Shown: one piece after another, positions 1-64,000 of the stretch
How the letters are laid out: every line of letters starts with the position of its first letter
Numbering within the stretch: the first letter of the stretch is position 1
Assembly (NCBI RefSeq): GCF_005519465.1
Contig: NZ_CP027858.1
Coordinates: forward strand, 1,364,001-1,428,000
Length of the DNA: 64,000 nt
From: Streptomyces clavuligerus
GTDB lineage: Bacteria; Actinomycetota; Actinomycetes; Streptomycetales; Streptomycetaceae
Direction of reading: 5' to 3'
Position numbers and translations under genes: made by a program
Notes under the pieces: model-generated
Databases searched by the model: none
What the model was told of the DNA's origin: nothing
The model's input: the letters and a program-made list of their open reading frames with translations, nothing else

Positions 1-1135
1 AGGCGTGGCCCGAGACATGGACCTTGGCGTTGCCCTTGTGCACCACGTTGGCGCCCCAGCGGGTCAGCCCGTTGATCACCCGGTAGACCGCGTTCTCGTT
101 CCCTGGGATGAGGGACGAGGCCAGGATGACCGTGTCACCCGGGACGATGCGGATCTGGTGGTCGCGGTTGGCCATCCGGGAGAGCGCGGCCATCGGCTCG
201 CCCTGGGACCCCGTGCAGACGAGCACCACTTCGTGGTCCGGCAGGTCGTCGAGGGTCTTGACGTCCACGACGAGCCCGGCGGGGACCCGGAGGTAGCCGA
301 GGTCGCGGGCGATGCCCATGTTGCGGACCATGGAACGGCCGACGAAGGCCACCCGGCGTCCGTACTCATGAGCGGCGTCGAGGATCTGCTGGATGCGGTG
401 GACATGGCTCGCGAAGCTCGCCACGATGATCCGCTTCTGGGCGTTCGCGAAGACCTGGCGGAGCACGTTCGAGATATCGCGCTCCGGCGGGACGAAGCCG
501 GGGACCTCGGCATTGGTCGAGTCGGAGAGCAGCAGGTCGATGCCCTCCTCGCTGAGGCGGGCGAAGGCGTGGAGGTCGGTCAGCCGGCCGTCGAGCGGGA
601 GCTGGTCCATCTTGAAGTCGCCGGTGTGGACCGCCATGCCCGCGGGGGTGCGGATGGCGACGGCCAGGGCGTCCGGGATGGAGTGGTTGACCGCGATGAA
701 CTCGCAGTCGAAGGGGCCGATCCGCTCACGGTTCCCCTCCGCGACCTCCAGGGTGTACGGGCGGATGCGGTGCTCCTGGAGCTTCGCCTCGATGAGGGCG
801 AGCGTCAGCTTGGAGCCGATCAGCGGGATGTCGGGCTTCAGCCGGAGCAGATAGGGGACACCGCCGATGTGGTCCTCGTGACCGTGGGTGAGGACGATGC
901 CTTCGACATCGTCCAGCCGGTCCCGGATGGTGGTGAAGTCCGGAAGGATCAGGTCGATTCCGGGCTGCTCGTCCTCGGGGAAGAGGACTCCGCAGTCGAC
1001 GATGAGCAGACGGCCGTCGTATTCGAAGACCGTCATGTTTCGGCCGATCTCTCCGAGACCGCCGAGCGGGGTGACGCGCAGGCCGCCCTTGCGCAGCTTC
1101 GGCGGGGCGCCGAGTTCTGGATGCGGATGACTCAA
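1..1135 (-). CDS. rnj: Ribonuclease J, 3' end beyond window
   Basis: Metallo-beta-lactamase/beta-CASP ribonuclease that matures and degrades RNA with 5'-to-3' exonuclease and endonuclease activity. The visible 378 residues cover the lactamase core with the zinc motif HGHEDH at residues 84-89, the HTGDFK segment and the start of the beta-CASP domain (SDSTNAE); the family is about 560 residues, so the C-terminal third lies left of the window. I chose the TTG start at 1135 because a GAGGAGAG ribosome binding site lies 7-14 bases upstream; the next in-frame ATG would remove the conserved N-terminus. It lies 175 bp downstream of dapA in the same direction, with a 17-bp-arm hairpin directly before its ribosome binding site that may control it. 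Identity is very secure. Confidence 0.95.
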   Translation of the reverse strand, partial: MSHPHPELGAPPKLRKGGLRVTPLGGLGEIGRNMTVFEYDGRLLIVDCGVLFPEDEQPGIDLILPDFTTIRDRLDDVEGIVLTHGHEDHIGGVPYLLRLKPDIPLIGSKLTLALIEAKLQEHRIRPYTLEVAEGNRERIGPFDCEFIAVNHSIPDALAVAIRTPAGMAVHTGDFKMDQLPLDGRLTDLHAFARLSEEGIDLLLSDSTNAEVPGFVPPERDISNVLRQVFANAQKRIIVASFASHVHRIQQILDAAHEYGRRVAFVGRSMVRNMGIARDLGYLRVPAGLVVDVKTLDDLPDHEVVLVCTGSQGEPMAALSRMANRDHQIRIVPGDTVILASSLIPGNENAVYRVINGLTRWGANVVHKGNAKVHVSGHA

Positions 1136-1149
1136 AAGACTCTCCTCAC

Positions 1150-1188
1150 CACGTACGCCACGTGCCGCTGGGGCACGTGGCGTACGTG
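1150..1188 (-). promoter_or_regulatory. Perfect 17-bp stem-loop in the rnj leader
   Basis: Arms at 1150-1166 and 1172-1188 are exact reverse complements around a 5-nt loop. The stem ends one base before the rnj ribosome binding site (1142-1149), so in RNA it would sit against the site where the ribosome loads. It contains CACGTG in each arm. It could be a leader control element cut or bound by RNase J, or the terminator of dapA placed unusually close to the next gene; it has no following U-run, which speaks against simple intrinsic termination. Confidence 0.8.
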
Positions 1189-1310
1189 ACATTCGTGCAC
1201 TTGCTGGGGGGGTTCCCTGTCCGGCCGTCCTCCGGTGGACAGGGTCAGGTATTCAGTTCGCCGAACTTCCGATCGACTTTCAATTGTCTATTCAGTTGTG
1301 AAGTCTGTGG

Positions 1311-2210
1311 TCAGAGCTGCACTCCGCCTGCGGCGAGGTCGGCGCGGAGCCGGTCCGTCTCCTCGGGGGACAGCTCGGTCAGGGGCAGCCGGACGGGACC
1401 GGACGGCAGGCCCTGGAGGGCGAGGGCGGCCTTGGTCGTCATGACGCCCTGGGTGCGGAACATCCCGGTGTAGACGGGCAGCAGCCGCTGGTGGATCTCC
1501 GTGGCCTTGCGGACGTCGCCGCCGAGGTGGGCGTCGAGCAGGGCGCGCAGCTCCGGGGAGGCGACATGGCCGACGACGGAGACGAAGCCGACGGCGCCGA
1601 TGGAGAGCAGCGGGAGGTTGAGCATGTCGTCGCCGGAGTACCAGGCGAGGCCGCTGCGGGCGATGGCCCAGCCGGCCCGGCCGAGGTCGCCCTTGGCGTC
1701 CTTGTTGGCGACGATGCGGGGGTGCTCGGCGAGGCGGACGAGGGTTTCGGTGTCGATGGGGACACCGCTGCGGCCGGGGATGTCGTAGAGCATCACGGGC
1801 AGCCCGGTGGCGTCGGCGACGGCCGTGAAGTGGCGGCGCAGGCCCTCTTGCGGGGGCTTGTTGTAGTACGGGGTGACGACGAGCAGGCCGTGCGCGCCAG
1901 CGCGTTCGGCGGCGCGGGCCAGCTCGATGCTGTGGCGGGTGTCGTTGGTCCCGACGCCGGCGACGATATGGGCCCGGTCTCCGACGGCCTCCAGGACGGC
2001 CCGGACGAGCCGGTCTTTCTCCGCGTCGCTGGTGGTCGGGGACTCGCCGGTGGTGCCGTTGACGATCAGGCCGTCGTTTCCGGCGTCGACGAGGTGGGTG
2101 GCGAGGCGCTGCGCGCCGTCGAGATCAAGCGCGCCGTCCGCCGTGAAGGGGGTGACCATCGCGGTGAGAAGCCGCCCGAACGGGGTCTGCGGGGTGGAGA
2201 TCGGAGCCAT
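1311..2210 (-). CDS. dapA: 4-hydroxy-tetrahydrodipicolinate synthase
   Basis: Condenses pyruvate with aspartate semialdehyde in the first committed step of lysine and diaminopimelate synthesis; cytosolic tetramer. The 299-residue protein has the usual family length, the GTTGE pyruvate-binding motif at 52-56, the catalytic tyrosine in YDIPGRSG (Y142), and the Schiff-base lysine K170 in ANKDAKGD. The ATG at 2210 has no good ribosome binding site, but no later start keeps the beta-barrel intact. dapB lies 2.6 kb away, with thyX between. Streptomyces usually carry more than one dapA, so this may not be the only copy. A promoter and a leader stem-loop lie upstream. Confidence 0.95.
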   Translation of the reverse strand: MAPISTPQTPFGRLLTAMVTPFTADGALDLDGAQRLATHLVDAGNDGLIVNGTTGESPTTSDAEKDRLVRAVLEAVGDRAHIVAGVGTNDTRHSIELARAAERAGAHGLLVVTPYYNKPPQEGLRRHFTAVADATGLPVMLYDIPGRSGVPIDTETLVRLAEHPRIVANKDAKGDLGRAGWAIARSGLAWYSGDDMLNLPLLSIGAVGFVSVVGHVASPELRALLDAHLGGDVRKATEIHQRLLPVYTGMFRTQGVMTTKAALALQGLPSGPVRLPLTELSPEETDRLRADLAAGGVQL

Positions 2211-2291
2211 GGGTTACACGCTACTCGTTGCTCAGCACGCTGTGCCCCCTCCCGGACGTGACGTACGTCGTGGGATGAGCGGGATGCGGAG

Positions 2292-2329
2292 CCCGGCACT
2301 GCCTGCTCGGGGGTTCAAGCAGTGCCGGG
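2292..2329 (-). terminator. Hairpin between thyX and dapA
   Basis: Arms 2292-2302 and 2319-2329 form a perfect 11-bp GC-rich stem with a 16-nt loop. It is about 100 bp past the thyX stop and could end thyX transcripts. If the promoter at 2341-2370 is real, the same hairpin would instead be the very 5' end of the dapA leader RNA, protecting it from 5' exonuclease. The sequence alone does not separate these roles. Confidence 0.65.
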
Positions 2330-2340
2330 TCCGTCTGATC

Positions 2341-2370
2341 AGCCTAGATGAACTTCATGAAATACCGCAA
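2341..2370 (-). promoter_or_regulatory. Candidate dapA promoter (vegetative sigma type)
   Basis: On the minus strand TTGCGG (2365-2370) and TAGGCT (2341-2346) are separated by 18 bp, close to the HrdB-type pattern TTGACN-17/18-TAGRNT, in the most AT-rich stretch of this gap. It would start RNA near 2334, about 125 nt before dapA. Prediction by eye only. Confidence 0.45.
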
Positions 2371-2426
2371 TGCGGACACTTATCGTGCAATTCCACCCTT
2401 TGCTACGAGAAGGCCGCCGGGCAGCG

Positions 2427-3167
2427 TCAGGGGGCGATACGGCCGTTCGCGTTGAACGCGGCGTAGGTGAGCGGCATGAGCCGGGCCCACTCCCGCTCCA
2501 TCTTCTCCCCGACCATCTCGATCTCCCGCTGCGGGAAGGACGGCACCTTGGCCTGCTCGTGCTGGGTGCGCAGGCCGAGGAAGTGCATCAGCGAGCGGGC
2601 GTTGCAGGTCGCGTACATGGAGGAGAAGAGTCCGACGGGAAGGACCGAGCGGGCCACCTCGCGGGCGATGCCCGCGGCCAGCATCTCCTGGTAGGTCTCG
2701 TACGAGCGCCGATAGGAGTCGATCATGGCGTCGGAGACGACCTTGTGCTGCTCCGGGCTGCCGTCGACGAAGACGTACTTGCCGGGGCGGCCCTCCTGGA
2801 CCAGCTTGCGGTCCTGGCCGGGAACGTAGAACACCGGTTCGAGCTCCCGGTAGCGGCCCGACTCCTCGTTGTAGGACCAGCCCACGCGGTGCCGCATGAA
2901 CTCACGGAAGACAAGGATCGGGGCGCTGATGAAGAACGTCATCGAGTTGTGCTCGAAGGGGCTGCCGTGGCGGTCCCGCATCAGATAGTTGATCAGGCCC
3001 TTGGAGCGCTCGGGGTCCTTCTGGAGCTCTTCGAGGGACTGCTCACCCGCGGTGGAGACCCGGGCCGCCCACAGCACGTCGCTGTCCGCCGCGGTGTGCT
3101 TCACCAGCTCGACGGTGACATCGCTGCGGAAACTGGGCGTCACGGTCTGGGCGGGGGTGTCGGTCAC
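2427..3167 (-). CDS. thyX: Flavin-dependent thymidylate synthase
   Basis: Makes dTMP from dUMP using methylene-tetrahydrofolate with FAD and NADPH as reductant; homotetramer in the cytosol. The 246 residues match the family length. The ThyX signature begins at RHR (92-94) and continues through SYNEESGRYRE; the spacing from RHR to the following conserved serine is eight residues, against seven in the commonly quoted motif RHRx7S. The GTG start at 3167 is preceded by AAGGA eight bases upstream; the longer open frame further upstream has no coding look. It lies upstream of dapA in the same direction and diverges from the small membrane protein gene at 3365. Confidence 0.95.
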   Translation of the reverse strand: MTDTPAQTVTPSFRSDVTVELVKHTAADSDVLWAARVSTAGEQSLEELQKDPERSKGLINYLMRDRHGSPFEHNSMTFFISAPILVFREFMRHRVGWSYNEESGRYRELEPVFYVPGQDRKLVQEGRPGKYVFVDGSPEQHKVVSDAMIDSYRRSYETYQEMLAAGIAREVARSVLPVGLFSSMYATCNARSLMHFLGLRTQHEQAKVPSFPQREIEMVGEKMEREWARLMPLTYAAFNANGRIAP

Positions 3168-3364
3168 CGGGTGGGTCCTTCCAACGGCTGAGCGGGCGCG
3201 GACCACTCTAGTCCACCCCTCAGGTCTGCTCCCCTTCCTCCCTGACCCTCCCCTCTCGGCCATTTCTGTCCTGTTTCGACTGGTTCCACGGAATGCGGCA
3301 CCAAAACAGCCTTCCGTGCGTCTGTACGAGTAACGAAGTCCCGCATCCGAAGGAGAGTGCCCCG

Positions 3365-3610
3365 ATGTCCCGCCGGCGAGAAGCCGTTCCGTTCGCGTTC
3401 GTCGCTCACGCGGAGGCCGACAGCTTCGACAGCAATGTCGCCCCGCCGCCACGGGTGCGGGCGACGCCGTCCCAGCTCGCCGCCCGTACGCTGGTCGGCC
3501 TCACCGTCACCGCGGGGCTGGTCGGGGCGCTGCTGTTCGGGCTGCCCGCCATGGAGTCCGGCCAGGCGCCGGACCGGGGTGGCCAGTCCGAGGCGACCGA
3601 GCGTCGCTGA
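3365..3610 (+). CDS. Small single-pass membrane protein
   Basis: 81-residue protein with a charged, Arg/Asp-rich N-terminal half (about residues 1-38), one hydrophobic segment at about 40-62 (TLVGLTVTAGLVGALLFGLP) and a short polar tail. ATG 3365 has GAAGGAGAG upstream. I do not recognise a characterised family; proteins of this form next to thyX are annotated in Streptomyces only as hypothetical membrane proteins. It diverges from thyX across a 197-bp gap, and the next plus-strand gene begins 98 bp later. Function unknown. Confidence 0.75.
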   Translation: MSRRREAVPFAFVAHAEADSFDSNVAPPPRVRATPSQLAARTLVGLTVTAGLVGALLFGLPAMESGQAPDRGGQSEATERR

Positions 3611-3708
3611 ACTCGTACGGCCCCCCTGGGGTGGTCGCCCGATATATGCATCGGTAGCCTCACCCGTCACAGCAACCGATCGAGTGTGCTGGTGAGTGAG
3701 GATCAGTC

Positions 3709-4278
3709 GTGCCCCTGCCCTTTCTGACGGCCGACCGTACGTTTGACGCGGACGACGCGAACGACACGAACACAGACGGCGTCGCCCTGCCCTTCGACGA
3801 CCACGACCAGTGGCGCCGTCCGTACCGCCCGGGTCCCTGGCGGGTGGGGGCGAGCGCGGTCCTGCTGCTGCTCGCCTCGTTCGTCCTGCTCGCCGCGGTG
3901 ATCACCGCTGTCGCCGGGGCGTTCTCGGGGGCCGTGGTCTGCGCGGTCTTCGCCCTGACCCTGATCGCCCTCGCCCTGCGGCTGCTGCGGGCGGGCGTCT
4001 GGGTGAGCCGCCACGGTCTGCGCCGGGTCGCGCTGCTCTCCACGTCGACGGTGCCCTGGGGCCGGATCTCCGCCGTGCGGACCGCTCAGCAGCCGGTGCG
4101 GTGGCTGGGGCTGCCGCGTACGGTGCAGGGCCAGGCGCTGCTGCTCGTACGGCAGGGCAAGAGCGAGCCGCTGCCGCTGCTGACCGACCACAACGGGGAC
4201 TTCCTGGGCCGGGTGGAAGCCTTCGACCGGGCCACGGACACCCTGGAGGCATGGGCCTCGGAGTACCGGACCCCCTGA
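3709..4278 (+). CDS. Membrane protein with PH-like domain
   Basis: 189 residues: an acidic N-terminus (1-30), two adjacent membrane helices at about 44-66 and 68-90, then a cytosolic domain with the pattern GVWVSRHGLRRVALLSTSTVPWGRIS that is typical of bacterial PH-like (bPH) membrane proteins. The GTG at 3709 follows a GAGTGAGGATC ribosome binding site. It ends face to face with the TPR gene, with a strong shared hairpin between them. The role is unknown; the family is widespread in actinobacteria and usually annotated as a PH-domain or hypothetical membrane protein. Confidence 0.8.
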   Translation: MPLPFLTADRTFDADDANDTNTDGVALPFDDHDQWRRPYRPGPWRVGASAVLLLLASFVLLAAVITAVAGAFSGAVVCAVFALTLIALALRLLRAGVWVSRHGLRRVALLSTSTVPWGRISAVRTAQQPVRWLGLPRTVQGQALLLVRQGKSEPLPLLTDHNGDFLGRVEAFDRATDTLEAWASEYRTP

Positions 4279-4312
4279 CCCTTCCCGGCCGGACCGGCCG
4301 CCCGCGGCGACA

Positions 4313-4361
4313 CCCCCGGTCCCGGGCCTTCGTACCTCGTGTACGGGCCCGGGACCGGGGG
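4313..4361. terminator. Bidirectional terminator hairpin
   Basis: Perfect 16-bp arms (4313-4328 and 4346-4361) around a 17-nt loop, placed between two convergent genes (stop at 4278 on plus, stop at 4370 on minus). No U-run is needed in Streptomyces terminators of this form. Confidence 0.85.
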
Positions 4362-4369
4362 CGTCGTCG

Positions 4370-4813
4370 TCAGCGGGCGCTCTCGCGGAGAGTGATCGCG
4401 CGCTGCATCGCCTTGCGGGCCCTGGGGGTGTCGCGGGCGTCGTGGTAGGCGACCGCCAGCCGGAACCAGCAGCGCCAGTCGTCCGGCGACCGCTCGGTCT
4501 CGGCGCGCCGCAGGGCGAAGACCCGGTCGGCGGCGTCCCGGTCGATCCGTCCGCCGGGGGTGCGGGCGAGATCGTCGACCGGCAGCCCGCCCTCGGCCTC
4601 CAGCTCGGCGGCGAGCCGGTTGGCCCTGGTGACGAACTGGGTGTTCTTCCAGAGGAACCAGATACCGATGACCGGCAGGATCAGCACCGCGACACCGAAG
4701 GTGACCGTGAGCGGGGTGGCCTGCTGGAGGAGCATCACACCACGGCTGCCGACCAGGACGAAGTAGACGACGAGGACGGCGGCCGTGATCAGATAGGTGA
4801 TTTTCGCGCGCAT
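4370..4813 (-). CDS. Membrane protein with C-terminal TPR-like helices
   Basis: 147 residues: two membrane helices at about 6-25 and 34-55, a coiled stretch (TRANRLAAELEAEGG), then a helical repeat tail in which FRLAVAYHDARDTPRARKAM has the TPR A/B-helix pattern. ATG 4813 is only 4 bp after the dapB stop, so the two are cotranscribed and probably translationally coupled. The longer open frame upstream of this ATG is the dapB region in another frame. The function is not known; a scaffold role is the usual inference for a single TPR unit. Confidence 0.85.
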   Translation of the reverse strand: MRAKITYLITAAVLVVYFVLVGSRGVMLLQQATPLTVTFGVAVLILPVIGIWFLWKNTQFVTRANRLAAELEAEGGLPVDDLARTPGGRIDRDAADRVFALRRAETERSPDDWRCWFRLAVAYHDARDTPRARKAMQRAITLRESAR

Positions 4814-4817
4814 GCGA

Positions 4818-5612
<795 letters not shown>

Positions 5613-5662
5613 TCACGGTGCTCAGTGCCTGTCGGGAACTCTCAGGAGGGACGCCCGGGACG

Positions 5663-7042
5663 TCAGGAGACCGTCTCGTGCAGCCGTTCCGCCTGGCGGT
5701 CCTTGAGCGGGCCGATCACCGCGAGCGAGGGTCGGCGGCCGAGGACTTCCGCCGCGACCTCCCGTACCTCGTCGGGGGTGACGGCCGCTATCCGGGTCAG
5801 CATGTCGTCCACGGACATCTGCGCGCCCCAGCACAGCTCGCTCTTGCCGATACGGTTCATCAGCGCGCCGGTGTCCTCCAGGCCGAGCACCGTGGAGCCC
5901 GAGAGCTGTCCGATGGCGCGGCCGATCTCGTCGTCGTCGAGACCGTGGGAGGCGACGCGGTCCAGTTCGTCCCGGCAGATCTTGAGCACATCGTGGACCT
6001 GGCTGGGACGGCAGCCCGCGTAGACGCCGAAGAGTCCGCAGTCGGCGAAGCCCGAGGTGTACGAGTACACGCTGTAGGCCAGCCCGCGCTTCTCGCGGAC
6101 CTCCTGGAAGAGCCGGGAGGACATGCCCCCGCCGAGCGCGGTGTTCAGCACGCCGAGCGCCCAGCGGCGGTCGTCGGTGCGGGCGAGGCCCGGCATGCCG
6201 AGGACCACATGGGCCTGCTCGGTCCTGCGGTCGATCAGCTCGACCCGGCCCGCGGTGCGCACGGCGCGCTGCCCGTCGCGGGGCGCCAGCGGGACGGCGT
6301 CGACGCGGTCGAGGGCACCGGCCCGCTCGAAGGCGCGGCGGACCTGGCGGACGACGGTCGCGTGGTCCACGTTGCCCGCCGCGGCCACGACCAGATGGGT
6401 CGGGTCGTAGTGCTTGCGGTAGAAGCGGCGGACGCGATCGGCGGTGAGGGCGTTGACCGTGTCGACGGTGCCGAGGACCGGCCGGCCCAGCGGGGTGTCG
6501 CCGAACATGGTGTGCGCGAACAGGTCGTGCACACAGTCACCGGGGTCGTCCTCGGTCATGGCGATCTCTTCGAGGATCACCCCGCGCTCGGCGTCCACGT
6601 CCTCCTGGAGGATCAGCGAACCGGTGAGCATGTCGCAGACCACGTCGATCGCCAGCGGCAGATCGGTGTCGAGCACCCGGGCGTAGTAGCACGTGTACTC
6701 CTTCGCCGTGAAGGCGTTCATCTCCCCGCCGACCGCGTCGATCGCGGAGGAGATGTCGAGGGCCGAGCGGCGCTCGGTGCCCTTGAAGAGGAGGTGCTCC
6801 AGATAGTGCGTGGCGCCGTTGAGGGACGGCGTCTCGTCCCGGGAGCCGACGTGGGCCCAGATGCCGAAGGTGGCGGAGCGTACGGACGGCAGGGTCTCGG
6901 TGACCACCCGCAGCCCACCGGGGAGGGTGGTGCGGCGGACGGTACCGATGCCGTCCTCGCCCTTGAGAAGGGTTTGGGTACGGGCGACGGCCCGCGCCTG
7001 GGAAGAGGCGCGGGCCGTCGCACGGGAACTACGCGACGTCAC
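5663..7042 (-). CDS. M16-family zinc metallopeptidase
   Basis: Insulinase/processing-peptidase-like enzyme of 459 residues with both M16 lobes. The inverted zinc motif HYLEH is at 79-83 and the distal glutamate lies in [11 protein letters not shown]; the second lobe has the [24 protein letters not shown] stretch typical of the inactive half, so one chain provides a full half-barrel that must dimerise. The GTG start at 7042 overlaps the pnp stop by 4 bases (GTGA), indicating translational coupling. Position directly after pnp and before dapB is conserved in actinobacteria; the physiological substrate is not known. Confidence 0.93.
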
Positions 7043-9258
7043 TTGTCGGTGTCGTCCTTCTTGTCGGCATCGGCGTCCTCGCCCTCGACCACGGGGATCA
7101 GGGAGAGCTTGCCGCGGGAGTCGATCTCGGCGATCTCGACCTGGACCTTGGCGCCCACACCGAGCACGTCCTCGACGTTCTCCACCCGCTTGCCACCGGC
7201 CAGCTTGCGGATCTGCGAGATGTGCAGCAGACCGTCCTTGCCCGGGAGCAGGGAGACGAACGCGCCGAACGTGGTGGTCTTGACGACCGTGCCCAGGTAG
7301 CGCTCGCCGACCTCCGGCATCGTCGGGTTGGCGATGCCGTTGATCGTGGCGCGGGCGGCCTCGGCGGCCGGTCCGTCGGCGGCACCGATGTAGATCGTGC
7401 CGTCGTCCTCGATCGTGATCTCGGCGCCGGTGTCCTCCTGGATCTGGTTGATCATCTTGCCCTTGGGGCCGATGACCTCACCGATCTTGTCCACGGGGAT
7501 CTTGACGGTGATGATCCGCGGGGCGTTCGGGGACATCTCGTCCGGCGTATCGATCGCTTCCATCATCACGTCGAGGATGTGGAGGCGGGCGTCGCGGGCC
7601 TGCTTGAGGGCCGCGGCCAGGACGGAGGCCGGGATGCCGTCCAGCTTGGTGTCGAGCTGGAGGGCGGTCACGAACTCCTTGGTACCGGCGACCTTGAAGT
7701 CCATGTCGCCGAAGGCGTCCTCCGCACCGAGGATGTCGGTGAGGGCGACGTAGTGCGTCTTGCCGTCGATCTCCTGGGAGATCAGCCCCATGGCGATACC
7801 GGCGACGGGGGCCTTCAGCGGCACACCGGCGTTCAGCAGCGACATGGTGGAGGCGCAGACCGAGCCCATGGAGGTGGAGCCGTTGGAGCCCAGCGCCTCG
7901 GAGACCTGGCGGATCGCGTAGGGGAACTCCTCGCGCGACGGCAGCACCGGCACGATGGCGCGCTCGGCGAGGGCGCCGTGGCCGATCTCACGGCGCTTGG
8001 GGGAGCCGACGCGGCCCGTCTCACCGACGGAGTACGGCGGGAAGTTGTAGTTGTGCATGTAGCGCTTGCGCGTCACCGGGGAGAGGGTGTCGAGCTGCTG
8101 CTCCATGCGGAGCATGTTGAGGGTGGTGACGCCCAGGATCTGGGTCTCGCCACGCTCGAACAGCGCGGAGCCGTGCACCCGCGGGATCGCCTCGACCTCG
8201 GCGGCCAGCGTACGGATGTCCGTGACGCCGCGGCCGTCGATGCGGACCTTGTCCTTGATGACGCGCTCGCGCACCAGGGCCTTGGTCAGCGAGCGGTAGG
8301 CGGCGGAGATCTCCTTCTCGCGGCCCTCGAAGGCCGGGAGCAGCTTCTCGGCGGCCAGCTCCTTGACGCGGTCCAGCTCGGTCTCGCGGTCCTGCTTGCC
8401 CGCGATGGTGAGGGCCTGCGCCAGCTCGCCCTTGACGGCGGCGGTCAGGGCCTCGTACACGTCGTCCTGGTACTCCAGGAAGACCGGGAACTCGCCCTCG
8501 GGCTTGGCGGCCTTGGCGGCGAGGTCGGACTGGGCCTTGCAGAGCACCTTGATGAAGGGCTTCGCGGCTTCCAGACCGGCGGCGACGACCTCCTCGGTGG
8601 GGGCCTCGGCGCCGTCCTTGACCAGCTGGACGGTCTTCTCGGTGGCCTCCGCCTCGACCATCATGATCGCGACGTCGCCGTCCTCCAGGACACGGCCGGC
8701 GACGACCATGTCGAAGACGGCGTCCTCCAGCTCGGTGTGGGTCGGGAAGGCGACCCACTGGCCCTTGATCAGGGCCACCCGGGTGCCGCCGATCGGGCCG
8801 GAGAAGGGCAGGCCCGCGAGCTGGGTGGAGCAGGAGGCGGCGTTGATGGCGACCACGTCGTACAGGTGGTCGGGGTTGAGCGCCATGATCGTCTCGACGA
8901 TCTGGATCTCGTTGCGCAGGCCCTTCTTGAACGAGGGGCGCAGCGGCCGGTCGATCAGCCGGCAGGTGAGGATGGCGTCCTCGGAGGGACGGCCCTCACG
9001 GCGGAAGAAGGAGCCGGGGATCTTCCCGGCGGCGTACATCCGCTCCTCGACGTCGACCGTGAGGGGGAAGAAGTCCAGCTGGTCCTTGGGCTTCTTGGAG
9101 GCGGTGGTGGCCGACAGCACCATGGTGTCGTCGTCCAGGTAGGCCACGGCGGAACCGGCGGCCTGCTTGGCGAGGCGGCCCGTCTCGAAGCGGATGGTGC
9201 GGGTGCCGAAGGAGCCGTTGTCAATGACGGCCTCGGCGTAGTGGGTCTCGTTCTCCAC
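7039..9258 (-). CDS. pnp: Polynucleotide phosphorylase
   Basis: 3'-to-5' phosphorolytic exoribonuclease and, in Streptomyces, the main RNA 3'-tailing polymerase (also called guanosine pentaphosphate synthetase). 739 residues: two RNase PH cores separated by an all-helical linker, then a KH domain ([15 protein letters not shown]) and an S1 domain near the C-terminus with an acidic tail. The GTG start at 9258 follows CGGAGAAAA. It is downstream of rpsO across a 365-bp gap with two hairpins. A 679-residue plus-strand frame opposite it is a shadow of GC-rich coding sequence. Confidence 0.97.
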
Positions 9259-9550
9259 TAGCGTTTTCTCCGTTACGTTGCGTCTTTATGTCCCCGGCGC
9301 CCGTGTGGCGGGGGACCGGCGGAGAAGCTCTCGAACTGGGCCGGTCTTCGATCGAAGCACCCGGGGCTGTGCACTCCGGGGGCCACTACCGAGGACCGGC
9401 GGTGAGTCGGCTTCTCGGGTCAGGTCTGTCGTTTTGCGGTGGTGCGTTGTGCGACCAGACTAAATGGCGTCCGGCCGCCCGCGCACGTACAGCGGGTCAG
9501 GCGCGTACAGCGGGTACGTCCTGACGGGCGTCCCACCGGCCCGTCACCCG

Positions 9551-9575
9551 GTTGCCGCCCCGCAGTGGCGGCAAC
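9551..9575 (-). promoter_or_regulatory. rpsO-pnp intergenic stem-loop
   Basis: Arms 9551-9559 and 9567-9575 are perfect 9-bp complements with a 7-nt loop. Together with the hairpin at 9582-9611 it makes a pair of adjacent stems in the rpsO-pnp readthrough RNA. The S. coelicolor rpsO-pnp intergenic hairpin is known as an RNase III processing site, and this is the matching place. Confidence 0.7.
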
Positions 9576-9581
9576 AGCAAA

Positions 9582-9611
9582 GGAGCGGTCCCCGGGGGTG
9601 GGAACCGCTCC
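9582..9611 (-). terminator. rpsO terminator / processing hairpin
   Basis: Arms 9582-9593 and 9600-9611 pair over 12 bp (one G-U) around a 6-nt loop, 12 bp past the rpsO stop, and are followed on the minus strand by TTTGCTG. Likely a leaky terminator allowing pnp cotranscription. Confidence 0.8.
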
Positions 9612-9623
9612 CTTCACGGCGTC

Positions 9624-9914
9624 TTACTTGGCGCCGCCGGCCGCACCGCGGCGGATGCCGAGGCGGTCGACCAGCGCACGGAAGCGCTGGATGTCCTTCT
9701 TGGCCAGGTACTGCAGCAGGCGGCGGCGCTGGCCGACCAGGATCAGCAGACCACGGCGGGAGTGGTGGTCGTGCTTGTGGGTCTTGAGGTGCTCGGTCAG
9801 GTCCGAGATGCGGCGGGAGAGCATCGCGACCTGGACCTCGGGGGAGCCGGTGTCGCCCTCCTTGGTGCCGAACTCGGCCATGATCTGCTTCTTGGTGGCG
9901 GCGTCGAGAGACAC
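9624..9914 (-). CDS. rpsO: 30S ribosomal protein S15
   Basis: 96-residue S15, a primary 16S rRNA binding protein of the central domain. The conserved segments [31 protein letters not shown] and RRRLLQYL are all present. GTG at 9914 is preceded by AGAGGAG with normal spacing. S15 of several bacteria represses its own translation by binding its leader, and here a 236-bp non-coding leader region contains a small hairpin. First gene of the pnp run. Confidence 0.97.
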
Positions 9915-10010
9915 GGGTACTCCTCTTGAGTGTTCGAAGCGCCTGCGAGTGCCCCTGGTCTTGGTCTCAGGTGGCTTCCGTGACTCGGAGGCGAAGGTCC
10001 GATGGGCGCA

Positions 10011-10030
10011 GCTCCCAGGCATCCGGGAGC
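10011..10030 (-). promoter_or_regulatory. Hairpin in the rpsO leader region
   Basis: GCTCCC/GGGAGC arms with an 8-nt loop lie about 100 bp before the rpsO start in the gap 9915-10150. It may be part of an S15 autoregulatory leader, but the stem is short. I see no open frame with coding character in this gap. Confidence 0.35.
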
Positions 10031-10150
10031 GCGTACACAAACGGCCGTCACACAGCGTACCAGCCCCGGTCGCCGTGTCCGGTCGCGGGCCGGGCGCCGG
10101 GCACGGAGCGCCGCGGGGCACGCACGGTGTGTCGCGGGGCCTGGCCCCGG

Positions 10151-11686
10151 TCAGGAGGTGGTGGCGCGGATGGCGTGGTAGACGTCGAAGACGGCGAGGG
10201 CGAGCGGGATCAGGGTGAGCAGGACACAGGTCTCGGCGATCTCCAGGAAGCGGCCCCAGAACGGGGTGACGCCGGTGCGCGGGACGATCAGCCCGATGGC
10301 GGTGATCAGCGCGGCGACCCCGGCGACGGCGGCGGCGAGCCAGACCGTCCGCAGGTCGAGGGCGGTGCCGTCGCCCCGCAGGGCCTCGCGCAGCAGTGCG
10401 GCGGGCGGTTCCGTGCCGACGCCGAGGCCGAGCAGGACCAGGGAGGCGAGGCCCGCGGCGAGGGCGCAGGCGACCTGGGCGGTGTAGCGGAAGAGATGGG
10501 CCCGCATGAGCATGGCGACGCCGGTGGCGAGGGCGAGGAGCCGGGCCCAGCCGTTGTCCGAGAAGCCGAGGACGGCGGCGGAGCCGACGGCGAGCAGGGC
10601 GCAGCCGCCGACCAGGCCGATGAGCAGTTCATGGCCGCGGCGGGCCCGGGCGGCGATCCGTACGGCGTCGACGGGGCCCTGCGGCCCGGTGTCGCCGTCG
10701 TGGCCGCTGACGAGGGCGGTGCGGGGCGGGTCGAAGCCGATGGGGAGCCGGGCGACGCGGGTGGCGAGCCCGGGGAGGAAGGCGAGTGCGCCCACGGCGA
10801 GGGGGGCGCAGAGGGCGGCGGTCTCGACGGGGGCCAGCCCGTACAGGAGTGCGGCGAAGGCGGCCGACGCGCCGACGGCGGAGGCGAGGACGAAGGCGAC
10901 GAAGGGGCTGTCGCCGCCGGGCGAGACCAGGGTGAGGATCACCGCGGCCACCAGGACGGCGGCGCAGGCGAGGAGGAAGTGGAGGCGTCCGGCGCCCTGG
11001 CCGTCGGCGGGCGGCAGCAGTCCGGAGCCCGCGACGGCGGCGTTGGCCAGGGCTCCGGTCCCGAGGGCGACGGCGGAGCCCCGGTCGTCGTAGACGCGGG
11101 CGCGGACACAGGCGACCGCGAGCAGGAGTACGGCGGCGACGGCGGCGAGGACGCCGGGGAGGCCGTGGGTGTCGTGGCGGGGCGCGGAGGACCACAGGAC
11201 GAAGGCGAGGAGGAGCAGGAGGACGGAGCCGCCGAAGAGCGCCGCCCCGCGGGTGAGGTCCTCGTTCCACAGGCCGCGGTCGCGGACGACGGCGGTGGCG
11301 ACGGCGTCGGTGACGTCGTCGAAGACGGCGGGCGGGAGGGATTCGGCGAAGGGGCGCAGGGAAAGGAGTTCGCCGTCGAGGATGCGCTGGGCGCCGAGGG
11401 AGCGGGCGCCGTCGAGGACGGTGCCGTCGCGGCGGACCAGGTGGTAGCCGACGGGGGCCCCGGGGGCGGGGCTCTGTCCGGACAGCCGCAGGATCTCCGG
11501 GTAGAGGTCGGCGACGGCCAGGTCGTCGGGGAGGGCGACGTCGACGCGGCCGTCGGGTGCGACGACGGTGACCCGGCAGAAGCCGGTGGAGCCCATGGGT
11601 CCCACGGGGGTGGACGCGGACATCGGGGCCGTGCGGCCGGGGCCGCCGGCCGTTCCTCGCGCTGTCTCTGAGGCCAACCTGCTCAC
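10151..11686 (-). CDS. eccD: ESX (type VII) membrane component EccD
   Basis: Multi-pass core subunit of the ESX inner-membrane channel. 511 residues: an N-terminal ubiquitin-like domain at about 30-110 ([18 protein letters not shown] onward), then about eleven membrane helices from residue 135 to the C-terminus, which is the family layout. I chose the GTG at 11686 because AGGGGG lies 9 bases upstream; an ATG at 11623 would also keep the ubiquitin fold. It is transcribed away from eccC across a 600-bp control region and is the first gene of the ESX locus from the left. Confidence 0.93.
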
Positions 11687-11820
11687 CTGCTGCTTCCCCC
11701 TGGTGATCGTGGTGATCGTCCTGCGGCGTGGGGCGGTGCGGTGGCCGGTCCCGGTCCGGGGGGATCGGGGGTTTCGTCCACCCCGCCGATGTCGCCCGCG
11801 GCCGTCGGTCCGTTCCCCCC

Positions 11821-11850
11821 TCGTTCGCCCTCGTTCGCTCTCGTTCGCCC
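11821..11850. repeat. Three 10-bp phased repeats, eccD/eccC control region
   Basis: The unit TCGTTCGCYC occurs three times without interruption, so GCGAAC is presented once per helical turn on the minus strand, about 135 bp upstream of eccD. Could be an operator for a protein that binds cooperatively, or a simple slipped-strand repeat. Confidence 0.6.
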
Positions 11851-11920
11851 GTTCCCGCGTCGGTCCGTTGCGGCGTCCGGCTGTCGTCCGCCCGTGCCTG
11901 CGTCCGTCCCGTCGCCCGCC

Positions 11921-11943
11921 CGTATATATGCGCGATATATACG
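11921..11943. promoter_or_regulatory. AT-rich palindrome between eccD and eccC
   Basis: Arms CGTATATAT and ATATATACG are perfect 9-bp complements around GCGCG. A run of this AT content is exceptional in the surrounding sequence. It lies about 235 bp from eccD and 345 bp from eccC, in the divergent control region (11687-12287), which otherwise has no coding frame that I believe. Likely an operator or a promoter -10 region. Confidence 0.65.
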
Positions 11944-12048
11944 TGCATCCATCAGATGTCCGGCGTCCGTACGGTATTCCGGCCGGTGGTCCACCGGTAC
12001 GGGGTGCCGCTCGGCCGGTACCGGGTGCCGGGTACGGCGTTCGCGCGC

Positions 12049-12075
12049 TGTCCGTGGTGCCCGTGGTGTCCGTGG
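12049..12075. repeat. Three 9-bp tandem repeats upstream of eccC
   Basis: TGYCCGTGG three times in a row, 210-240 bp before eccC. Part of the same divergent control region. No known motif recognised. Confidence 0.5.
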
Positions 12076-12287
12076 TGCGTCCGGCAGCCGGTCGTCCACC
12101 CGCGTCGACCGGGGCGCGAACGGGGCGGACCGGACCGGGCCTGTCCGTGTGCGCGCCCGGCGGACATCGCGTCACCCTACCGTCCGTACCGGCGCCGTCG
12201 CGCAAGTAATATCCGTCCCCGCGGACGGAATCCGTCGCCACGGGGGCGCCGAAGGGGATTCATCCGTCCGGCGAGATGGGTGAGCCG

Positions 12288-15200
12288 ATGAGTCAGATCG
12301 TCGTCAAGCGCCCGCCGCGGGCCCTGCCCGCCGAGGTGCCCGGTGAGCAGTTACGGTTGCAGCCGCCACCCGAACTGCCGCGCGGGCAGCAGGAGGGCGC
12401 GCTGATGCAGTTGCTGCCGATGCTGGGCATGGGCGGCTCGGTGGTCTTCTTCTTCCTCACCCCGAACCCCGTGATGCGCATCATGGGCATGATCATGATC
12501 GCGTCGACGGTCGCGATGGCCATCGCGATGCTGGTCCGCCACCGCCGGGGCACCCAGGGCGAATTAGCCGATCTGCGCCGGGACTATCTGAAGTACCTGA
12601 CCCAGACCCGCAAGGGAGTGCTGCGGACCGCGCGGCGCCAGCGGGACTCCGCGTTCTATCTGCACCCGTCGCCCGAGCAGTTGTGGGCACTGGTCGCGGA
12701 GGGCGGCCGGCTGTGGGAGCGGCGCGTCGGCGACCCGGACTTCGCCCAGGTGCGGATCGGCCTGGGCAGCCAGCGGCTGGCGACCGAGCTGATCGCGCCC
12801 GAGACCGCGCCGGTGGACGAGCTGGAGCCGCTGACGGCGGGCGCGATGCGGCAGTTCCTGGCGACCCACGGGACGGTGGACGGGCTGCCGCTCGCGGTCT
12901 CGCTGCGGTCCTTCTACCACCTGACGGTGAGCGGTGACGCGGAGTCGGCGCGCTCCACGGCCCGTTCGCTGCTGGGTTCGCTCGCCGCGCTGCACTCCCC
13001 CGAGGATCTGGTGATCGCGGTGGCCGTGCGGCCGGAGACCGCTGAGCACTGGGAGTGGGCGAAGTGGCTGCCGCACACGCAGGCGCCGGGCCCGGGCGAC
13101 GGCGCGGGCAGCCGCAGGCTCATCACCACCGGGGCCCGGGAGCTGGACGAGCTGCTGGCGGCCCAGTGGGAGGGGCGGCCCCGGTTCCAGGGCGGCGGTC
13201 AGCCGCTGCTCGACCGGCCGCATGTGGTGGTCGTCCTGGACGGCCCGCCGGTGCCGGGCGCATCAGCGCTGGCGGCGGCGGAGGGGCTCCAGGGCGTCAC
13301 GGTCGTGGAGGTGGTGCCGGGGTCGTCCGGGGCCGCCGTCGGTGCGCCCGGCGGTCTGTCGGTCACCGTCACCCCCGGCGCGCTGCGGCTAGAGTCGGGG
13401 CACGGGCTGGTGTACGACGGGGTGCCGGACCGGCTGGAACCGGCGGCGGCGGAGGCGCTGGCCCGGCAGCTCGCCCCGCTGCGCATGGGCACCGGCGGGG
13501 ACGACGGCCAGCCGCTGCTGGCGAATCTGGACTTCACGGATCTGCTGAATCTGGGTGACGCGGCCTCGGTCGACGTGGGCCGCACCTGGCGGGACCGGTC
13601 GCGTTCGGAGCGGCTGCGGGTGCCGATCGGGGTGGGTGAGGACGGCACTCCGGTGATGCTGGACCTCAAGGAGGCGGCACAGGACGGCATGGGCCCGCAC
13701 GGGCTGTGCGTGGGCGCGACCGGCTCCGGCAAGTCGGAGCTGCTGCGGACGCTGGTCCTGGGGCTGGCGGTCACCCACTCCTCCGAGACCTTGAACTTCG
13801 TCCTCGCGGACTTCAAGGGCGGTGCGACCTTCGCCGGGATGTCCCGGATGCCGCATGTGGCGGCGGTCATCACCAACCTGGCGGACGATCTGACGCTGGT
13901 GGACCGGATGGGCGACTCCATCCGGGGCGAGCTGAACCGGCGCCAGGAGCTGCTGCGGGACGCGGGCAACCACGCCAATGTCCACGACTACGAGAAGGCG
14001 CGCGCCGCGGGCGCCCCCTTGCAGCCGATTCCCTCACTGGTGCTGGTCATCGACGAGTTCAGCGAGCTGCTGACCGCGAAGCCCGACTTCATCGAGATGT
14101 TCGTGCAGATCGGGCGGATCGGCCGCTCGCTCGGGGTGCATCTGCTGCTGGCGTCGCAGCGTCTGGAGGAGGGCAGGCTGCGCGGTCTTGAGACCTATCT
14201 GTCCTACCGGGTGGGGCTGCGCACCTTCTCGGCGGCCGAGTCGCGTGCCGCGCTGGGGGTGCCCGACGCGTACGCCCTGCCGAATGTGCCGGGTTCGGGC
14301 TATCTCGCGTACGGCACCGACGAGATGGTCCGCTTCAAGGCCGCGTATGTCTCCGGCGCGTACCGTTCCGAGGCGCACCGGGCGGTTCCGGACGGGCCGC
14401 TGCCGGTGGACCGCAGGCCGGTGGAGTTCACGGCGGCACCGGTTCCGGTGGTGTACGCGCGGCCCGCGGCGGGTCCCCTCGTGCCGGAGGCGCGTTCCGG
14501 CGGGGACGACGCGCTCGCGGACTCCGTCCTGGACGTCGTCGTCCGGCGGCTGGAGGGGCGTGGGGCGGAGGCCCATCAGGTCTGGCTGCCGCCGCTGGAC
14601 AGTCCGCCCGCGCTGGACGAGCTGCTGCCGGGGCCGGCCCCCGTGGACGGCCGGGGGCTGACCGGGCCGGGGTACGAGGGGGCGGGGCGGCTCGTCGTTC
14701 CGCTGGGGGTGGTCGACAAGCCGTTCGAGCAGCGGCGGGACACGCTGTACCGGGATTTCTCGGGCGCGGCGGGACATATGCAGATCGTCGGCGGGCCCCA
14801 GTCGGGGAAGTCGACCCTGCTGCGGACCCTGGTCGCGGGGTTCGCCCTCACCCACACCCCGCAGGAGGTGCAGTTCTACGGCCTGGACTTCGGCGGCGGC
14901 GGTCTGTCGGCGGTGGCCGGTCTGCCGCATGTCGGCGGGGTGGCGTCCCGGCTGGACCCTGAGCGGGTACGGCGGACGGTCGCCGAGGTGTACGGGGTCC
15001 TCTCGCAGCGCGAGGAGTACTTCCGCGCCGCGGGCATCGACTCGATCGCCACGTACCGCGGGATGCGGGCGAGCGGCGGTATCTCCCCCGTGGAGCAGCC
15101 GTTCGGCGATGTGTTCCTGCTGATCGACGGGTGGGGCAGCTTCCGCACGGACCACGAAGGGCTGGAGCCGCTGATCCTGGACATCGCCGCGCGCGGGCTC

Positions 15201-16265
15201 GGCCACGGCGTCCATCTGGTGCTCACGGCCTCACGTTCGATGGAGGTCCGCGCCCATCTGAAGGACCATCTGATGAACCGGCTGGAGCTGCGGCTCGGGG
15301 ACACGATGGACTCCGAACTGGACCGCAAGGCGGCCGTCAACGTACCGGCCGGTGTCCCCGGGCGCGGGCTGACGCCGGAGAAGCTGCACTTCATGGCGGC
15401 GGTGCCGAGGATCGACGGGATCGGCTCCGACAGTGAGCTGTCGGAGGCGACCGCGGCGATGAACCGGGAGGTGGCCCGGCACTGGCAGGCGCCCGGCGCC
15501 CCGGAGGTTCGGCTGCTGCCGCGTGAGCTTCCCGCGGACCGCCTTCCGTCCGGCGCGGCGGCGCCCGAGCGCGGCGTGGCGTTCGCGATCGACGAGAACA
15601 GCCTGGAGCCGGTCTGGTTCGACTTCGAGCGGAATCCGTTCTTCCTGGTGCTCGGCGACAGCGAGTCGGGCAAGTCGAATCTGCTGCGGCTGCTGATCAA
15701 GCAGCTCAGCGAGCGGTACGACGGGGGCGTCTGCAAGTTCTTCGTCATCGACAACCGGCGGGCGCTGCTGGACGCCACCCCGGCCTCGCACCTCGCCGAG
15801 TACGTGCCGATGTCGAACGCCATGGAACACCATGTGGACGCGCTCGCGGATCTGATGCGGCGCCGGGCTCCGTCGGCCGAGGTGACGGCGCGGCAGATGA
15901 GGGACCGGAGCTGGTGGCGCGGGCCCACGGTGTTCGTGGTGGTCGACGACTACGACCTGGTGTCGACATCGAGCGGGAACCCGCTGGCGCGGCTCACGGA
16001 GCTGCTGCCGTTCGCCCGGGACGTGGGGGTGCGCTTCATCGTCGCGCGTGGCGCGGCGGGGGCGAGCAGGGCGGTGTACGAGTCGTTCTTCCAGCGGATG
16101 ACGGAGCTGGGCGCGCAGGGGGTGCTGCTCTCCGGCGATCCGCAGGAGGGCGATGTGCTGGGCGGTGTGCGGATGCGGCCGATGCCCGCGGGCCGGGGGA
16201 TCTTCGTCTCCCGGCAGCGCGGCAATCCGCTGGTGCAGACGGGGTTGCTGCCGGCCGTGGAATGA
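12288..16265 (+). CDS. eccC: ESX (type VII) secretion ATPase EccC
   Basis: The motor of the ESX system: an FtsK/SpoIIIE-type protein that recognises and exports WXG100 substrates. 1325 residues with two membrane helices at about 38-85, then three P-loop domains whose Walker A motifs are GATGSGKS (476-483), GGPQSGKS (835-842) and GDSESGKS (1123-1130). All three keep the Walker lysine; in well-studied systems the first is the active one. It is a single-chain EccC, not split into Ca/Cb. The ATG at 12288 (protein starts MSQIVVKRPP) is preferred; an ATG 12 bp upstream is possible. It ends against the WXG gene block on the other strand. Confidence 0.96.
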   Translation: MSQIVVKRPPRALPAEVPGEQLRLQPPPELPRGQQEGALMQLLPMLGMGGSVVFFFLTPNPVMRIMGMIMIASTVAMAIAMLVRHRRGTQGELADLRRDYLKYLTQTRKGVLRTARRQRDSAFYLHPSPEQLWALVAEGGRLWERRVGDPDFAQVRIGLGSQRLATELIAPETAPVDELEPLTAGAMRQFLATHGTVDGLPLAVSLRSFYHLTVSGDAESARSTARSLLGSLAALHSPEDLVIAVAVRPETAEHWEWAKWLPHTQAPGPGDGAGSRRLITTGARELDELLAAQWEGRPRFQGGGQPLLDRPHVVVVLDGPPVPGASALAAAEGLQGVTVVEVVPGSSGAAVGAPGGLSVTVTPGALRLESGHGLVYDGVPDRLEPAAAEALARQLAPLRMGTGGDDGQPLLANLDFTDLLNLGDAASVDVGRTWRDRSRSERLRVPIGVGEDGTPVMLDLKEAAQDGMGPHGLCVGATGSGKSELLRTLVLGLAVTHSSETLNFVLADFKGGATFAGMSRMPHVAAVITNLADDLTLVDRMGDSIRGELNRRQELLRDAGNHANVHDYEKARAAGAPLQPIPSLVLVIDEFSELLTAKPDFIEMFVQIGRIGRSLGVHLLLASQRLEEGRLRGLETYLSYRVGLRTFSAAESRAALGVPDAYALPNVPGSGYLAYGTDEMVRFKAAYVSGAYRSEAHRAVPDGPLPVDRRPVEFTAAPVPVVYARPAAGPLVPEARSGGDDALADSVLDVVVRRLEGRGAEAHQVWLPPLDSPPALDELLPGPAPVDGRGLTGPGYEGAGRLVVPLGVVDKPFEQRRDTLYRDFSGAAGHMQIVGGPQSGKSTLLRTLVAGFALTHTPQEVQFYGLDFGGGGLSAVAGLPHVGGVASRLDPERVRRTVAEVYGVLSQREEYFRAAGIDSIATYRGMRASGGISPVEQPFGDVFLLIDGWGSFRTDHEGLEPLILDIAARGLGHGVHLVLTASRSMEVRAHLKDHLMNRLELRLGDTMDSELDRKAAVNVPAGVPGRGLTPEKLHFMAAVPRIDGIGSDSELSEATAAMNREVARHWQAPGAPEVRLLPRELPADRLPSGAAAPERGVAFAIDENSLEPVWFDFERNPFFLVLGDSESGKSNLLRLLIKQLSERYDGGVCKFFVIDNRRALLDATPASHLAEYVPMSNAMEHHVDALADLMRRRAPSAEVTARQMRDRSWWRGPTVFVVVDDYDLVSTSSGNPLARLTELLPFARDVGVRFIVARGAAGASRAVYESFFQRMTELGAQGVLLSGDPQEGDVLGGVRMRPMPAGRGIFVSRQRGNPLVQTGLLPAVE

Positions 16266-16298
16266 CCCCGGCCCCGGGAGCGGGGCACCGGTGAACGG

Positions 16299-16335
16299 GG
16301 CGGGGTGGGCATCTCCCGTGCATGTCCACCCCGCC
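16299..16335. terminator. Bidirectional terminator after eccC
   Basis: 10-bp perfect arms (16299-16308 and 16326-16335) with a 17-nt loop, between convergent stops at 16265 (plus) and 16357 (minus). Confidence 0.75.
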
Positions 16336-16356
16336 GGCCGTTCCCGGGGCCGACGG

Positions 16357-16653
16357 CTAGAAGTAGCCCGCCGCCTTGCGGTCGCCCGCCTGGTAGGCCG
16401 GGGACGCCTCCCGCACGGCACGGGCGATACCGCGCAGCGCCTCGTGGATCATCCGGGTCTCCTTGTCCCACTGCTTGTGGTAGGCGTCCGCGGCGGTGGC
16501 CGCCTCGCCCTGGAAGCCGTCCGAGATGCTGCGCAGCTTGGTCTGAAGGGCGACCAGCCCGTCGTCCAGCTTCTTGGCCTGCTGCTCGATCGTGGTCGCC
16601 GCCTGGTCCAGCGACGCGTAGGTGACGACGAGCTGTCCCGCGTTGTCCGACAT
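16357..16653 (-). CDS. WXG100-family protein with F in place of W
   Basis: 98-residue helical hairpin of ESAT-6/WXG100 size, a likely ESX substrate or partner. The turn motif that is normally W-x-G reads F47-Q-G49. The C-terminal tail carries YQAGD (87-91), which fits the YxxxD/E export signal of mycobacterial ESX substrates. It has its own start with TCCGGAGGGATTC before the ATG. It lies 96 bp downstream of a canonical WXG gene, and the pair probably forms the EsxA/EsxB-type heterodimer described for S. coelicolor; I do not assign which is A and which is B. Confidence 0.9.
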   Translation of the reverse strand: MSDNAGQLVVTYASLDQAATTIEQQAKKLDDGLVALQTKLRSISDGFQGEAATAADAYHKQWDKETRMIHEALRGIARAVREASPAYQAGDRKAAGYF

Positions 16654-16670
16654 GAATCCCTCCGGCTGCC

Positions 16671-16744
16671 GTGCTCAGTGCTGAGTGCTCAGTGCTCAGT
16701 GAAGTGCGATGTCTGATGTGCGATGTGCCGCGTGGTGCCGCGTG
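16671..16744. repeat. Short tandem repeats between the two WXG genes
   Basis: The 96-bp gap is built almost wholly of direct repeats: GTGCTSA four times (16671-16698), GTGCGATGT twice (16704-16712, 16718-16726), and GTGCCGCGTG twice in tandem (16725-16744). A similar GGTGGTGGGTGCTGGGTGGTGG stretch lies at 17130-17155, just upstream of the next gene. I see no obvious promoter in it. Confidence 0.8.
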
Positions 16745-16749
16745 GTGGA

Positions 16750-17112
16750 TCAGTAGCTGCTGAGGTTCGACGTCGCCGAACGGGTCGCCCCCGCGTCACC
16801 GGAGTACCCCGGCGTGACATCGACACCCTGGAGGGCGGCGCGGACCTCGTCGTCGGTGTTGCCCGCGGTGACCCGGGTGACCTCGATGGCCTCCTGGAAG
16901 TGGAGCAGCATCCTGGCGATCCGCACCATGCCCTGGTTGATCTCGGCCTGCTTCACGTCGAAGGCGCCGTGGCCGATGCCCTTCCAGTTGCCCTCCAGGC
17001 CGTCGATGACGCCCTGGAGCTGCTGGAGCTGCCCCTTGACGCTCTCGAACTGCACGGTGATCTCGTTCTGGAATGTGCCCAGGTACTCGTCCGTGACCTT
17101 CTGCACTGCCAT
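16750..17112 (-). CDS. WXG100-family secreted protein
   Basis: 120 residues: two helices around W43-K-G45, the classical WXG turn, followed by a 30-residue flexible tail rich in Gly, Ser and Thr. No clean YxxxD/E signal is seen in the tail, unlike its neighbour, consistent with a pair in which one partner carries the export signal. ATG 17112 follows GAGAGGGGACG. Secreted through the ESX channel by inference from family and location between eccC and the mycosin gene. Confidence 0.92.
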   Translation of the reverse strand: MAVQKVTDEYLGTFQNEITVQFESVKGQLQQLQGVIDGLEGNWKGIGHGAFDVKQAEINQGMVRIARMLLHFQEAIEVTRVTAGNTDDEVRAALQGVDVTPGYSGDAGATRSATSNLSSY

Positions 17113-17185
17113 GCCGGGCGTCCCCTCTCGGTGTTGGGTGGTGGGTGCTGGGTGGTGGTTCGCGTGGATGGCGGGCCGAGCGCCG

Positions 17186-18448
17186 TCAGGCGGAGCGACG
17201 GCGGCGTACGGCGAGGACGGCCACGGCGGCGACGGCGAGCACGGCGGCCACACCACCGGCGATCAGCCCCGTCCGGCTGCCGCCGCCGTCCCCCGCGTCC
17301 GCGGTGGCCTCGGTCTTCTCCCCCGCCTGCGCACCGGCCGTGCCCTTGGGCCGCGGTGAGGCCGTGCCCTTCGGCGCGCCGGACGGACCGCTCGTCCGTT
17401 GGCCGGTCAGTGGGCTGATGTCCGGATCACCGGGCTTCCCGATCCCCCGGTTGAGATGCGCCCCCGGCCGGACGACTCCGTAGCCCGAGTAACGGCTCAT
17501 CCCCGTGGCCTTGCCGTCCTTGCCCTTGGCCGCGCTCTCGAACATGACTCTCAGCACCTGATTCGCCGTCCAGTCCGGGTTCGCCGACCAGATCAGCGCG
17601 GCGGTGGCGGAGGCGACGGCGGTGGCGGCGCTGGTGCCGTCGGAATCGCAGTAGCGGGTGAACGTGGTGTCGCACCAGCCCGGGATGTCGCTGCCGGGAG
17701 CGGCGAGGTCGACGACCTGGCCGTGCTGGGAGTAGTCGTCGATCCTGCCTTCGGGGGAGGACGCGGAGACACCGACGACCTCGGGGTACAGGGCGGGATA
17801 CTCCGGCTCGTTGTCCTCGTCGCCGGTGTTGCCGACTGCGGCGAAGAGCAATTTACCCTTGCGCGCCGCGTATTCGATCGCTTGTTGCTCTTTGGTCTCG
17901 GGAAACTCGCTGCCAAAGGACATGCTGATGATCTGTGCATCGCCGTCCGCAGCGGCCCGGATGGCGTCGGCTCCGTCGAAGGCGCCCGTCTTGTGCTCCT
18001 CCTGGAACTCGTCGAGAGCGATCCGATACGGAATGATCTTGGCCTTCGGCGCCAGCCCCTGCAGCCCGCCACCTGCGCCCGTACCCGCGATCAGCTCGGC
18101 CATGGTCGTGCCGTGACCCTCGTAGTCGTCGGTCTCGTCCCCGGGCGCCCCTGTGAGGTCCAACCCCTTGAGGACCTGGCCCTTCAACGAGCGTGTCGAA
18201 GGATTCACGCCTGTGTCGATGACAGCGACCTTGACCCCCTCACCTTGTGCGACACTCCAGACCTTCTCCACCTTCATCGCGTCCAGGTACCACTGCTGTG
18301 ATCGCATGTCTTCCACAGCGGCTGCCTCAGGCGCGGCGGCGACAACACCGGTTGTCCAAGCCCCGACCATGGCCACAGCGCAGACCAGACCTCGCCTCAC
18401 GGCACACGGCGCACTGCGCCTTCGACCATGGCTCATCCATGACGACAT
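17186..18448 (-). CDS. mycP: Mycosin (ESX-associated subtilisin-like protease) 1
   Basis: Membrane-anchored S8 serine protease facing outward, needed for ESX function and stability. 420 residues from ATG 18448 (an ATG at 18436 is also possible): signal peptide about 1-44, catalytic D78 in VAVIDTGV, H112 in GHGTT, oxyanion N207, and S273 in SDGTSAA; then a Pro/Gly linker and a C-terminal membrane helix ending in RRRRSA. The triad is complete. It follows the 522-residue WXG-like gene by 26 bp, so they are cotranscribed. The 5' half uses noticeably fewer G/C-ending codons than eccC. Confidence 0.93.
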   Translation of the reverse strand: MSSWMSHGRRRSAPCAVRRGLVCAVAMVGAWTTGVVAAAPEAAAVEDMRSQQWYLDAMKVEKVWSVAQGEGVKVAVIDTGVNPSTRSLKGQVLKGLDLTGAPGDETDDYEGHGTTMAELIAGTGAGGGLQGLAPKAKIIPYRIALDEFQEEHKTGAFDGADAIRAAADGDAQIISMSFGSEFPETKEQQAIEYAARKGKLLFAAVGNTGDEDNEPEYPALYPEVVGVSASSPEGRIDDYSQHGQVVDLAAPGSDIPGWCDTTFTRYCDSDGTSAATAVASATAALIWSANPDWTANQVLRVMFESAAKGKDGKATGMSRYSGYGVVRPGAHLNRGIGKPGDPDISPLTGQRTSGPSGAPKGTASPRPKGTAGAQAGEKTEATADAGDGGGSRTGLIAGGVAAVLAVAAVAVLAVRRRRSA

Positions 18449-18474
18449 CCTGGCTTCCGAACCTTCCGCTGCCG

Positions 18475-20043
18475 TTACTCGATCACCGGTGGAACGACCC
18501 GCCGCCGGACCGCCCATGTGTCTTCGTCTTCCGTCAGATAGTCCGGACGCGTGGAGGTGTTTCCCTCTTCCTCCCGCATGGGCTGCCGGTGCCCGGGGCG
18601 ACCTCCGACCGGGCCGACCCCTCCGGTCGAGGGCCCGCTCGTCCGCGACCGGGAAGCGGCGCTGTCGCCGCGCGGAGTTCCGACGATTCCATTGCTGGCG
18701 GGGACGCCCCGGAAGGCGCCCGGAGCGCCACTGGCGGCGCGCTGCGGCGTTCCTCCGACAATGCCATCGGCCCGACCGGCGGCCCGCCCCGCCACCGGGC
18801 CCTGCTGTCCCATGGAGGTCACCGGGCCTACCGATCCCCCACGCCCGAACGCACTGGTTCCACCCACCACGCCCGCCCGTTCCGCCGCCTCGTTACGTCG
18901 GGCAACAGGTTTTCCCGCGCCCTCGGTTCCGGGGCGGCCCGCCGCCGGTGTGGCCGGTCCTCCTCCGACGGTCTTCGGCCCGGCCGATACGCCGGGTACA
19001 GCCTTGCCCGGAACCGCCTTGTTGGGCGCGAGCCCAGGCACGACGGGCAGCACCGGCGTGACGGAGGTGGCCGACGGTCCGCCCGGCGAGGTGACGGGAG
19101 GTGTCGACGGCACGCTCGGGAGCAATGGTGGAGCCGTGGCGTTGTCGAGCTTCATCGCACTTCCCGGTGACGGGGTGGAGGGCGAGGAGGGCAAGACCAC
19201 AGACGGGGTCGTGGTGTCGACGGAGCCCGCCTGCCGAGTACCCACCGCCTCCGGCCTGTCGCCGTGCCGAGGCTGTAAGGACGTATCGACCGGACCAGCT
19301 CGCCCCGCCCCTTGCTCGGAGCCCCCGGGCTCCTGACTGGTACGGCGTGGTCGCGGCACATCCGCGGCCAAAGCCCTGGGCATCCTCGGCGGCTCCTGCG
19401 CCGCCAGCGACTGCGCCGACACCGCGTAGTACGACGCCAGCCGATTGAGCTGGTTGATCGCCTCCTGGCGGTGCTTCTCCGCCTTCACCGCGGCCGTGTA
19501 CTCCGGGTTGTCCTGTGTGCGCTCGTCCGGCGGGAAGTCCTCCGCCCTGCGCGGGTCGGCGCGGCCGTCGCGCGGGGGCTTGGAGTTGCGGACGGAGGTC
19601 AGGCCCTCGGAGGCGACCTTCATCTGGCTGCCGACGGCGTTGGCGTAGGTGGCGAGGTCCGACGCGTACCGGACCAGGTCCCTCCCGTAGCGCTGGAACT
19701 CCGTGGCTCCGACGCCCTTCCACTCGGTGGCGTCGACGTGTCCCTTCAGGCTCTCGGCGGCCCTGTTGAGTGCCCGGGTGGCCCGTTCCAGGGCGTCACC
19801 CGCGCTCTCCAGGTCCGCGGGGTCGGCGGTCTCGACCAGGTCGAGCATGTCGTTCAGCCGGGCGTTCTCGAAGTCGGTCCGGCCGAAGAAGCCGCCGGGG
19901 CTGCGGTCGGCGAAGCCGATCCGGCCGAGGGCGGACGTGACCTCCTCGACCACGTCGACGGCGGCGTACTGGGTCTCGATCCGGGTGGTGTCGGCCGTCT
20001 GCCGCTGCTCGGGCGTCAGATTCCGTCGCGCGTTTTCACCCAT
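18475..20043 (-). CDS. WXG-containing, proline-rich probable ESX substrate
   Basis: 522 residues: helical N-terminal third with a WXG turn at W108-K-G110 and following helix (EFQRYGRDLVRYASDLATY), a long disordered Pro/Gly/Ser-rich middle (about 200-480), and a C-terminal motif PDYLTEDEDTW (500-510) in which YLTED matches the YxxxD/E ESX export signal, ending VPPVIE. This two-part form resembles EspB/PPE-type substrates, with the difference that WXG and export motif are at opposite ends. ATG 20043 lies 5 bp after the upstream stop and lacks a close ribosome binding site, suggesting translational coupling. Secretion is inferred. Confidence 0.85.
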   Translation of the reverse strand: MGENARRNLTPEQRQTADTTRIETQYAAVDVVEEVTSALGRIGFADRSPGGFFGRTDFENARLNDMLDLVETADPADLESAGDALERATRALNRAAESLKGHVDATEWKGVGATEFQRYGRDLVRYASDLATYANAVGSQMKVASEGLTSVRNSKPPRDGRADPRRAEDFPPDERTQDNPEYTAAVKAEKHRQEAINQLNRLASYYAVSAQSLAAQEPPRMPRALAADVPRPRRTSQEPGGSEQGAGRAGPVDTSLQPRHGDRPEAVGTRQAGSVDTTTPSVVLPSSPSTPSPGSAMKLDNATAPPLLPSVPSTPPVTSPGGPSATSVTPVLPVVPGLAPNKAVPGKAVPGVSAGPKTVGGGPATPAAGRPGTEGAGKPVARRNEAAERAGVVGGTSAFGRGGSVGPVTSMGQQGPVAGRAAGRADGIVGGTPQRAASGAPGAFRGVPASNGIVGTPRGDSAASRSRTSGPSTGGVGPVGGRPGHRQPMREEEGNTSTRPDYLTEDEDTWAVRRRVVPPVIE

Positions 20044-20048
20044 AAGGA

Positions 20049-20507
20049 TTAACCCAGATCCTTCGGAACGCGGGACTCCTCGGTGAGCTTCGGCTGTTCG
20101 GCGGCGAGCGCCTTGTCCCGCTCCCGTCCGAGTCCGCCCTGGATGGTGTGGAAGCGCTGCCTCACTTCGTCCTCCACATTGTTGTAGCCGATGTCGGCCG
20201 CGTGAACACCGATGGTCAGCGCTTCGATCTGGCGGCCGAGGGACCGGGAGAGCGAGACGAGTTCGGTGTGCACCCGCTCGTACTGCCGAAAGAATCCGTC
20301 CGCCTCGGCGAAAGGCAGATTCGCGCCACTGAACGAGGTGCGGGAAACCCGCTGTTCGGCGACTCTGGCACTGCCGCCCGCCCCGTTCTCGAAATCCGCC
20401 AGGAGTGCGGTGACCTGCCGGTGGAAATCCTTCAGAGCGCCGATCTCGCGCTCCAGGTCACCCGGGCCCCCGCCGCCTCCGACTCCGCCGCTCTCCGTAT
20501 CGAGCAC
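20049..20507 (-). CDS. Small helical ESX-cluster protein
   Basis: 152 residues from GTG 20507, chosen because GGGGAGGGA lies at the right distance; an ATG at 20576 would add 23 residues without a binding site. Predicted all-helical: an early helix (LEREIGALKDFHRQVTALLADF) and a second region (YERVHTELVSLSRSLGRQIEAL) like a WXG-family four-helix hairpin, but no W-x-G. Directly coupled to the following WXG/proline-rich gene, so it may be its chaperone or dimer partner, in the way PE pairs with PPE. No characterised homologue recognised. Confidence 0.8.
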   Translation of the reverse strand: MLDTESGGVGGGGGPGDLEREIGALKDFHRQVTALLADFENGAGGSARVAEQRVSRTSFSGANLPFAEADGFFRQYERVHTELVSLSRSLGRQIEALTIGVHAADIGYNNVEDEVRQRFHTIQGGLGRERDKALAAEQPKLTEESRVPKDLG

Positions 20508-20635
20508 GATGCCGTCCCTCCCCCGTTGTGCACCACCGTCCCGCCGATGATCGGACAAATCATCTGTGCCGATCATCGTGCGACCACTCTATCCACTGCC
20601 TATGACAGTCCCAAGTGACTTGCCCCGCAGTGCGT

Positions 20636-21904
20636 TTATCGGAAATCTCCGGTGATGCGCGCCTTTCGGCGGCGGGCGTCGCGGAGGGCCACGGCTCCGC
20701 CGCCGATGGCGGCGACCAGGACCCCGGTGCCGACGACGGCGTAGGTGGCGAGGCGGGCGTCGCGTTCGGCCGCGGACTCGCCGAGGTGGACCTCGGCGGG
20801 GGTGGGGGCCTCCGCCCGGGTCGGGCCCTCGCGGGCGGATGGGCGTTCGATGCGCCGACCGTCCCCGGTGAGGGCGCGGACGGGGTCGACGACACCCCAG
20901 CCGACCAGACGGTCGTAGCCCGGGGTCGCCCGCTCGGCGGTCTGCTGGATCCGGGCCACGATATGGCGGGGCTCCCAGTCCGGGTGCTTGCTCTTGAGCA
21001 GCGCCGCCACGGCGGACACATAGGGCGCGGAGAAACTGGTGCCGTTGTCGGCGCAGTGGCCGCCGCCCGGGACCGTGGTGACGATGTCGACGCCGGGCGC
21101 GGCGACGCCGACGAAGTCGCCCGACTGGGAGAAGGCGGCGCGCTCGTTGTCACGGTCGGACGAGGCCACCGCCAGCACCCCCTCGTACGAGGCGGGGTAG
21201 GTCTTCTTGACGTTGCCGTCCGCCCCGTCGTTGCCCGCAGACGCGACGACCACCACGCCCCGGTCGACGGCCCGTTCCACGGCCCGCCGCAGCAGGGGGG
21301 TGGGTTCCACCGCCTCCGCGGTGTCCTGGGAGATGTTGATGATGTCGGCCCGCTGCTCGATCGCGTGGTCGATGGCCTCGACCAGGGTTTCGGCCGTCCC
21401 GTTGCCCTCGGCGTCGTTCTGCTGGACGGGGATGATCGTGGCACCGGGCGCGAGCCCCGAGAAGCCGGTGCCCCCGCGCGGGCGGGCGGCGATGATGCCC
21501 GCGACCTTGGTGCCGTGGCCGACGGTGTCGGTGGTGCCGTCCTCCTTGCCGCGCTCGATCTCGTCGCCGTGCGCGTCCTTGAGGCCACGCGGCATCAGAT
21601 TGACGCCGCTGTCGACGTCGACGGCCGCCCGTAGCTGGGGGTGCCGGACGTCGACTCCGGTGTCGATCACCGCGACCCGTACACCGGTACCCGTGGACTG
21701 CTTCCACAGCTCGTCCAGCAGGACCCGCTGGAGCGCCCAGGGGCGGCCCCGGTAGACCTCCCCGGGGTAGGCGCACCGACCCGGGGTGTCGGCGACGGCG
21801 ACGGGCAGCGGCAGGCCGACGCAGGTCGGAACGGCGGCCGCCGCCAGAACCACGAGGCCGCGGAAGGCGGGCAGCGGGGCGCGCAGGGCCGTCCGCCGCC
21901 TCAT
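20636..21904 (-). CDS. mycP: Mycosin (ESX-associated subtilisin-like protease) 2
   Basis: Second S8 mycosin of the locus, 422 residues from ATG 21904, which overlaps the eccB stop by 4 bases (ATGA). Signal peptide about 1-38; complete triad D81 (VAVIDTGV), H130 (GHGT) and S290 (NGTSFSAP), oxyanion N225; C-terminal membrane helix at about 390-410 followed by basic residues. C44 upstream of the catalytic domain and C284 could form the disulfide seen in mycosins. Being coupled to eccB suggests that this one is the structural partner of the channel, with the other mycosin acting on the WXG/proline-rich proteins; that split is my inference. Confidence 0.93.
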   Translation of the reverse strand: MRRRTALRAPLPAFRGLVVLAAAAVPTCVGLPLPVAVADTPGRCAYPGEVYRGRPWALQRVLLDELWKQSTGTGVRVAVIDTGVDVRHPQLRAAVDVDSGVNLMPRGLKDAHGDEIERGKEDGTTDTVGHGTKVAGIIAARPRGGTGFSGLAPGATIIPVQQNDAEGNGTAETLVEAIDHAIEQRADIINISQDTAEAVEPTPLLRRAVERAVDRGVVVVASAGNDGADGNVKKTYPASYEGVLAVASSDRDNERAAFSQSGDFVGVAAPGVDIVTTVPGGGHCADNGTSFSAPYVSAVAALLKSKHPDWEPRHIVARIQQTAERATPGYDRLVGWGVVDPVRALTGDGRRIERPSAREGPTRAEAPTPAEVHLGESAAERDARLATYAVVGTGVLVAAIGGGAVALRDARRRKARITGDFR

Positions 21905-23115
21905 GAGCCCTGCGGCTGACGCGCGGAGCCGGTGGACAGCCGCGGACCCGTCGGCAGGAACGCGGACCACGCGGCGGGCACCGGACCCGGTTCGACGCCG
22001 CCGTAGCCGAGGCAGACGGTGTTGCGGCCGCCCTGGCCGGTGCTCGCGGAGTCGACGGCCTCCGGGAGTCGCTGGGGCCACTTCTTCTCCTGGTGGAAGG
22101 CCCTGCCGGGGGTGAAGGCGCCACTGCTGAGGCGTTCGGCCCGGCCGCCCTGGCCGAGGTGGACGAGGGCCTTGCTGTTGAGCAGCAGTTCGGCAGTGAA
22201 GTCGGAGACGGGGGCGACCCGGCCGGGCAGGACGACGTACTTCTGTTTCCGGGCTCCGTCGCTGGCTTCGAGGACCGTGCCGACCTCGTTCAGTGCGGAC
22301 GGCAGCTCGGACGGGGGGATTCCGGCGTCCGTGCCGGGGGCGGGGACCTCGGGGAAGTCGACGCGGTCGCCCCGGTGGAGGGTGTCGAGCCAGGCGCGGG
22401 AGACCCGTTGGGGGGCGCGGCCCTGTCCGACGAGCTGGCGGAGGAGGTGTTCCCCGGTGGCGAGGGGGTAGGCGGTCCCGGAGGCGTCGACGATGTAGCG
22501 GGTTCTGTCGGGGCCCTCGACATGGAGGAGTTCCCCGCCGCGGAGGCGGTCGGGGCCTTCGGTTCTGTCCTGTTCCCGCGGGGCGAGGAGGAAGGCCGCC
22601 TTCTGGATGGTGCGTCCGCCGTCACCGGGACGTTCGCAGACCGCCCAGCGCTTGGGCGATCCCGCCTCTTTCGCGGAGGGCAGCCGATCGGGGGCGTAGG
22701 GAATGCCGAGTGTCGCTCCGCGTGGAATGTCTCCCTTGTCGAGTACGGATTCGGCCACCTTGATGACTTTCCCCTTGTCGGGGTCGAGAAGCAGTTTCGC
22801 GGAGGACATGTTCAGCACCGGGTGGAGCTGTTTCTCCCCGTCGGTCTCCAGAACGACATAACGGGTGGTGGATCTACTGGCGATGATCACATTCTCGCCG
22901 GGCGTGTCCCAGTTCCTGGGAGCCACGGGACGGAACATTCCCCAGGCCGCGAATCCGGCGAGAACGACGACACCGGCGATGGCCCCGGGAACGACGGCGC
23001 GAAGCGGACGAGGAGCGCCCTCTTCCGAACCGGTCGTACTGGGCTGAAGAAACTGTGCGATGAGCCTTCGCTTGGCAAAGGTGTATGCGTTGAGTTCATC
23101 CCGGCGTGATGCCAT
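21901..23115 (-). CDS. eccB: ESX (type VII) membrane component EccB
   Basis: 404 residues: short cytosolic N-terminus (SRRDELNAYTFAKRRLIAQF is the conserved EccB opening), one membrane helix at about 39-60, and a large extracytoplasmic domain with repeated beta segments (YVVLETDG, YIVDASG, KYVVLPG) and cysteines. Start at ATG 23115; the upstream open frame is not coding. Divergent from eccE by 130 bp. Confidence 0.93.
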   Translation of the reverse strand: MASRRDELNAYTFAKRRLIAQFLQPSTTGSEEGAPRPLRAVVPGAIAGVVVLAGFAAWGMFRPVAPRNWDTPGENVIIASRSTTRYVVLETDGEKQLHPVLNMSSAKLLLDPDKGKVIKVAESVLDKGDIPRGATLGIPYAPDRLPSAKEAGSPKRWAVCERPGDGGRTIQKAAFLLAPREQDRTEGPDRLRGGELLHVEGPDRTRYIVDASGTAYPLATGEHLLRQLVGQGRAPQRVSRAWLDTLHRGDRVDFPEVPAPGTDAGIPPSELPSALNEVGTVLEASDGARKQKYVVLPGRVAPVSDFTAELLLNSKALVHLGQGGRAERLSSGAFTPGRAFHQEKKWPQRLPEAVDSASTGQGGRNTVCLGYGGVEPGPVPAAWSAFLPTGPRLSTGSARQPQGS

Positions 23116-23245
23116 GTGCCTGCTGCCCCTCTCCCCGTTGGGCGGGCTCGCCCCCGTATCGCGGCCCCTACTATGCCTGTTGACCATGACGGCTTACCGC
23201 CCAGGTAGGGTGATCGCCCGGTCGGCGCCCATGAGGGAATTGGCG

Positions 23246-24670
23246 ATGGCGGACAGAATGACGGACAGAGGGGGCAGCGGGGGGATGGGAACGGGGACAC
23301 GTGCGCGCGATGGGCGGATTTCCGATCGGCGCCGTGGAACGTCCCGCCACGCGCTCCGTTCCGACCGGCGCTCCGGGTTCCTGCGCCGCTCCCGCGGCCC
23401 GTCGTCGCGGTCACGGGGGCCGCGGGACCCGGCCGCGGCGCCTCCCTCCGCCGTGACACCGCGGCCGCTCTCCCGTACCCGCCGGATCGGCCCGCTGCCC
23501 CTGCGTCAGCTCGCCCTGGCGGAGATCGCGCTCGCCCTGGCGGCGGTCGGGGTGGCGGCGGGCGGCCTGTGGACGGTCCCTGCCGCGGCGGTCGGCGGTG
23601 TGCTGCTGCTGTTCGCGTTCGCCCGGTGGCGCGGCCAGGCGCTCCAGGACCGGCCCGCCGCCGCCCTGGCGCTGCGGACGCGGGTCCGGGCGGCGCGCCC
23701 CGCCGCCGCGGAGTGCGATCCGTCGCTCGCTCCGGTCGCCGAGTGGGTACCGGGCTTCGGACCGTATCCGTATGTGGACCGGGAGCGCCGTACGGTCGGG
23801 ATGGTGGGGGACGGGACGTTCCTGACGGCGGTGGTACGGGTCGAGGCGAACGGTGACGGGCTGCGCCCGGCGTTCGGGGCACGGGCGTTCCCGCTGGCCG
23901 TGCTGGCGGGTGCGCTCCTCGTCGACGACATCGCCGTGGAGTCGGTGCAGTGGGTGCAGCAGGTGCGCCCGGCGCCCGCTCCGCATCTGCCGCGGCAGGC
24001 TCCGGCCCGGCTGTCGTACGCGCCGTTGCAGGAGCGGACGGGTGCTCCGGCGCTCCGGCTGACCTGGGTGGCCGTGAAGCTGGACCCGGAGCTGTGCCGG
24101 GACGCGATCCGGGCGCGCGGCGGCGGACCGGAGGGGGCGCAGCGCGCTCTGGTGCGGGTGGCCGACCATGTGGCGAGCCGGGTGACCGGGGCCGGTTTCC
24201 AGGCGGTGGTACTGGATCAGGACGAGCTGAACGCGGCGGTGGCGACGGCGGCGTGCGCGAGTCCGCGGCCGGCCGCGCGGGCGGGGGCGCCGGAGCCGGG
24301 TGGGCGGCGGCGGACCGCCGAGACCTCGCGGGTGTGGCGGTGCGACGACCGCCTGCACACGACGTACGCGGTGGACCGCTGGCCGGAGCTGGGGCGCGGC
24401 GCGGCTCCGCTGCCGAAGCCGGTGTCGCTGTTGATGTCGGTTCCCGCGTACGCGACGACGTTCAGTCTCGCGCTGCGGCGGGGGGCGCACCAGGGGAGTA
24501 CGGACCTGTCCGGTCATGTGCGGGTGACGGGCGGTTCCGACAGCGAGTTGACGGCGGCGCGCAGGACGCTGGAGCAGGCGGCGCGGGTGGCCCGGGTGGG
24601 GCTGGTGCGGCTCGACCGCGAGCAGGTGCCGGGTGCGCTGGCGACGCTGCCGCTGGGGGGTGCGCGGTGA
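23246..24670 (+). CDS. eccE: ESX (type VII) membrane component EccE
   Basis: About 474 residues if started at ATG 23246 (GAGGGA seven bases upstream); ATG 23285 with an AGAGGGGG site is an alternative. Layout: basic disordered N-terminus, two membrane helices at about 89-128 (LALAEIALALAAVGVAAGG and AAAVGGVLLLFAF), then a cytosolic domain with the EccE-type stretch WVPGFGPYPYVDRERR. EccE is the most variable Ecc subunit, so the identity rests on topology, position and partial similarity. The next gene overlaps its stop by 4 bases. Confidence 0.85.
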   Translation: MADRMTDRGGSGGMGTGTRARDGRISDRRRGTSRHALRSDRRSGFLRRSRGPSSRSRGPRDPAAAPPSAVTPRPLSRTRRIGPLPLRQLALAEIALALAAVGVAAGGLWTVPAAAVGGVLLLFAFARWRGQALQDRPAAALALRTRVRAARPAAAECDPSLAPVAEWVPGFGPYPYVDRERRTVGMVGDGTFLTAVVRVEANGDGLRPAFGARAFPLAVLAGALLVDDIAVESVQWVQQVRPAPAPHLPRQAPARLSYAPLQERTGAPALRLTWVAVKLDPELCRDAIRARGGGPEGAQRALVRVADHVASRVTGAGFQAVVLDQDELNAAVATAACASPRPAARAGAPEPGGRRRTAETSRVWRCDDRLHTTYAVDRWPELGRGAAPLPKPVSLLMSVPAYATTFSLALRRGAHQGSTDLSGHVRVTGGSDSELTAARRTLEQAARVARVGLVRLDREQVPGALATLPLGGAR

Positions 24671-25368
24671 GGCGGGCGGCGCGCGGGTTGCCGGGTGTCC
24701 GGCATCCGGGGCACACCCTGCCCGCCGGGGATCTGGGTGCGCTGTCGCTGCCGGTCGGTGACGACGGTGTGGTGGTCGGTGAGGACGCGGATTGCCGTGC
24801 GCTGGTGCTGGGGCTGCACCGGTCGACGCGGTACGACGTGCTGCTGATCGGCGGTCTGTGGACGGCTCAGGTGCTGGCGCTGCGGGCGGCCGGTACGGGT
24901 GCGCGGGTGGCGGTGGAGACGGGGCGCGCGCAGGCGTGGACGGCGCTGGCGCGGGCGGCGGGCGCGGGCGTCGACTGTATGACGCTGCACGCGGTGGGGC
25001 GGGTTCCCCCGCTGGGGGCGGCGGTGTCGGGGCCGGTGGTGGTGGTACGGGACTGCGGTACGCGTCCGCCGCGCGGCCGGGTGGTGTCGTCGCCGTGGCA
25101 GTCGGTGGTGACGCTGCTGCCGTATCTGAGCCCGGTGGCACCGCGGTTGCTGCGGGACTCCGCTCTGGTGGGGGTGCAGCAGGTGTCGCCGGAGGAAGCC
25201 GGGCCGATCGGCCGGATTCTGGGGCTGTCCCGGGCGGAGGTGGAGACGCTGCCGACGCTGTCGGAGGGGGTCACCCTCTGGTGCTCGGGGCGGGAGCGGC
25301 ACTGGGTGCGGACCGTCGCGACGGAGCCGGAGACCGCGCTGCTGGGCCCGGCCCGGCGGATGGACTGA
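24667..25368 (+). CDS. Conserved ESX-cluster protein of unknown function
   Basis: 233 residues from GTG 24667, which overlaps the eccE stop (GTGA), so translation is coupled. Soluble, without signal peptide or membrane helix. It has a Rossmann-like alternation of hydrophobic strands (YDVLLIGGLWTAQVLAL, ARVAVETG, VVVVRDCG) and ends LWCSGRERHWV. I recognise no catalytic motif. Its fixed place after eccE in Streptomyces suggests a cytosolic accessory of the secretion system; nothing in the sequence shows what it does. Confidence 0.75.
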   Translation: MRRAARGLPGVRHPGHTLPAGDLGALSLPVGDDGVVVGEDADCRALVLGLHRSTRYDVLLIGGLWTAQVLALRAAGTGARVAVETGRAQAWTALARAAGAGVDCMTLHAVGRVPPLGAAVSGPVVVVRDCGTRPPRGRVVSSPWQSVVTLLPYLSPVAPRLLRDSALVGVQQVSPEEAGPIGRILGLSRAEVETLPTLSEGVTLWCSGRERHWVRTVATEPETALLGPARRMD

Positions 25369-25462
25369 GCGGCGCGGACCGAGTGGCGCGGCAGGGGTGT
25401 TGTCCCGGGGCGGGTGTCGCGGGCGGGTTCCCGGAGGTATTCCGTTCCGTCCGTCCGGGTCT

Positions 25463-25496
25463 GTTCGTACGGTTGTCCATAGGTCCGTTCGTACGG
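25463..25496 (+). promoter_or_regulatory. Direct repeats upstream of bldB
   Basis: GTTCGTACGG occurs at 25463-25472 and 25487-25496, 24 bp apart and each containing the palindrome CGTACG, in the otherwise non-coding 258-bp gap before bldB (start at 25627). Possible operator; bldB was reported to be negatively autoregulated. Confidence 0.5.
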
Positions 25497-25626
25497 CTGC
25501 ATCGCCCTCGGTCACCGGGGGTGAGCGGCATAGGATTTCCCCGTGATGCGGTCCGCCGCCGGGCAGGGTGCGAGCGGGCGCCGGGCGGGGTGGCGGGTCG
25601 GCCGTCTACCGAAAGGGAGCAGGACG

Positions 25627-25860
25627 ATGGGCAGCGCGCAGGAGAGGGACGAGCTGTACGCCCTCGACATCTCGGGCGTCGAGTGGATCAGTGCCCCCGG
25701 CACGGAGGAGCACGAGGAGCGGGTCGAGATCGCCTATCTGCCGGGCGGGGGTGTCGCGATGCGGTCCTCCCTGGACCATGACACGGTGCTGCGGTACACG
25801 GCGGCGGAGTGGGAGGCGTTCGTCCTCGGGGCACGCGACGGAGAGTTCGATCTGCAATGA
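25627..25860 (+). CDS. bldB: Developmental regulator BldB
   Basis: Small DUF397-type protein required in Streptomyces for aerial growth and antibiotic production. 77 residues from ATG 25627, chosen for the AAGGGAG site upstream; the frame stays open to a GTG/ATG at 25540-25543. The core pattern, SGVEWISAP followed by VEIAYLPGGGVAMRSS and WEAFVLGARDGEFD, is the BldB/DUF397 fold. The described S. coelicolor BldB is 98 residues, so start or tail differ. Lying between the ESX structural genes and the EspI-like ATPase is the same placement I recall for SCO5723. No classical DNA-binding motif is seen. Confidence 0.85.
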   Translation: MGSAQERDELYALDISGVEWISAPGTEEHEERVEIAYLPGGGVAMRSSLDHDTVLRYTAAEWEAFVLGARDGEFDLQ

Positions 25861-25988
25861 ACCGACCTGACAGAGAGTCAGGAACTGTCGTGGTCCACGG
25901 CGGTTCCGGGGACACCCCCCACAGCACAGCCGCGGAAACCATCCAGAACAATCCGGAGCATGGCAAAAGCAGCCGATTGAACGGTTGA
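25857..25988 (+). CDS. Possible small ORF overlapping the bldB stop
   Basis: 43-residue frame whose ATG overlaps the bldB stop (ATGA at 25857-25860), the usual sign of coupling. The peptide begins MNRPDRESGTVVVHGG and is polar. Against it: codons such as AGA, TCA, GGA and ACT are unusual here, and a short CCTGAC/GTCAGG hairpin lies inside its 5' end. It may be only chance. The rest of the gap to 26244 holds a terminator and no other coding signal. Confidence 0.3.
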   Translation: MNRPDRESGTVVVHGGSGDTPHSTAAETIQNNPEHGKSSRLNG

Positions 25989-26002
25989 TGACGGGGTACG
26001 AA

Positions 26003-26036
26003 GGGGCCGGGCGCGGCTGACGCGCTGTCCGGCCCC
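26003..26036 (+). terminator. Hairpin downstream of bldB
   Basis: 8-bp outer stem GGGGCCGG/CCGGCCCC plus 5-bp inner stem GCGCG/CGCGC with a GCTGA loop and a 3-nt bulge. Likely ends bldB transcription. Confidence 0.6.
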
Positions 26037-26244
26037 TGCCGGCCGCCCCCTCGCGCGCGACGGCGGCGGCCACCCGTCGGCCTGCCCCGTGGACCTGCCC
26101 GACGACTAGGCTGGTACGGACAGCGGCAGGGAAGAACCTGCGGGACGGCCCACCGCATACCCGGGCGGAGGGCAGGGCGGACGGAAAGAGCGCGAACGCC
26201 CACCCGCGACGGCACCAGGGTGCTCGACCATTCCAGGAGGCACA

Positions 26245-28809
26245 GTGAACAGCGATCGGGACGAGATGCGGGGGGAGTGGGACCTTCCCGTCGACGAGTC
26301 CGACGCGGAGCCCGCCGAGCTGACGGGTGAGTTCACCATCGACTACACCCCGCCCGCCTGGTACACGCAGAACGTCCCGTCCGCGCCGGACGCGCCGGTC
26401 TCCCCTGGTATTCCGTCGGTCGCGCCGGTCGCGCCGGTCGTGCCGGACGCCGCCCCGACTCCGCCGACCGTGCCTGCCGCGCCGACGGGACAGCCGGTCC
26501 AGCCGGGTGAGGTGCTCGGCTCCGGGCAGCCGTTCGGCGGGGACGGCGGGGAGCCCGGCGACACGACACGCTTCTCCCCCTCCGCGCCGAAGCACGAGTT
26601 CGCCGCCCTGGACGCCGCGAAGAAGGCCATGGCGGAGCGGGAGGCGGCGAAGGCGGCGGCGGACGGCGGCGGAGAGCCCGGCGGACCCGCGGACCGCGCC
26701 ATGGGCGCGGCGCCGGGTACAGGGGCCGGGAGCGGCTTGCCGGACACCGCCGCGGACACCGGCGGCGCCGGCCCCGTGAGCGGCCCGCCGCAGCACCCCG
26801 CCCCGGAGCCCCCGGACCCGGCGCACCCCGCTGCCGTTCCCACCGCCGCACAGGGTCCGCAGGCTCCCGTGCCCCAGGGCGACGGCCTCCCTGGGTCCGC
26901 CCCGTGGTGGGCGCCGCCGCCCGCGCCGGAGTCCGGAGTGCCGCCGCTGCCGCCCGCGTTCCAGCCCGCCGCTCCCGCGTCCGCCGCCCCGGGGTGGCCG
27001 GGCCCGCAGCAGCCCGCCGGGCCGGGGTCCGTGCCCCCGGGAACCCCGGTGCCGCAGCCGCCCGGACCGCCCGCCGCCTTCGGTCCCCCGCAGCCGGGGT
27101 ACGGGTTCCCGCCGCAGCAGCCCGGGTACGGGTTCCCGCCACTGGACCCGTCGTCCCCCGCTGCGCCGCAGTCCCCTCCGCCGCAGCGGCCGACGGCCCC
27201 GCAGGAGGCCGCAGCCCCGCCGTTCGGGGCTCCGCCGCCGCAGGACGGTTACGGCTATCCGCAGCCACCGGCTCCCGAGGGCGCCGCCCCCCTGCCGCCG
27301 CAGCAGCAGCCGTATCCGCCGCAGTTCCCGCAGCAGCAGCCACCGGGGCAGGGGCACCAGGGCCCGTTCCCGGGGCAGCAGTTCGACCCGCAGACCGGCG
27401 CCCCCTGGCCCACCCCCGTCACCCACGACCAGCGGGAGCGCGCGGTGCCGGGCGCCCCGCTCGGCTACACCGCCGCCGTGGAGCTGTCCTCGGACCGGCT
27501 GCTGCGGAACACCCGGCAGAAGGCCCGTTCCAGCAGGAACCCCTCCGGGGCGTCCCGCTTCCGGCTGGGCGGCAAGAAGGAGGAGGCCGAGCGGCTGCGG
27601 AAGCTGGAGCTGATCCGTACGCCGGTGCTCTCCTGCTACCGGATCGCCGTCATCAGCCTCAAGGGCGGCGTCGGCAAGACCACCACGACGACGGCGCTCG
27701 GTTCCACACTGGCCACGGAGCGGCAGGACAAGATCCTGGCGATCGACGCCAACCCGGACGCGGGGACCCTCGGCCGCCGGGTGCGCCGGGAGACCGGTGC
27801 CACCATCCGCGACCTGGTGCAGGCGATTCCGTATCTCCACTCGTACATGGACATCCGCCGGTTCACCTCGCAGGCGCCCTCCGGTCTGGAGATCATCGCC
27901 AATGACGTCGACCCGGCGGTCTCGACGACCTTCAACGACACGGACTACCGGCGGGCGATCGAGGTCCTGGGCCGCCAGTACCCGATCATCCTCACCGACT
28001 CCGGTACCGGGCTGCTCTACAGCGCGATGCGCGGGGTGCTCGACCTGGCCGATCAGCTGATCATCGTCTCCACCCCCTCGGTGGACGGGGCCAGCAGCGC
28101 GTCGACCACGCTGGACTGGCTCTCCGCGCACGGGTACGCGGAGCTGGTGCAGCGCTCGGTCACCGTGGTCTCGGGGGTGCGCGAGACCGGCAAGATGATC
28201 AAGATCGAGGACATCGTGGCGCACTTCCGGACCCGTTGCCGCGGGGTGGTCGTGGTGCCGTTCGACGAGCATCTGGCGGCGGGCGCCGAGGTCGATCTGG
28301 ACATGCTGCGGCCGAGGACCCGGGAGGCGTACTTCCATCTGTCGGCCCTGATCGCCGAGGACTTCATCCGCGCCCAGCAGCAGCAGGGGCTGTGGACCGC
28401 CGACGGCAATCCGCCGCCGACGATGGCGCCGCCGATGCCGGGGTATCCGCAGCCCGGTGCGCCGCAGGGAGCGGGTCCGTACGGGCCGCCGCCGGTGCCG
28501 CCGCAGCAGCCGGGGCCCGGACAGCCGTATCCGCCGCAGCCGTCGCCGTACGGGATGCCCGCACAGCCGCAGGGCGGGCCGTCCGAGCCCTCGGCGCAGC
28601 ACTTCCCGCCGCTGCCGCCCGCCGCTCCGGGGACGCCCCTTCCGGGTGCGCCCGCGCCCGGGGAGGTCCCGCCGCTGCCGCCGCAGCCCGCCGGGTGGCC
28701 GGGGCAGCAGGGGTCGTATCCGCTCCAGCCCCCGGCGTCCGCCCCGCAGCAGCCGTCGACACAGCCGCAGCAGGAGGACGGACCGGAGCCGCAGCCGCCC
28801 GCCGTCTAG
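26245..28809 (+). CDS. EspI-like ParA/MinD-family ATPase with disordered arms
   Basis: 854 residues: Pro/Gly/Gln-rich disordered N-terminus (about 1-400), a SIMIBI ATPase domain (about 460-720) with the deviant Walker A motif KGGVGKTT at 473-480 and the aspartates in [11 protein letters not shown] and ILTDSGTG, then another Pro-rich tail (about 725-854). GTG 26245 is preceded by CAGGAGG. This layout is that of mycobacterial EspI and the MinD-like ESX proteins, which can down-regulate ESX when ATP is low. It is the last gene of the ESX block and is followed by a terminator. Role in secretion is inferred. Confidence 0.88.
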
Positions 28810-28824
28810 GGAGTGCGGCCCCTG

Positions 28825-28862
28825 TGGCCCGTATCGCGCACACCGGTGCGCCGTACGGGCCA
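28825..28862 (+). terminator. Terminator of the EspI-like gene
   Basis: 9-bp outer stem (28825-28833 with 28854-28862) with a nested GCGCAC/GTGCGC stem, 16 bp after the stop. Confidence 0.75.
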
Positions 28863-28946
28863 TGCTGCTCTCTCCCGCCCCTCTGTCCTCCCTCGTCTCC
28901 CCTGGTCAACGCCGTACGCTCCGTACACGCCGTATCCCGCAATCCG

Positions 28947-28975
28947 TTGACGGGGCCGGACCGCCCTGGTAGATC
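28947..28975 (+). promoter_or_regulatory. HrdB-type promoter for the ABC transporter operon
   Basis: TTGACG (28947-28952) and TAGATC (28970-28975) separated by exactly 17 bp, a near-consensus vegetative promoter, 43 bp before the ATG at 29018. The best promoter match I see in the window. Confidence 0.65.
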
Positions 28976-29017
28976 TCCCTCTCACCATTCCGTGGAGGAC
29001 GACGCGAGGTCACCGTC

Positions 29018-30835
29018 ATGGTCATAGAGGTCTCGTTCCGCACCCGCGCTCTGCCCGCTTTATGCACCGCTGCCGCGCTGCTGTCCGTCTCCGCGCTCCA
29101 GAGCCCGGCGGCGGCGGACCCGGACGACGGCAAGAAGGTCCTGACCATCGCGCTGTCGCAGAGCGTGGACTCGCTCAGCCCCTTTCTGGCGCAGCGGCTG
29201 GTCTCCACCACCGTGCACCGGCTGGTCTATGAGAATCTGACGAACTACGACGCGGCGGACGGGCGGACGATTCCCGGGCTCGCCACCGGCTGGAAGTCCT
29301 CGCCGTCCAAGCTCATCTGGACCTACACCATCCGTAAGAACTCCACCTGGTCGGACGGGAAACCGGTCACGGCCGACGATGTGGCGTGGACGTTCAACAC
29401 GATGATGAAGGACGAGAAGGCGGCGACGGCCAACGGCAATTTCACCGCCAATTTCCGCAGGGTCACCGCGCCCGACCCCACCACGCTCGTCATCGAGCTG
29501 AAGCGGGCCCAGGCGACCATGACGGCGCTGGACATCCCGATAGTCCCGCGCCACATCTGGGAGAAAGTGGGCGACTTCGGCTCGTTCAACAACGACAAGA
29601 CGTTCCCGATCGTCGGCAACGGGCCGTTCGTCATCACGGAGTTCAAGGTGGACGGCTTCATCCGGCTGAAGCCCAACAAGACCTTCTGGCGGGGTGCTCC
29701 GAAGTTCGACGAGTTGATGCTGAAGTTCTACAAGGAGAGCGACGCGGCGGTGGCGGCGCTGCGCAAGGGCGAGGTCTCCTTCGTGCACGGACTGAGCCCG
29801 GCGCAGGCGGCGGCGTTGAGGAAGACCGAGGACATCGAGGTCAACGACGCGCCCGGGCGGCGCTTTCTCGCGCTCGCCGTGAATCCGGGCGCGCGGTCCC
29901 GGGACGGGCGGACCTTCGGCACGGGGCACACCGCCCTCCGGGACCCGGCGGTGCGTGCGGCGCTCTTCCACGCGATCGACCGGCGGGAGCTCGTCGACAC
30001 CGTCTATCAGGGCCACGCGGTGGAGGGCGAAGGATATGTCCCGCCCCGGTTCGGCGCCTACCACTGGCGGCCCGACGCCCGGCAGAAACGGGTGTACGCG
30101 CCGGATGTGGCCGCGTCGCTGCTCGACGGGGCCGGTTATCGGAGGAACGGCGACGGACGGCGGCTCGGCAAGGACGGGAAACCGCTGACCTTCCGCATTC
30201 TCTGCCATGCCACCGACCCCAACGAGACCCATATGGGGAAGTACCTCGACAGCGTCTGGGGAAAGCTCGGCATCGACACCCGTCTTGAGTGTCTGGACAA
30301 TGTCTCCGACCCCTGGCTCAAGGGCGACTACGACATCGCCTTCGACGGCTGGTCCGTCAACCCCGACCCCGACTTCGTCCTCTCCATCCACACCTGTGAC
30401 GCGCTTCCCGCGACGCCGAAGGACACCGGGTCGACGGACAATTTCATCTGCGACCGGGAGTACGACGAGCTGTACGAACGGCAGATCGCCGAATACGACC
30501 CGGTGAAACGCATCGAACTGGTGAAGCGGATGCAGTCACGGCTCTACGACACCGGACTGATGAATGTGCTGCTGTATCCGAACGCGGTGGAGGCGTACCG
30601 CACCGACCACATCGCCTCGATGACCACGATGCCGGCCGCGGCCGGGAATCTCTGGGGCCAGGACGGCTACTGGAGCTGGTGGTCGGCCGAGCCCGCCGAG
30701 GGGCACGGCGAGGGCGGGGACGGGAACTCGGCGACGGAGGTCGTGGTGGGCATCGGGGCGTTCGTGGCGCTCGCCGTCGCGGTGGGGCTCGTGGTGGCGC
30801 TGCGCCGCCGGGCCACGGCCGACACACGTGAGTAG
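29018..30835 (+). CDS. ABC transporter substrate-binding protein (SBP_bac_5)
   Basis: 605-residue extracytoplasmic receptor of the peptide/nickel (DppA/OppA) family. Signal peptide about 1-34; family stretches such as LTIALSQSVDSLSPF, PVTADDVAWTFNTMM and GNGPFVITEF follow. There is no lipobox cysteine; instead a membrane helix near the C-terminus (about 573-596, followed by RRRATADTRE) should anchor it, which is how several Streptomyces binding proteins of this family are held. Ligand not predictable; peptide uptake is the default. ATG 29018 has GAGG eight bases upstream and a promoter 43 bp before it. Confidence 0.92.
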   Translation: MVIEVSFRTRALPALCTAAALLSVSALQSPAAADPDDGKKVLTIALSQSVDSLSPFLAQRLVSTTVHRLVYENLTNYDAADGRTIPGLATGWKSSPSKLIWTYTIRKNSTWSDGKPVTADDVAWTFNTMMKDEKAATANGNFTANFRRVTAPDPTTLVIELKRAQATMTALDIPIVPRHIWEKVGDFGSFNNDKTFPIVGNGPFVITEFKVDGFIRLKPNKTFWRGAPKFDELMLKFYKESDAAVAALRKGEVSFVHGLSPAQAAALRKTEDIEVNDAPGRRFLALAVNPGARSRDGRTFGTGHTALRDPAVRAALFHAIDRRELVDTVYQGHAVEGEGYVPPRFGAYHWRPDARQKRVYAPDVAASLLDGAGYRRNGDGRRLGKDGKPLTFRILCHATDPNETHMGKYLDSVWGKLGIDTRLECLDNVSDPWLKGDYDIAFDGWSVNPDPDFVLSIHTCDALPATPKDTGSTDNFICDREYDELYERQIAEYDPVKRIELVKRMQSRLYDTGLMNVLLYPNAVEAYRTDHIASMTTMPAAAGNLWGQDGYWSWWSAEPAEGHGEGGDGNSATEVVVGIGAFVALAVAVGLVVALRRRATADTRE

Positions 30836-31010
30836 CCCCGGCGGCCCGGGAGCCGCCCCCGCGGCCCGCGGCTCGGGCGGCCACGGCCCCACGGGTGGTC
30901 ACGGCCCCGCAGATGGGTACGGCTCCGCAGGTGGGCACGGCTCCGCAGGTGGGCACGGCTCCGGCGACGGCCGCGGCTCCGCGGGCGGCCCGGTGGAGAG
31001 ACCCCGGTGA
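30828..31010 (+). CDS. Gly/His-repeat microORF between binding protein and permease
   Basis: 60-residue frame whose GTG overlaps the last codons of the binding-protein gene and whose TGA overlaps the GTG of the permease (GTGA), so it fills the gap exactly. It encodes six-residue repeats of the form GGHGxx, with four histidines, flanked by Ala/Pro- and Arg-rich ends. No ribosome binding site of its own stands out. If translated it could bind metal in a transporter family that includes nickel importers; equally it may be untranslated repeat DNA. No homologue recognised. Confidence 0.35.
   Translation: MSSPGGPGAAPAARGSGGHGPTGGHGPADGYGSAGGHGSAGGHGSGDGRGSAGGPVERPR
30876..30983 (+). repeat. Six 18-bp tandem units
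   Basis: Units of 18 bp centred on GGTGGGCACGGCTCCGCA begin at 30876, 30894, 30912, 30930, 30948 and 30966, the central ones nearly identical. The period is a multiple of three, which keeps the frame of the microORF that contains them. Confidence 0.8.
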
Positions 31011-31993
31011 GCGGCGTCCGCGCCTATCTGCGCCACTGCGGCGGAAAGCTGGGCGGCGCGGCCGTCTCCCTGCTCGCCGTCCTCGTCACCGGGTTCTTCC
31101 TGTTCCGGATCATCCCCGGGGACCCGGTGAAGGTGCTCACCCACGGCACCCCGACCACGGCCGAGGAGCTGGCCGCGCTGCGCCGCCAGTTCGGCCTCGA
31201 CCTGCCGCTGTGGCGGCAGTTCACCGAGTACTGCGGCAACGCGCTCACCGGCGACCTCGGGATGTCGTACCAGTTCCGCGCGCCGGTCGGGGAGCTGATC
31301 GTGCAGAAGCTGCCCGCGACGCTCCTGCTGACCGGGGTGGCCGTGGTGCTGTACTCGGCGATCGGGCTCTGGCTGGGCACCCGTACGGCGTGGCGGCACG
31401 GCGGCGCCGGTGACCGGCTGCACACCGGCGTGGCCCTCACCCTGTGGTCGGTGCCGTCCTTCTGGCTGGGACTGCTGCTGATCGTCACCCTCTCGGTGGG
31501 CGTCGGCCCCGTACCCGGGCTCTTCCCCACCGGAGGGATGGAGTCCGGCGACACCGGCGGGCTCGCGCGCGCCGTCGACGTCGCCCACCACATGGTGCTC
31601 CCGGTACTCACCCTGGTGGCTGTGGGATACGCGCAGACCCTGCTGGTGATGCGCGCGTCCGTGCTGGACGAGATGGGCGGCGACTATCTGACGACCGCGC
31701 GGGCCAAGGGGCTGCGGGACGCCTCCGTACGACGGCGGCACGCGGTCCCGAACGCGCTGCTGCCGACCGTCACGATGATCTTCATCAATCTGGGGCATGT
31801 GGCGGCCGGTTCGATCCTGGTGGAGACGGTGTTCTCCTGGCCGGGCCTGGGCGGGCTGTTCTACCAGGCGCTGCGGGTGCCGGACCTGCCGCTGGTGCAG
31901 GGGCTGTTCATGATGTTCGCCGGAGCCATGATCCTGATGAACCTCCTCGCCGACCTGCTCTACCCCCTCCTCGACCCCCGGGTGGCACGATGA
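31007..31993 (+). CDS. ABC transporter permease, DppB type
   Basis: First membrane subunit of the peptide/nickel-type importer. 328 residues, about six helices, with the N-terminal DppB landmark FFLFRIIPGDPV and the cytosolic coupling EAA-type segment around DYLTTARAKGLRDASVRRRHAVPNA. GTG 31007 with GTGGAGAG upstream. The following permease overlaps it by 4 bases. Confidence 0.94.
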   Translation: MSGVRAYLRHCGGKLGGAAVSLLAVLVTGFFLFRIIPGDPVKVLTHGTPTTAEELAALRRQFGLDLPLWRQFTEYCGNALTGDLGMSYQFRAPVGELIVQKLPATLLLTGVAVVLYSAIGLWLGTRTAWRHGGAGDRLHTGVALTLWSVPSFWLGLLLIVTLSVGVGPVPGLFPTGGMESGDTGGLARAVDVAHHMVLPVLTLVAVGYAQTLLVMRASVLDEMGGDYLTTARAKGLRDASVRRRHAVPNALLPTVTMIFINLGHVAAGSILVETVFSWPGLGGLFYQALRVPDLPLVQGLFMMFAGAMILMNLLADLLYPLLDPRVAR

Positions 31994-32877
31994 GCGGATC
32001 ACTGGTGTGGGCCCGGCGCCGGGCGGGCACGGCCCGGCTGTGGCACGCGTACCGCGCCCAGCGGGCCGGTCTCCTCGGGCTCGTGGCGCTGGCGCTGCTG
32101 GCCCTGGTGGCGCTGGCCGCGCCGCTCCTCGTCGACGAGGACATCAGGGAGATCACCGGTGCGCCCGGCGCGCCCCTGGAGCCGCCGAGCGGGCGGTTCT
32201 GGCTGGGCACCGACCAGTTCGGGCGGTCCCTGTTGGAGCTGCTGGCCCTGGGGGCGCGGATCTCGCTGACGGTGGGGCTGCTGGCGGCGGCGCTGTCGGT
32301 CGCGATCGGCACGGTCGTCGGGATCGTCGCCGGGCACTACGGCGGCTGGTTCTCCACCCTGCTGATGCGGGTCACGGACTGGTTCCTCGTGATGCCCGCG
32401 CTGGTGCTCGCGATCGTCCTGGCGACCGTGATGTCCCGGAGCCTGTGGACGGTGGTCGTCGCCATCGGGGTGACGAGCTGGCCGACGACGGCACGGCTGG
32501 TGCGGGCGCAGACGATCGCCGTGGAGGCCCGTCCGTACATCGAGCGCGCGCGGGTGCTGGGCGGCGGGCACGGGCACATCATGGCCCGTCATGTGCTGCC
32601 GAATGTGCTGCCGCTGGTACTGGCGCAGACCACGCTGGGGATCTCGGCGGCGATCCTCACCGAGGCGACGCTGGCCTTCCTCGGGCTCGGCGACCCCACG
32701 GTGGTCTCCTGGGGCGGGATGCTCCAGGAGGCCCGCGCCACCGGCGCGGTCTCCGCCGGGCACTGGTGGTACCTGGCCCCGCCGGGGCTGGCGATCGCGC
32801 TGGTCGCGCTGGCGTTCACCCTGTGCGGACGGGCGGTCGAGCGGGTGCTCGACCCCAAGCTGGGAGTGGGCCGGTGA
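31990..32877 (+). CDS. ABC transporter permease, DppC type
   Basis: Second membrane subunit, 295 residues, with the DppC landmark FWLGTDQFGRSLLELLALGAR after the first helix and the EAA motif YIERARVLGGGHGHIMARHVLPN. ATG 31990 overlaps the previous stop (ATGA) and its own stop overlaps the next GTG, so all the transport genes are translated in a coupled chain. Confidence 0.94.
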   Translation: MSGSLVWARRRAGTARLWHAYRAQRAGLLGLVALALLALVALAAPLLVDEDIREITGAPGAPLEPPSGRFWLGTDQFGRSLLELLALGARISLTVGLLAAALSVAIGTVVGIVAGHYGGWFSTLLMRVTDWFLVMPALVLAIVLATVMSRSLWTVVVAIGVTSWPTTARLVRAQTIAVEARPYIERARVLGGGHGHIMARHVLPNVLPLVLAQTTLGISAAILTEATLAFLGLGDPTVVSWGGMLQEARATGAVSAGHWWYLAPPGLAIALVALAFTLCGRAVERVLDPKLGVGR

Positions 32878-34241
32878 CCCTGCTGGAGATCGGCGGTCTG
32901 CGGGTGACCTATGGCACCGGCGCCACCGCCGTACCCGCCGTGCGCGGGGTGGACCTGACGCTGGCGGCGGGCCGGAAACTGGGGATCGCCGGGGAGTCGG
33001 GGTGCGGCAAGACCACGCTGGCGATGGCCGTGCTGCGGCTGCTGCCCGCGTCGGCGCGGCTGAGCGGGCGCGTCCTGCTGGACGGCGAGGACGTCCTCAC
33101 CATGAACTGGGGCAGGCTGCGGGCGGTGCGGTGGGCGGGGGCGTCCATCGTCTTCCAGGGGGCGATGCACGCGCTGAACCCCGTCCAGCGGATCGGCGAC
33201 CAGATCGCCGAGCCGATCCTGCTGCACCGCGGGGCGACCCCGGCGGCGGCGCGCGCCCGGGTGGGTGAGCTGCTGACGCAGGTGGGGCTGCCCGCCGCGC
33301 GGGCGGCGGCGTATCCGCACGAGCTGTCCGGGGGGCAGCGCCAGCGGGTGATGATCGCGATGGCGCTCGCCTGCGACCCCCGGCTGATCGTCGCGGACGA
33401 GCCCACGACCGCGCTGGACGTGATGATCCAGGCGCAGATCCTGGGGCTGATCGGACGGCTGGTCGCCGAACAGGACATCGCGCTGCTGATGATCAGCCAC
33501 GATCTGGCGGTGCTCGCGGACGTCTGCGACCGGCTGGCGGTGATGTACGCGGGGCAGGTGGTCGAGGAGGGACCGGCGCGCACCGTGTACTCGGCCGCGC
33601 TCCACCCGTACGGGCAGGCCCTGGCCGCCGCCTTCCCGCGCATCGGCGACCCGGCCTCCCGCCGCGCCCCGCGCGGGCTCCCCGGCGACCCGCCCGACCC
33701 GGCGGCGCTGCCCCCGGGGTGCGCGTTCCACCCCCGGTGCGCGGTGGCGGTGGAGCGGTGCGCGCGGGAGGAGCAGCGGCTCACGGTGTTCGGGGCGGGC
33801 GACACGGAGGCCGTGGTCCGGCCGCGCGCCGCGGCCGACGACGACCGGGCCGTACCGGGGCCGGGCGCCCCGGCCGGGGACCTCCCGGTCGCGGACGCTC
33901 CCCCCGGGGGCGGCGAGCCGGGACCGGCGCTCCGGCCGGTGCCCGGGACGGACGCCGAGGGACCGCCCATCCCGCCGGACGCTCCCGGCGAGGAGACCCG
34001 TTCCGGCGGTGTCGGCACCCGCGTCCGCACGGGAGACGGCCGGGACGGCGGCCCACCGGACGCCCCTGGCACGGTCCCGGCGTCCGGGGGCGGTGACGAC
34101 GGCGGTCCCGGGGACGGCACATCCGCGGACGGTGTGTCCGCGGACCGCGCGGCGCATCGGGTGGCGTGTGTGCGGGTCGCGCCCCCCGGAGCGTGCGACG
34201 GAGACCGAGGCGAGGGCAGTGGCGAAGGAGGGGTCGGATGA
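32874..34241 (+). CDS. ABC transporter ATPase, DppD type, with disordered insert
   Basis: 455 residues; family members are near 330. Complete nucleotide-binding domain: Walker A GESGCGKTT at 40-48, Q-loop, signature LSGGQRQRV and Walker B LIVADEPTTALD, then the oligopeptide-ABC C-terminal module (PPGCAFHPRCAVAVERC). After about residue 320 there is a roughly 110-residue Pro/Gly/Asp-rich low-complexity stretch before the usual C-terminal HRVACVRVAPP. GTG 32874 overlaps the previous stop. Energises import together with the next gene. Confidence 0.93.
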   Translation: MTLLEIGGLRVTYGTGATAVPAVRGVDLTLAAGRKLGIAGESGCGKTTLAMAVLRLLPASARLSGRVLLDGEDVLTMNWGRLRAVRWAGASIVFQGAMHALNPVQRIGDQIAEPILLHRGATPAAARARVGELLTQVGLPAARAAAYPHELSGGQRQRVMIAMALACDPRLIVADEPTTALDVMIQAQILGLIGRLVAEQDIALLMISHDLAVLADVCDRLAVMYAGQVVEEGPARTVYSAALHPYGQALAAAFPRIGDPASRRAPRGLPGDPPDPAALPPGCAFHPRCAVAVERCAREEQRLTVFGAGDTEAVVRPRAAADDDRAVPGPGAPAGDLPVADAPPGGGEPGPALRPVPGTDAEGPPIPPDAPGEETRSGGVGTRVRTGDGRDGGPPDAPGTVPASGGGDDGGPGDGTSADGVSADRAAHRVACVRVAPPGACDGDRGEGSGEGGVG

Positions 34242-35218
34242 GCGAGGGTCCGCTGCTGACGGCCGCCGGGCTCCGGGTGTCGTTCCCCGGGCGGCGGGGC
34301 GGACCGCCCGCGCACGCTGTCGACGGGGTCGACCTGGAGATCGGGCGGGGCGAGATCGTCGCGCTGGTGGGCGAGTCCGGCTGCGGCAAGACCACGCTGG
34401 CGCGGGCGCTGCTCGGGCTGGTGCCCGCGGAGCGGGGCGAGGTGGCCTTCGACGGCGCCCCGCTCGACCGCACCGCGCGCGGCCTCAAGGCGTACCGGCG
34501 GCAGGTGCAGCTCGTGCTCCAGGACCCGCGCGGGGCGCTCAACCCCCGGCACACGGTGTACGACGCCGTCGCCGAGGGGCTGCGGATCCACCGGGTCGGC
34601 GGGGACGAGCGCGCCGCGGTGGCCGAGGCTCTGTCCCAGGCGGGGCTCCGGCCGCCCGAGCGGTTTCTGCTGCGCTGTCCGCACGAGCTGTCGGGCGGAC
34701 AGCTCCAGCGCGTCGTGATCGCCGGGGCGCTGGCCCTCGGCCCCCGGCTGATCGTCGCGGACGAGCCGGTGGCCTCGCTCGACGCCTCGGTGCGCGGGGA
34801 GATCCTGGCGCTGCTGCTGCGGCTGCGGGACGAACTCGGCCTGTCCGCGCTGGTCGTCACCCACGATCTGGGGCTGGCGTGGAACATGGCGGACCGGGTG
34901 GCCGTGATGTACCTGGGCCGGATCGTGGAGTGCGGCACGGTGGAGGACGTGCTCACGGCGCCCCGGCACCCGTACACCAGGGCCCTGCTGTCGGTGCTGC
35001 CGGAGTCACGGGAGGCACCGGTGGTGCTGACGGGAGAGCCGCCGGACCCGGCCCGGATTCCCGGCGGCTGCCGCTTCCACGCCCGTTGCCAGGTGCTGGC
35101 CTCGGGCGAGGCGGAACGGGCGGGGGTCGCGGACCGCTGCCGTACGGAGGCGCTGACGGTGCTGCCGGGCGCGGGGGTGGCGTGCCACTGGGCCGGGATT
35201 GGCGCCCAGACCGCCTAG
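34238..35218 (+). CDS. ABC transporter ATPase, DppF type
   Basis: 326 residues, normal length. Walker A GESGCGKTT at 45-53, signature LSGGQLQRV, Walker B LIVADEPVASLD, and the oligopeptide C-terminal module (IPGGCRFHARC, GVACHWAG) with its cysteines. ATG 34238 overlaps the stop of the preceding ATPase. Last gene of the transporter operon. Confidence 0.94.
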   Translation: MSEGPLLTAAGLRVSFPGRRGGPPAHAVDGVDLEIGRGEIVALVGESGCGKTTLARALLGLVPAERGEVAFDGAPLDRTARGLKAYRRQVQLVLQDPRGALNPRHTVYDAVAEGLRIHRVGGDERAAVAEALSQAGLRPPERFLLRCPHELSGGQLQRVVIAGALALGPRLIVADEPVASLDASVRGEILALLLRLRDELGLSALVVTHDLGLAWNMADRVAVMYLGRIVECGTVEDVLTAPRHPYTRALLSVLPESREAPVVLTGEPPDPARIPGGCRFHARCQVLASGEAERAGVADRCRTEALTVLPGAGVACHWAGIGAQTA

Positions 35219-35533
35219 GCCGGTCGCCACGACCGTCCGTCCGGCGTGCCCCGGCGCGGCACTCCCCCTGGGCCTGGCGGCACGGGTGGGGGCGGTCCCG
35301 GCACAGCGAGGGGACGTGCTCCACCACGGGGACTCCCCTCCTCCGCCTGCGCCTGCGCCGCTCCACCGCGGGCGGAGATACCGCCCCAGCCGGACCCCGC
35401 CTCCGGGCGGACAGACGCCGCTGTGACGCCGCTCCCTGGCCGTACGGAGCCGCAGCGGGCGCGCCGGCGGACGCGTCAGCGGCGCGGCGGCCGGGGCGGG
35501 CGCGGCGGGACCAAGGCCCGGGACAGGGGGCCG
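35219..35533. other. Convergent intergenic region, nothing identified
   Basis: 315 bp between the DppF-type ATPase and ribF, which end towards each other. Very GC-rich with short G/C palindromes but no single convincing terminator, repeat or coding frame. Confidence 0.5.
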
Positions 35534-36478
35534 TCAGTGGCCCGCGGTCAGCTCACGGCACTGTTTGACGTCGTCGGCCATCGCGACGAGCAGCTCGTCC
35601 ACGGAGGCGAACTTCTGCTGCCCCCGGACATAGGCGAGGAAGTCCACGGCCACGTGCAGCCCGTACAGATCCAGCCCGACCCGGTCGATGGCGTACGCCT
35701 CCACCGTCCGCTCGGTGCCGTCGAACTGCGGGTTGGTACCGACCGAGATCGCCGCGGGCATGCGCTCGCCGTCGGCCGTCAGCCAGCCCGCGTAGACGCC
35801 GTCCGCCGGAATCGCCGTGTGCGGAAGGGTTTCGACGTTCGCCGTCGGGTAACCCAGTTCACGGCCGCGCTGCGCGCCCCGGACGACGATGCCCTCGACA
35901 CGGTGCGGACGGCCCAGGATCTCGGCCGCGCCCGCGACATCGCCCTGGGCGACCAGGCGGCGGGTCAGGGTGGACGAGAACGGCTGTCCGCCGCCCGCGG
36001 CGCCGGAGACATAGAGGTCGACGACCTCCACCGCGTAGTCGTAGGACGTGCCCAGCTCGGCGAGGAAGTCCACGGTGCCCGCGGCGCGGTGGCCGAAGCG
36101 GAAGTTGGGGCCCTCGACGACGAGGCACGCGTGCAGCTTGTCGACGAGGACCTTGACGATGAAGTCCGCGGGCGAAAGCTGCGAGAACCCGGCGGTGAAC
36201 GGGAGGATCAGTACCGCGTCCACCCCCAGCTCGGCCATCAGCTCGGCGCGGCGGTGGTGCGGCGCCAGCAGCGGCGGGTGGCTGCCGGGGCGCACGACCT
36301 CGCTGGGGTGCGGGTCGAAGGTGACGACGACGGACGGCACCGACAGCTCACGGGCGCGCTCCACCGCCCGCCCGATGATGAGCTGGTGCCCGCGGTGCAC
36401 CCCGTCGTAGGAGCCGATGGTGACGACGCTGCGTCCCCAGTCCTGGGGGATGTCCTCCAAGCCACGCCAGCGCTGCAC
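35534..36478 (-). CDS. ribF: Bifunctional riboflavin kinase / FAD synthetase
   Basis: Converts riboflavin to FMN and FMN to FAD. 314 residues: N-terminal nucleotidyltransferase domain with GSYDGVHRGHQ (residues 23-33) and the FRFGHRAAG loop, and C-terminal riboflavin kinase domain with GRELGYPTANV. GTG 36478 follows GAGGAG at 8-bp spacing; the much longer open frame upstream is the degenerate gene remnant. Nearest upstream coding neighbour in the same direction is truB, 1.3 kb away; usually the two are closer. Confidence 0.95.
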   Translation of the reverse strand: MQRWRGLEDIPQDWGRSVVTIGSYDGVHRGHQLIIGRAVERARELSVPSVVVTFDPHPSEVVRPGSHPPLLAPHHRRAELMAELGVDAVLILPFTAGFSQLSPADFIVKVLVDKLHACLVVEGPNFRFGHRAAGTVDFLAELGTSYDYAVEVVDLYVSGAAGGGQPFSSTLTRRLVAQGDVAGAAEILGRPHRVEGIVVRGAQRGRELGYPTANVETLPHTAIPADGVYAGWLTADGERMPAAISVGTNPQFDGTERTVEAYAIDRVGLDLYGLHVAVDFLAYVRGQQKFASVDELLVAMADDVKQCRELTAGH

Positions 36479-36554
36479 TGTGACCGCTCCTCGCCCGAAC
36501 CCGTGTACCGAATGCCGCTGTGGCGGCTGTCGGCGAACTGCCGACTGTGCAGGT

Positions 36555-37470
36555 CTAAGACTGCCATGCCCCGGGCCGTCGGTCGGCATCGGCATCGGCC
36601 CCCCGGGGGCCGGGCGCCCGGGCGGCCATGGCGGCGGGCGGCGCGGGTTCCCCGCCCGAATCCTCGGGCGGCCGGTCGGCGGCGAGTTCGCCGAAGCCGG
36701 GGCACTCCCCCGCGAGCGCGAGCAGCCGCCGCCGGAGGCGGGCGGTGCGTCACGGGTACGGGTGAGGACCCGCGCGGTACGGCGCAACGGTGCGCGGGGC
36801 TCGTCGGGCGGGCGGCCCCGTGGCCGAGGGCGGCGGCCCGCAGAAGGTACGCCTCCCGCCACCCGGGGTGGCCGGGCTGTCCAGGGGGGAGGCGAGGTGC
36901 CGTCCGCACACATCGACGAGGGCGGTGAGCCGTTCGGCCCGCAGCGGCCGGGAGGGGGCGCTGACCGGCGTGGCCACAGCGGCGGCGAAGGCCGGGCACA
37001 CCCCGGGGGACCTCCCGGAGCAGACCGCTGACCAGCGGGAACAGAACCGCTCTGGCGGCGATCGGCGAAGACGGCGGCGGGCGGTGCGCCCTCCGGGTGC
37101 CGCCGCACGTACTCGGCGACGAGCACGGCGGCCCGGCAGACGGGCGCGGGCACGGTGACCCCGGCGGGGGCGCGCGGCACGTCCCCGGCACCCGCGTCCT
37201 CGGCGATCCGGGGCCGGAGGGCGACGCGTACGGGCTCGGGGTGGGTGGCCAGGGCGGAGCCGAGCGCGCGGGCCTCGCTCCAGCCGCGCGGGGACAGCCG
37301 CAGCCGGGTGCCGGGCACGATGCGCCGCCGGGCGCTGACGGGACGGGCGGTACCGCGAGGCCCTGGGTGCCCACGAGGCGAGGGCGAGGCCGGAGCGGGA
37401 CAGCGGCACGATGGCGTCGGCCGCGGCACGGCAGACCCGTTCTCCCGGCGCGTGCGGCACCACCCGGATC
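36555..37470 (-). pseudogene. Multiply frameshifted gene remnant
   Basis: The minus strand has Streptomyces-like codon use that jumps between frames: roughly 37470-37350 (IRVVPHAPGERVCRAAAD), 37330-37060 (LSPRGWSEARALGSALATHP, AAVLVAEYVRRHPEG), 37030-36860 (FAAAVATPVSAP, ERLTALVDVCGRHLASP), 36860-36780 (REAYLLRAAALGHGAA), and 36710-36555 (GECPGFGELAADRPPEDSGG) ending at a TAG. At least four shifts would be needed to join them. I do not recognise the family. Either a decayed gene or a difficult GC-rich stretch with sequencing errors; the rest of 36479-37818 shows no other gene. Confidence 0.45.
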
Positions 37471-37774
37471 AGCCCGTCGGCACTCCCGTGACCGGTGACG
37501 ACCGTCCCCGGCCGATCGGCGACGCATCCGGTCCCGGTGGGACCGCAGAGGGGTACGGGCGTCCTCTGTCCACGGCGGCGGGGCGGCGCTGACCGACCGC
37601 TGAAGACGGCCCGGGGAAAGCGCCTCCGGGTGCGCCTCGGTTCGCTCCAAGAGCCGGTGCGTCACGTGTCATGCGCCCCGTCCGGAGTCCGCGGATCGCG
37701 CGCGGTCCCACCGGGGCCGGGACCGGTGCCGGGGACACGCGTGCCGGGGCACCGGCGAGGGCGAACACGGGCGC

Positions 37775-37804
37775 GGGGCGGTCGTCGAGCCGATCGACCG
37801 CCCC
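37775..37804 (-). terminator. Terminator after truB
   Basis: Perfect 10-bp arms GGGGCGGTCG/CGACCGCCCC with a 10-nt loop, 14 bp past the truB stop. No U-run follows. Confidence 0.8.
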
Positions 37805-37818
37805 GCCCCGGGCGTACG

Positions 37819-38718
37819 TCAGACGAACACGGCGAGGCTCTTGGCCTTGCCGCGCTCCTCCTTCACCAGGGCGAGGAATCGCTCCTCCGGCCCGAAGACG
37901 GCGACCGGTTCGGCCTCGTACGCGGGCATGTCCAGCCGTACACCGTTCACCAGCAGCCGGGCGCGCCGCTCGTCCACGTCCCAGCGGGGGAACGCCGCCG
38001 CTGCGGCCTCGGCGATCGGCATCACGGCCAGCTCCTCCTGGAGCTGGTCGAGCGTCCTGGCCGCGTCCAGGCCGTACGGGCCGACCCGGGTGCGGCGCAG
38101 CGCCGTGAGATGCCCGCCGACGCCCAGCGCGGCGCCGAGGTCACGGGCGAGGGCACGGATGTATGTGCCGGAGGAGCAGACGACGGAGACCACCAGGTCC
38201 ATGACCGGGGTGCCGTCCTCGGCGCGGTCCTCGCGCATGTCGTAGACGCGGAAGGAGGAGACGGTGACCGGGCGGGCCGGGATCTCGAACTCCTCGCCGC
38301 CGCGGACCCGGGCGTAGGACCGCTTGCCGTCGATCTTGATGGCGCTGACCTTGGACGGGACCTGCATGATCGCGCCGGTGAGGGCGGCCACGCCCGTGTC
38401 GACGGCCTGGCGGGTGACCGCGGAGGCGTCGGCGGACGCGGTGATCTCGCCCTCGGCGTCATCGGTGACGGTCGTCTGACCGAGCCGGATGGTGCCGAGG
38501 TACTCCTTCTCCGTGAGGGCGAGGTGCCCGAGGAGCTTGGTCGCACGCTCGACGCCGAGCACCAGCACACCGGTGGCCATGGGGTCGAGTGTCCCCGCAT
38601 GGCCGACGCGGCGCGTCCTGGCGATGCCGCGCATCTTGGCGACGACGTCGTGCGAGGTGAAGCCCGACGGCTTGTCGACGATGACGAGGCCGTCGGGCGG
38701 GGTGGGCCGCTGTGTCAT
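37819..38718 (-). CDS. truB: tRNA pseudouridine(55) synthase
   Basis: Isomerises U55 in the T-arm of tRNA. 299 residues; catalytic D45 within HAGTLDPMATG, followed by the EKEYLGTIRLG and CSSGTYIRALARDLG motifs of the TruB family, and a C-terminal PUA-like domain. ATG 38718 overlaps the rbfA stop by 4 bases, so the pair is coupled. Last gene of the leftward infB block. Confidence 0.96.
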   Translation of the reverse strand: MTQRPTPPDGLVIVDKPSGFTSHDVVAKMRGIARTRRVGHAGTLDPMATGVLVLGVERATKLLGHLALTEKEYLGTIRLGQTTVTDDAEGEITASADASAVTRQAVDTGVAALTGAIMQVPSKVSAIKIDGKRSYARVRGGEEFEIPARPVTVSSFRVYDMREDRAEDGTPVMDLVVSVVCSSGTYIRALARDLGAALGVGGHLTALRRTRVGPYGLDAARTLDQLQEELAVMPIAEAAAAAFPRWDVDERRARLLVNGVRLDMPAYEAEPVAVFGPEERFLALVKEERGKAKSLAVFV

Positions 38719-39158
38719 TCGGAGGCTTCGTCCTCGTCCTCGGGCTTGCGGTACGGGTCCGCCTCCCCCGCGTACGCGGCGCCCGAGGAGACCTCGCGCA
38801 CCCGGGCGTCGGAGGCCCGTGCCTGGTCGAGGAGGTCCTCGATGTTCCGGGCGTTCTCCGGGAGGGCGTCCGCCACGAACGTGAGCGTCGGGGTGAACTT
38901 GGTCCCGGCGGCGGCCCCGACCGCGGAGCGCAGCACGCCCTTGGCGCTCTGGAGCCCGGCGGCGGCGCTGGCCCGGGCCTCGTCGTCACCGTAGACCGTG
39001 TAGAAGACCGTGGCCTCCCGCAGATCGCCGGTGACCCGGGTGTCCGTGATGGTCACATGGGTGCCGAGCCGCGGGTCCTTGATGCCGCGCTGTAGCTTCT
39101 CGGCGACCACCTCCCTGATGAGGTCCGCCAGTTTCTTCGCCCGCGCGTTGTCGGCCAC
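38715..39158 (-). CDS. rbfA: 30S ribosome-binding factor A
   Basis: KH-like factor for 30S maturation and cold adaptation. 147 residues with the opening ARAKKLADLIREVVAEKLQ, the core DPRLGTHVTITDTRVTGDL, and an acidic, disordered C-terminus (EDEDEASE). Start at ATG 39158 with AAGGAGAAGGACC upstream. Lies between the DUF503 gene and truB, as usual in actinobacteria. Confidence 0.96.
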   Translation of the reverse strand: MADNARAKKLADLIREVVAEKLQRGIKDPRLGTHVTITDTRVTGDLREATVFYTVYGDDEARASAAAGLQSAKGVLRSAVGAAAGTKFTPTLTFVADALPENARNIEDLLDQARASDARVREVSSGAAYAGEADPYRKPEDEDEASE

Positions 39159-39195
39159 TGGTCCTTCTCCTTATTTCCTGCTGCTTGCCTTGCCA

Positions 39196-39489
39196 TCAGT
39201 CTTCGTCGCTGTGGAGCCTGCGTCGAACCGACAGCAGTTCCACCTCGGGTCGGCCGGCGACAAGGCGCTCGCACCGGTCCAGCACTTCTGTGAGGTGCCC
39301 TGTGTCACCCGAGACCACCGCGAGGCCGATCTCGGCCCTGCGGTGGAGGTTCTGGTCCCCGGTCTCCGCGACGCTGACCGCGTATTTGCGGTGCAGCTCG
39401 GCGATGATCGGACGGACCACGGAGCGCTTCTCCTTGAGCGACCGTACGTCGCCGAGAAGCAGATCGAAGGAGAGCGTCCCCACATACAT
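39196..39489 (-). CDS. DUF503 protein
   Basis: 97 residues from ATG 39489 (MYVGTLSFDLLLGDVRSLKEKRS is the family opening); 21 upstream residues of open frame are not family-like. Ends with the SVRRRLHSDED tail. A YlxP-type small alpha/beta protein always found in the nusA-infB-rbfA operon of Gram-positive bacteria and linked to ribosome assembly; exact role unknown. It is 37 bp before rbfA. Confidence 0.92.
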   Translation of the reverse strand: MYVGTLSFDLLLGDVRSLKEKRSVVRPIIAELHRKYAVSVAETGDQNLHRRAEIGLAVVSGDTGHLTEVLDRCERLVAGRPEVELLSVRRRLHSDED

Positions 39490-39683
39490 AGGTGTACCCG
39501 GATGTCCCGCCGGTTCGGGTTCATGACGCCTGCCAGCGCTTGGCAGGAACATCTGAACCGTACACGCAGGGCCGGGGCCGTTCGACGGAAATATCCCCGC
39601 CGACCGGCCCCGGGCGCTGTCCTTCGCGGGCCGCGGGGAACCGCACGCGGTGTGCGGTTCCCTGCGGCCGGTACGGTGCGTGA

Positions 39684-42600
39684 TCAGCCGCGCGGCTTCT
39701 CGCGCATCTCGTAGGTCGCGATGACGTCGTCGATCTTGATGTCGTTGTAGTTTCCGAGGTTGATACCGCCCTCGAAGCCTTCGCGAATCTCGGTGACGTC
39801 GTCCTTGAAGCGGCGCAGGCCCTCGATGTTGAGGTTCTCGGCGACCACCTTGCCGTCGCGGATGAGACGGGCCTTGGTGTTCCGCTTGACCTCGCCGGAG
39901 CGGATGAGCACACCGGCGATGTTGCCCAGCTTGGAGGAGCGGAAGACCTCGCGGATCTCCGCCGTACCCAGCTCGACCTCTTCGTACTCGGGCTTGAGCA
40001 TGCCCTTGAGGGCCGCCTCGATCTCCTCGATGGCCTGGTAGATCACCGAGTAGTACCGGACCTCGACACCCTCGCGCTCCGCCATCTGCGAGGCACGGCC
40101 GGCCGCGCGGACGTTGAAGCCGATGACGATGGCGTCGGAGCCCATGGCCAGGTTGATGTCGGACTCGGTGACCTCGCCGACGCCGCGGTGCAGGACCCGG
40201 ATGTCGACCTCCTCGCCCACGTTGAGCTGGAGCAGCGAGGACTCCAGGGCCTCGACCGAACCGGACGCGTCGCCCTTGATGATGAGGTTGAGCTGCTGGA
40301 CCTCGCCCGCCTTGAGCACCTTGTCCAGGTCCTCGATGGAGACCCGGCGGGTGCGCTTGGCGAACGCGGCGTTGCGCTCACGGGCGGCGCGCTTCTCGGC
40401 GATCTGGCGGGCGGTGCGGTCCTCGTCGACGACGAGGAAGTTGTCACCGGCGCCGGGGACGTTGGTCAGACCGAGGACGAGGACCGGGGTCGACGGACCC
40501 GCCTCTTCCACGTTCTCGCCCTTGTCGTCGAGCATGGCGCGGACACGGCCGTAGGCGTCGCCGACGACCATCGTGTCACCGATGCGCAGCGTTCCGCGCT
40601 GGACCAGGACGGTCGAGACGGCGCCGCGACCGCGGTCGAGGTGGGACTCGATCGCGATGCCCTGCGCGTCCTGCTCCGGGTTGGCCCGCAGGTCGAGCGA
40701 GGCGTCGGCGGTGAGGACGACGGCCTCCAGCAGGTCCTGGATGTGCAGACCCTGCTTGGCGGAGATGTCGACGAACATGGTGTCGCCGCCGTACTCCTCG
40801 GCCACCAGGCCGAACTCGGTGAGCTGACCGCGGACCTTGGTCGGGTCGGCACCCTCGACGTCGATCTTGTTGACCGCGACCACGATCGGCACCTCGGCCG
40901 CCTTGGCGTGGTTCAGCGCCTCGATCGTCTGGGGCATCACACCGTCGTTGGCCGCCACTACGAGGATCGCGATGTCGGTCGACTTGGCACCGCGGGCACG
41001 CATGGCGGTGAACGCCTCGTGACCCGGGGTGTCGATGAAGGTGATCCGGCGGTCCTCGCCGTTGACCTCGGTCGCGACCTGGTAGGCACCGATGTGCTGG
41101 GTGATGCCACCGGCCTCGCCCGCGACGACGTTCGTCTTGCGGATCGCGTCGAGCAGTCGGGTCTTTCCGTGGTCGACGTGACCCATGACGGTGACGACCG
41201 GCGGACGGGAGACCAGGGCCTCGTCGCCGCCCTCGTCCTCGCCGAACTCGATGTCGAAGGACTCCAGCAGCTCGCGGTCCTCCTCCTCCGGGCTGACGAT
41301 CTGAACCGTGTAGTTCATCTCGTCGCCGAGGAGCTGGAGCGTCTCGTCGGAGACGGACTGCGTGGCCGTGACCATCTCGCCGAGGTTCATCATGACCGCG
41401 ACGAGCGACGCCGGGTTGGCGCCGATCTTCTCCGCGAAGTCGGTGAGCGAGGCACCGCGCGACAGGCGAATGGTGTCGCCGTTGCCGCGGGGCAGCATCA
41501 CGCCGCCGACCGACGGGGCCTGCATGGCCTCGTACTCCTGGCGCCGCTGCCGCTTCGACTTGCGGCCACGACGGGCCGGGCCGCCGGGACGGCCGAAGGC
41601 GCCCTGTGTGCCACCGCGGCCACCGGGGCCGCCGGGACGGCCACCGAAGCCGGGACGGCCGCCGAAGCCACCGCCGCCGCCACCGGGGCCACCGCCGCCG
41701 GGACGACCGGCGAAGCCGCCGCCGCCACCGCCGGGACGACCGCCACCGCCGCCACCGGGACCGCCGGGACGACCGGCGAAGCCGGGACGACCGCCGCCGC
41801 CACCGCCGCCGCCCGGACGGCCGCCGGGGCCGCCGCCGGGACGCCCGCCCGCACCGGGACCGGGACGCGGTCCGGCAGCGGGACGCTGCGGCATCATGCC
41901 CGGGTTCGGGCGGTTGCCCGCGGGGCCGCCGCCGGGGCGGGGGGCCTGCGGACGCGGCATCGAGCCGGGGGTGGGACGGGGAGCGCCGCCCTGCGGGGCC
42001 TGGGGACGCGGAGCGCCGCCGGGACCGGCCTGGGGACGCGGGGCGCCGGGGGCACCGCCGGGACGCGGAGCGCCCGGACGCGGGGACTGCGGGCGCGCCA
42101 TGCCGGTGGAGCCACCGGAGGTGAAGGGGTTGTTGCCCGGGCGGGGACCCGCCGGGCGGTTGCCGCCGGGGCGCTGACCGCCCTGGGCCGGACGCGCCGG
42201 ACGGTCGCCGCCGGGGCGCTGACCGCCGTCACGCTGACCGCCGTCACGCTGGCCGCCGGGGGCACCCGGACGGGCGCCGGGGCGCGGACCGGGGGCGGCG
42301 GGGCGCGGGGCCTGCGGGGCCGCGGGCTGGGCAGCCGCCGGAGCGGAGAACTCCGCCGGAGGCACCGGGGCCGCGGGACGCGCGGGGGCGGGCTTGGGAC
42401 CCGGACGCGGGCCCGGGGAGGGCGCGCTCGCGGGCGCACCGCCGACCGGGGCGCTCGGGGCGGCCGGCCGGGGGGCCGGTGCACCGGGCTTGGGCGCACC
42501 GGGCTTGGGCGCGGCCGGGGAGGGCGCGCCGGGGACAGGGCCGCCCGGACGGGGGGCGGCGGGGGTGGGCGCCGCCTTGCGGGGCGCACCGGGCTTCGCT

Positions 42601-42779
42601 GCGGGCTTTCCGGCGGAGCCGGACCCCTGCAACGCGTCAGTCAACTTGCGTACCACCGGCGCCTCGATCGTCGAGGAAGCCGAACGGACGAATTCACCGA
42701 GTTCCTGGAGCTTGGCCATGACGACCTTGCTCTCCACACCGAACTCCTTGGCGAGTTCGTATACCCGGACCTTAGCCAC
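39684..42779 (-). CDS. infB: Translation initiation factor IF-2
   Basis: GTPase that brings initiator tRNA to the 30S and joins the subunits. 1031 residues: N-terminal IF2-N domain ([20 protein letters not shown]), a long low-complexity Pro/Ala/Gly/Arg region (about 60-420, with repeats such as GGRPG and GFAGRPGG), then the GTP domain with G1 motif GHVDHGKT at about 532-539, and domains II-IV. GTG 42779 follows AAAGGAG. The 5' leader holds a hairpin and 11-bp repeats. Confidence 0.97.
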
Positions 42780-42792
42780 TTCGCTCCTTTGA

Positions 42793-42813
42793 GGTCCGGG
42801 TTACCGCCGGACC
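42793..42813 (-). promoter_or_regulatory. Stem-loop against the infB ribosome binding site
   Basis: GGTCCGG/CCGGACC arms with a 7-nt loop, ending 3 bp before the AAAGGAG of infB (42784-42790). Could modulate initiation. Confidence 0.55.
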
Positions 42814-42830
42814 GTCGCTACTTCATGGGC

Positions 42831-42863
42831 GTACTCATCGCGTACTCATCGAGTGCTCATCGC
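42831..42863. repeat. Three 11-bp phased repeats in the ylxR-infB gap
   Basis: GTRCTCATCGM three times in immediate tandem (42831, 42842, 42853), one copy per helical turn, 50-85 bp before infB. Confidence 0.7.
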
Positions 42864-42925
42864 AATCTCGACCTACTTCCAACTCGCGAGGTACCTGACC
42901 GCACGGGGTTCCGTGCCGTACTTCT

Positions 42926-43210
42926 TCACTGCGGGATCTGCGGGGTCTGAAGAACCCGGCGCACTGCGGCCGTGTCGAGTGGCCCCTCGGCCCTGAGGGC
43001 GCGGGGAAACGCACGGCGTCGTACTGCCAGATCGAGACAGACCTCGACGGGGTGCACATAGGCACCCCGGCCGGGCAGCGTACCGCGATCGTCGGGGACA
43101 CAGTCACCCCCGACCGCCACGATGCGCAGCAAATCCGCTTTGGCCGCCCGCTCCCGGCATCCCACACAGGTGCGCTCAGGGCGTGCGCAGGCATGCGTCC
43201 GGCCAGACAC
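42926..43210 (-). CDS. ylxR: YlxR (DUF448) RNA-binding protein
   Basis: 94 residues. Family core: RTCVGCRERAAKADLLRIV followed by GRGAYVHPVEVCLDLAVRRRAFPRAL, a small basic fold that in other bacteria binds RNA (reported with RNase P RNA). GTG 43210 is preceded by GGGGAGG at a slightly long spacing. It lies between nusA and infB as expected, but separated from nusA by an unusual 314 bp. Confidence 0.92.
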   Translation of the reverse strand: MSGRTHACARPERTCVGCRERAAKADLLRIVAVGGDCVPDDRGTLPGRGAYVHPVEVCLDLAVRRRAFPRALRAEGPLDTAAVRRVLQTPQIPQ

Positions 43211-43524
43211 GATTAAGTCTACCTCCCCGCGCCGACCTCACCCCTACGGGGCAAGAATCGAACACTCGTTGTCCGAATCCGGCTGCGGCCCCCGATGGGG
43301 GCCCGGCCTGCTCCGGCGGTGATCCCCGTCGCGCCCGGTGTGTCCCTGGACGCCCGGAGATCATCGGTCTCGGTCGGCCCCGATGACACGTCGTCCATGC
43401 CAGAACACCGCACGCGGCCGTTTTCTTCCACCGGTTTTCCCGGTCCGGGCACCGGTCACTCCCCGGCCCGGGACACACCGGGCCGCGGAACCCCCGGGCC
43501 CGGTCCTGGGCCGGGTCCCCGGGC
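43211..43524 (-). other. Non-coding gap between nusA and ylxR
   Basis: The region near ylxR is comparatively AT-rich (around 43200-43265, with CCCC-GTA-GGGG mini-stem) and may hold a promoter for ylxR-infB; the part near nusA (43430-43524) is a dense series of CCGGGCCCGG-type palindromes that could attenuate nusA transcripts. No open frame looks real. Confidence 0.45.
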
Positions 43525-44532
43525 TCAGTCCTGCCGGGGCTCGGTGTCCGTGCCCGGCTCGGTGTCGGGGCGGATGTCGATGCGCCAGCCGGTGAGCCGG
43601 GCGGCGAGCCGCGCGTTCTGCCCCTCCTTGCCGATGGCGAGCGAGAGCTGGTAGTCGGGGACGGTCACCCGGGCGGAGCGGGCGCCGAGGTCCACGACCT
43701 CGACCTTGCTGACCCGGGCCGGGGAGAGCGCGTTCGCGACCATCTCGGCCGGGTCGTCCGACCAGTCCACGATGTCGATCTTCTCGCCGTGCAGCTCGGC
43801 CATCACATTGCGGACCCGGCCGCCCATGGGGCCGATGCACGCGCCCTTGGCGTTCAGTCCGGAACGGGTGGAGCGCACGGCGATCTTGGTGCGGTGACCG
43901 GCCTCACGGGCGATCGCCGCGATCTCCACGCTGCCGTCCGCGATCTCGGGGACCTCCAGCGCGAAGAGCTTCTTCACCAGGTTGGGGTGGGTGCGCGAGA
44001 GGGTCACGGACGGTCCGCGCACGCCCTTGGCGACCCGTACGACATACGTCCGCAGCCGCAGCCCGTGGGGGTACTCCTCGCCGGGGACCTGCTCCTGCAC
44101 CGGCAGGATCGCCTCCAGCTTGTCGTCCAGCTTGACGAGGACGTTCTTGGGGTCCTTGCCCTGCTGCACCTGGCCGGAGACCACATCGCCCTCACGGCGG
44201 GCGTACTCGCCGAAGGTGACGTCGTTCTCGGCGTCCCGCAGCCGCTGCTGGATGACCTGGCGGGCGGTGGTGGCGGCGATCCGGCCGAAGTCCGACGGGG
44301 TGTCGTCGAACTCCTTGGGCTCCTGCCCCTCCTCCAGGTCGGCCGGGTCCTCCTCGGCCCACACCGTCACATGCCCGGTCTGGCGGCTCAGCTCCGCGCG
44401 CGCGTGGCGGCGGCTGCCCTCGGTGCGGTGGTACGCGATGAGGAGGGCCGACTCGATCGCCTCGACCAGCAGGTCGAAGGGGATCTCCTTCTCCTGTGCC
44501 AAGCCCTTCAGGAGCTTCACGTCGATATCCAT
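43525..44532 (-). CDS. nusA: Transcription termination/antitermination factor NusA
   Basis: 335 residues, the short actinobacterial form without C-terminal acidic repeats. N-terminal RNA polymerase-binding domain, S1 domain ([21 protein letters not shown]), then two KH domains ([18 protein letters not shown] and [21 protein letters not shown]). ATG 44532 lies 2 bp past the rimP stop. Confidence 0.96.
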
Positions 44533-44534
44533 GG

Positions 44535-45032
44535 CTACGCCTCCTCTTCCTTCGTGTCCTTGCGGTTGAACTCGATCTCCACCCGGGCCTTCGCGATGTC
44601 CGCGAAGGTGACCCGCCGGGCCGTGGGCTTGCGGCCCTTGACCCCGGGAACCTCCAGATCGAGCCCCTCGTCGTCCACGGTCAGGACACGGGCCACCAGC
44701 TCGCCGCCGTCGGCGAGGTGGAGCTTCACCAGCCGGCCGGTGGCACGGACGTAGTGGCGGTGCTCGGTCAGGGGGCGGTCGGCACCGGGGGAGCTGACTT
44801 CGAGGACGTACTCGTCCTCTCCCATCGCGTCGCTCTCGTCCAGCTTCTGGGAGATCGCGCGGCTCAGCTCGGCACAGGCGTCCAGGGTGGCTCCGTCCTC
44901 GGAGTCCACGACGATCCTCAGCTGGCGGCGGCGGCCCGCGCGGGCGAGCTCGATCTCTTCCAGATCCAGGCCGGCGGCGGTGACGAGCGGTTCAAGGAGC
45001 TCGCGCAGCCTCTCGCTCTGGGTGGTGCTCAT
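44535..45032 (-). CDS. rimP: Ribosome maturation factor RimP
   Basis: 165 residues in two domains: N-terminal ([67 protein letters not shown]) and C-terminal SH3-like, with a charged tail [10 protein letters not shown]. First gene of the leftward rimP-nusA-ylxR-infB-DUF503-rbfA-truB block. Divergent from the lipoprotein gene across 153 bp. Confidence 0.95.
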
Positions 45033-45185
45033 CCGGGTGACTCCTCGGCCGCGTGTGCTGTTGTGGGATCGTCGTGCGTCGCCTCAAAGGGTATCCGGTC
45101 CCACAGGGTGTTGCCGTCCACCCGGGCCGTGCCCGCGGGTACGCTCGCCTGCGGCGATGATCACCGACGGCCGAGGGAGACACGC

Positions 45186-45716
45186 GTGGGGCGCACCGGG
45201 ACGACACGCAGAGGTGTGCTCGCGGCGACGGGTGCGCTGGCGGCGGGCGCCGTGGCCGGATGCTCCCCCGGGAGCGCGGAGGAGGCGGCGGAACGGGAAC
45301 GGGCCGGGGCCCGGCTGCGGCGGCGGCAGGCCGCGGCGAGCCGGGAGCTGCGCGACCGGTACGACGCGACACTCGACCGCCATCCGGGGCTCGGCGAACG
45401 GCTGAGTCCACTGCGGGCCTCGGTCGCCGCCCATGTCACGGCGCTGGCACCCGCGCCGGAGCGCGCGGGTGCCCCGGCGGACGCGGGGCGCGGCGGCGCG
45501 CACGCCGGGGCGGACGGTGATCGTTCCCCCGCCCCGATGGCGGTGCCGGAGGACCCGGCGGGCGCCCTGGACGCGCTCGCCGCCGCCGAACGCACCACCG
45601 CCGACGCGCGCACGGCCGCGCTGCTGACGGCGGAACCCGAGCTGGCCCGGCTGCTGGCGTCGCTCGCGGCGGCGGGCGCGGCCCACGCGTATCTGCTGAC
45701 GGAGGGCGGCCGGTGA
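45186..45716 (+). CDS. Tat-type lipoprotein, unknown function
   Basis: 176 residues from GTG 45186 (GAGGGAG seven bases before). The N-terminus has a twin-arginine motif TTRRGVLA and a lipobox AVAGC with the lipidated cysteine at C26, then a helical, Ala/Arg-rich mature domain (RYDATLDRHPGLGERLSPL; LDALAAAERTTADARTAALL). Coupled by a 4-base overlap to the DUF4439 gene, so both probably act on the same process at the cell surface. Function not known. Confidence 0.85.
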   Translation: MGRTGTTRRGVLAATGALAAGAVAGCSPGSAEEAAERERAGARLRRRQAAASRELRDRYDATLDRHPGLGERLSPLRASVAAHVTALAPAPERAGAPADAGRGGAHAGADGDRSPAPMAVPEDPAGALDALAAAERTTADARTAALLTAEPELARLLASLAAAGAAHAYLLTEGGR

Positions 45717-46222
45717 CGACGACCACGGCGGGAACGACAGGAACGACGGGCCGGGTTCCGGCCACGGGGCAAAGCGGCCGGAGCACGCGGGCCGACGACG
45801 CGGTGATCACGGCCGTCCACGCCGCGCTCGCGGCCGAACACGCCGCGGTCTACGGGTACGGGGTCGTCGGCGCCCGGGCCGGGCAGGAGCGCCGGGCCGA
45901 CGCGCGGGCCGCGTACGAGGCCCACCGCGCCCGCCGGGACGCGCTGGCGCGGACGGTGCGCGGGCTGGGCGCCGATCCGGTGGCGGCGGCGCCCGGCTAC
46001 GAGCTGCCCTTCGCCACGGAGGACCCGGCGGCGGCGGTGCGGCTGGCGGCCCTCCTGGAGGACCGGGTGGCGGGCGTCTACTCCGATCTGGTCCGCGCCG
46101 CCGAGGGCCCGCTGCGGCGGGAGGCCGCGGCGGCGCTGCGGGAGGCGGCGGTGCGGTCGGCGCGCTGGCGCGGCAGCGGCGTAGCCTTTCCCGGACTCGC
46201 CGAACGCACGGGCGACCGATGA
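45713..46222 (+). CDS. Ferritin-like DUF4439 protein
   Basis: 169 residues, four-helix bundle pattern (VHAALAAEHAAVYGYGVVGAR; AAYEAHRARRDALARTVR; LLEDRVAGVYSDLVRAA; AALREAAVRSARWRG). The EHAAVYGYG helix is the DUF4439 hallmark. The conserved Glu/His of true ferritins are only partly present, so metal binding is uncertain. GTG 45713 overlaps the lipoprotein stop. Usually paired with a lipoprotein gene in actinobacteria near nusA/proS. Confidence 0.85.
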   Translation: MTTTTAGTTGTTGRVPATGQSGRSTRADDAVITAVHAALAAEHAAVYGYGVVGARAGQERRADARAAYEAHRARRDALARTVRGLGADPVAAAPGYELPFATEDPAAAVRLAALLEDRVAGVYSDLVRAAEGPLRREAAAALREAAVRSARWRGSGVAFPGLAERTGDR

Positions 46223-46472
46223 CATCCGGCCGGATGTCCGGGGAACGGCAGGGCGCGCACCAGCGGTGAGCAGCACCGGCCGATACTGACCCGTACCGAC
46301 CCGGCCATCACGCGATATCCGGCATTTCGATATTCCTGGGAATTCGAGTAATTTCAGCGGGTTCCGTGGTTCCGGCGCGGACGCCTGGAGAGGGTGGGCG
46401 CCGGGGCGGGCACGGACACCGTGGACGACACGGAGCACACAGGAAGACATCGGAGAGGGTGGCTGTTCGCGC

Positions 46473-47369
46473 ATGGGTTTTGAAGCGCCCCGGCGTCTGG
46501 TGCGGGCGCTCGGTGAGGACGGCGGCCGGGAGGGTCTGCGCGACTGGCTCGACCGGCTGCCCGCCATCGCCGAGGAGACGGTGGCCCGGCTCGGTCTCGA
46601 CGCCGAACGGGTGGTGGCCCCCGGCGGACGCGGCAGTCTGATCGTCCTGGTCCGGCTCGGCGACGGCACCCCGGCGGCGCTGAAGCTGATCCCGCCGGGC
46701 GGCGCCGCCGCGCAGGAGCGGGCGGCACTGGCCCACTGGGACGGCCGCTTCGCGGTACGCCTGCTCGACGCGCCCGAGGCGCCCGCCGCCGGGGACGCGC
46801 TGCTCCTGGAGCGGCTGCACCCGGAGGTCTCCCTGCGTTCGCTGCCCGAGGCGAAGGCCCTTCTGGAGGCGGCGGCGACCGTACGGCGGCTGTGGGTGCC
46901 GCCCCCGGCCGGGCATCCCTTCGAGACCGTCGCGGACCGGACCGCCCGGCAGGCCCTCGCGCTGCGCGCCCTGGACGACCCGCTGGCGACGGCAGCCCTC
47001 GACGCCCGGGCGCGGCTGACCGAGGACGCCCCCGAGGCTCTGCTGCTCCACGGTTCCTTCCGCCAGGGCAAGGTGCTGGCCGCCGACCGGGTCCCCTGGC
47101 TCACGGTCGGTCCCCGGCCCGTCGTCGGCGAGCGCGCCTACGACCTCGCCCGGCTGGTCCGCGACCGCGCGGAGGATCTGGTGGCCGCCTCGTCGGGGCC
47201 CTCGGCGGCCCGTCGCCGGGTGAACAGGCTCGCGGACTCCTTGGAGATCGACCCGGCCCGGCTGCGCGGCTGGGCGCTGTTCCGGGCGGTCGAGTCGGGC
47301 ACGCGGGCCCTCGCCGCGGGCCGCGTCCGGGAGGCGGAGTCCTCGCTGGAGTTCGCCTCCTGGCTCTGA
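46473..47369 (+). CDS. Aminoglycoside-kinase-like protein, probable pseudokinase
   Basis: 298 residues of the aminoglycoside/hydroxyurea kinase (APH(6)) family. The ATP-binding lysine K71 (ALKLIPPGG) and E82 are kept. The catalytic loop, normally HGDxxxxN, reads H193-G-S-F-R-Q-G-K200, and the metal-binding D of the IDPKP-type motif is replaced: LTVGPRPVVGERAYDL (V212-G-P). With catalytic Asp, Asn and metal Asp all gone, phosphotransfer is unlikely. The frame is intact, so the fold is maintained, perhaps as a binding or sensor protein. ATG 46473 has only a weak, distant binding site; the 250 bp before it are locally AT-rich and may carry a promoter. A strong terminator follows. Confidence 0.85.
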   Translation: MGFEAPRRLVRALGEDGGREGLRDWLDRLPAIAEETVARLGLDAERVVAPGGRGSLIVLVRLGDGTPAALKLIPPGGAAAQERAALAHWDGRFAVRLLDAPEAPAAGDALLLERLHPEVSLRSLPEAKALLEAAATVRRLWVPPPAGHPFETVADRTARQALALRALDDPLATAALDARARLTEDAPEALLLHGSFRQGKVLAADRVPWLTVGPRPVVGERAYDLARLVRDRAEDLVAASSGPSAARRRVNRLADSLEIDPARLRGWALFRAVESGTRALAAGRVREAESSLEFASWL

Positions 47370-47455
47370 GCGGCCGAGCGCTCCCGAACACTTCCGGGCG
47401 CCACCGAGTGCGCCTGAGCGCCCCGGGGCAGCACCCGGCGAGCGCCCCCACGAGG

Positions 47456-47497
47456 AGCGCCCCCGCCCCCGGCTCGTTCGCCGGGGGCGGGGGCGCT
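47456..47497 (+). terminator. Very strong hairpin after the kinase-like gene
   Basis: Perfect 18-bp arms (47456-47473 and 47480-47497) with a 6-nt TCGTTC loop, 87 bp past the stop. Confidence 0.88.
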
Positions 47498-47559
47498 CTG
47501 TGTGCGTCGCCGGGGCTGAGCCATCGCCCTCACCCCCGGGCGGGTGAGCCCCCGCCCCG

Positions 47560-48285
47560 TGCCTCCGCCCTGCGGGCGAGTGAGCCGAAGGGGCGCACCT
47601 CCGCCTCTCCGCGGGGCTGGACGATGGCCCCGCACCCCGTGCGCGCGTGGACGATCACCCCGCCCCGGGACGGTTCCCCCGGGGCGGGTGGGCCGAAGGG
47701 GCACGCGGCCGCCGAAAGCGGATCACGCGCCCCCGTCCCCGCACGGGCGTTTACCTCAGCCCTGCGGCGCGTGGGCCGTGGGGGTGCGTGGCCGCCGGGA
47801 GCGGAGAGCGGGCCCCTGTCTCCTTGGCCAGGCGTTTACCTCGACCCCGCGGCGAGTGAGCCGCAGGGGCGCCGCGGGTGCCGAAAGCGGAGAGCGGGCC
47901 CCCGTCTCCTGGGCTGGACGTCTGCCTCCGCCCCGGGGCGGGTGGGCCGAAGGGCGCGCGGCTACCGAAAGCGGAGCACACGCCCCCCGTCCCTGCACAG
48001 GCGTTTGCCTTCGCCCCTTGGGCCGGGCGTTTGCCTTGACCCTGCGGCGAGTGAGCCGAAGGGGCACGTGGCTGCCGAAAGCGGAGAGCGCGCCCCCGCC
48101 CCTTGGGGTGGACGTCTGCCTCCGCCCCGCAGCGGGTGAGCCGCAGGGGCGCGCGGCCGCCGGGAACGGAGAGCGGGCCCCTGTCCCTTGGGCCGGGCGT
48201 TTGCCTCGGCCCTGCGGCGGGTGAGCCGAAGGGGTGCCGCGGGTGCCGAAAGTGGAGAGCGCGCGCAGGCCGTGAGGAACGAGCG
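47560..48285. repeat. Tandem array of ~85-bp palindromic units
   Basis: Eight degenerate units between two convergent genes. Unit cores of the form CCCYGCGGC-GRGTGA-GCCGMAGGGG start near 47568, 47677, 47760, 47845, 47931, 48040, 48125 and 48210; spacings are mostly 83-87 bp, with one 109-bp unit carrying a 23-bp partial duplication. Each core is a hairpin; between cores lie conserved blocks GCCGAAAGCGGAGAGCG and GGGCGTTTGCCT. Copies 3 and 7 and copies 4 and 8 match best, each 365 bp apart, so a four-unit block was duplicated. The period is not a multiple of three and no strand has consistent coding use, so long open frames across it are artefacts. Confidence 0.85.
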
Positions 48286-48368
48286 GCCGAGCACGGTCGA
48301 CCGTCGGCGCACGCTTCAGCACCCCGGAGGCGAACCGAGCCACAAAAAAGGGGGAGCCACAGAAGAAT

Positions 48369-50069
48369 TCAGACGCCGCGCAGCCGGGCGACCGCCTCGG
48401 CGACGGGCAGTTCCTCGCGCTCTCCGGTGCGGCGGTCCTTCAGTTCGACGACGCCCTCGGCGGAGCGCCGTCCGGCCACGAGGATCGTCGGCACGCCGAT
48501 CAGCTCGGCGTCGGTGAACTTGACGCCGGGCGAGACGCCGGGGCGCTCGTCGACCAGGACCCGCAGTCCGGCGGCGGCGAGTTGGTCGGCGACCTCCAGC
48601 GCGAGTTCGATCTGGACGGCCTTGCCCGCGGCGACGACATGGACGTCGGCGGGGGCGATCTCGGCGGGCCAGCACAGCCCCTTCTCGTCGGCGGTCTGCT
48701 CGGCGAGGGCGGCCACGGCACGGGAGACACCGATGCCGTACGAGCCCATCGTCACCCGGGTGGGCTTGCCGTTCTGGCCGAGGACGTCGAGCTGGAAGGC
48801 GTCCGCGTACTTCCGGCCGAGCTGGAAGATGTGGCCGATCTCGATGGCGCGGTCCAGCTTGAGGCCGGTACCGCACTTCGGGCAGGGGTCGCCGTCCTCG
48901 ACGACCACGACGTCCACGTATGCGTCGATCTCGAAGTCACGGCCCGCGACGACATGGCGGGCGTGCTTGCCCTCCTCGTTGGCGCCGGTGATCCAGGAGG
49001 TTCCGGCGGCGATCCGGGGGTCGGCGAGGTAGCGGACCTTGTCCAGGCCCTGCGGGCCGACATAGCCGCGGACCAGGTCGGGGCGGCCGGTGAAGTCCTC
49101 GGCGGTGACCAGTTCCACCTGGGCGGGGGCCAGATGGTCGGCCAGCTTGCCGAGGTCCACCTCGCGGTCGCCCGGCACACCCACGGCGACGATCTCCCCG
49201 TCGACCTTCACCAGAAGGTTCTTGAGGGTGGCGGACGCGGGGACGCCCAGGTGCTCGGCGAGGGTCTCGATGGTGGGCGTGTCCGGGGTGTCCAGCAGTT
49301 CCACGGCGGGGTGGTCCACGGCCTCGGGGGCGGCGGCGACGTAGGTCACGGCCTCCGTGTTGGCCGCGTAGTCGCAGGACGGGCAGTGGACGAAGGTGTC
49401 CTCACCGGCGGCGGCGGGGGCGAGGAACTCCTCGGAGGCCGAGCCGCCCATCGCGCCGGAGACCGCCGAGACGATCCGGTGGTCGAGGCCGAGCCGCCGG
49501 AAGATCCGGATGTATGCCTCGCGGTGCAGCGCGTAGGACTCGGCCAGTCCCTCGTCCGTGGTGTCGAAGGAGTAGGAGTCCTTCATCTGGAACTCACGGC
49601 CGCGCAGGATGCCCGAGCGGGGGCGCGCCTCGTCGCGGTACTTCGTCTGGATCTGGTAGAGGATCACCGGCAGGTCCTTGTAGGACGAGCACTGGTCCTT
49701 CACCAGCTGGGTGAAGATCTCCTCGTGGGTGGGGCCGAGCAGGTATTCGGCCCCCTTGCGGTCCTTGAGCCGGAACAGTTCGGCGCCGTACTCGTCCCAG
49801 CGGCCGGTGATCTCGTACGGCTCCTTGGGGAGGAGGGCCGGGAGCAGGACCTCCTGCGCGCCGATCGCGTCCATCTCCTCGCGGACCACACGGGTGACGT
49901 TCTCCAGCACCTTCTTGCCGAGCGGCAGCCAGGACCAGATACCGGCCGCGTTGCGCCGCACATATCCGGCGCGGACCAGCAGCTTGTGGCTCAGCGTCTC
50001 GGCGTCCGCGGGGTCGTCGCGCAAGGTCTTGACCATGAGGCGGGACATGCGCTGGACCTGGGCTGCCAT
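48369..50069 (-). CDS. proS: Prolyl-tRNA synthetase
   Basis: Class II synthetase charging tRNA-Pro, 566 residues, bacterial type with the INS editing insert (about 225-400; [37 protein letters not shown]). Class II motifs are present (motif 2 region [25 protein letters not shown]; motif 3 near [15 protein letters not shown]), and an anticodon-binding domain closes the protein. ATG 50069 follows AGGAG. Its 3' side faces the repeat array, with a TTTTTT run at 48344-48349 on the minus strand just after the stop. Confidence 0.97.
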
Positions 50070-50137
50070 GGGGTTTCTCCTGCGTCAAGAAAAGGTGATG
50101 TGTCAGGAGGTTAGCCGGGGGCGCTCCCGGGTGGAAA

Positions 50138-50686
50138 TCAGTTGCCGCGCCGGAGCGGCAGTGGGGCGCCCATCACGGCGTAGGGACTGATCGTGCTCGG
50201 GAAGAGCACCCGGCGGGCGAGGTCCTGGTAGCCGAGGGAGCGGTAGAGCCTGCGGGCGGGGGACTCGGTGTCGACGGCGGAGAGGATGGAACGGGGCTCG
50301 TCGGCGGTGTCGGTGATGGCGGTGATCAGGCTCCGGCCGATGCCCCGGGCCTGGAAGGCGGGGTGGACATGGAGTTCGGTGATGACGAAGGCGTCGTCGA
50401 GCCAGCCGTCGTTGCCGCCGCGCCGCAGCGGGGACTCGACCACGGTGGACCACCAGTGCCGCCGGTCGTTGGGCATGCCGTAGACGAAACCGACGAGGTT
50501 GCCGGGCGGGGCCAGTGCGCCGAGGGCGCGGGCACCGGGCTGGAGGAGGTGCCGGTGGACGATGGGGCGGCGCACCTCGACCTCGTCGGCGGACAGGCCG
50601 AAGGCCAGGGCCTGCACGGTCAGGGCCTCGTCGAGCCGGGTGGCGAGATCGACGGGCTCGATCACGACTGCGGGGAGTGCTGCCAT
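50138..50686 (-). CDS. GNAT-family N-acetyltransferase
   Basis: 182 residues with the GNAT fold: beta segment ITELHVHPAFQARGIGRSLI contains the acetyl-CoA loop RGIGR (Q/RxxGxG/A type), followed by ESPARRLYRSLGYQDL. Substrate unknown. 68 bp upstream of proS in the same direction, so possibly cotranscribed. Confidence 0.88.
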   Translation of the reverse strand: MAALPAVVIEPVDLATRLDEALTVQALAFGLSADEVEVRRPIVHRHLLQPGARALGALAPPGNLVGFVYGMPNDRRHWWSTVVESPLRRGGNDGWLDDAFVITELHVHPAFQARGIGRSLITAITDTADEPRSILSAVDTESPARRLYRSLGYQDLARRVLFPSTISPYAVMGAPLPLRRGN

Positions 50687-50800
50687 GCGGGAACCCTACT
50701 CGGCACCGGCTGTGACCAGAACCGTACATCGGGTTCCGGCGGCACCGGGTCGCGGGCCCGGCGGAAGCGACGGCTCCGGCCACCGTCGCGGCCCGCCGCT

Positions 50801-50829
50801 CAGAAGAGCACGCTTCAGAAGAGCACGCT
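50801..50829. repeat. 15-bp tandem duplication over the acetyltransferase stop
   Basis: CAGAAGAGCACGCT is present at 50801-50814 and 50816-50829. The first-read copy encodes the last residues and stop of the protein; the second copy lies just after it. Confidence 0.8.
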
Positions 50830-51660
50830 CATGAACGCGCCGACCTCCTGGAAGCCGACCCGCCGGTAGGTGGCGCGCGCCGCGGTGTTGTAGTCGTTGA
50901 CGTAGAGGCTGGCCACGGGGGCGACGTCGGCGAGGGCGTAGCGCAGCACGGCGGCCATTCCGGAGACGGAGAGGCCCTGGCCCCGGTGGGCGGGGTCGAC
51001 CCAGACGCCCTGGATCTGGCATGCCTGGTCGGTGGCGGCGCCGATCTCGGCCTTGAAGATCACCCGTCCGTTGTCGATCCGGGCGAAGGAGCGGCCCGCG
51101 CCGACCAGTTCGGCGATCCTGGCCTGGTAGAGCAGTCCGCCGTCCCCGGCCATGGGCGAGACGCCGACCTCCTCGGTGAACATGGCCACGCAGGCGGGCA
51201 TGATCACGTCCATCTCGTCCTTGCGGATCCGGCGGACGTAGGGGTCGGGTTCGATGCCGTCGGGGAGCCGGTCGGCGACCATCAGCGGCTGCCGGGGGCG
51301 GATGTCCCGGGCGGGGCCCCAGCTCGGTTCGAGCAGCCGCCACAGCCGGGCGGTGGGTTCGGCGGGGCCGACGATCGAGGAGCAGCGGCGGCCCGCTCTG
51401 CGGGCGCGGTCGGCGAAGGAGCGGACGGCCTCGGGCGTGGCGCAGATGGGGACGAGGTTGGCGCCGGAGTAGCACAGGGACCGCAGCCGGCCCTCGGTGT
51501 ACCAGCCCCACATCTCGCCGCCGAGCCGCCAGGGGTCGAGTCCGGCGACCCGGACCCTGGCCGTGACAAAGGCGTTCGTGACCGGGTCGCTCTCCAGGAC
51601 GGCGAGCGCCGCGCCGAGGTCGCCGGGTTCGAGGACCCGGGTGGTGGTCTGCGTCAACAC
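50815..51660 (-). CDS. GNAT protein with N-terminal DUF4081
   Basis: 281 residues: N-terminal DUF4081-type domain (about 1-125), C-terminal acetyltransferase (YVRRIRKDEMDVIMPACVAMF; GVWVDPAHRGQGLSVSGM with the acetyl-CoA loop HRGQGLS). Same architecture as the Rv2867c family found next to ispG in mycobacteria and other actinobacteria. GTG 51660 with GAGG eight bases upstream. The stop codon region is duplicated in tandem (15 bp). Substrate unknown. Confidence 0.9.
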   Translation of the reverse strand: MLTQTTTRVLEPGDLGAALAVLESDPVTNAFVTARVRVAGLDPWRLGGEMWGWYTEGRLRSLCYSGANLVPICATPEAVRSFADRARRAGRRCSSIVGPAEPTARLWRLLEPSWGPARDIRPRQPLMVADRLPDGIEPDPYVRRIRKDEMDVIMPACVAMFTEEVGVSPMAGDGGLLYQARIAELVGAGRSFARIDNGRVIFKAEIGAATDQACQIQGVWVDPAHRGQGLSVSGMAAVLRYALADVAPVASLYVNDYNTAARATYRRVGFQEVGAFMSVLF

Positions 51661-51857
51661 GAGGGGGCCTCACCTACCATCTGCTGATTTCCGCACTGTA
51701 CCCGGCGGGTGGGTCCGGTGCCGAGTGCAGCGATCGGCCCCGCGCACGCGGGGGGCGTGGCGGGGCCGATTTCACCTGCTCTGCGGGGATCTCTCCCTCG
51801 GTGGGTGCGGGGTCCTCCCGGCTGCCCGGGAAGGGGCGGCGACGGGCGCGGGCCCGG

Positions 51858-53012
51858 TCAGCCGATGCTGACCTGGGGCTCACCGGACATCACTCCGGCC
51901 TTCTCCATCTCTTCGGCGATCTTCATCGCCTCTTCGATCAGGGTCTCCACGATCTTCGCCTCGGGGACGGTCTTGATGACCTCGCCCTTGACGAAGATCT
52001 GGCCCTTGCCGTTGCCGGAGGCGACGCCGAGGTCGGCCTCGCGGGCCTCGCCGGGGCCGTTGACGACACAGCCCATGACGGCGACCCGGAGCGGGACCTC
52101 CATGCCCTCCAGACCGGCGGTGACCTCGTCGGCGAGCTTGTAGACGTCGACCTGGGCCCGGCCGCAGGACGGGCAGGAGACGATCTCCAGACGCCGCTGG
52201 CGCAGGTTCAGGGACTCCAGGATCTGGATGCCGACCTTGACCTCTTCGGCGGGCGGGGCGGAGAGGGAGACCCGGATGGTGTCGCCGATGCCCTCGCTCA
52301 GCAGCGCGCCGAAGGCGACGGCGGACTTGATGGTGCCCTGGAAGGCGGGCCCGGCCTCGGTGACGCCGAGGTGGAGGGGGTAGTCGCACTGCGCGGCGAG
52401 CTGCCGGTAGGCGTTGACCATCACGACGGGGTCGTTGTGCTTGACCGAGATCTTGATGTCCTGGAAGCCGTGCTCCTCGAAGAGGGACGCCTCCCACAGG
52501 GCGGACTCGACCAGGGCCTCGGGGGTGGCCTTGCCGTACTTCTTCAGCAGCCGCGCGTCGAGCGATCCGGCGTTGACGCCGATCCGGATGGGGGTGCCGG
52601 AGGCGGAGGCCGCCTTCGCGATCTCCTTGACCTTGTCGTCGAACTGCTTGATGTTGCCCGGGTTGACCCGGACGGCCGCGCAGCCCGCGTCGATGGCGGC
52701 GAAGACGTACTTGGGCTGGAAGTGGATGTCCGCGATCACCGGGATCTGCGACTTGCGCGCGATGGTGGCGAGCGCGTCCGCGTCGTCCTGGGTGGGGCAG
52801 GCGACCCGGACGATCTGGCAGCCGGACGCGGTCAGCTCGGCGATCTGCTGGAGGGTCGCGCCGATGTCGGACGTCCTGGTCGTGGTCATCGACTGGACGG
52901 ATACGGGCGCGTCACCTCCCACCGCCACCGACCCTACCTGGATCTTCCGGCTGACCCGCCGGTCGGCGAGCTTGGTCGGAACGGAAGGCATACCGAGAGA
53001 AATCGCGGTCAT
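51858..53012 (-). CDS. ispG: 4-hydroxy-3-methylbut-2-enyl diphosphate synthase
   Basis: Penultimate step of the MEP isoprenoid pathway, an iron-sulfur enzyme. 384 residues: TIM-barrel N-domain ([20 protein letters not shown]) and a C-terminal domain with the cluster cysteines in [11 protein letters not shown] and [11 protein letters not shown]. Located just after rseP and dxr, so two MEP genes cluster, but a terminator separates them and ispG probably has its own promoter in 53013-53129. Confidence 0.97.
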
Positions 53013-53129
53013 CAGCTGTGCAACCCCAAGGTGTGGATCGAGTTCCCGGCATCGCCGGGCTCAACTGTCGAGATTACGGCACCGCGCTTGTCGTCAGCAC
53101 ATCGTCTCGGAAGACCCGCCGTACGACAC

Positions 53130-53160
53130 GGCGGCCGGGCACAAAGTACACCCGGCCGCC
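53130..53160 (-). terminator. Terminator after rseP
   Basis: Perfect 10-bp arms (53130-53139, 53151-53160) with an AT-rich 11-nt loop, 17 bp past the rseP stop. Confidence 0.85.
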
Positions 53161-53177
53161 GGAGGCCGCCGTGGCGG

Positions 53178-54479
53178 TCAGCTGATCTTGACTGGATTCA
53201 CAATGTCCGCAACCAGCACCAGCAGGGTAAAGCAGATAAAGATTCCGGCCACGACATAGGCGACGGGCATCAGCTTCGCCACGTCGAACGGACCGGGGTC
53301 GGGCCGCTTCAGCAGCCGGGCCGTCCTGCGGCGTACGGACTCCCACAGCGCGCCCGCGATATGCCCGCCGTCCAGGGGGAGCAACGGCAGCATATTGAAG
53401 AGGAAGAGGGAGAGATTGAAGCCCGCGAGGAGCATGAGGAAGCTGGCGACGATGTTCTGCGTGGGCATGTCGAGGTTCATGACCTCGCCGCTGATACGGG
53501 CGGCGCCGACGACGCCCACGGGCGAGTCCTCCTTGCGCTCCCCGTCGCCGAAGGCCGCGTCCCACAGGTCGGGAACCTTGGCGGGGAGCGCGATGATCGA
53601 CTCCACACCGTTCTCGATCATGCCGCCCATACGGTCGACGGAGTCCGTGAAGGAGAGCGGAAGAATCTCCGTCCTGGCGACGAAGCCGAGATATCCGGCC
53701 GGTACGTACTCACCGGGGACGACCTCGCCGTCGGCGTCCTTCTTGACGACCTCGTTCTCCACAAGAGTGGCGCGAAGGTCGCGTTCGGTGCCGCCGCGTT
53801 CGATCGTGAGGGTCGCGGGACCGATGGTTTCGCGGATTCGTTCGGACAGTTCCGGCCAGCCGGAGATCTTCTCCCCGTTGAACGCGACAATCCGGTCGCC
53901 GGCCCGGAGCCCGGCGGCGTGGGCGGGGGAGACCGGGTCGGTCTTCGCGCAGGTGTCGCGCTGTTCGCGCTGGTCGATGGTGCACTTGGGCACGCCCGCG
54001 ACCGTGGTGGTCTGGGTGGCGAAGCCGAAGGTCATCGCGATGCCGAGGAAAAGCGCGACGGCGAGGACCAGATTCATGAACGGCCCGGCGAACATCACGA
54101 TCACGCGCTTCCAGGGCGCGCGGGTGTAGAAGAGCCGCTTCTCGTCCCCGGGCTGGAGCTCCTCGTAGGCGGCGGTGCGGGCGTCCTCGATCATCCCGCG
54201 CCAGGGCGAGGTGGAGCGGGCCTCTATCCGTCCGTCCTGGCCGGGCGGGAACATCCCGATCATGCGGATGTAGCCACCCATGGGGATGGCCTTGATGCCG
54301 TACTCGGTCTCGCCCCTGCGCCGGGACCACAGGGTCGGGCCGAAGCCGACCATGTACTGGGGCACCCGGATGCCGAAGAGCTTGGCGGTCGACAGATGCC
54401 CCAGCTCGTGCCAGGCGATGGAGAACAGCAGGCCGACGGCGAACAGCACGATGCCGAGAACCGTCAACAACATCGTCAT
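53178..54479 (-). CDS. rseP: Site-2 metalloprotease RseP/RIP
   Basis: Intramembrane zinc protease that releases anti-sigma factors or other membrane regulators. 433 residues: HELGH (24-28) inside the first helix, a PDZ domain at about 160-270 ([19 protein letters not shown]), and the second active-site motif [11 protein letters not shown] in the third helix. ATG 54479 overlaps the dxr stop by 4 bases. Known actinobacterial targets include anti-sigma factors; target here not predictable. Confidence 0.95.
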
Positions 54480-55726
54480 GCGCGCGCCTCCGCTGTGGCC
54501 TTCGCCGCCAGTTCCCGGGCCCGGGTACGGGCCCAGCTCTCCGCCTCCAGGACGTCGGCCACCGAGAGGCCGGTTCCGCGGGCGGGCGTGCCGTGCTCGG
54601 CGACCACCTCGGTGACCGTGTCCATGATCCCGTTGAACGGCAGCCGTCCGGCGAGGAACGCGTCGACGCACTCCTCGTTGGCGGCGTTGAACACCGCCGG
54701 GGCCGTGCCGCCCGCCGCGCCGACCTGCCGGGCGAGCCCGACGGAGGGGAACGCCTCGCTGTCGAGGGGCAGGAACTCCCAGGTGGACGCCTTGGTCCAG
54801 TCGAAGGCCGGGGCGGCGTCCGGCACCCGCTCGGGCCAGCCGATGCCGACCGCGATGGAGCCCGTCATGTCCGGCGGGGTGGCCTGGGCGAGGGTGGAGC
54901 CGTCCAGGAACTCCACCATGGAGTGGACATAGGACTGCGGGTGCACCACGACCTCGATCCGGTCGAAGGGCACGTCGTAGAGGAGGTGCGCCTCGATGAC
55001 CTCCAGGCCCTTGTTGACCAGGGTGGCGCTGTTGACCGTGATCACCGGGCCCATGGCCCAGGTGGGGTGGGCGAGGGCGTCGGCGGGGGTGACACCGGCC
55101 AGCTCGGCCCTGCTCCGGCCGCGGAACGGCCCGCCGGACGCGGTGACGACCAGCTTGCGCACATCGGCCCGGACCCCGGCGGCCAGCGCCTGGAAGATGG
55201 CGGTGTGCTCGGAGTCCACCGGGATGATCTGACCGGGCCGGGCCACCTCCTTCACCAGCGGACCGCCGACGATGAGCGACTCCTTGTTGGCGAGGGCGAG
55301 GGTGCGGCCCGCCGCGAGCGCCGCGAGGGTGGGCCGCAGACCGATGGAGCCGGTGATGCCGTTGAGCACGGTGTGGCACTCGGAGGCGGCCAGCTCGGCG
55401 GCGGCGTCCGGGCCCGCGAGGATCTCGGGCAGCGGCTCGCTCCCGTACTGCGCGGACAGCGCCTCCCGCAGCGCCGGTACGGCGTCCGCACGGGCCACGG
55501 CGACCGTCCGCACCCGCAGCCGCCGGGCCTGCTCGGCCAGGAGCTCCACCCGGCCGCCCGCGGCGGAGAGCGCGGTGACCCGGAAGCGGTCGGGGTTGCG
55601 CAGGACGAGGTCGATGGCCTGGGTGCCGATCGACCCGGTGGCGCCGAGGACGACGATGTCCCGGCGCCCTCCGGTCGGGTCGAAGGCGATATGCGGGTCG
55701 GCGAGGGGGGATGGGCTGTCGCTCAT
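54476..55726 (-). CDS. dxr: 1-deoxy-D-xylulose 5-phosphate reductoisomerase
   Basis: First committed step of the MEP pathway, target of fosmidomycin. 416 residues: NADPH motif GATGSIGTQ near residue 30, [17 protein letters not shown], the active-site loop [12 protein letters not shown] and the metal ligands in [13 protein letters not shown] 55726 with GGGGGG directly upstream. Coupled to rseP. Confidence 0.96.
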
Positions 55727-55919
55727 CCCCCCATTGTGGCCGCAAGCCGTGCCCGGTTGGACAGCGCGTCCCGTACCGGCGCGGGCGGGGGGCGCAATCC
55801 GGACGCGCCGGTGCGCCGCCGGGGGACGGCGGGCCCGCACGCGCCCCGGGTCCGCCGCCGTGGCCCCGGAGGTCATCCGGGCTCCGGGGCCGCGGGGCCG
55901 GGGTGCCGCGCCGTCACCC

Positions 55920-57875
55920 TCAGCGGTCCGGGTGGACGGGGCGGTGGACGTTCGGGAGGACGGAGGGGCCCGGTTCGGTCTCCGCGATCCAGGGGCCGTC
56001 CCCGCTGGGGTCGACGATCCCCTCCTCCAGCCAGGTGTACCGGCCCGCGAGCACCCCGTCCACCACCCTGCGGTCGATGTCGTCGGTGTTGGACCAGAGC
56101 CGGTCGAACAGCTCGTCGGCCCGCAGCCTGGCCTGGCGGCAGAAGACATCGGCGAGCTGGTACGCCTCCCGGCCGCGGCCCCCGCCGCCGCGCAGCAGCT
56201 CCGCGCGGACACAGGCGGCGCTCATCGCGAACAGCTCCGCGCCGATGTCGACGATCCGGCCGAGAAACGCCTGTTTCCCCTCCATCCGGCCCTGCCAGCG
56301 GGACATGGCGTAGAAGGTGGAACGGGCGAGTTTGCGGGAGGCGCGTTCGACGTAGCGCAGATGGACGGAGAGGTCGGCGTGGCCCGAGGGGTGGAACTCC
56401 CCGTACGCGCCGGGGACCCGGCCCGCTCCGGTGACCAGCTTGGGGAGCCACCGGGCGTAGTAGGCGCCGGCCGCCGCGCCCGCGCGCGCCTTGTCCCCGA
56501 GGTTCTTGTCGGGGTCGATCAGATCGCCCGCGACGGTGAGATGGGCGTCGACGGCCTCCCGGGCGATCAGCAGATGCATGATCTCGGTGGAGCCCTCGAA
56601 GATGCGGTTGATGCGCAGGTCCCGCAGCATCTGCTCGGCCGGTACGGCGCGCTCGCCCCGCGCCGCCAGCGAGTCGGCCGTCTCGTACCCCCGGCCGCCG
56701 CGGATCTGCACCAGCTCGTCGGCCATCCGCCAGGCCATCTCGGAGCCGTAGAGCTTGGCGATGGCCGCCTCGATCCGGATGTCGTTGCGGTCCTCGTCCG
56801 CCATCTGGGAGCAGAGGTCGAGGACGGCCTCCAGGGCGAAGGTGGTGGCGGCGATGAAGGAGATCTTCGTACCGACGGCCTCGTGGCGGGCGACGGGCTT
56901 GCCCCACTGCTCACGGACGGCGGTCCACTCGCGGGCGATCTTCAGACACCACTTGCCCGCGCCGACGCACATCGCGGGCAGCGAGAGCCGGCCGGTGTTG
57001 AGGGTGGTCAGGGCGATCTTCAGACCGGCGCCCTCGGGGCCGATGCGGTGGGCGGCCGGGACCCGGACCCGGTGGAAGCGGGTGACGCCGTTCTCCAGGC
57101 CGCGCAGGCCCATGAAGGCGTTGCGGTGCTCGACGGTGACGCCCTCGCTCGCGGCCTCCACCACAAAGGCGGTGATACCGCCCCGGTGGCCCTCGGAGCG
57201 GGGCACGCGGGCCATCACGACCAGCAGATCGGCGACGACGCCGTTGGTCGTCCACAGCTTGACGCCGTCGAGGAGGTAGTCGTCCCCGTCGGGGACGGCG
57301 GTGGTGGCCAGCCGGGCCGGGTCGGAGCCGACGTCGGGCTCGGTGAGGAGGAACGCGGAGATGTCGCCCCGGGCGAGCCGGGGCAGAAAGGTGTCCTTCT
57401 GCTCCTGGGTGCCGAACAGCTTCAGCGGCTGCGGCACCCCGATCGACTGGTGCGCGGAGAGCAGCGCGCCGATCGCCGGGCTCGCGGAGCCCACCAGGGC
57501 CAGCGCCTTGTTGTAGTACACCTGGGTGAGGCCGAGTCCGCCGTACGCGACATCGGTCTTCATGCCGAAGGCGCCCAGCTCCCGCAGTCCCTCGATCACC
57601 TCGTCGGGGATCTTCGCCTCGCGTTCGACGCGGGCGCCGTCGATCCGGGTCTCGCAGAACGCGCGCAGCCGGGTGAGGAACTCCTCGCCCCGGCGCCTGT
57701 CGTCGACGGCGGGCAGCGGGTGGGGGTGGATGAGATCGAGCCGGAAGCGCCCGAGGAACAGCTCCTTGGCGAAGCTGGGCTTGCGCCAGTCCCGCTCCCG
57801 CGCGGCCTCGGCGACCTGCCGGGACTCACGTTCGCCGACCTTGGGACGGGGTTCCTTCTCCAGTGGTGCGGTCAT
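55920..57875 (-). CDS. Long-form acyl-CoA dehydrogenase
   Basis: 651-residue FAD enzyme. N-terminal alpha and middle beta domains (PDVGSDPARLATTAV; VKLWTTNGVVADLLVVMARV), then the C-terminal domain with RIFEGSTEIMHLLIAREAV, followed by a further 150-residue helical extension (SVHLRYVERASRKLARSTFY), as in VLCAD-like bacterial enzymes. ATG 57875 follows GAGGTGG; 34 open residues upstream lack coding character. Probably fatty acid beta-oxidation; electron acceptor ETF expected. 193 bp upstream of dxr. Confidence 0.92.
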   Translation of the reverse strand: MTAPLEKEPRPKVGERESRQVAEAARERDWRKPSFAKELFLGRFRLDLIHPHPLPAVDDRRRGEEFLTRLRAFCETRIDGARVEREAKIPDEVIEGLRELGAFGMKTDVAYGGLGLTQVYYNKALALVGSASPAIGALLSAHQSIGVPQPLKLFGTQEQKDTFLPRLARGDISAFLLTEPDVGSDPARLATTAVPDGDDYLLDGVKLWTTNGVVADLLVVMARVPRSEGHRGGITAFVVEAASEGVTVEHRNAFMGLRGLENGVTRFHRVRVPAAHRIGPEGAGLKIALTTLNTGRLSLPAMCVGAGKWCLKIAREWTAVREQWGKPVARHEAVGTKISFIAATTFALEAVLDLCSQMADEDRNDIRIEAAIAKLYGSEMAWRMADELVQIRGGRGYETADSLAARGERAVPAEQMLRDLRINRIFEGSTEIMHLLIAREAVDAHLTVAGDLIDPDKNLGDKARAGAAAGAYYARWLPKLVTGAGRVPGAYGEFHPSGHADLSVHLRYVERASRKLARSTFYAMSRWQGRMEGKQAFLGRIVDIGAELFAMSAACVRAELLRGGGGRGREAYQLADVFCRQARLRADELFDRLWSNTDDIDRRVVDGVLAGRYTWLEEGIVDPSGDGPWIAETEPGPSVLPNVHRPVHPDR

Positions 57876-58089
57876 GGGGTCCACCTCGCCGCGCGTCGGG
57901 GAGCCGGGGTCCGGTCCCGCGCGCTCCCGGGCGGGCCGGGGCTCGGGCCGAGCCCTGTACCGGCTGGTACCACTCATCCGTAGTACCTGATTCCGGCGGG
58001 CTCCACCAGTGGCCCTGGCGCAGTCGGGCGACGCCGGAGGGTGACCGTCCGGTTCCCTGGGGCGGGCAGCTCCCGACGGGAGACGGAGA

Positions 58090-58125
58090 ACGGCCGGAGC
58101 CCCCGCACAGTCGGGCTCCGGCCGT
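58090..58125 (-). terminator. Terminator after the aldehyde dehydrogenase
   Basis: Perfect 13-bp arms (58090-58102, 58113-58125) with a 10-nt loop, 32 bp past the stop of the aldehyde dehydrogenase. Confidence 0.85.
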
Positions 58126-58157
58126 GGTCCCTCAGCGGGCCGCGGGCACGCCTCCGG

Positions 58158-59603
58158 TCACAGGGCGAGGCCGGTGAGCACCAGCACCCGCTCGTAGGTG
58201 TAGTCGTCCATCGCGTACGCGACACCCTCGCGGCCCGTGCCGGACTGCTTGGCCCCGCCGTACGGCATCTGGTCGGCGCGGTACGAGGGGACGTCGCCGA
58301 TGATCACGCCGCCGACCTCCAGGGCGCGGTGGGCCCGGAACGCGGTCCGGACGTCGTGGGTGAAGACACCGGCCTGGAGTCCGTACACGGAGTCGTTGAC
58401 CGCCGCGAACGCCTCGGCCTCGCCGTCCACCCGGCTGACGGTGAGGACGGGGCCGAAGACCTCCTCGCAGGCGAGGGTGGTCCCGGCGGGGAGGTCGGTG
58501 AGGACGGTCGGGGCGTAGGTGGCGCCCTCGCGCACCCCGCCGGTGAGCAGCGCGGCACCGGCGGCGACGGCCTCGTCCACCCAGGACTCGACGCGCCGGG
58601 CGGCGTCCTCGCTGACCAGCGGGCCGACGTCGGTCGCGGCGTCCGAGGGGTCGCCGGTGACCTGGGCCTCGACGGCGGCGACGATCTTCGGCAGCAGCCG
58701 GTCGTACACCGAGGTGTCGGCGATGACCCGCTGGACCGAGATGCAGGACTGGCCGCCCTGGTAGTTGGAGAAGGTGGCGATGCGGCTCGCCGCCCAGTCC
58801 AGGTCCTGCTCGCTGTTCCAGTCGCCGAGGACGACGGCCGCGCCGTTGCCGCCCAGCTCCAGGGTGCAGTGCTTGCGCGGCACCGAGTCCATGATCGCGT
58901 AACCGACGGGGCCCGAGCCGGTGAAGGAGATCACCGGCAGCCGCTCGTCCTGGACCAGGGCGGGCATCCGGTCGTTGGGGACGGTCAGCACCGACCAGGA
59001 ACCGGCCGGGAGGTCCGTCTCGGCCAGCAGCTCGCCGAGGATCAGCGAGGAGATCGGGGTGGCCGGGGCGGGCTTGAGGATGATCGGGGCGCCCACGGCG
59101 ATGGCGGGGGCGACCTTGTGGGCGCTGAGGTTCAGCGGGAAGTTGAACGGCGCGATGCCGAGGACCGTGCCCCGGGGGATGCGGCGGGTCAGCGCGAGCC
59201 GTCCGGTGCCGCCCGCGTCGGTGTCCAGGCGCTGGGCCTCGCCGCCGTTGAAGCGGCGGGCCTCCTCCGCGGCGAACCGGAAGACGGACACGGCGCGGCC
59301 GACCTCGCCCCGGGCCCACTTGATGGGCTTGCCGTTCTCGGCGGAGATCAGCGCGGCGATCTCCTCGGTGCGCTCGGCGAGCCGCCGGGAGACATGGTCG
59401 AGGGCGGCGGCGCGGATGTGCGCGGGCGTCGCCGCGAACTCGTCCCGTACCGCGTGGGCGGCGGCGACGGCCTCCTCGACCTGCTCGGGGGTCGGGACGG
59501 AGACCGTGCCGACGAGACGCCCGTCCCACGAGTTGGTGACGTCGAAGGAGGTCTCGCCGGTGGCCTGGCGGCCGGCCAGCCAGAAGGCGTGGGTGGAAGT
59601 CAT
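58158..59603 (-). CDS. NAD(P)-dependent aldehyde dehydrogenase
   Basis: 481 residues. Active-site glutamate in LELGGNGAAVV and catalytic cysteine in YQGGQSCISVQ; APFNFPLNLSAHKVAPAIA is the cofactor-binding segment and EEVFGPV and GLQAGVFTHD are present, so the enzyme is complete. ATG 59603 follows AAGGGCC. A PucR-type regulator gene lies 113 bp upstream in the same direction, a pairing that suggests amine or gamma-aminobutyrate catabolism, but the substrate is not shown by the sequence. Confidence 0.93.
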   Translation of the reverse strand: MTSTHAFWLAGRQATGETSFDVTNSWDGRLVGTVSVPTPEQVEEAVAAAHAVRDEFAATPAHIRAAALDHVSRRLAERTEEIAALISAENGKPIKWARGEVGRAVSVFRFAAEEARRFNGGEAQRLDTDAGGTGRLALTRRIPRGTVLGIAPFNFPLNLSAHKVAPAIAVGAPIILKPAPATPISSLILGELLAETDLPAGSWSVLTVPNDRMPALVQDERLPVISFTGSGPVGYAIMDSVPRKHCTLELGGNGAAVVLGDWNSEQDLDWAASRIATFSNYQGGQSCISVQRVIADTSVYDRLLPKIVAAVEAQVTGDPSDAATDVGPLVSEDAARRVESWVDEAVAAGAALLTGGVREGATYAPTVLTDLPAGTTLACEEVFGPVLTVSRVDGEAEAFAAVNDSVYGLQAGVFTHDVRTAFRAHRALEVGGVIIGDVPSYRADQMPYGGAKQSGTGREGVAYAMDDYTYERVLVLTGLAL

Positions 59604-59716
59604 GTCCCGGCCCTTCCGAGGGGTGGAGTAACGGGTATGGGGGTGCGTGCGACCACGGTAGGACCGGGAGGGCGGAACGGTGTCTGTCCAGGGTGGAGTG
59701 GTCGGCCGGGCTTCTC

Positions 59717-61306
59717 CTACGGATTGGCAGGGGGGACCCGTCGCGACGGTGCCGGGGCCGGGGTGGTCTTGAGGGCGAGCCACAGCTCCATCCGGACGTC
59801 CGGGTCGTCGAGGGAGCGGCCGAGGATCTCCTCCACCCGGCGCATGCGGTAGCGCAGGGTGTGCCGGTGGACCCCGAGGTCGGCCGCCGCCGCGTCCCAC
59901 TGGCCGTGGCGGGAGAGCCAGGCGCGCAGGGAGGCCACGAGATCGCCGCGGCCGGTCGCGTCGTGCTCGTACAGATCCCTGAGCATCCCCTGCGCGAAGG
60001 CGCGGACGGCGTCGTCGGCGAGCAGCGGCAGGATCGAGCCGGTGGCCAGCTCCTGGTGCTCGACCAGGGCGGTACCCCGGCGGCGGGCCACGGACAGGGC
60101 CTGTTCGGCCTGCTGGTAGGCGCCGGCCGCGCCGCTCGGCCCGGCGGGGGCGGAGAGTCCGAGCACCGTGCCCGGCTCGTCGGCCCCCCGGACGGCGGCG
60201 AGCCGCTCGGTGAGCACCGCTCCCCCGTCGACGGCGAGCACCACGAGCCGGTCCCCGCCCTCCGCCACGGTGAGCAGGGGTTCGCCCGCGCGGTCGGCCG
60301 CGGCCTCCAGCGCGTCGGCGAGTTCCCGCAGTGGGCGGGGCGCGGTGGGGTCGGCGCCCGCGGGGCCCGCCGCTTCGGCGATCAACAGCCGGAACGGCGC
60401 GTCGAGCAGGCTGCCCCACAGGTCCCCCGCCGCGGTGCGGGCGTGGTCGGGCTCCCCGGAGAGCAGCATGCCGAGCACGGCAGCGCCGAGCCGCCGCTCG
60501 GCGTCGTGGAGGGAGCGGGAGCGCTCACCGGTCAGGGTGAGCAGGGCGACGGCGGAGTGCACGGCGTACCGCTCCGCCGTGCCGAGCGGTGCCGCGGTGC
60601 CGACCGCGAGCACGCCGCGCACCTGGCGTCCGCTGCCCAGCGACTGGAGTTCGACGCGGTCGTCCCCGGTCTCCGCGACCACGGCGCTCATCGGGGCCGG
60701 GCGCTCCCGCAGCCGTTTCACCTCGGCGGTGAGCCGGGCCGCGCGGCGGGCCGCCCACTCGGGCGCGGCGGCGGTGACGGCGCCGGAGCCGTCGTACACC
60801 GCCGCCCAGCCGTCGACATGGGCGGCGAGACGGGCGACGACCGCCGCGGGGCCACCCGCCAGCGCCGCCCGGGTCAGTTCCCGCTGCGCCTCGAAACCGG
60901 CGGTGACGGCGCGGTACTGGTCGGCCGCGATGGCCGCCGACACGGCCTTGCTGATGGCCAGGAACGGGGTTCTGCGGGGCACCGCGAGCAGCGGGAAGTC
61001 GGCCTCCGTGGCGGCGGTGACGAGCGCGTCGGGGATGTCGTCGTAGTGGACGCCGATCGCGAAGCCGAGGCCGACGACGCCCGCGTCGGCGAGGCGGCGC
61101 ACATAGCGGCGCATGGCCCCGGGGTCCCGGGCCTCCAGGGTGGCCGCGGTGACGAGCAGCAGCTCGCCGCCCTCCAGATAGGGGACGGGGTCGGCCAGCT
61201 CGCTGACGTGCGCCCAGCGCACGGGGGTCGCCAGCCGTCCTTGACCGGCGCGGACGGTCAGCCGGAGCGCCGAGTGCTGGACGAGGGAGGCGAGGGTGGG
61301 CGGCAT
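59717..61306 (-). CDS. PucR-family transcriptional regulator
   Basis: 529 residues: N-terminal PucR domain (1-125, ALRLTVRAGQGRLATPVRWAHVSEL and YLEGGELLLVTAATL), a central GGDEF-like domain, and a C-terminal PucR-type HTH (WDAAAADLGVHRHTLRYRM followed by RRVEEILGRSL). ATG 61306 follows GAAGGTCC. Likely controls the downstream aldehyde dehydrogenase. No membrane segments. Confidence 0.93.
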   Translation of the reverse strand: MPPTLASLVQHSALRLTVRAGQGRLATPVRWAHVSELADPVPYLEGGELLLVTAATLEARDPGAMRRYVRRLADAGVVGLGFAIGVHYDDIPDALVTAATEADFPLLAVPRRTPFLAISKAVSAAIAADQYRAVTAGFEAQRELTRAALAGGPAAVVARLAAHVDGWAAVYDGSGAVTAAAPEWAARRAARLTAEVKRLRERPAPMSAVVAETGDDRVELQSLGSGRQVRGVLAVGTAAPLGTAERYAVHSAVALLTLTGERSRSLHDAERRLGAAVLGMLLSGEPDHARTAAGDLWGSLLDAPFRLLIAEAAGPAGADPTAPRPLRELADALEAAADRAGEPLLTVAEGGDRLVVLAVDGGAVLTERLAAVRGADEPGTVLGLSAPAGPSGAAGAYQQAEQALSVARRRGTALVEHQELATGSILPLLADDAVRAFAQGMLRDLYEHDATGRGDLVASLRAWLSRHGQWDAAAADLGVHRHTLRYRMRRVEEILGRSLDDPDVRMELWLALKTTPAPAPSRRVPPANP

Positions 61307-61515
61307 GGGACCTTCAGGGGGCGCCGGGCCGGGGCGGGGGCTCCACGGCATCCCGCGGAGCCGGCCGCCGCACCGGCCGATTCGGGTCGGGTGGGTCTGC
61401 GGTGACTTTTCATCCGTTCCGTATGAACGGCATGAGTCGATTCTGCCAGCTCGTAGCGGTGCGGGAGGTCGTCCGCCGCCGGGCCCGGCGGGGCGCCCGG
61501 GTGGCCCGCCCCGGC

Positions 61516-62150
61516 GCCGGGGGGCGCGACGCCAGGGCACCGCGCGCGGGCGCGACGTCACGGACCGCGGCCCGGAGGCGCCGGCACGACAGCGGCACCC
61601 GCCGACCCGAGGAGCCGGACCGGCCGATCGGCGGGCGACCCCCTCACGGGAGGAACCGCACGAGGAACCGCACAGGGACGTCCCCACACGGCGGAGCCCT
61701 CCACCCGACGCGCCCGGTGGGTGCGGGAGCCGCCGACGGAAGGGACGGCCGTCCACGACGCGCCCGGCCGCCTGCCGCCGGGGCCGGGGAGGACGCGGCA
61801 CCAGGGGCACCGCGCGCGGACGGAGCGTCACGGATCGCGACCCGGAGGTGCCGGACCGACCGGTCCGTGGACGACCCGCTCACGGGCGAAGCCGCGCCCG
61901 GGGCCCCACGTGGCGGGAACGCTCCACCGGGGCGCCCCGCCCGGACCGCCGGGTCCGAGGGGGGGCGGGAGCCGCCGACGGGCGGGCGAGCCCGCCGCCG
62001 ACGTGGGCCCGGCGACCCGCCGCCGGGCCCGGGGAGGACGCGGCGTCAGGGCACCGCGCGCGGGCCGAACGTCACGGATCACGGGCCGAGGACGCGGACA
62101 CGCCGGCGGCGCCCGCCGACCCGAGGAGCCGGACCGGCCAGGGCACGGGC
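61516..62150. repeat. Degenerate long repeats, ~250-270-bp period
   Basis: A block of about 70 bp centred on CACCGCGCGCGG and followed by CGTCACGGATC-like sequence occurs at about 61516, 61783 and 62028 (the core at 61538, 61808 and 62052). Other shared pieces are GAGCCGCCGACGG (about 61727 and 61970) and CCGACCCGAGGAGCCGGACC (about 61600 and 62112). Diverged copies, extreme GC, open in several frames without coding bias; region 61307-62293 contains no gene I can support. Confidence 0.65.
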
Positions 62151-62293
62151 ACTCATGAGGGGTCCCTCGCACGGAGGAGCCCGCCACCGACGTGGGCACG
62201 GCACCAGGGCCGGGCGTGCGGGCGCGGCGCCGTGGACCGCGAGCCGGGAGGACGCGCCCCGGTGGGCCGGGTGGCGGCCGCGAGGAGCGGGGT

Positions 62294-63922
62294 TCAGGTT
62301 CTGAGGTCCACCAGCAGGGGTGGCGCGCTGTTGCCCCGTACATCGGTCAGCGAGAGCACCGCGTGCCCGGCGGGCACCTTGTGGGCGAGGTCGGAGGGCG
62401 ACCAGCGGGCGCGCTCGACCTCCCGGACGGTGATCGCCTCGGCGGTGGTCGCCTTCCCCGTGACCAGTCGGCGCATCAGATGCAGCGCCTTGGTGAGGGG
62501 CTCGTCGGTGATGATCTGGCGGTTGGTGACATCGCGGGTCTGCACCAGCTCGGTGCCCCACGCGTCGGCGAAGCGGTTGCCGTCCCCGGGGGGGAGCCCC
62601 GCGAAGGCCATCCGGCAGCCGACCGCCCCGAGCAGCGGTCCGCGCAGGGGCTCCGGGACGTCCTCCAGGGTGCGCAGGGCGAACAGGACCCCGGCGTTCG
62701 CGGAGCGCAGCCGCTGGACGGCGCGCACCGAGTCGGCGGTGACCGTGGACAGCGCGTCGTCGAGGACGAGCGCGGCGAACAGGGAGCGGTCGGTGCGGGC
62801 GAGCGCGGCCTCCGTGAACTGCGCGAGGACCAGCCGGGCGACGATCCGGGAGGCTTCGGCGTGGCCCCGTTCGGGAAGGTCGATCCGGACCCGCAGCGGA
62901 TGGCCGATGGCGCGCGGCGAGAACGGGCGGCCCCCGCCGTCGGTGCGGAAGGTGCGCGCGAAGGCGGGCCGGTCGAGCAGGGCGATCCGTTCGGCCAGCA
63001 GGATCGCGATGTCGTCGGCGCGGGCCGCGAGCCGCGCCCTGGCATCCAGCTCCCGCAGATGGGCCGCGGCCTCGGGGCCGCTCCGCCGGAGCAGCGCGTC
63101 CCGCAGCGCGGCGAGGCCGTCGGGCGCCCCTCCGAGCAGTTCCCGCAGCTCGGGCACGGAGGGGAAGTGGCCGCGGACGGCCCGGTAGGGGCCGATGAGC
63201 TGGGCGAGCGCGGTGGCCGCGCGTCCGTGCTCCGCGCCGGGCCGACCGGTGGCGAGATCGCCGATCAGCGCCTCGGCGAGGGTCCGGGCGGCCTCGTCGG
63301 GGTCGTCGGTGCCGCCGTAGAGGTCCAGCTCGTGGGGGGCGTCGGGGCGGCCGACGGCGAGGACGAGGTCGAAGGCTTCGTCGGGGGCGAGCGCGGAGCC
63401 CTGGGCGGTGACCACCACGACGGCGGCGCGGTTGGCGAGCGCCAGCAGACACAGCGACTCCACGACGGGCCGCACCAGCCGGACGCTCTTGCCCGCGCCG
63501 GAGGGGCCGACCGCGAGCAGGGAGGTGCCGAGCAGCGCGGGGTCGAGGGCGACCCCGGTGGTACGGCGGTTGTAGGGGTTGCGCGGGTCGTCGGCTGCGG
63601 TGCCGATGCGGACCTGTCCGGTGGCGAGGTCGTGCAGCGCGGCGCGGACGGGGAGGTCGCGCAGCCCGGAGGGGTGGGCGCAGGCGGCGGCGCCCCGGCC
63701 GCGCACGGAGTCGGTGAACGTCGGCAGCAGTCCGGGCTGGGCCTGGACGCTCTGCCAGGCGTGCCGGATCCGTGCGTAGTCGACGTCCCCGAGGGCGCCC
63801 CCGTGGGTCTCGGCGGTCAGCCGGTCGGCGGCCTCGGTGAGCCCGGCGGCCCGCAGCTCGGGCCAGTCGGCGGGGTCGGCGGGGGGCTCCGGCGCGGCGG
63901 CCCGTCCCCCCTTCCCGTTCAC
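62294..63922 (-). CDS. VirD4/FtsK-like P-loop ATPase
   Basis: 542 residues. Walker A GPSGAGKS at 139-146 after a TGVALDPALLGTSLLAV strand, hydrophobic strand AAVVVVTAQGSAL, a Walker B-like FAALVLDDALST, then a helical C-domain. Similar proteins are annotated in Streptomyces as ATP/GTP-binding or type IV coupling-like proteins, near conjugation-type genes. GTG 63922 overlaps the stop of the preceding frame by 4 bases. Function unproven; possible part of a chromosomal conjugation-like or secretion cluster that continues to the right of the window. Confidence 0.82.
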   Translation of the reverse strand: MNGKGGRAAAPEPPADPADWPELRAAGLTEAADRLTAETHGGALGDVDYARIRHAWQSVQAQPGLLPTFTDSVRGRGAAACAHPSGLRDLPVRAALHDLATGQVRIGTAADDPRNPYNRRTTGVALDPALLGTSLLAVGPSGAGKSVRLVRPVVESLCLLALANRAAVVVVTAQGSALAPDEAFDLVLAVGRPDAPHELDLYGGTDDPDEAARTLAEALIGDLATGRPGAEHGRAATALAQLIGPYRAVRGHFPSVPELRELLGGAPDGLAALRDALLRRSGPEAAAHLRELDARARLAARADDIAILLAERIALLDRPAFARTFRTDGGGRPFSPRAIGHPLRVRIDLPERGHAEASRIVARLVLAQFTEAALARTDRSLFAALVLDDALSTVTADSVRAVQRLRSANAGVLFALRTLEDVPEPLRGPLLGAVGCRMAFAGLPPGDGNRFADAWGTELVQTRDVTNRQIITDEPLTKALHLMRRLVTGKATTAEAITVREVERARWSPSDLAHKVPAGHAVLSLTDVRGNSAPPLLVDLRT

Positions 63923-64000
63923 CGTTCCGTCCGGGTGTCCGCCGGGTCCGCGGCGTACGGCGGGCCAGCGTCCCGCCCGGCCGACGACGGCGACGAGGGC
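63919..64000 (-). CDS. C-terminal end of an upstream gene
   Basis: Last 26 codons of a frame ending DTRTER and TGA, overlapping the GTG of the ATPase gene (GTGA). Ala/Pro/Ser-rich, no domain visible. Supported mainly by the overlap pattern; the rest lies beyond the window. Confidence 0.5.
   Translation of the reverse strand, partial: PSSPSSAGRDAGPPYAADPADTRTER

Follow-up and report, generated by a model that had tools for sequence, protein, structure and literature searches.

The described systems closest to the repeat reported here are ERIC and BOX. ERIC is an imperfect palindrome of ~127 bp, and REP sequences, a further point of comparison, measure 20–40 nt. ERIC copies are intergenic and dispersed, their number varies between related genomes, and a copy placed at a gene's 3′ end has an effect on transcript levels (PMC10969869). 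In one orientation ERIC triggers cleavage of the transcript (PMC3049150), and it does likewise behind Yersinia genes (PMC10969869); the word Streptomyces does not occur in the main text of PMC10969869. BOX of Streptococcus pneumoniae is composite, with a variable number of tandem modules and an RNA stem-loop, and has a predicted effect on co-transcribed genes; together with RUP, SPRITE and IS elements, it is over-represented between convergent genes (PMC3049150).

The repeat that concerns us came to light in Streptomyces clavuligerus, in a window of 64,000 nucleotides (the whole stretch of DNA that was analysed). The best reading is a new, uncatalogued family of a known kind, the small interspersed bacterial repeat, whose array is unusual in being one-sided. 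In the way it works it would come nearest to ERIC and BOX, being scattered between genes, concentrated behind them and structured if transcribed. With ERIC it shares the form of an imperfect hairpin, here of ~130 nt, and the intergenic, dispersed placement, but ERIC resides in Enterobacteriaceae and Vibrionaceae, whereas the present unit was found in Streptomyces by searches covering Streptomyces and genomes of its class; moreover, we know of no arrays of extra 5′ arms in ERIC. The variable tandem modules, the RNA stem-loop and the many sites between convergent genes are reminiscent of BOX. In BOX, however, it is boxB that is repeated inside the element, between boxA and boxC, whereas the Streptomyces repeat stacks single arms outside an intact unit, extra 5′ arms upstream and extra 3′ arms downstream of it, and does not keep its variable modules between two fixed ends. 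Differing from ERIC in host group and from BOX in module order, it is set apart by these features and is therefore filed under neither. REP sequences and REPINs are likewise dispersed intergenic palindromes, but the Streptomyces unit is far longer, and the RAYT (Y1) transposase gives 0 matches in its own genome and is absent from six of nine genomes with many units (present in three). The lack of a Y1 transposase in the own genome rules out a REP/RAYT system, and in this respect the initial annotation was right to call the array unlike REP pairs. No title among the literature matches listed, a set that lies outside subscription papers, describes such a Streptomyces repeat. We assign a probability of about 0.55 to the reading that this is a Streptomyces family of interspersed repeats whose ~130-nt hairpin core is selected as RNA of the plus strand and acts at the 3′ ends of transcripts.

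In the window the repeat presents itself as a tandem array between two convergent genes, an APH_6_hur-family kinase gene (under the cut-offs of the NCBIfam APH(6) models) and proS (Table 1), as the initial annotation had stated. Its count of eight units also holds: a relaxed motif scan recovers starts at 47576, 47684, 47767, 47852, 47938, 48047, 48132 and 48217, with spacings of 108, 83, 85, 86, 109, 85 and 85, and TRF reports a period of 85/86 bp at 47677–47976 and 48012–48264. The offset of exactly 365 bp between units 3 and 7 and between units 4 and 8 was borne out as well, and 365 is at the same time the best offset of the whole array, with 64% identity overall and 81% in the best 150-bp stretch. 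The duplication of a four-unit block which this offset had suggested agrees with 365 being the best offset but is a loose one, identity ranging from 43 to 81% over the 150-bp windows printed. A protein-coding array, already denied by the annotation, is ruled out by the one-base indels that separate the copies and by the absence of a Pfam match for the two open frames across it (47544–48224 on the plus and 47756–48343 on the minus strand). CRISPR, from which the array had also been distinguished, is ruled out by the stretches between the units, which are themselves repeated and are not unique spacers; the units are 64–81% alike.

Table 1. Features of the array and its surroundings; positions are those of the window.
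Feature	Position	Strand	Remarks
Left flanking gene, APH_6_hur family kinase	46473..47369	+	PF04655, E 9.4e-63
G+C-rich, perfect-looking, terminator-like hairpin between kinase gene and array	47456..47497		Read in the sequence
Irregular 5′ stretches, also near other copies	47523..47686	+	Secondary matches, query 24–97 and 130–187
Seven upstream units, ~83–109 bp each	47576..48216	+	Hairpin 5′ arm plus spacer; units 3 and 7, and 4 and 8, spaced by 365 bp
Conserved unit, ~130-nt imperfect hairpin	48215..48350	+ (sense)	A-run 48344–48349 at end; 24 copies, fold z, covariation
Partial second 3′ module GAGCCACAGAAG	48354..48365	+	Read in the sequence; window copy has a fragment only
Right flanking gene proS, proline--tRNA ligase	48369..50069	-	NF006625, E 2.1e-230

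Two other statements of the annotation had to be given up. All units were described as hairpin-forming, yet units 2 to 7 (47684–48215) form no more stable a structure than their dinucleotide shuffles do (z −0.20 on the plus and −0.81 on the minus strand), which means that their hairpins are what any such G+C-rich sequence yields; the last unit alone surpasses its shuffles, with z −4.43 on the plus strand and −2.45 on the minus strand. The limits drawn for the array, 47560..48285, miss the main part, as the last unit extends to 48350 and is followed by a partial 3′ module to ~48365, while irregular 5′ stretches begin at ~47523. The suggestions of a structured RNA or of a mobile palindromic element fit the last unit and do not fit the array. 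The array is an appendage and the element proper is the last unit only; what was described as the array amounts to the ragged upstream margin of a single copy of a dispersed ~130-nt Streptomyces repeat. A hairpin repeat surrounded by tandem copies of one of its arms by itself explains the puzzling ‘palindromic array’.

A DNA search finds 24 full copies of the last 131 bp in the genome, and a covariance model, whose match at the present locus (G000:C1:1412215-1412345) corresponds to 48215–48345 of the window, also finds 24. When the whole region is used as the query, 47 matches are obtained, and the 24 strongest places nearly all share the right-hand end. All of the full copies lie on C1 (6.75 Mb). 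Under an even spread, the probability of finding none on C2 (1.8 Mb) is ~0.0035; the whole-region query has a single 34-base match there. Mean column identity of the unit over the 24 copies is 91%, and the flanks differ between copies. An artefact of assembly or of local slippage is ruled out by these 24 copies and by the presence of the unit in many species.

The copies share a modular plan, in which each 85-bp unit of the array consists of the 5′ arm of the hairpin (~50 nt) and a ~35-nt spacer resembling the spacer before the intact unit. Across the loci of this genome there are one to seven upstream 5′ arms, the intact unit's own counted, with at least one extra arm in 18 of 24 (the 5′-arm profile recovers seven of the eight units of the window). 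By profile, the 3′ half is single in 17 copies and double in seven, and no inverted 3′ half was found among them; two inverted 5′ arms listed for one copy (L012) belong to its neighbour (L007). Genome G082 has a similar plan with a spacer of its own, extra 5′ arms accompanying six and extra 3′ arms five of the 17 loci fetched out of its 18. In G034 and G378 it is the whole unit, instead of single arms, that is repeated in tandem. On the simplest reading, the composition of the units from 5′ arm and spacer and the recurrence of this plan in G082 suggest that the arrays arose by tandem duplication of the DNA directly 5′ of the intact hairpin, and the duplication of the 365-bp block in the window would have come later.

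For the 24 units RNAalifold predicts a single long, imperfect hairpin; it comprises 40 pairs, of which six show double changes, and its apical stem occurs in three forms, GGCC/GGCC, GGTTCC/GGAACC and GCCC/GGGC. A wider alignment of 38 rows, termed A2, comprises 34 of 36 loci from other species (L069 and L070 were excluded as short matches) and four of the 24 own copies; its consensus has 34 pairs, 21 of them changed on both sides. The structure accounts for pairing in 96.6% of cells, compared with 34–38% for slid structures, a comparison tilted in its favour by its derivation from the same alignment on which it was scored. The covariation score is 0.288 against 0.119 ± 0.007 in shuffles, and none of 500 shuffles, which do not preserve the relatedness of the rows, is as high on any of five measures. 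In 38 of 38 units, which are related sequences, the plus strand gives the more stable fold, with a mean gain of 10.4 kcal/mol, and the consensus energies are −63.1 kcal/mol for the plus and −33.6 for the minus strand. In the plus-strand structure we count 47 G:U cells in 18 pair columns versus seven A:C cells in seven, whereas the minus strand's own, weaker alifold structure has 45 G:U cells (eight columns) versus 24 A:C cells (12 columns). G:T pairs are tolerated in DNA hairpins, and of the two arguments for strand preference the predicted difference in energy weighs more than the counts of G:U and A:C. According to these folding models, the sequence of the unit is conserved as a folded RNA hairpin of the plus strand.

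Beyond the genome of origin, a DNA match (E <= 0.001) is present in at least 163 of 392 Streptomyces genomes, own included, a lower bound as two candidates were scored per genome, with some of the matches being weak (E near 1e-3). The covariance model matches in 47 of 121 Streptomyces genomes, again own included, and a sample of the whole class contains 15 genomes with a match among 296, of which 11 are Streptomyces and four belong to two other genera; both of these counts are lower bounds obtained with stricter filters than the DNA count. Profile matches discarded as too short numbered 28 of 156. Matches outside Streptomyces are few and weak (E 2.9e-6 to 3.1e-4). By covariance model, the genomes richest in units are the own genome with 24, G082 and G079 with 18 each, G093 with 10, and G034 and G125 with nine each. 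The unit is therefore not absent from all relatives, absence being what the initial annotation had linked to an artefact, and it matches no family catalogued in Rfam either: the covariance models of Rfam 15 give nothing at E<=5 between 46500 and 50000, and when 19 of the 36 other-species loci were scanned, the sole match falling on a unit was a chance-level one to mir-2320 (L068; 28.5 bits where 90 are needed). Origin from a plasmid or phage was rejected, neither PLSDB nor INPHARED containing a match at E 1e-5. A covarying repeat present in more than one third of the sampled genomes of a genus making many antibiotics, and matching nothing in Rfam, would add an uncatalogued layer to transcript ends, and genomes with 24, 18 and 18 copies offer material for testing how such repeats spread and whether they tune transcript ends.

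The placement of the units relative to genes was derived from gene calls of a crude ORF caller trained on eight genes of the window. Among 95 loci in other species, the left gene runs in the direction of the unit in 70 of the 85 where a left gene was called and opposite to it in 15; 28 loci are convergent, 25 have both genes on the plus strand, nine have both on the minus strand and two are divergent. When one locus is kept per cluster of homologous flanks, co-oriented left genes still outnumber opposite ones by 37 to 10 (37/47, p ~1e-4), and over the 56 clusters the ++ arrangement occurs 17 times versus six for -- (p 0.035); homology between loci is reduced in these numbers by flank clustering alone, and tandem copies account for part of flank cluster 2, which is to that extent an artefact. 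Stop codon and unit are separated by a median of 32 nt. Of the 24 copies in the own genome, 18 have a co-oriented left gene; the arrangement is convergent in 12, ++ in six, -- in three and divergent in three. The co-orientation of the left gene, taken together with the short distance from its stop codon, suggests that in many loci transcription of the upstream gene should extend over the unit. The copy in the window is a poor example of a 3′ untranslated region, given that a terminator-like hairpin precedes the array and that proS faces the unit. At one locus (L009) the left gene, read by eye, runs on into the repeat, and its final residues and stop codon seem to come from there.

Could this placement be that of a terminator, bidirectional or factor-dependent, kept between convergent genes and multiplied by recombination? 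The convergent sites just counted, often tens of bases from a stop codon, speak for it, and terminators that lack a U-tail, which are described for Streptomyces, provide a precedent; we nevertheless regard this explanation as improbable, seeing that copies also sit between co-directed genes (17 of 56 clusters), that the fold of the array is not beyond chance and that the stem is followed by an A-run, not a T-run. Within 110 nt of the unit, a strong hairpin occurs downstream in 29 of 94 loci and upstream in 19 of 94 (8.8 each in shuffles). Near a co-oriented stop codon, such a separate hairpin follows the unit in 36 of 64 cases against 15 of 64 in the gap between stop codon and unit, which also tells against a terminator, although the comparison is unfair to a gap that is often too short. 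An intrinsic terminator, requiring a T-run after the stem on the same strand, is ruled out by the A-run, and the terminator array proposed by the initial annotation is disfavoured on the same ground. At L181 and L187 the unit has, by eye, one arm of an inverted repeat on either side, as though it had entered a terminator hairpin.

For a family of hairpin repeats selected as plus-strand RNA, an effect on transcript 3′ ends would, by analogy, be the most likely function. Copies would enter the DNA between genes, for the most part directly behind a gene, and where the upstream gene is co-directed, a copy would join its 3′ untranslated region and fold there. The double-stranded stem might then keep 3′ exonucleases off or draw in RNase III, and in this way change how stable the 3′ end is or how it is processed. 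Within the own genome, the family would have spread to 24 places, presumably by transposition, and at most of these sites the short spacer and the 5′ arm directly 5′ of the intact unit would have been duplicated in tandem, the array in the window being such a duplicated edge, without a fold of its own.

A structured Streptomyces RNA that adjoins the unit in some places is the Scr2736 sRNA (RF02831), found beside it in three of 19 loci scanned (L066, L110 and L120). It is a separate neighbouring sequence and not the unit itself. By sequence, the flank of this type extends to a cluster of 13 loci, 10 more beyond the scanned three, and its sharing by several species suggests a seemingly old and conserved position of the unit.

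At corresponding loci of relatives the unit is absent. None of 50 such loci carries it (29 proS-end loci, L073–L101, and 21 kinase loci, L128–L148), not all of which keep both neighbours (the right-hand gene is a different one in L131 and L137); the kinase gene and proS also face each other in S. jumonjinensis (L129) and S. inusitatus (L128), without the unit. In G349 the unit separates two genes whose stop and start codons overlap in the 21 relatives shown (L150–L170), and the remaining 29 loci of this search are also devoid of it. The insertion has GAGGA-GTCGCTGACATGAG on its left, which recurs on the right as GAGGAGGTCGCTGGCATGAG, a near-duplicate of ~20 bp. G364 carries the unit at the place corresponding to that of G349, with a similar pair of flanks. 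A scan for target duplications over the 95 loci yielded one convincing direct repeat, that of the G349 insertion (L111), while the top score (L183) is a tandem copy; scores >=18 were reached at 13 loci versus 4.8 expected from re-paired flanks, an excess which shared flank composition may explain. Beside the repeat, the right-hand genes of copies L001 and L013 have their final 19 bases in common (CTGCGCGGCGTCTGAATTC on the gene strand; window 48354–48387), which may reflect a shared target or a copied flank.

What could have dispersed the repeat? It is possible, though we think it rather unlikely, that the unit is a MITE, a DNA transposon that is non-autonomous and depends on a transposase acting in trans, by which its ends are recognised. 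In that case the hairpin would be a by-product or a need of the transposition of DNA, possibly single-stranded, and the sites behind genes would be tolerated insertions. Dispersal with high copy numbers in several genomes and the near-duplicate at the G349 insertion are compatible with such an origin, and the location between convergent genes would also suit a parasite, as has been argued for BOX (PMC3049150). An inverted copy of the 3′ end at the left edge of some units likewise points this way; a pattern search detects it in two of the 24 own copies, exactly in L005 and with two mismatches in L021, and it can be made out by eye in L009, L127, L256 and L261, but most own copies lack it. The own genome, besides being without a Y1 transposase, contains no gene-bearing element with the ends of the repeat, matches with 0–1 mismatch being either copies or three PKS-like stretches. 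Neither the Y1 searches nor this end-sequence search for a gene-bearing partner identified a mobilising enzyme, and the conservation of both arms together with the strand preference exceeds the needs of a DDE transposon. Near-matches to the repeat end within a common DNA context are shared by six stretches at G000:C1 6676794-6729807; these stretches at 6.68–6.73 Mb we take, from one translation, to be ketosynthase code of polyketide synthases in a modular cluster near the chromosome end.

The 3′ A-run and the fold that favours one strand as RNA bring to mind another route, SINE-like retroposition, which we consider the most far-fetched of the alternatives. A hairpin RNA from a host 3′ untranslated region would serve a resident reverse transcriptase as template, and the copy would be inserted together with an A-run and a target duplication of ~20 bp, such as the one seen in G349; the single-arm arrays would arise on the side when copying is aborted or repeated. 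Genomes with the unit have a reverse transcriptase more often than the others (26 of 47 versus 22 of 74, Fisher p 0.007), and the own genome has two RVT_1 matches, but the association ignores genome size and kinship and assumes that both 121-genome samples are identical. Against retroposition, RVT_1 has no match in G034, G141 and G032, which carry nine, seven and six units; one clear duplication in 95 loci is little for this route, and the A-run could be ordinary conserved sequence.

At three loci (L112, L116 and L202) the unit is joined on its 5′ side to another, G-rich sequence, GGCCGGGGGCACCTCCCAGCGGTAGCTGGGGG, which looks like a second dispersed repeat.
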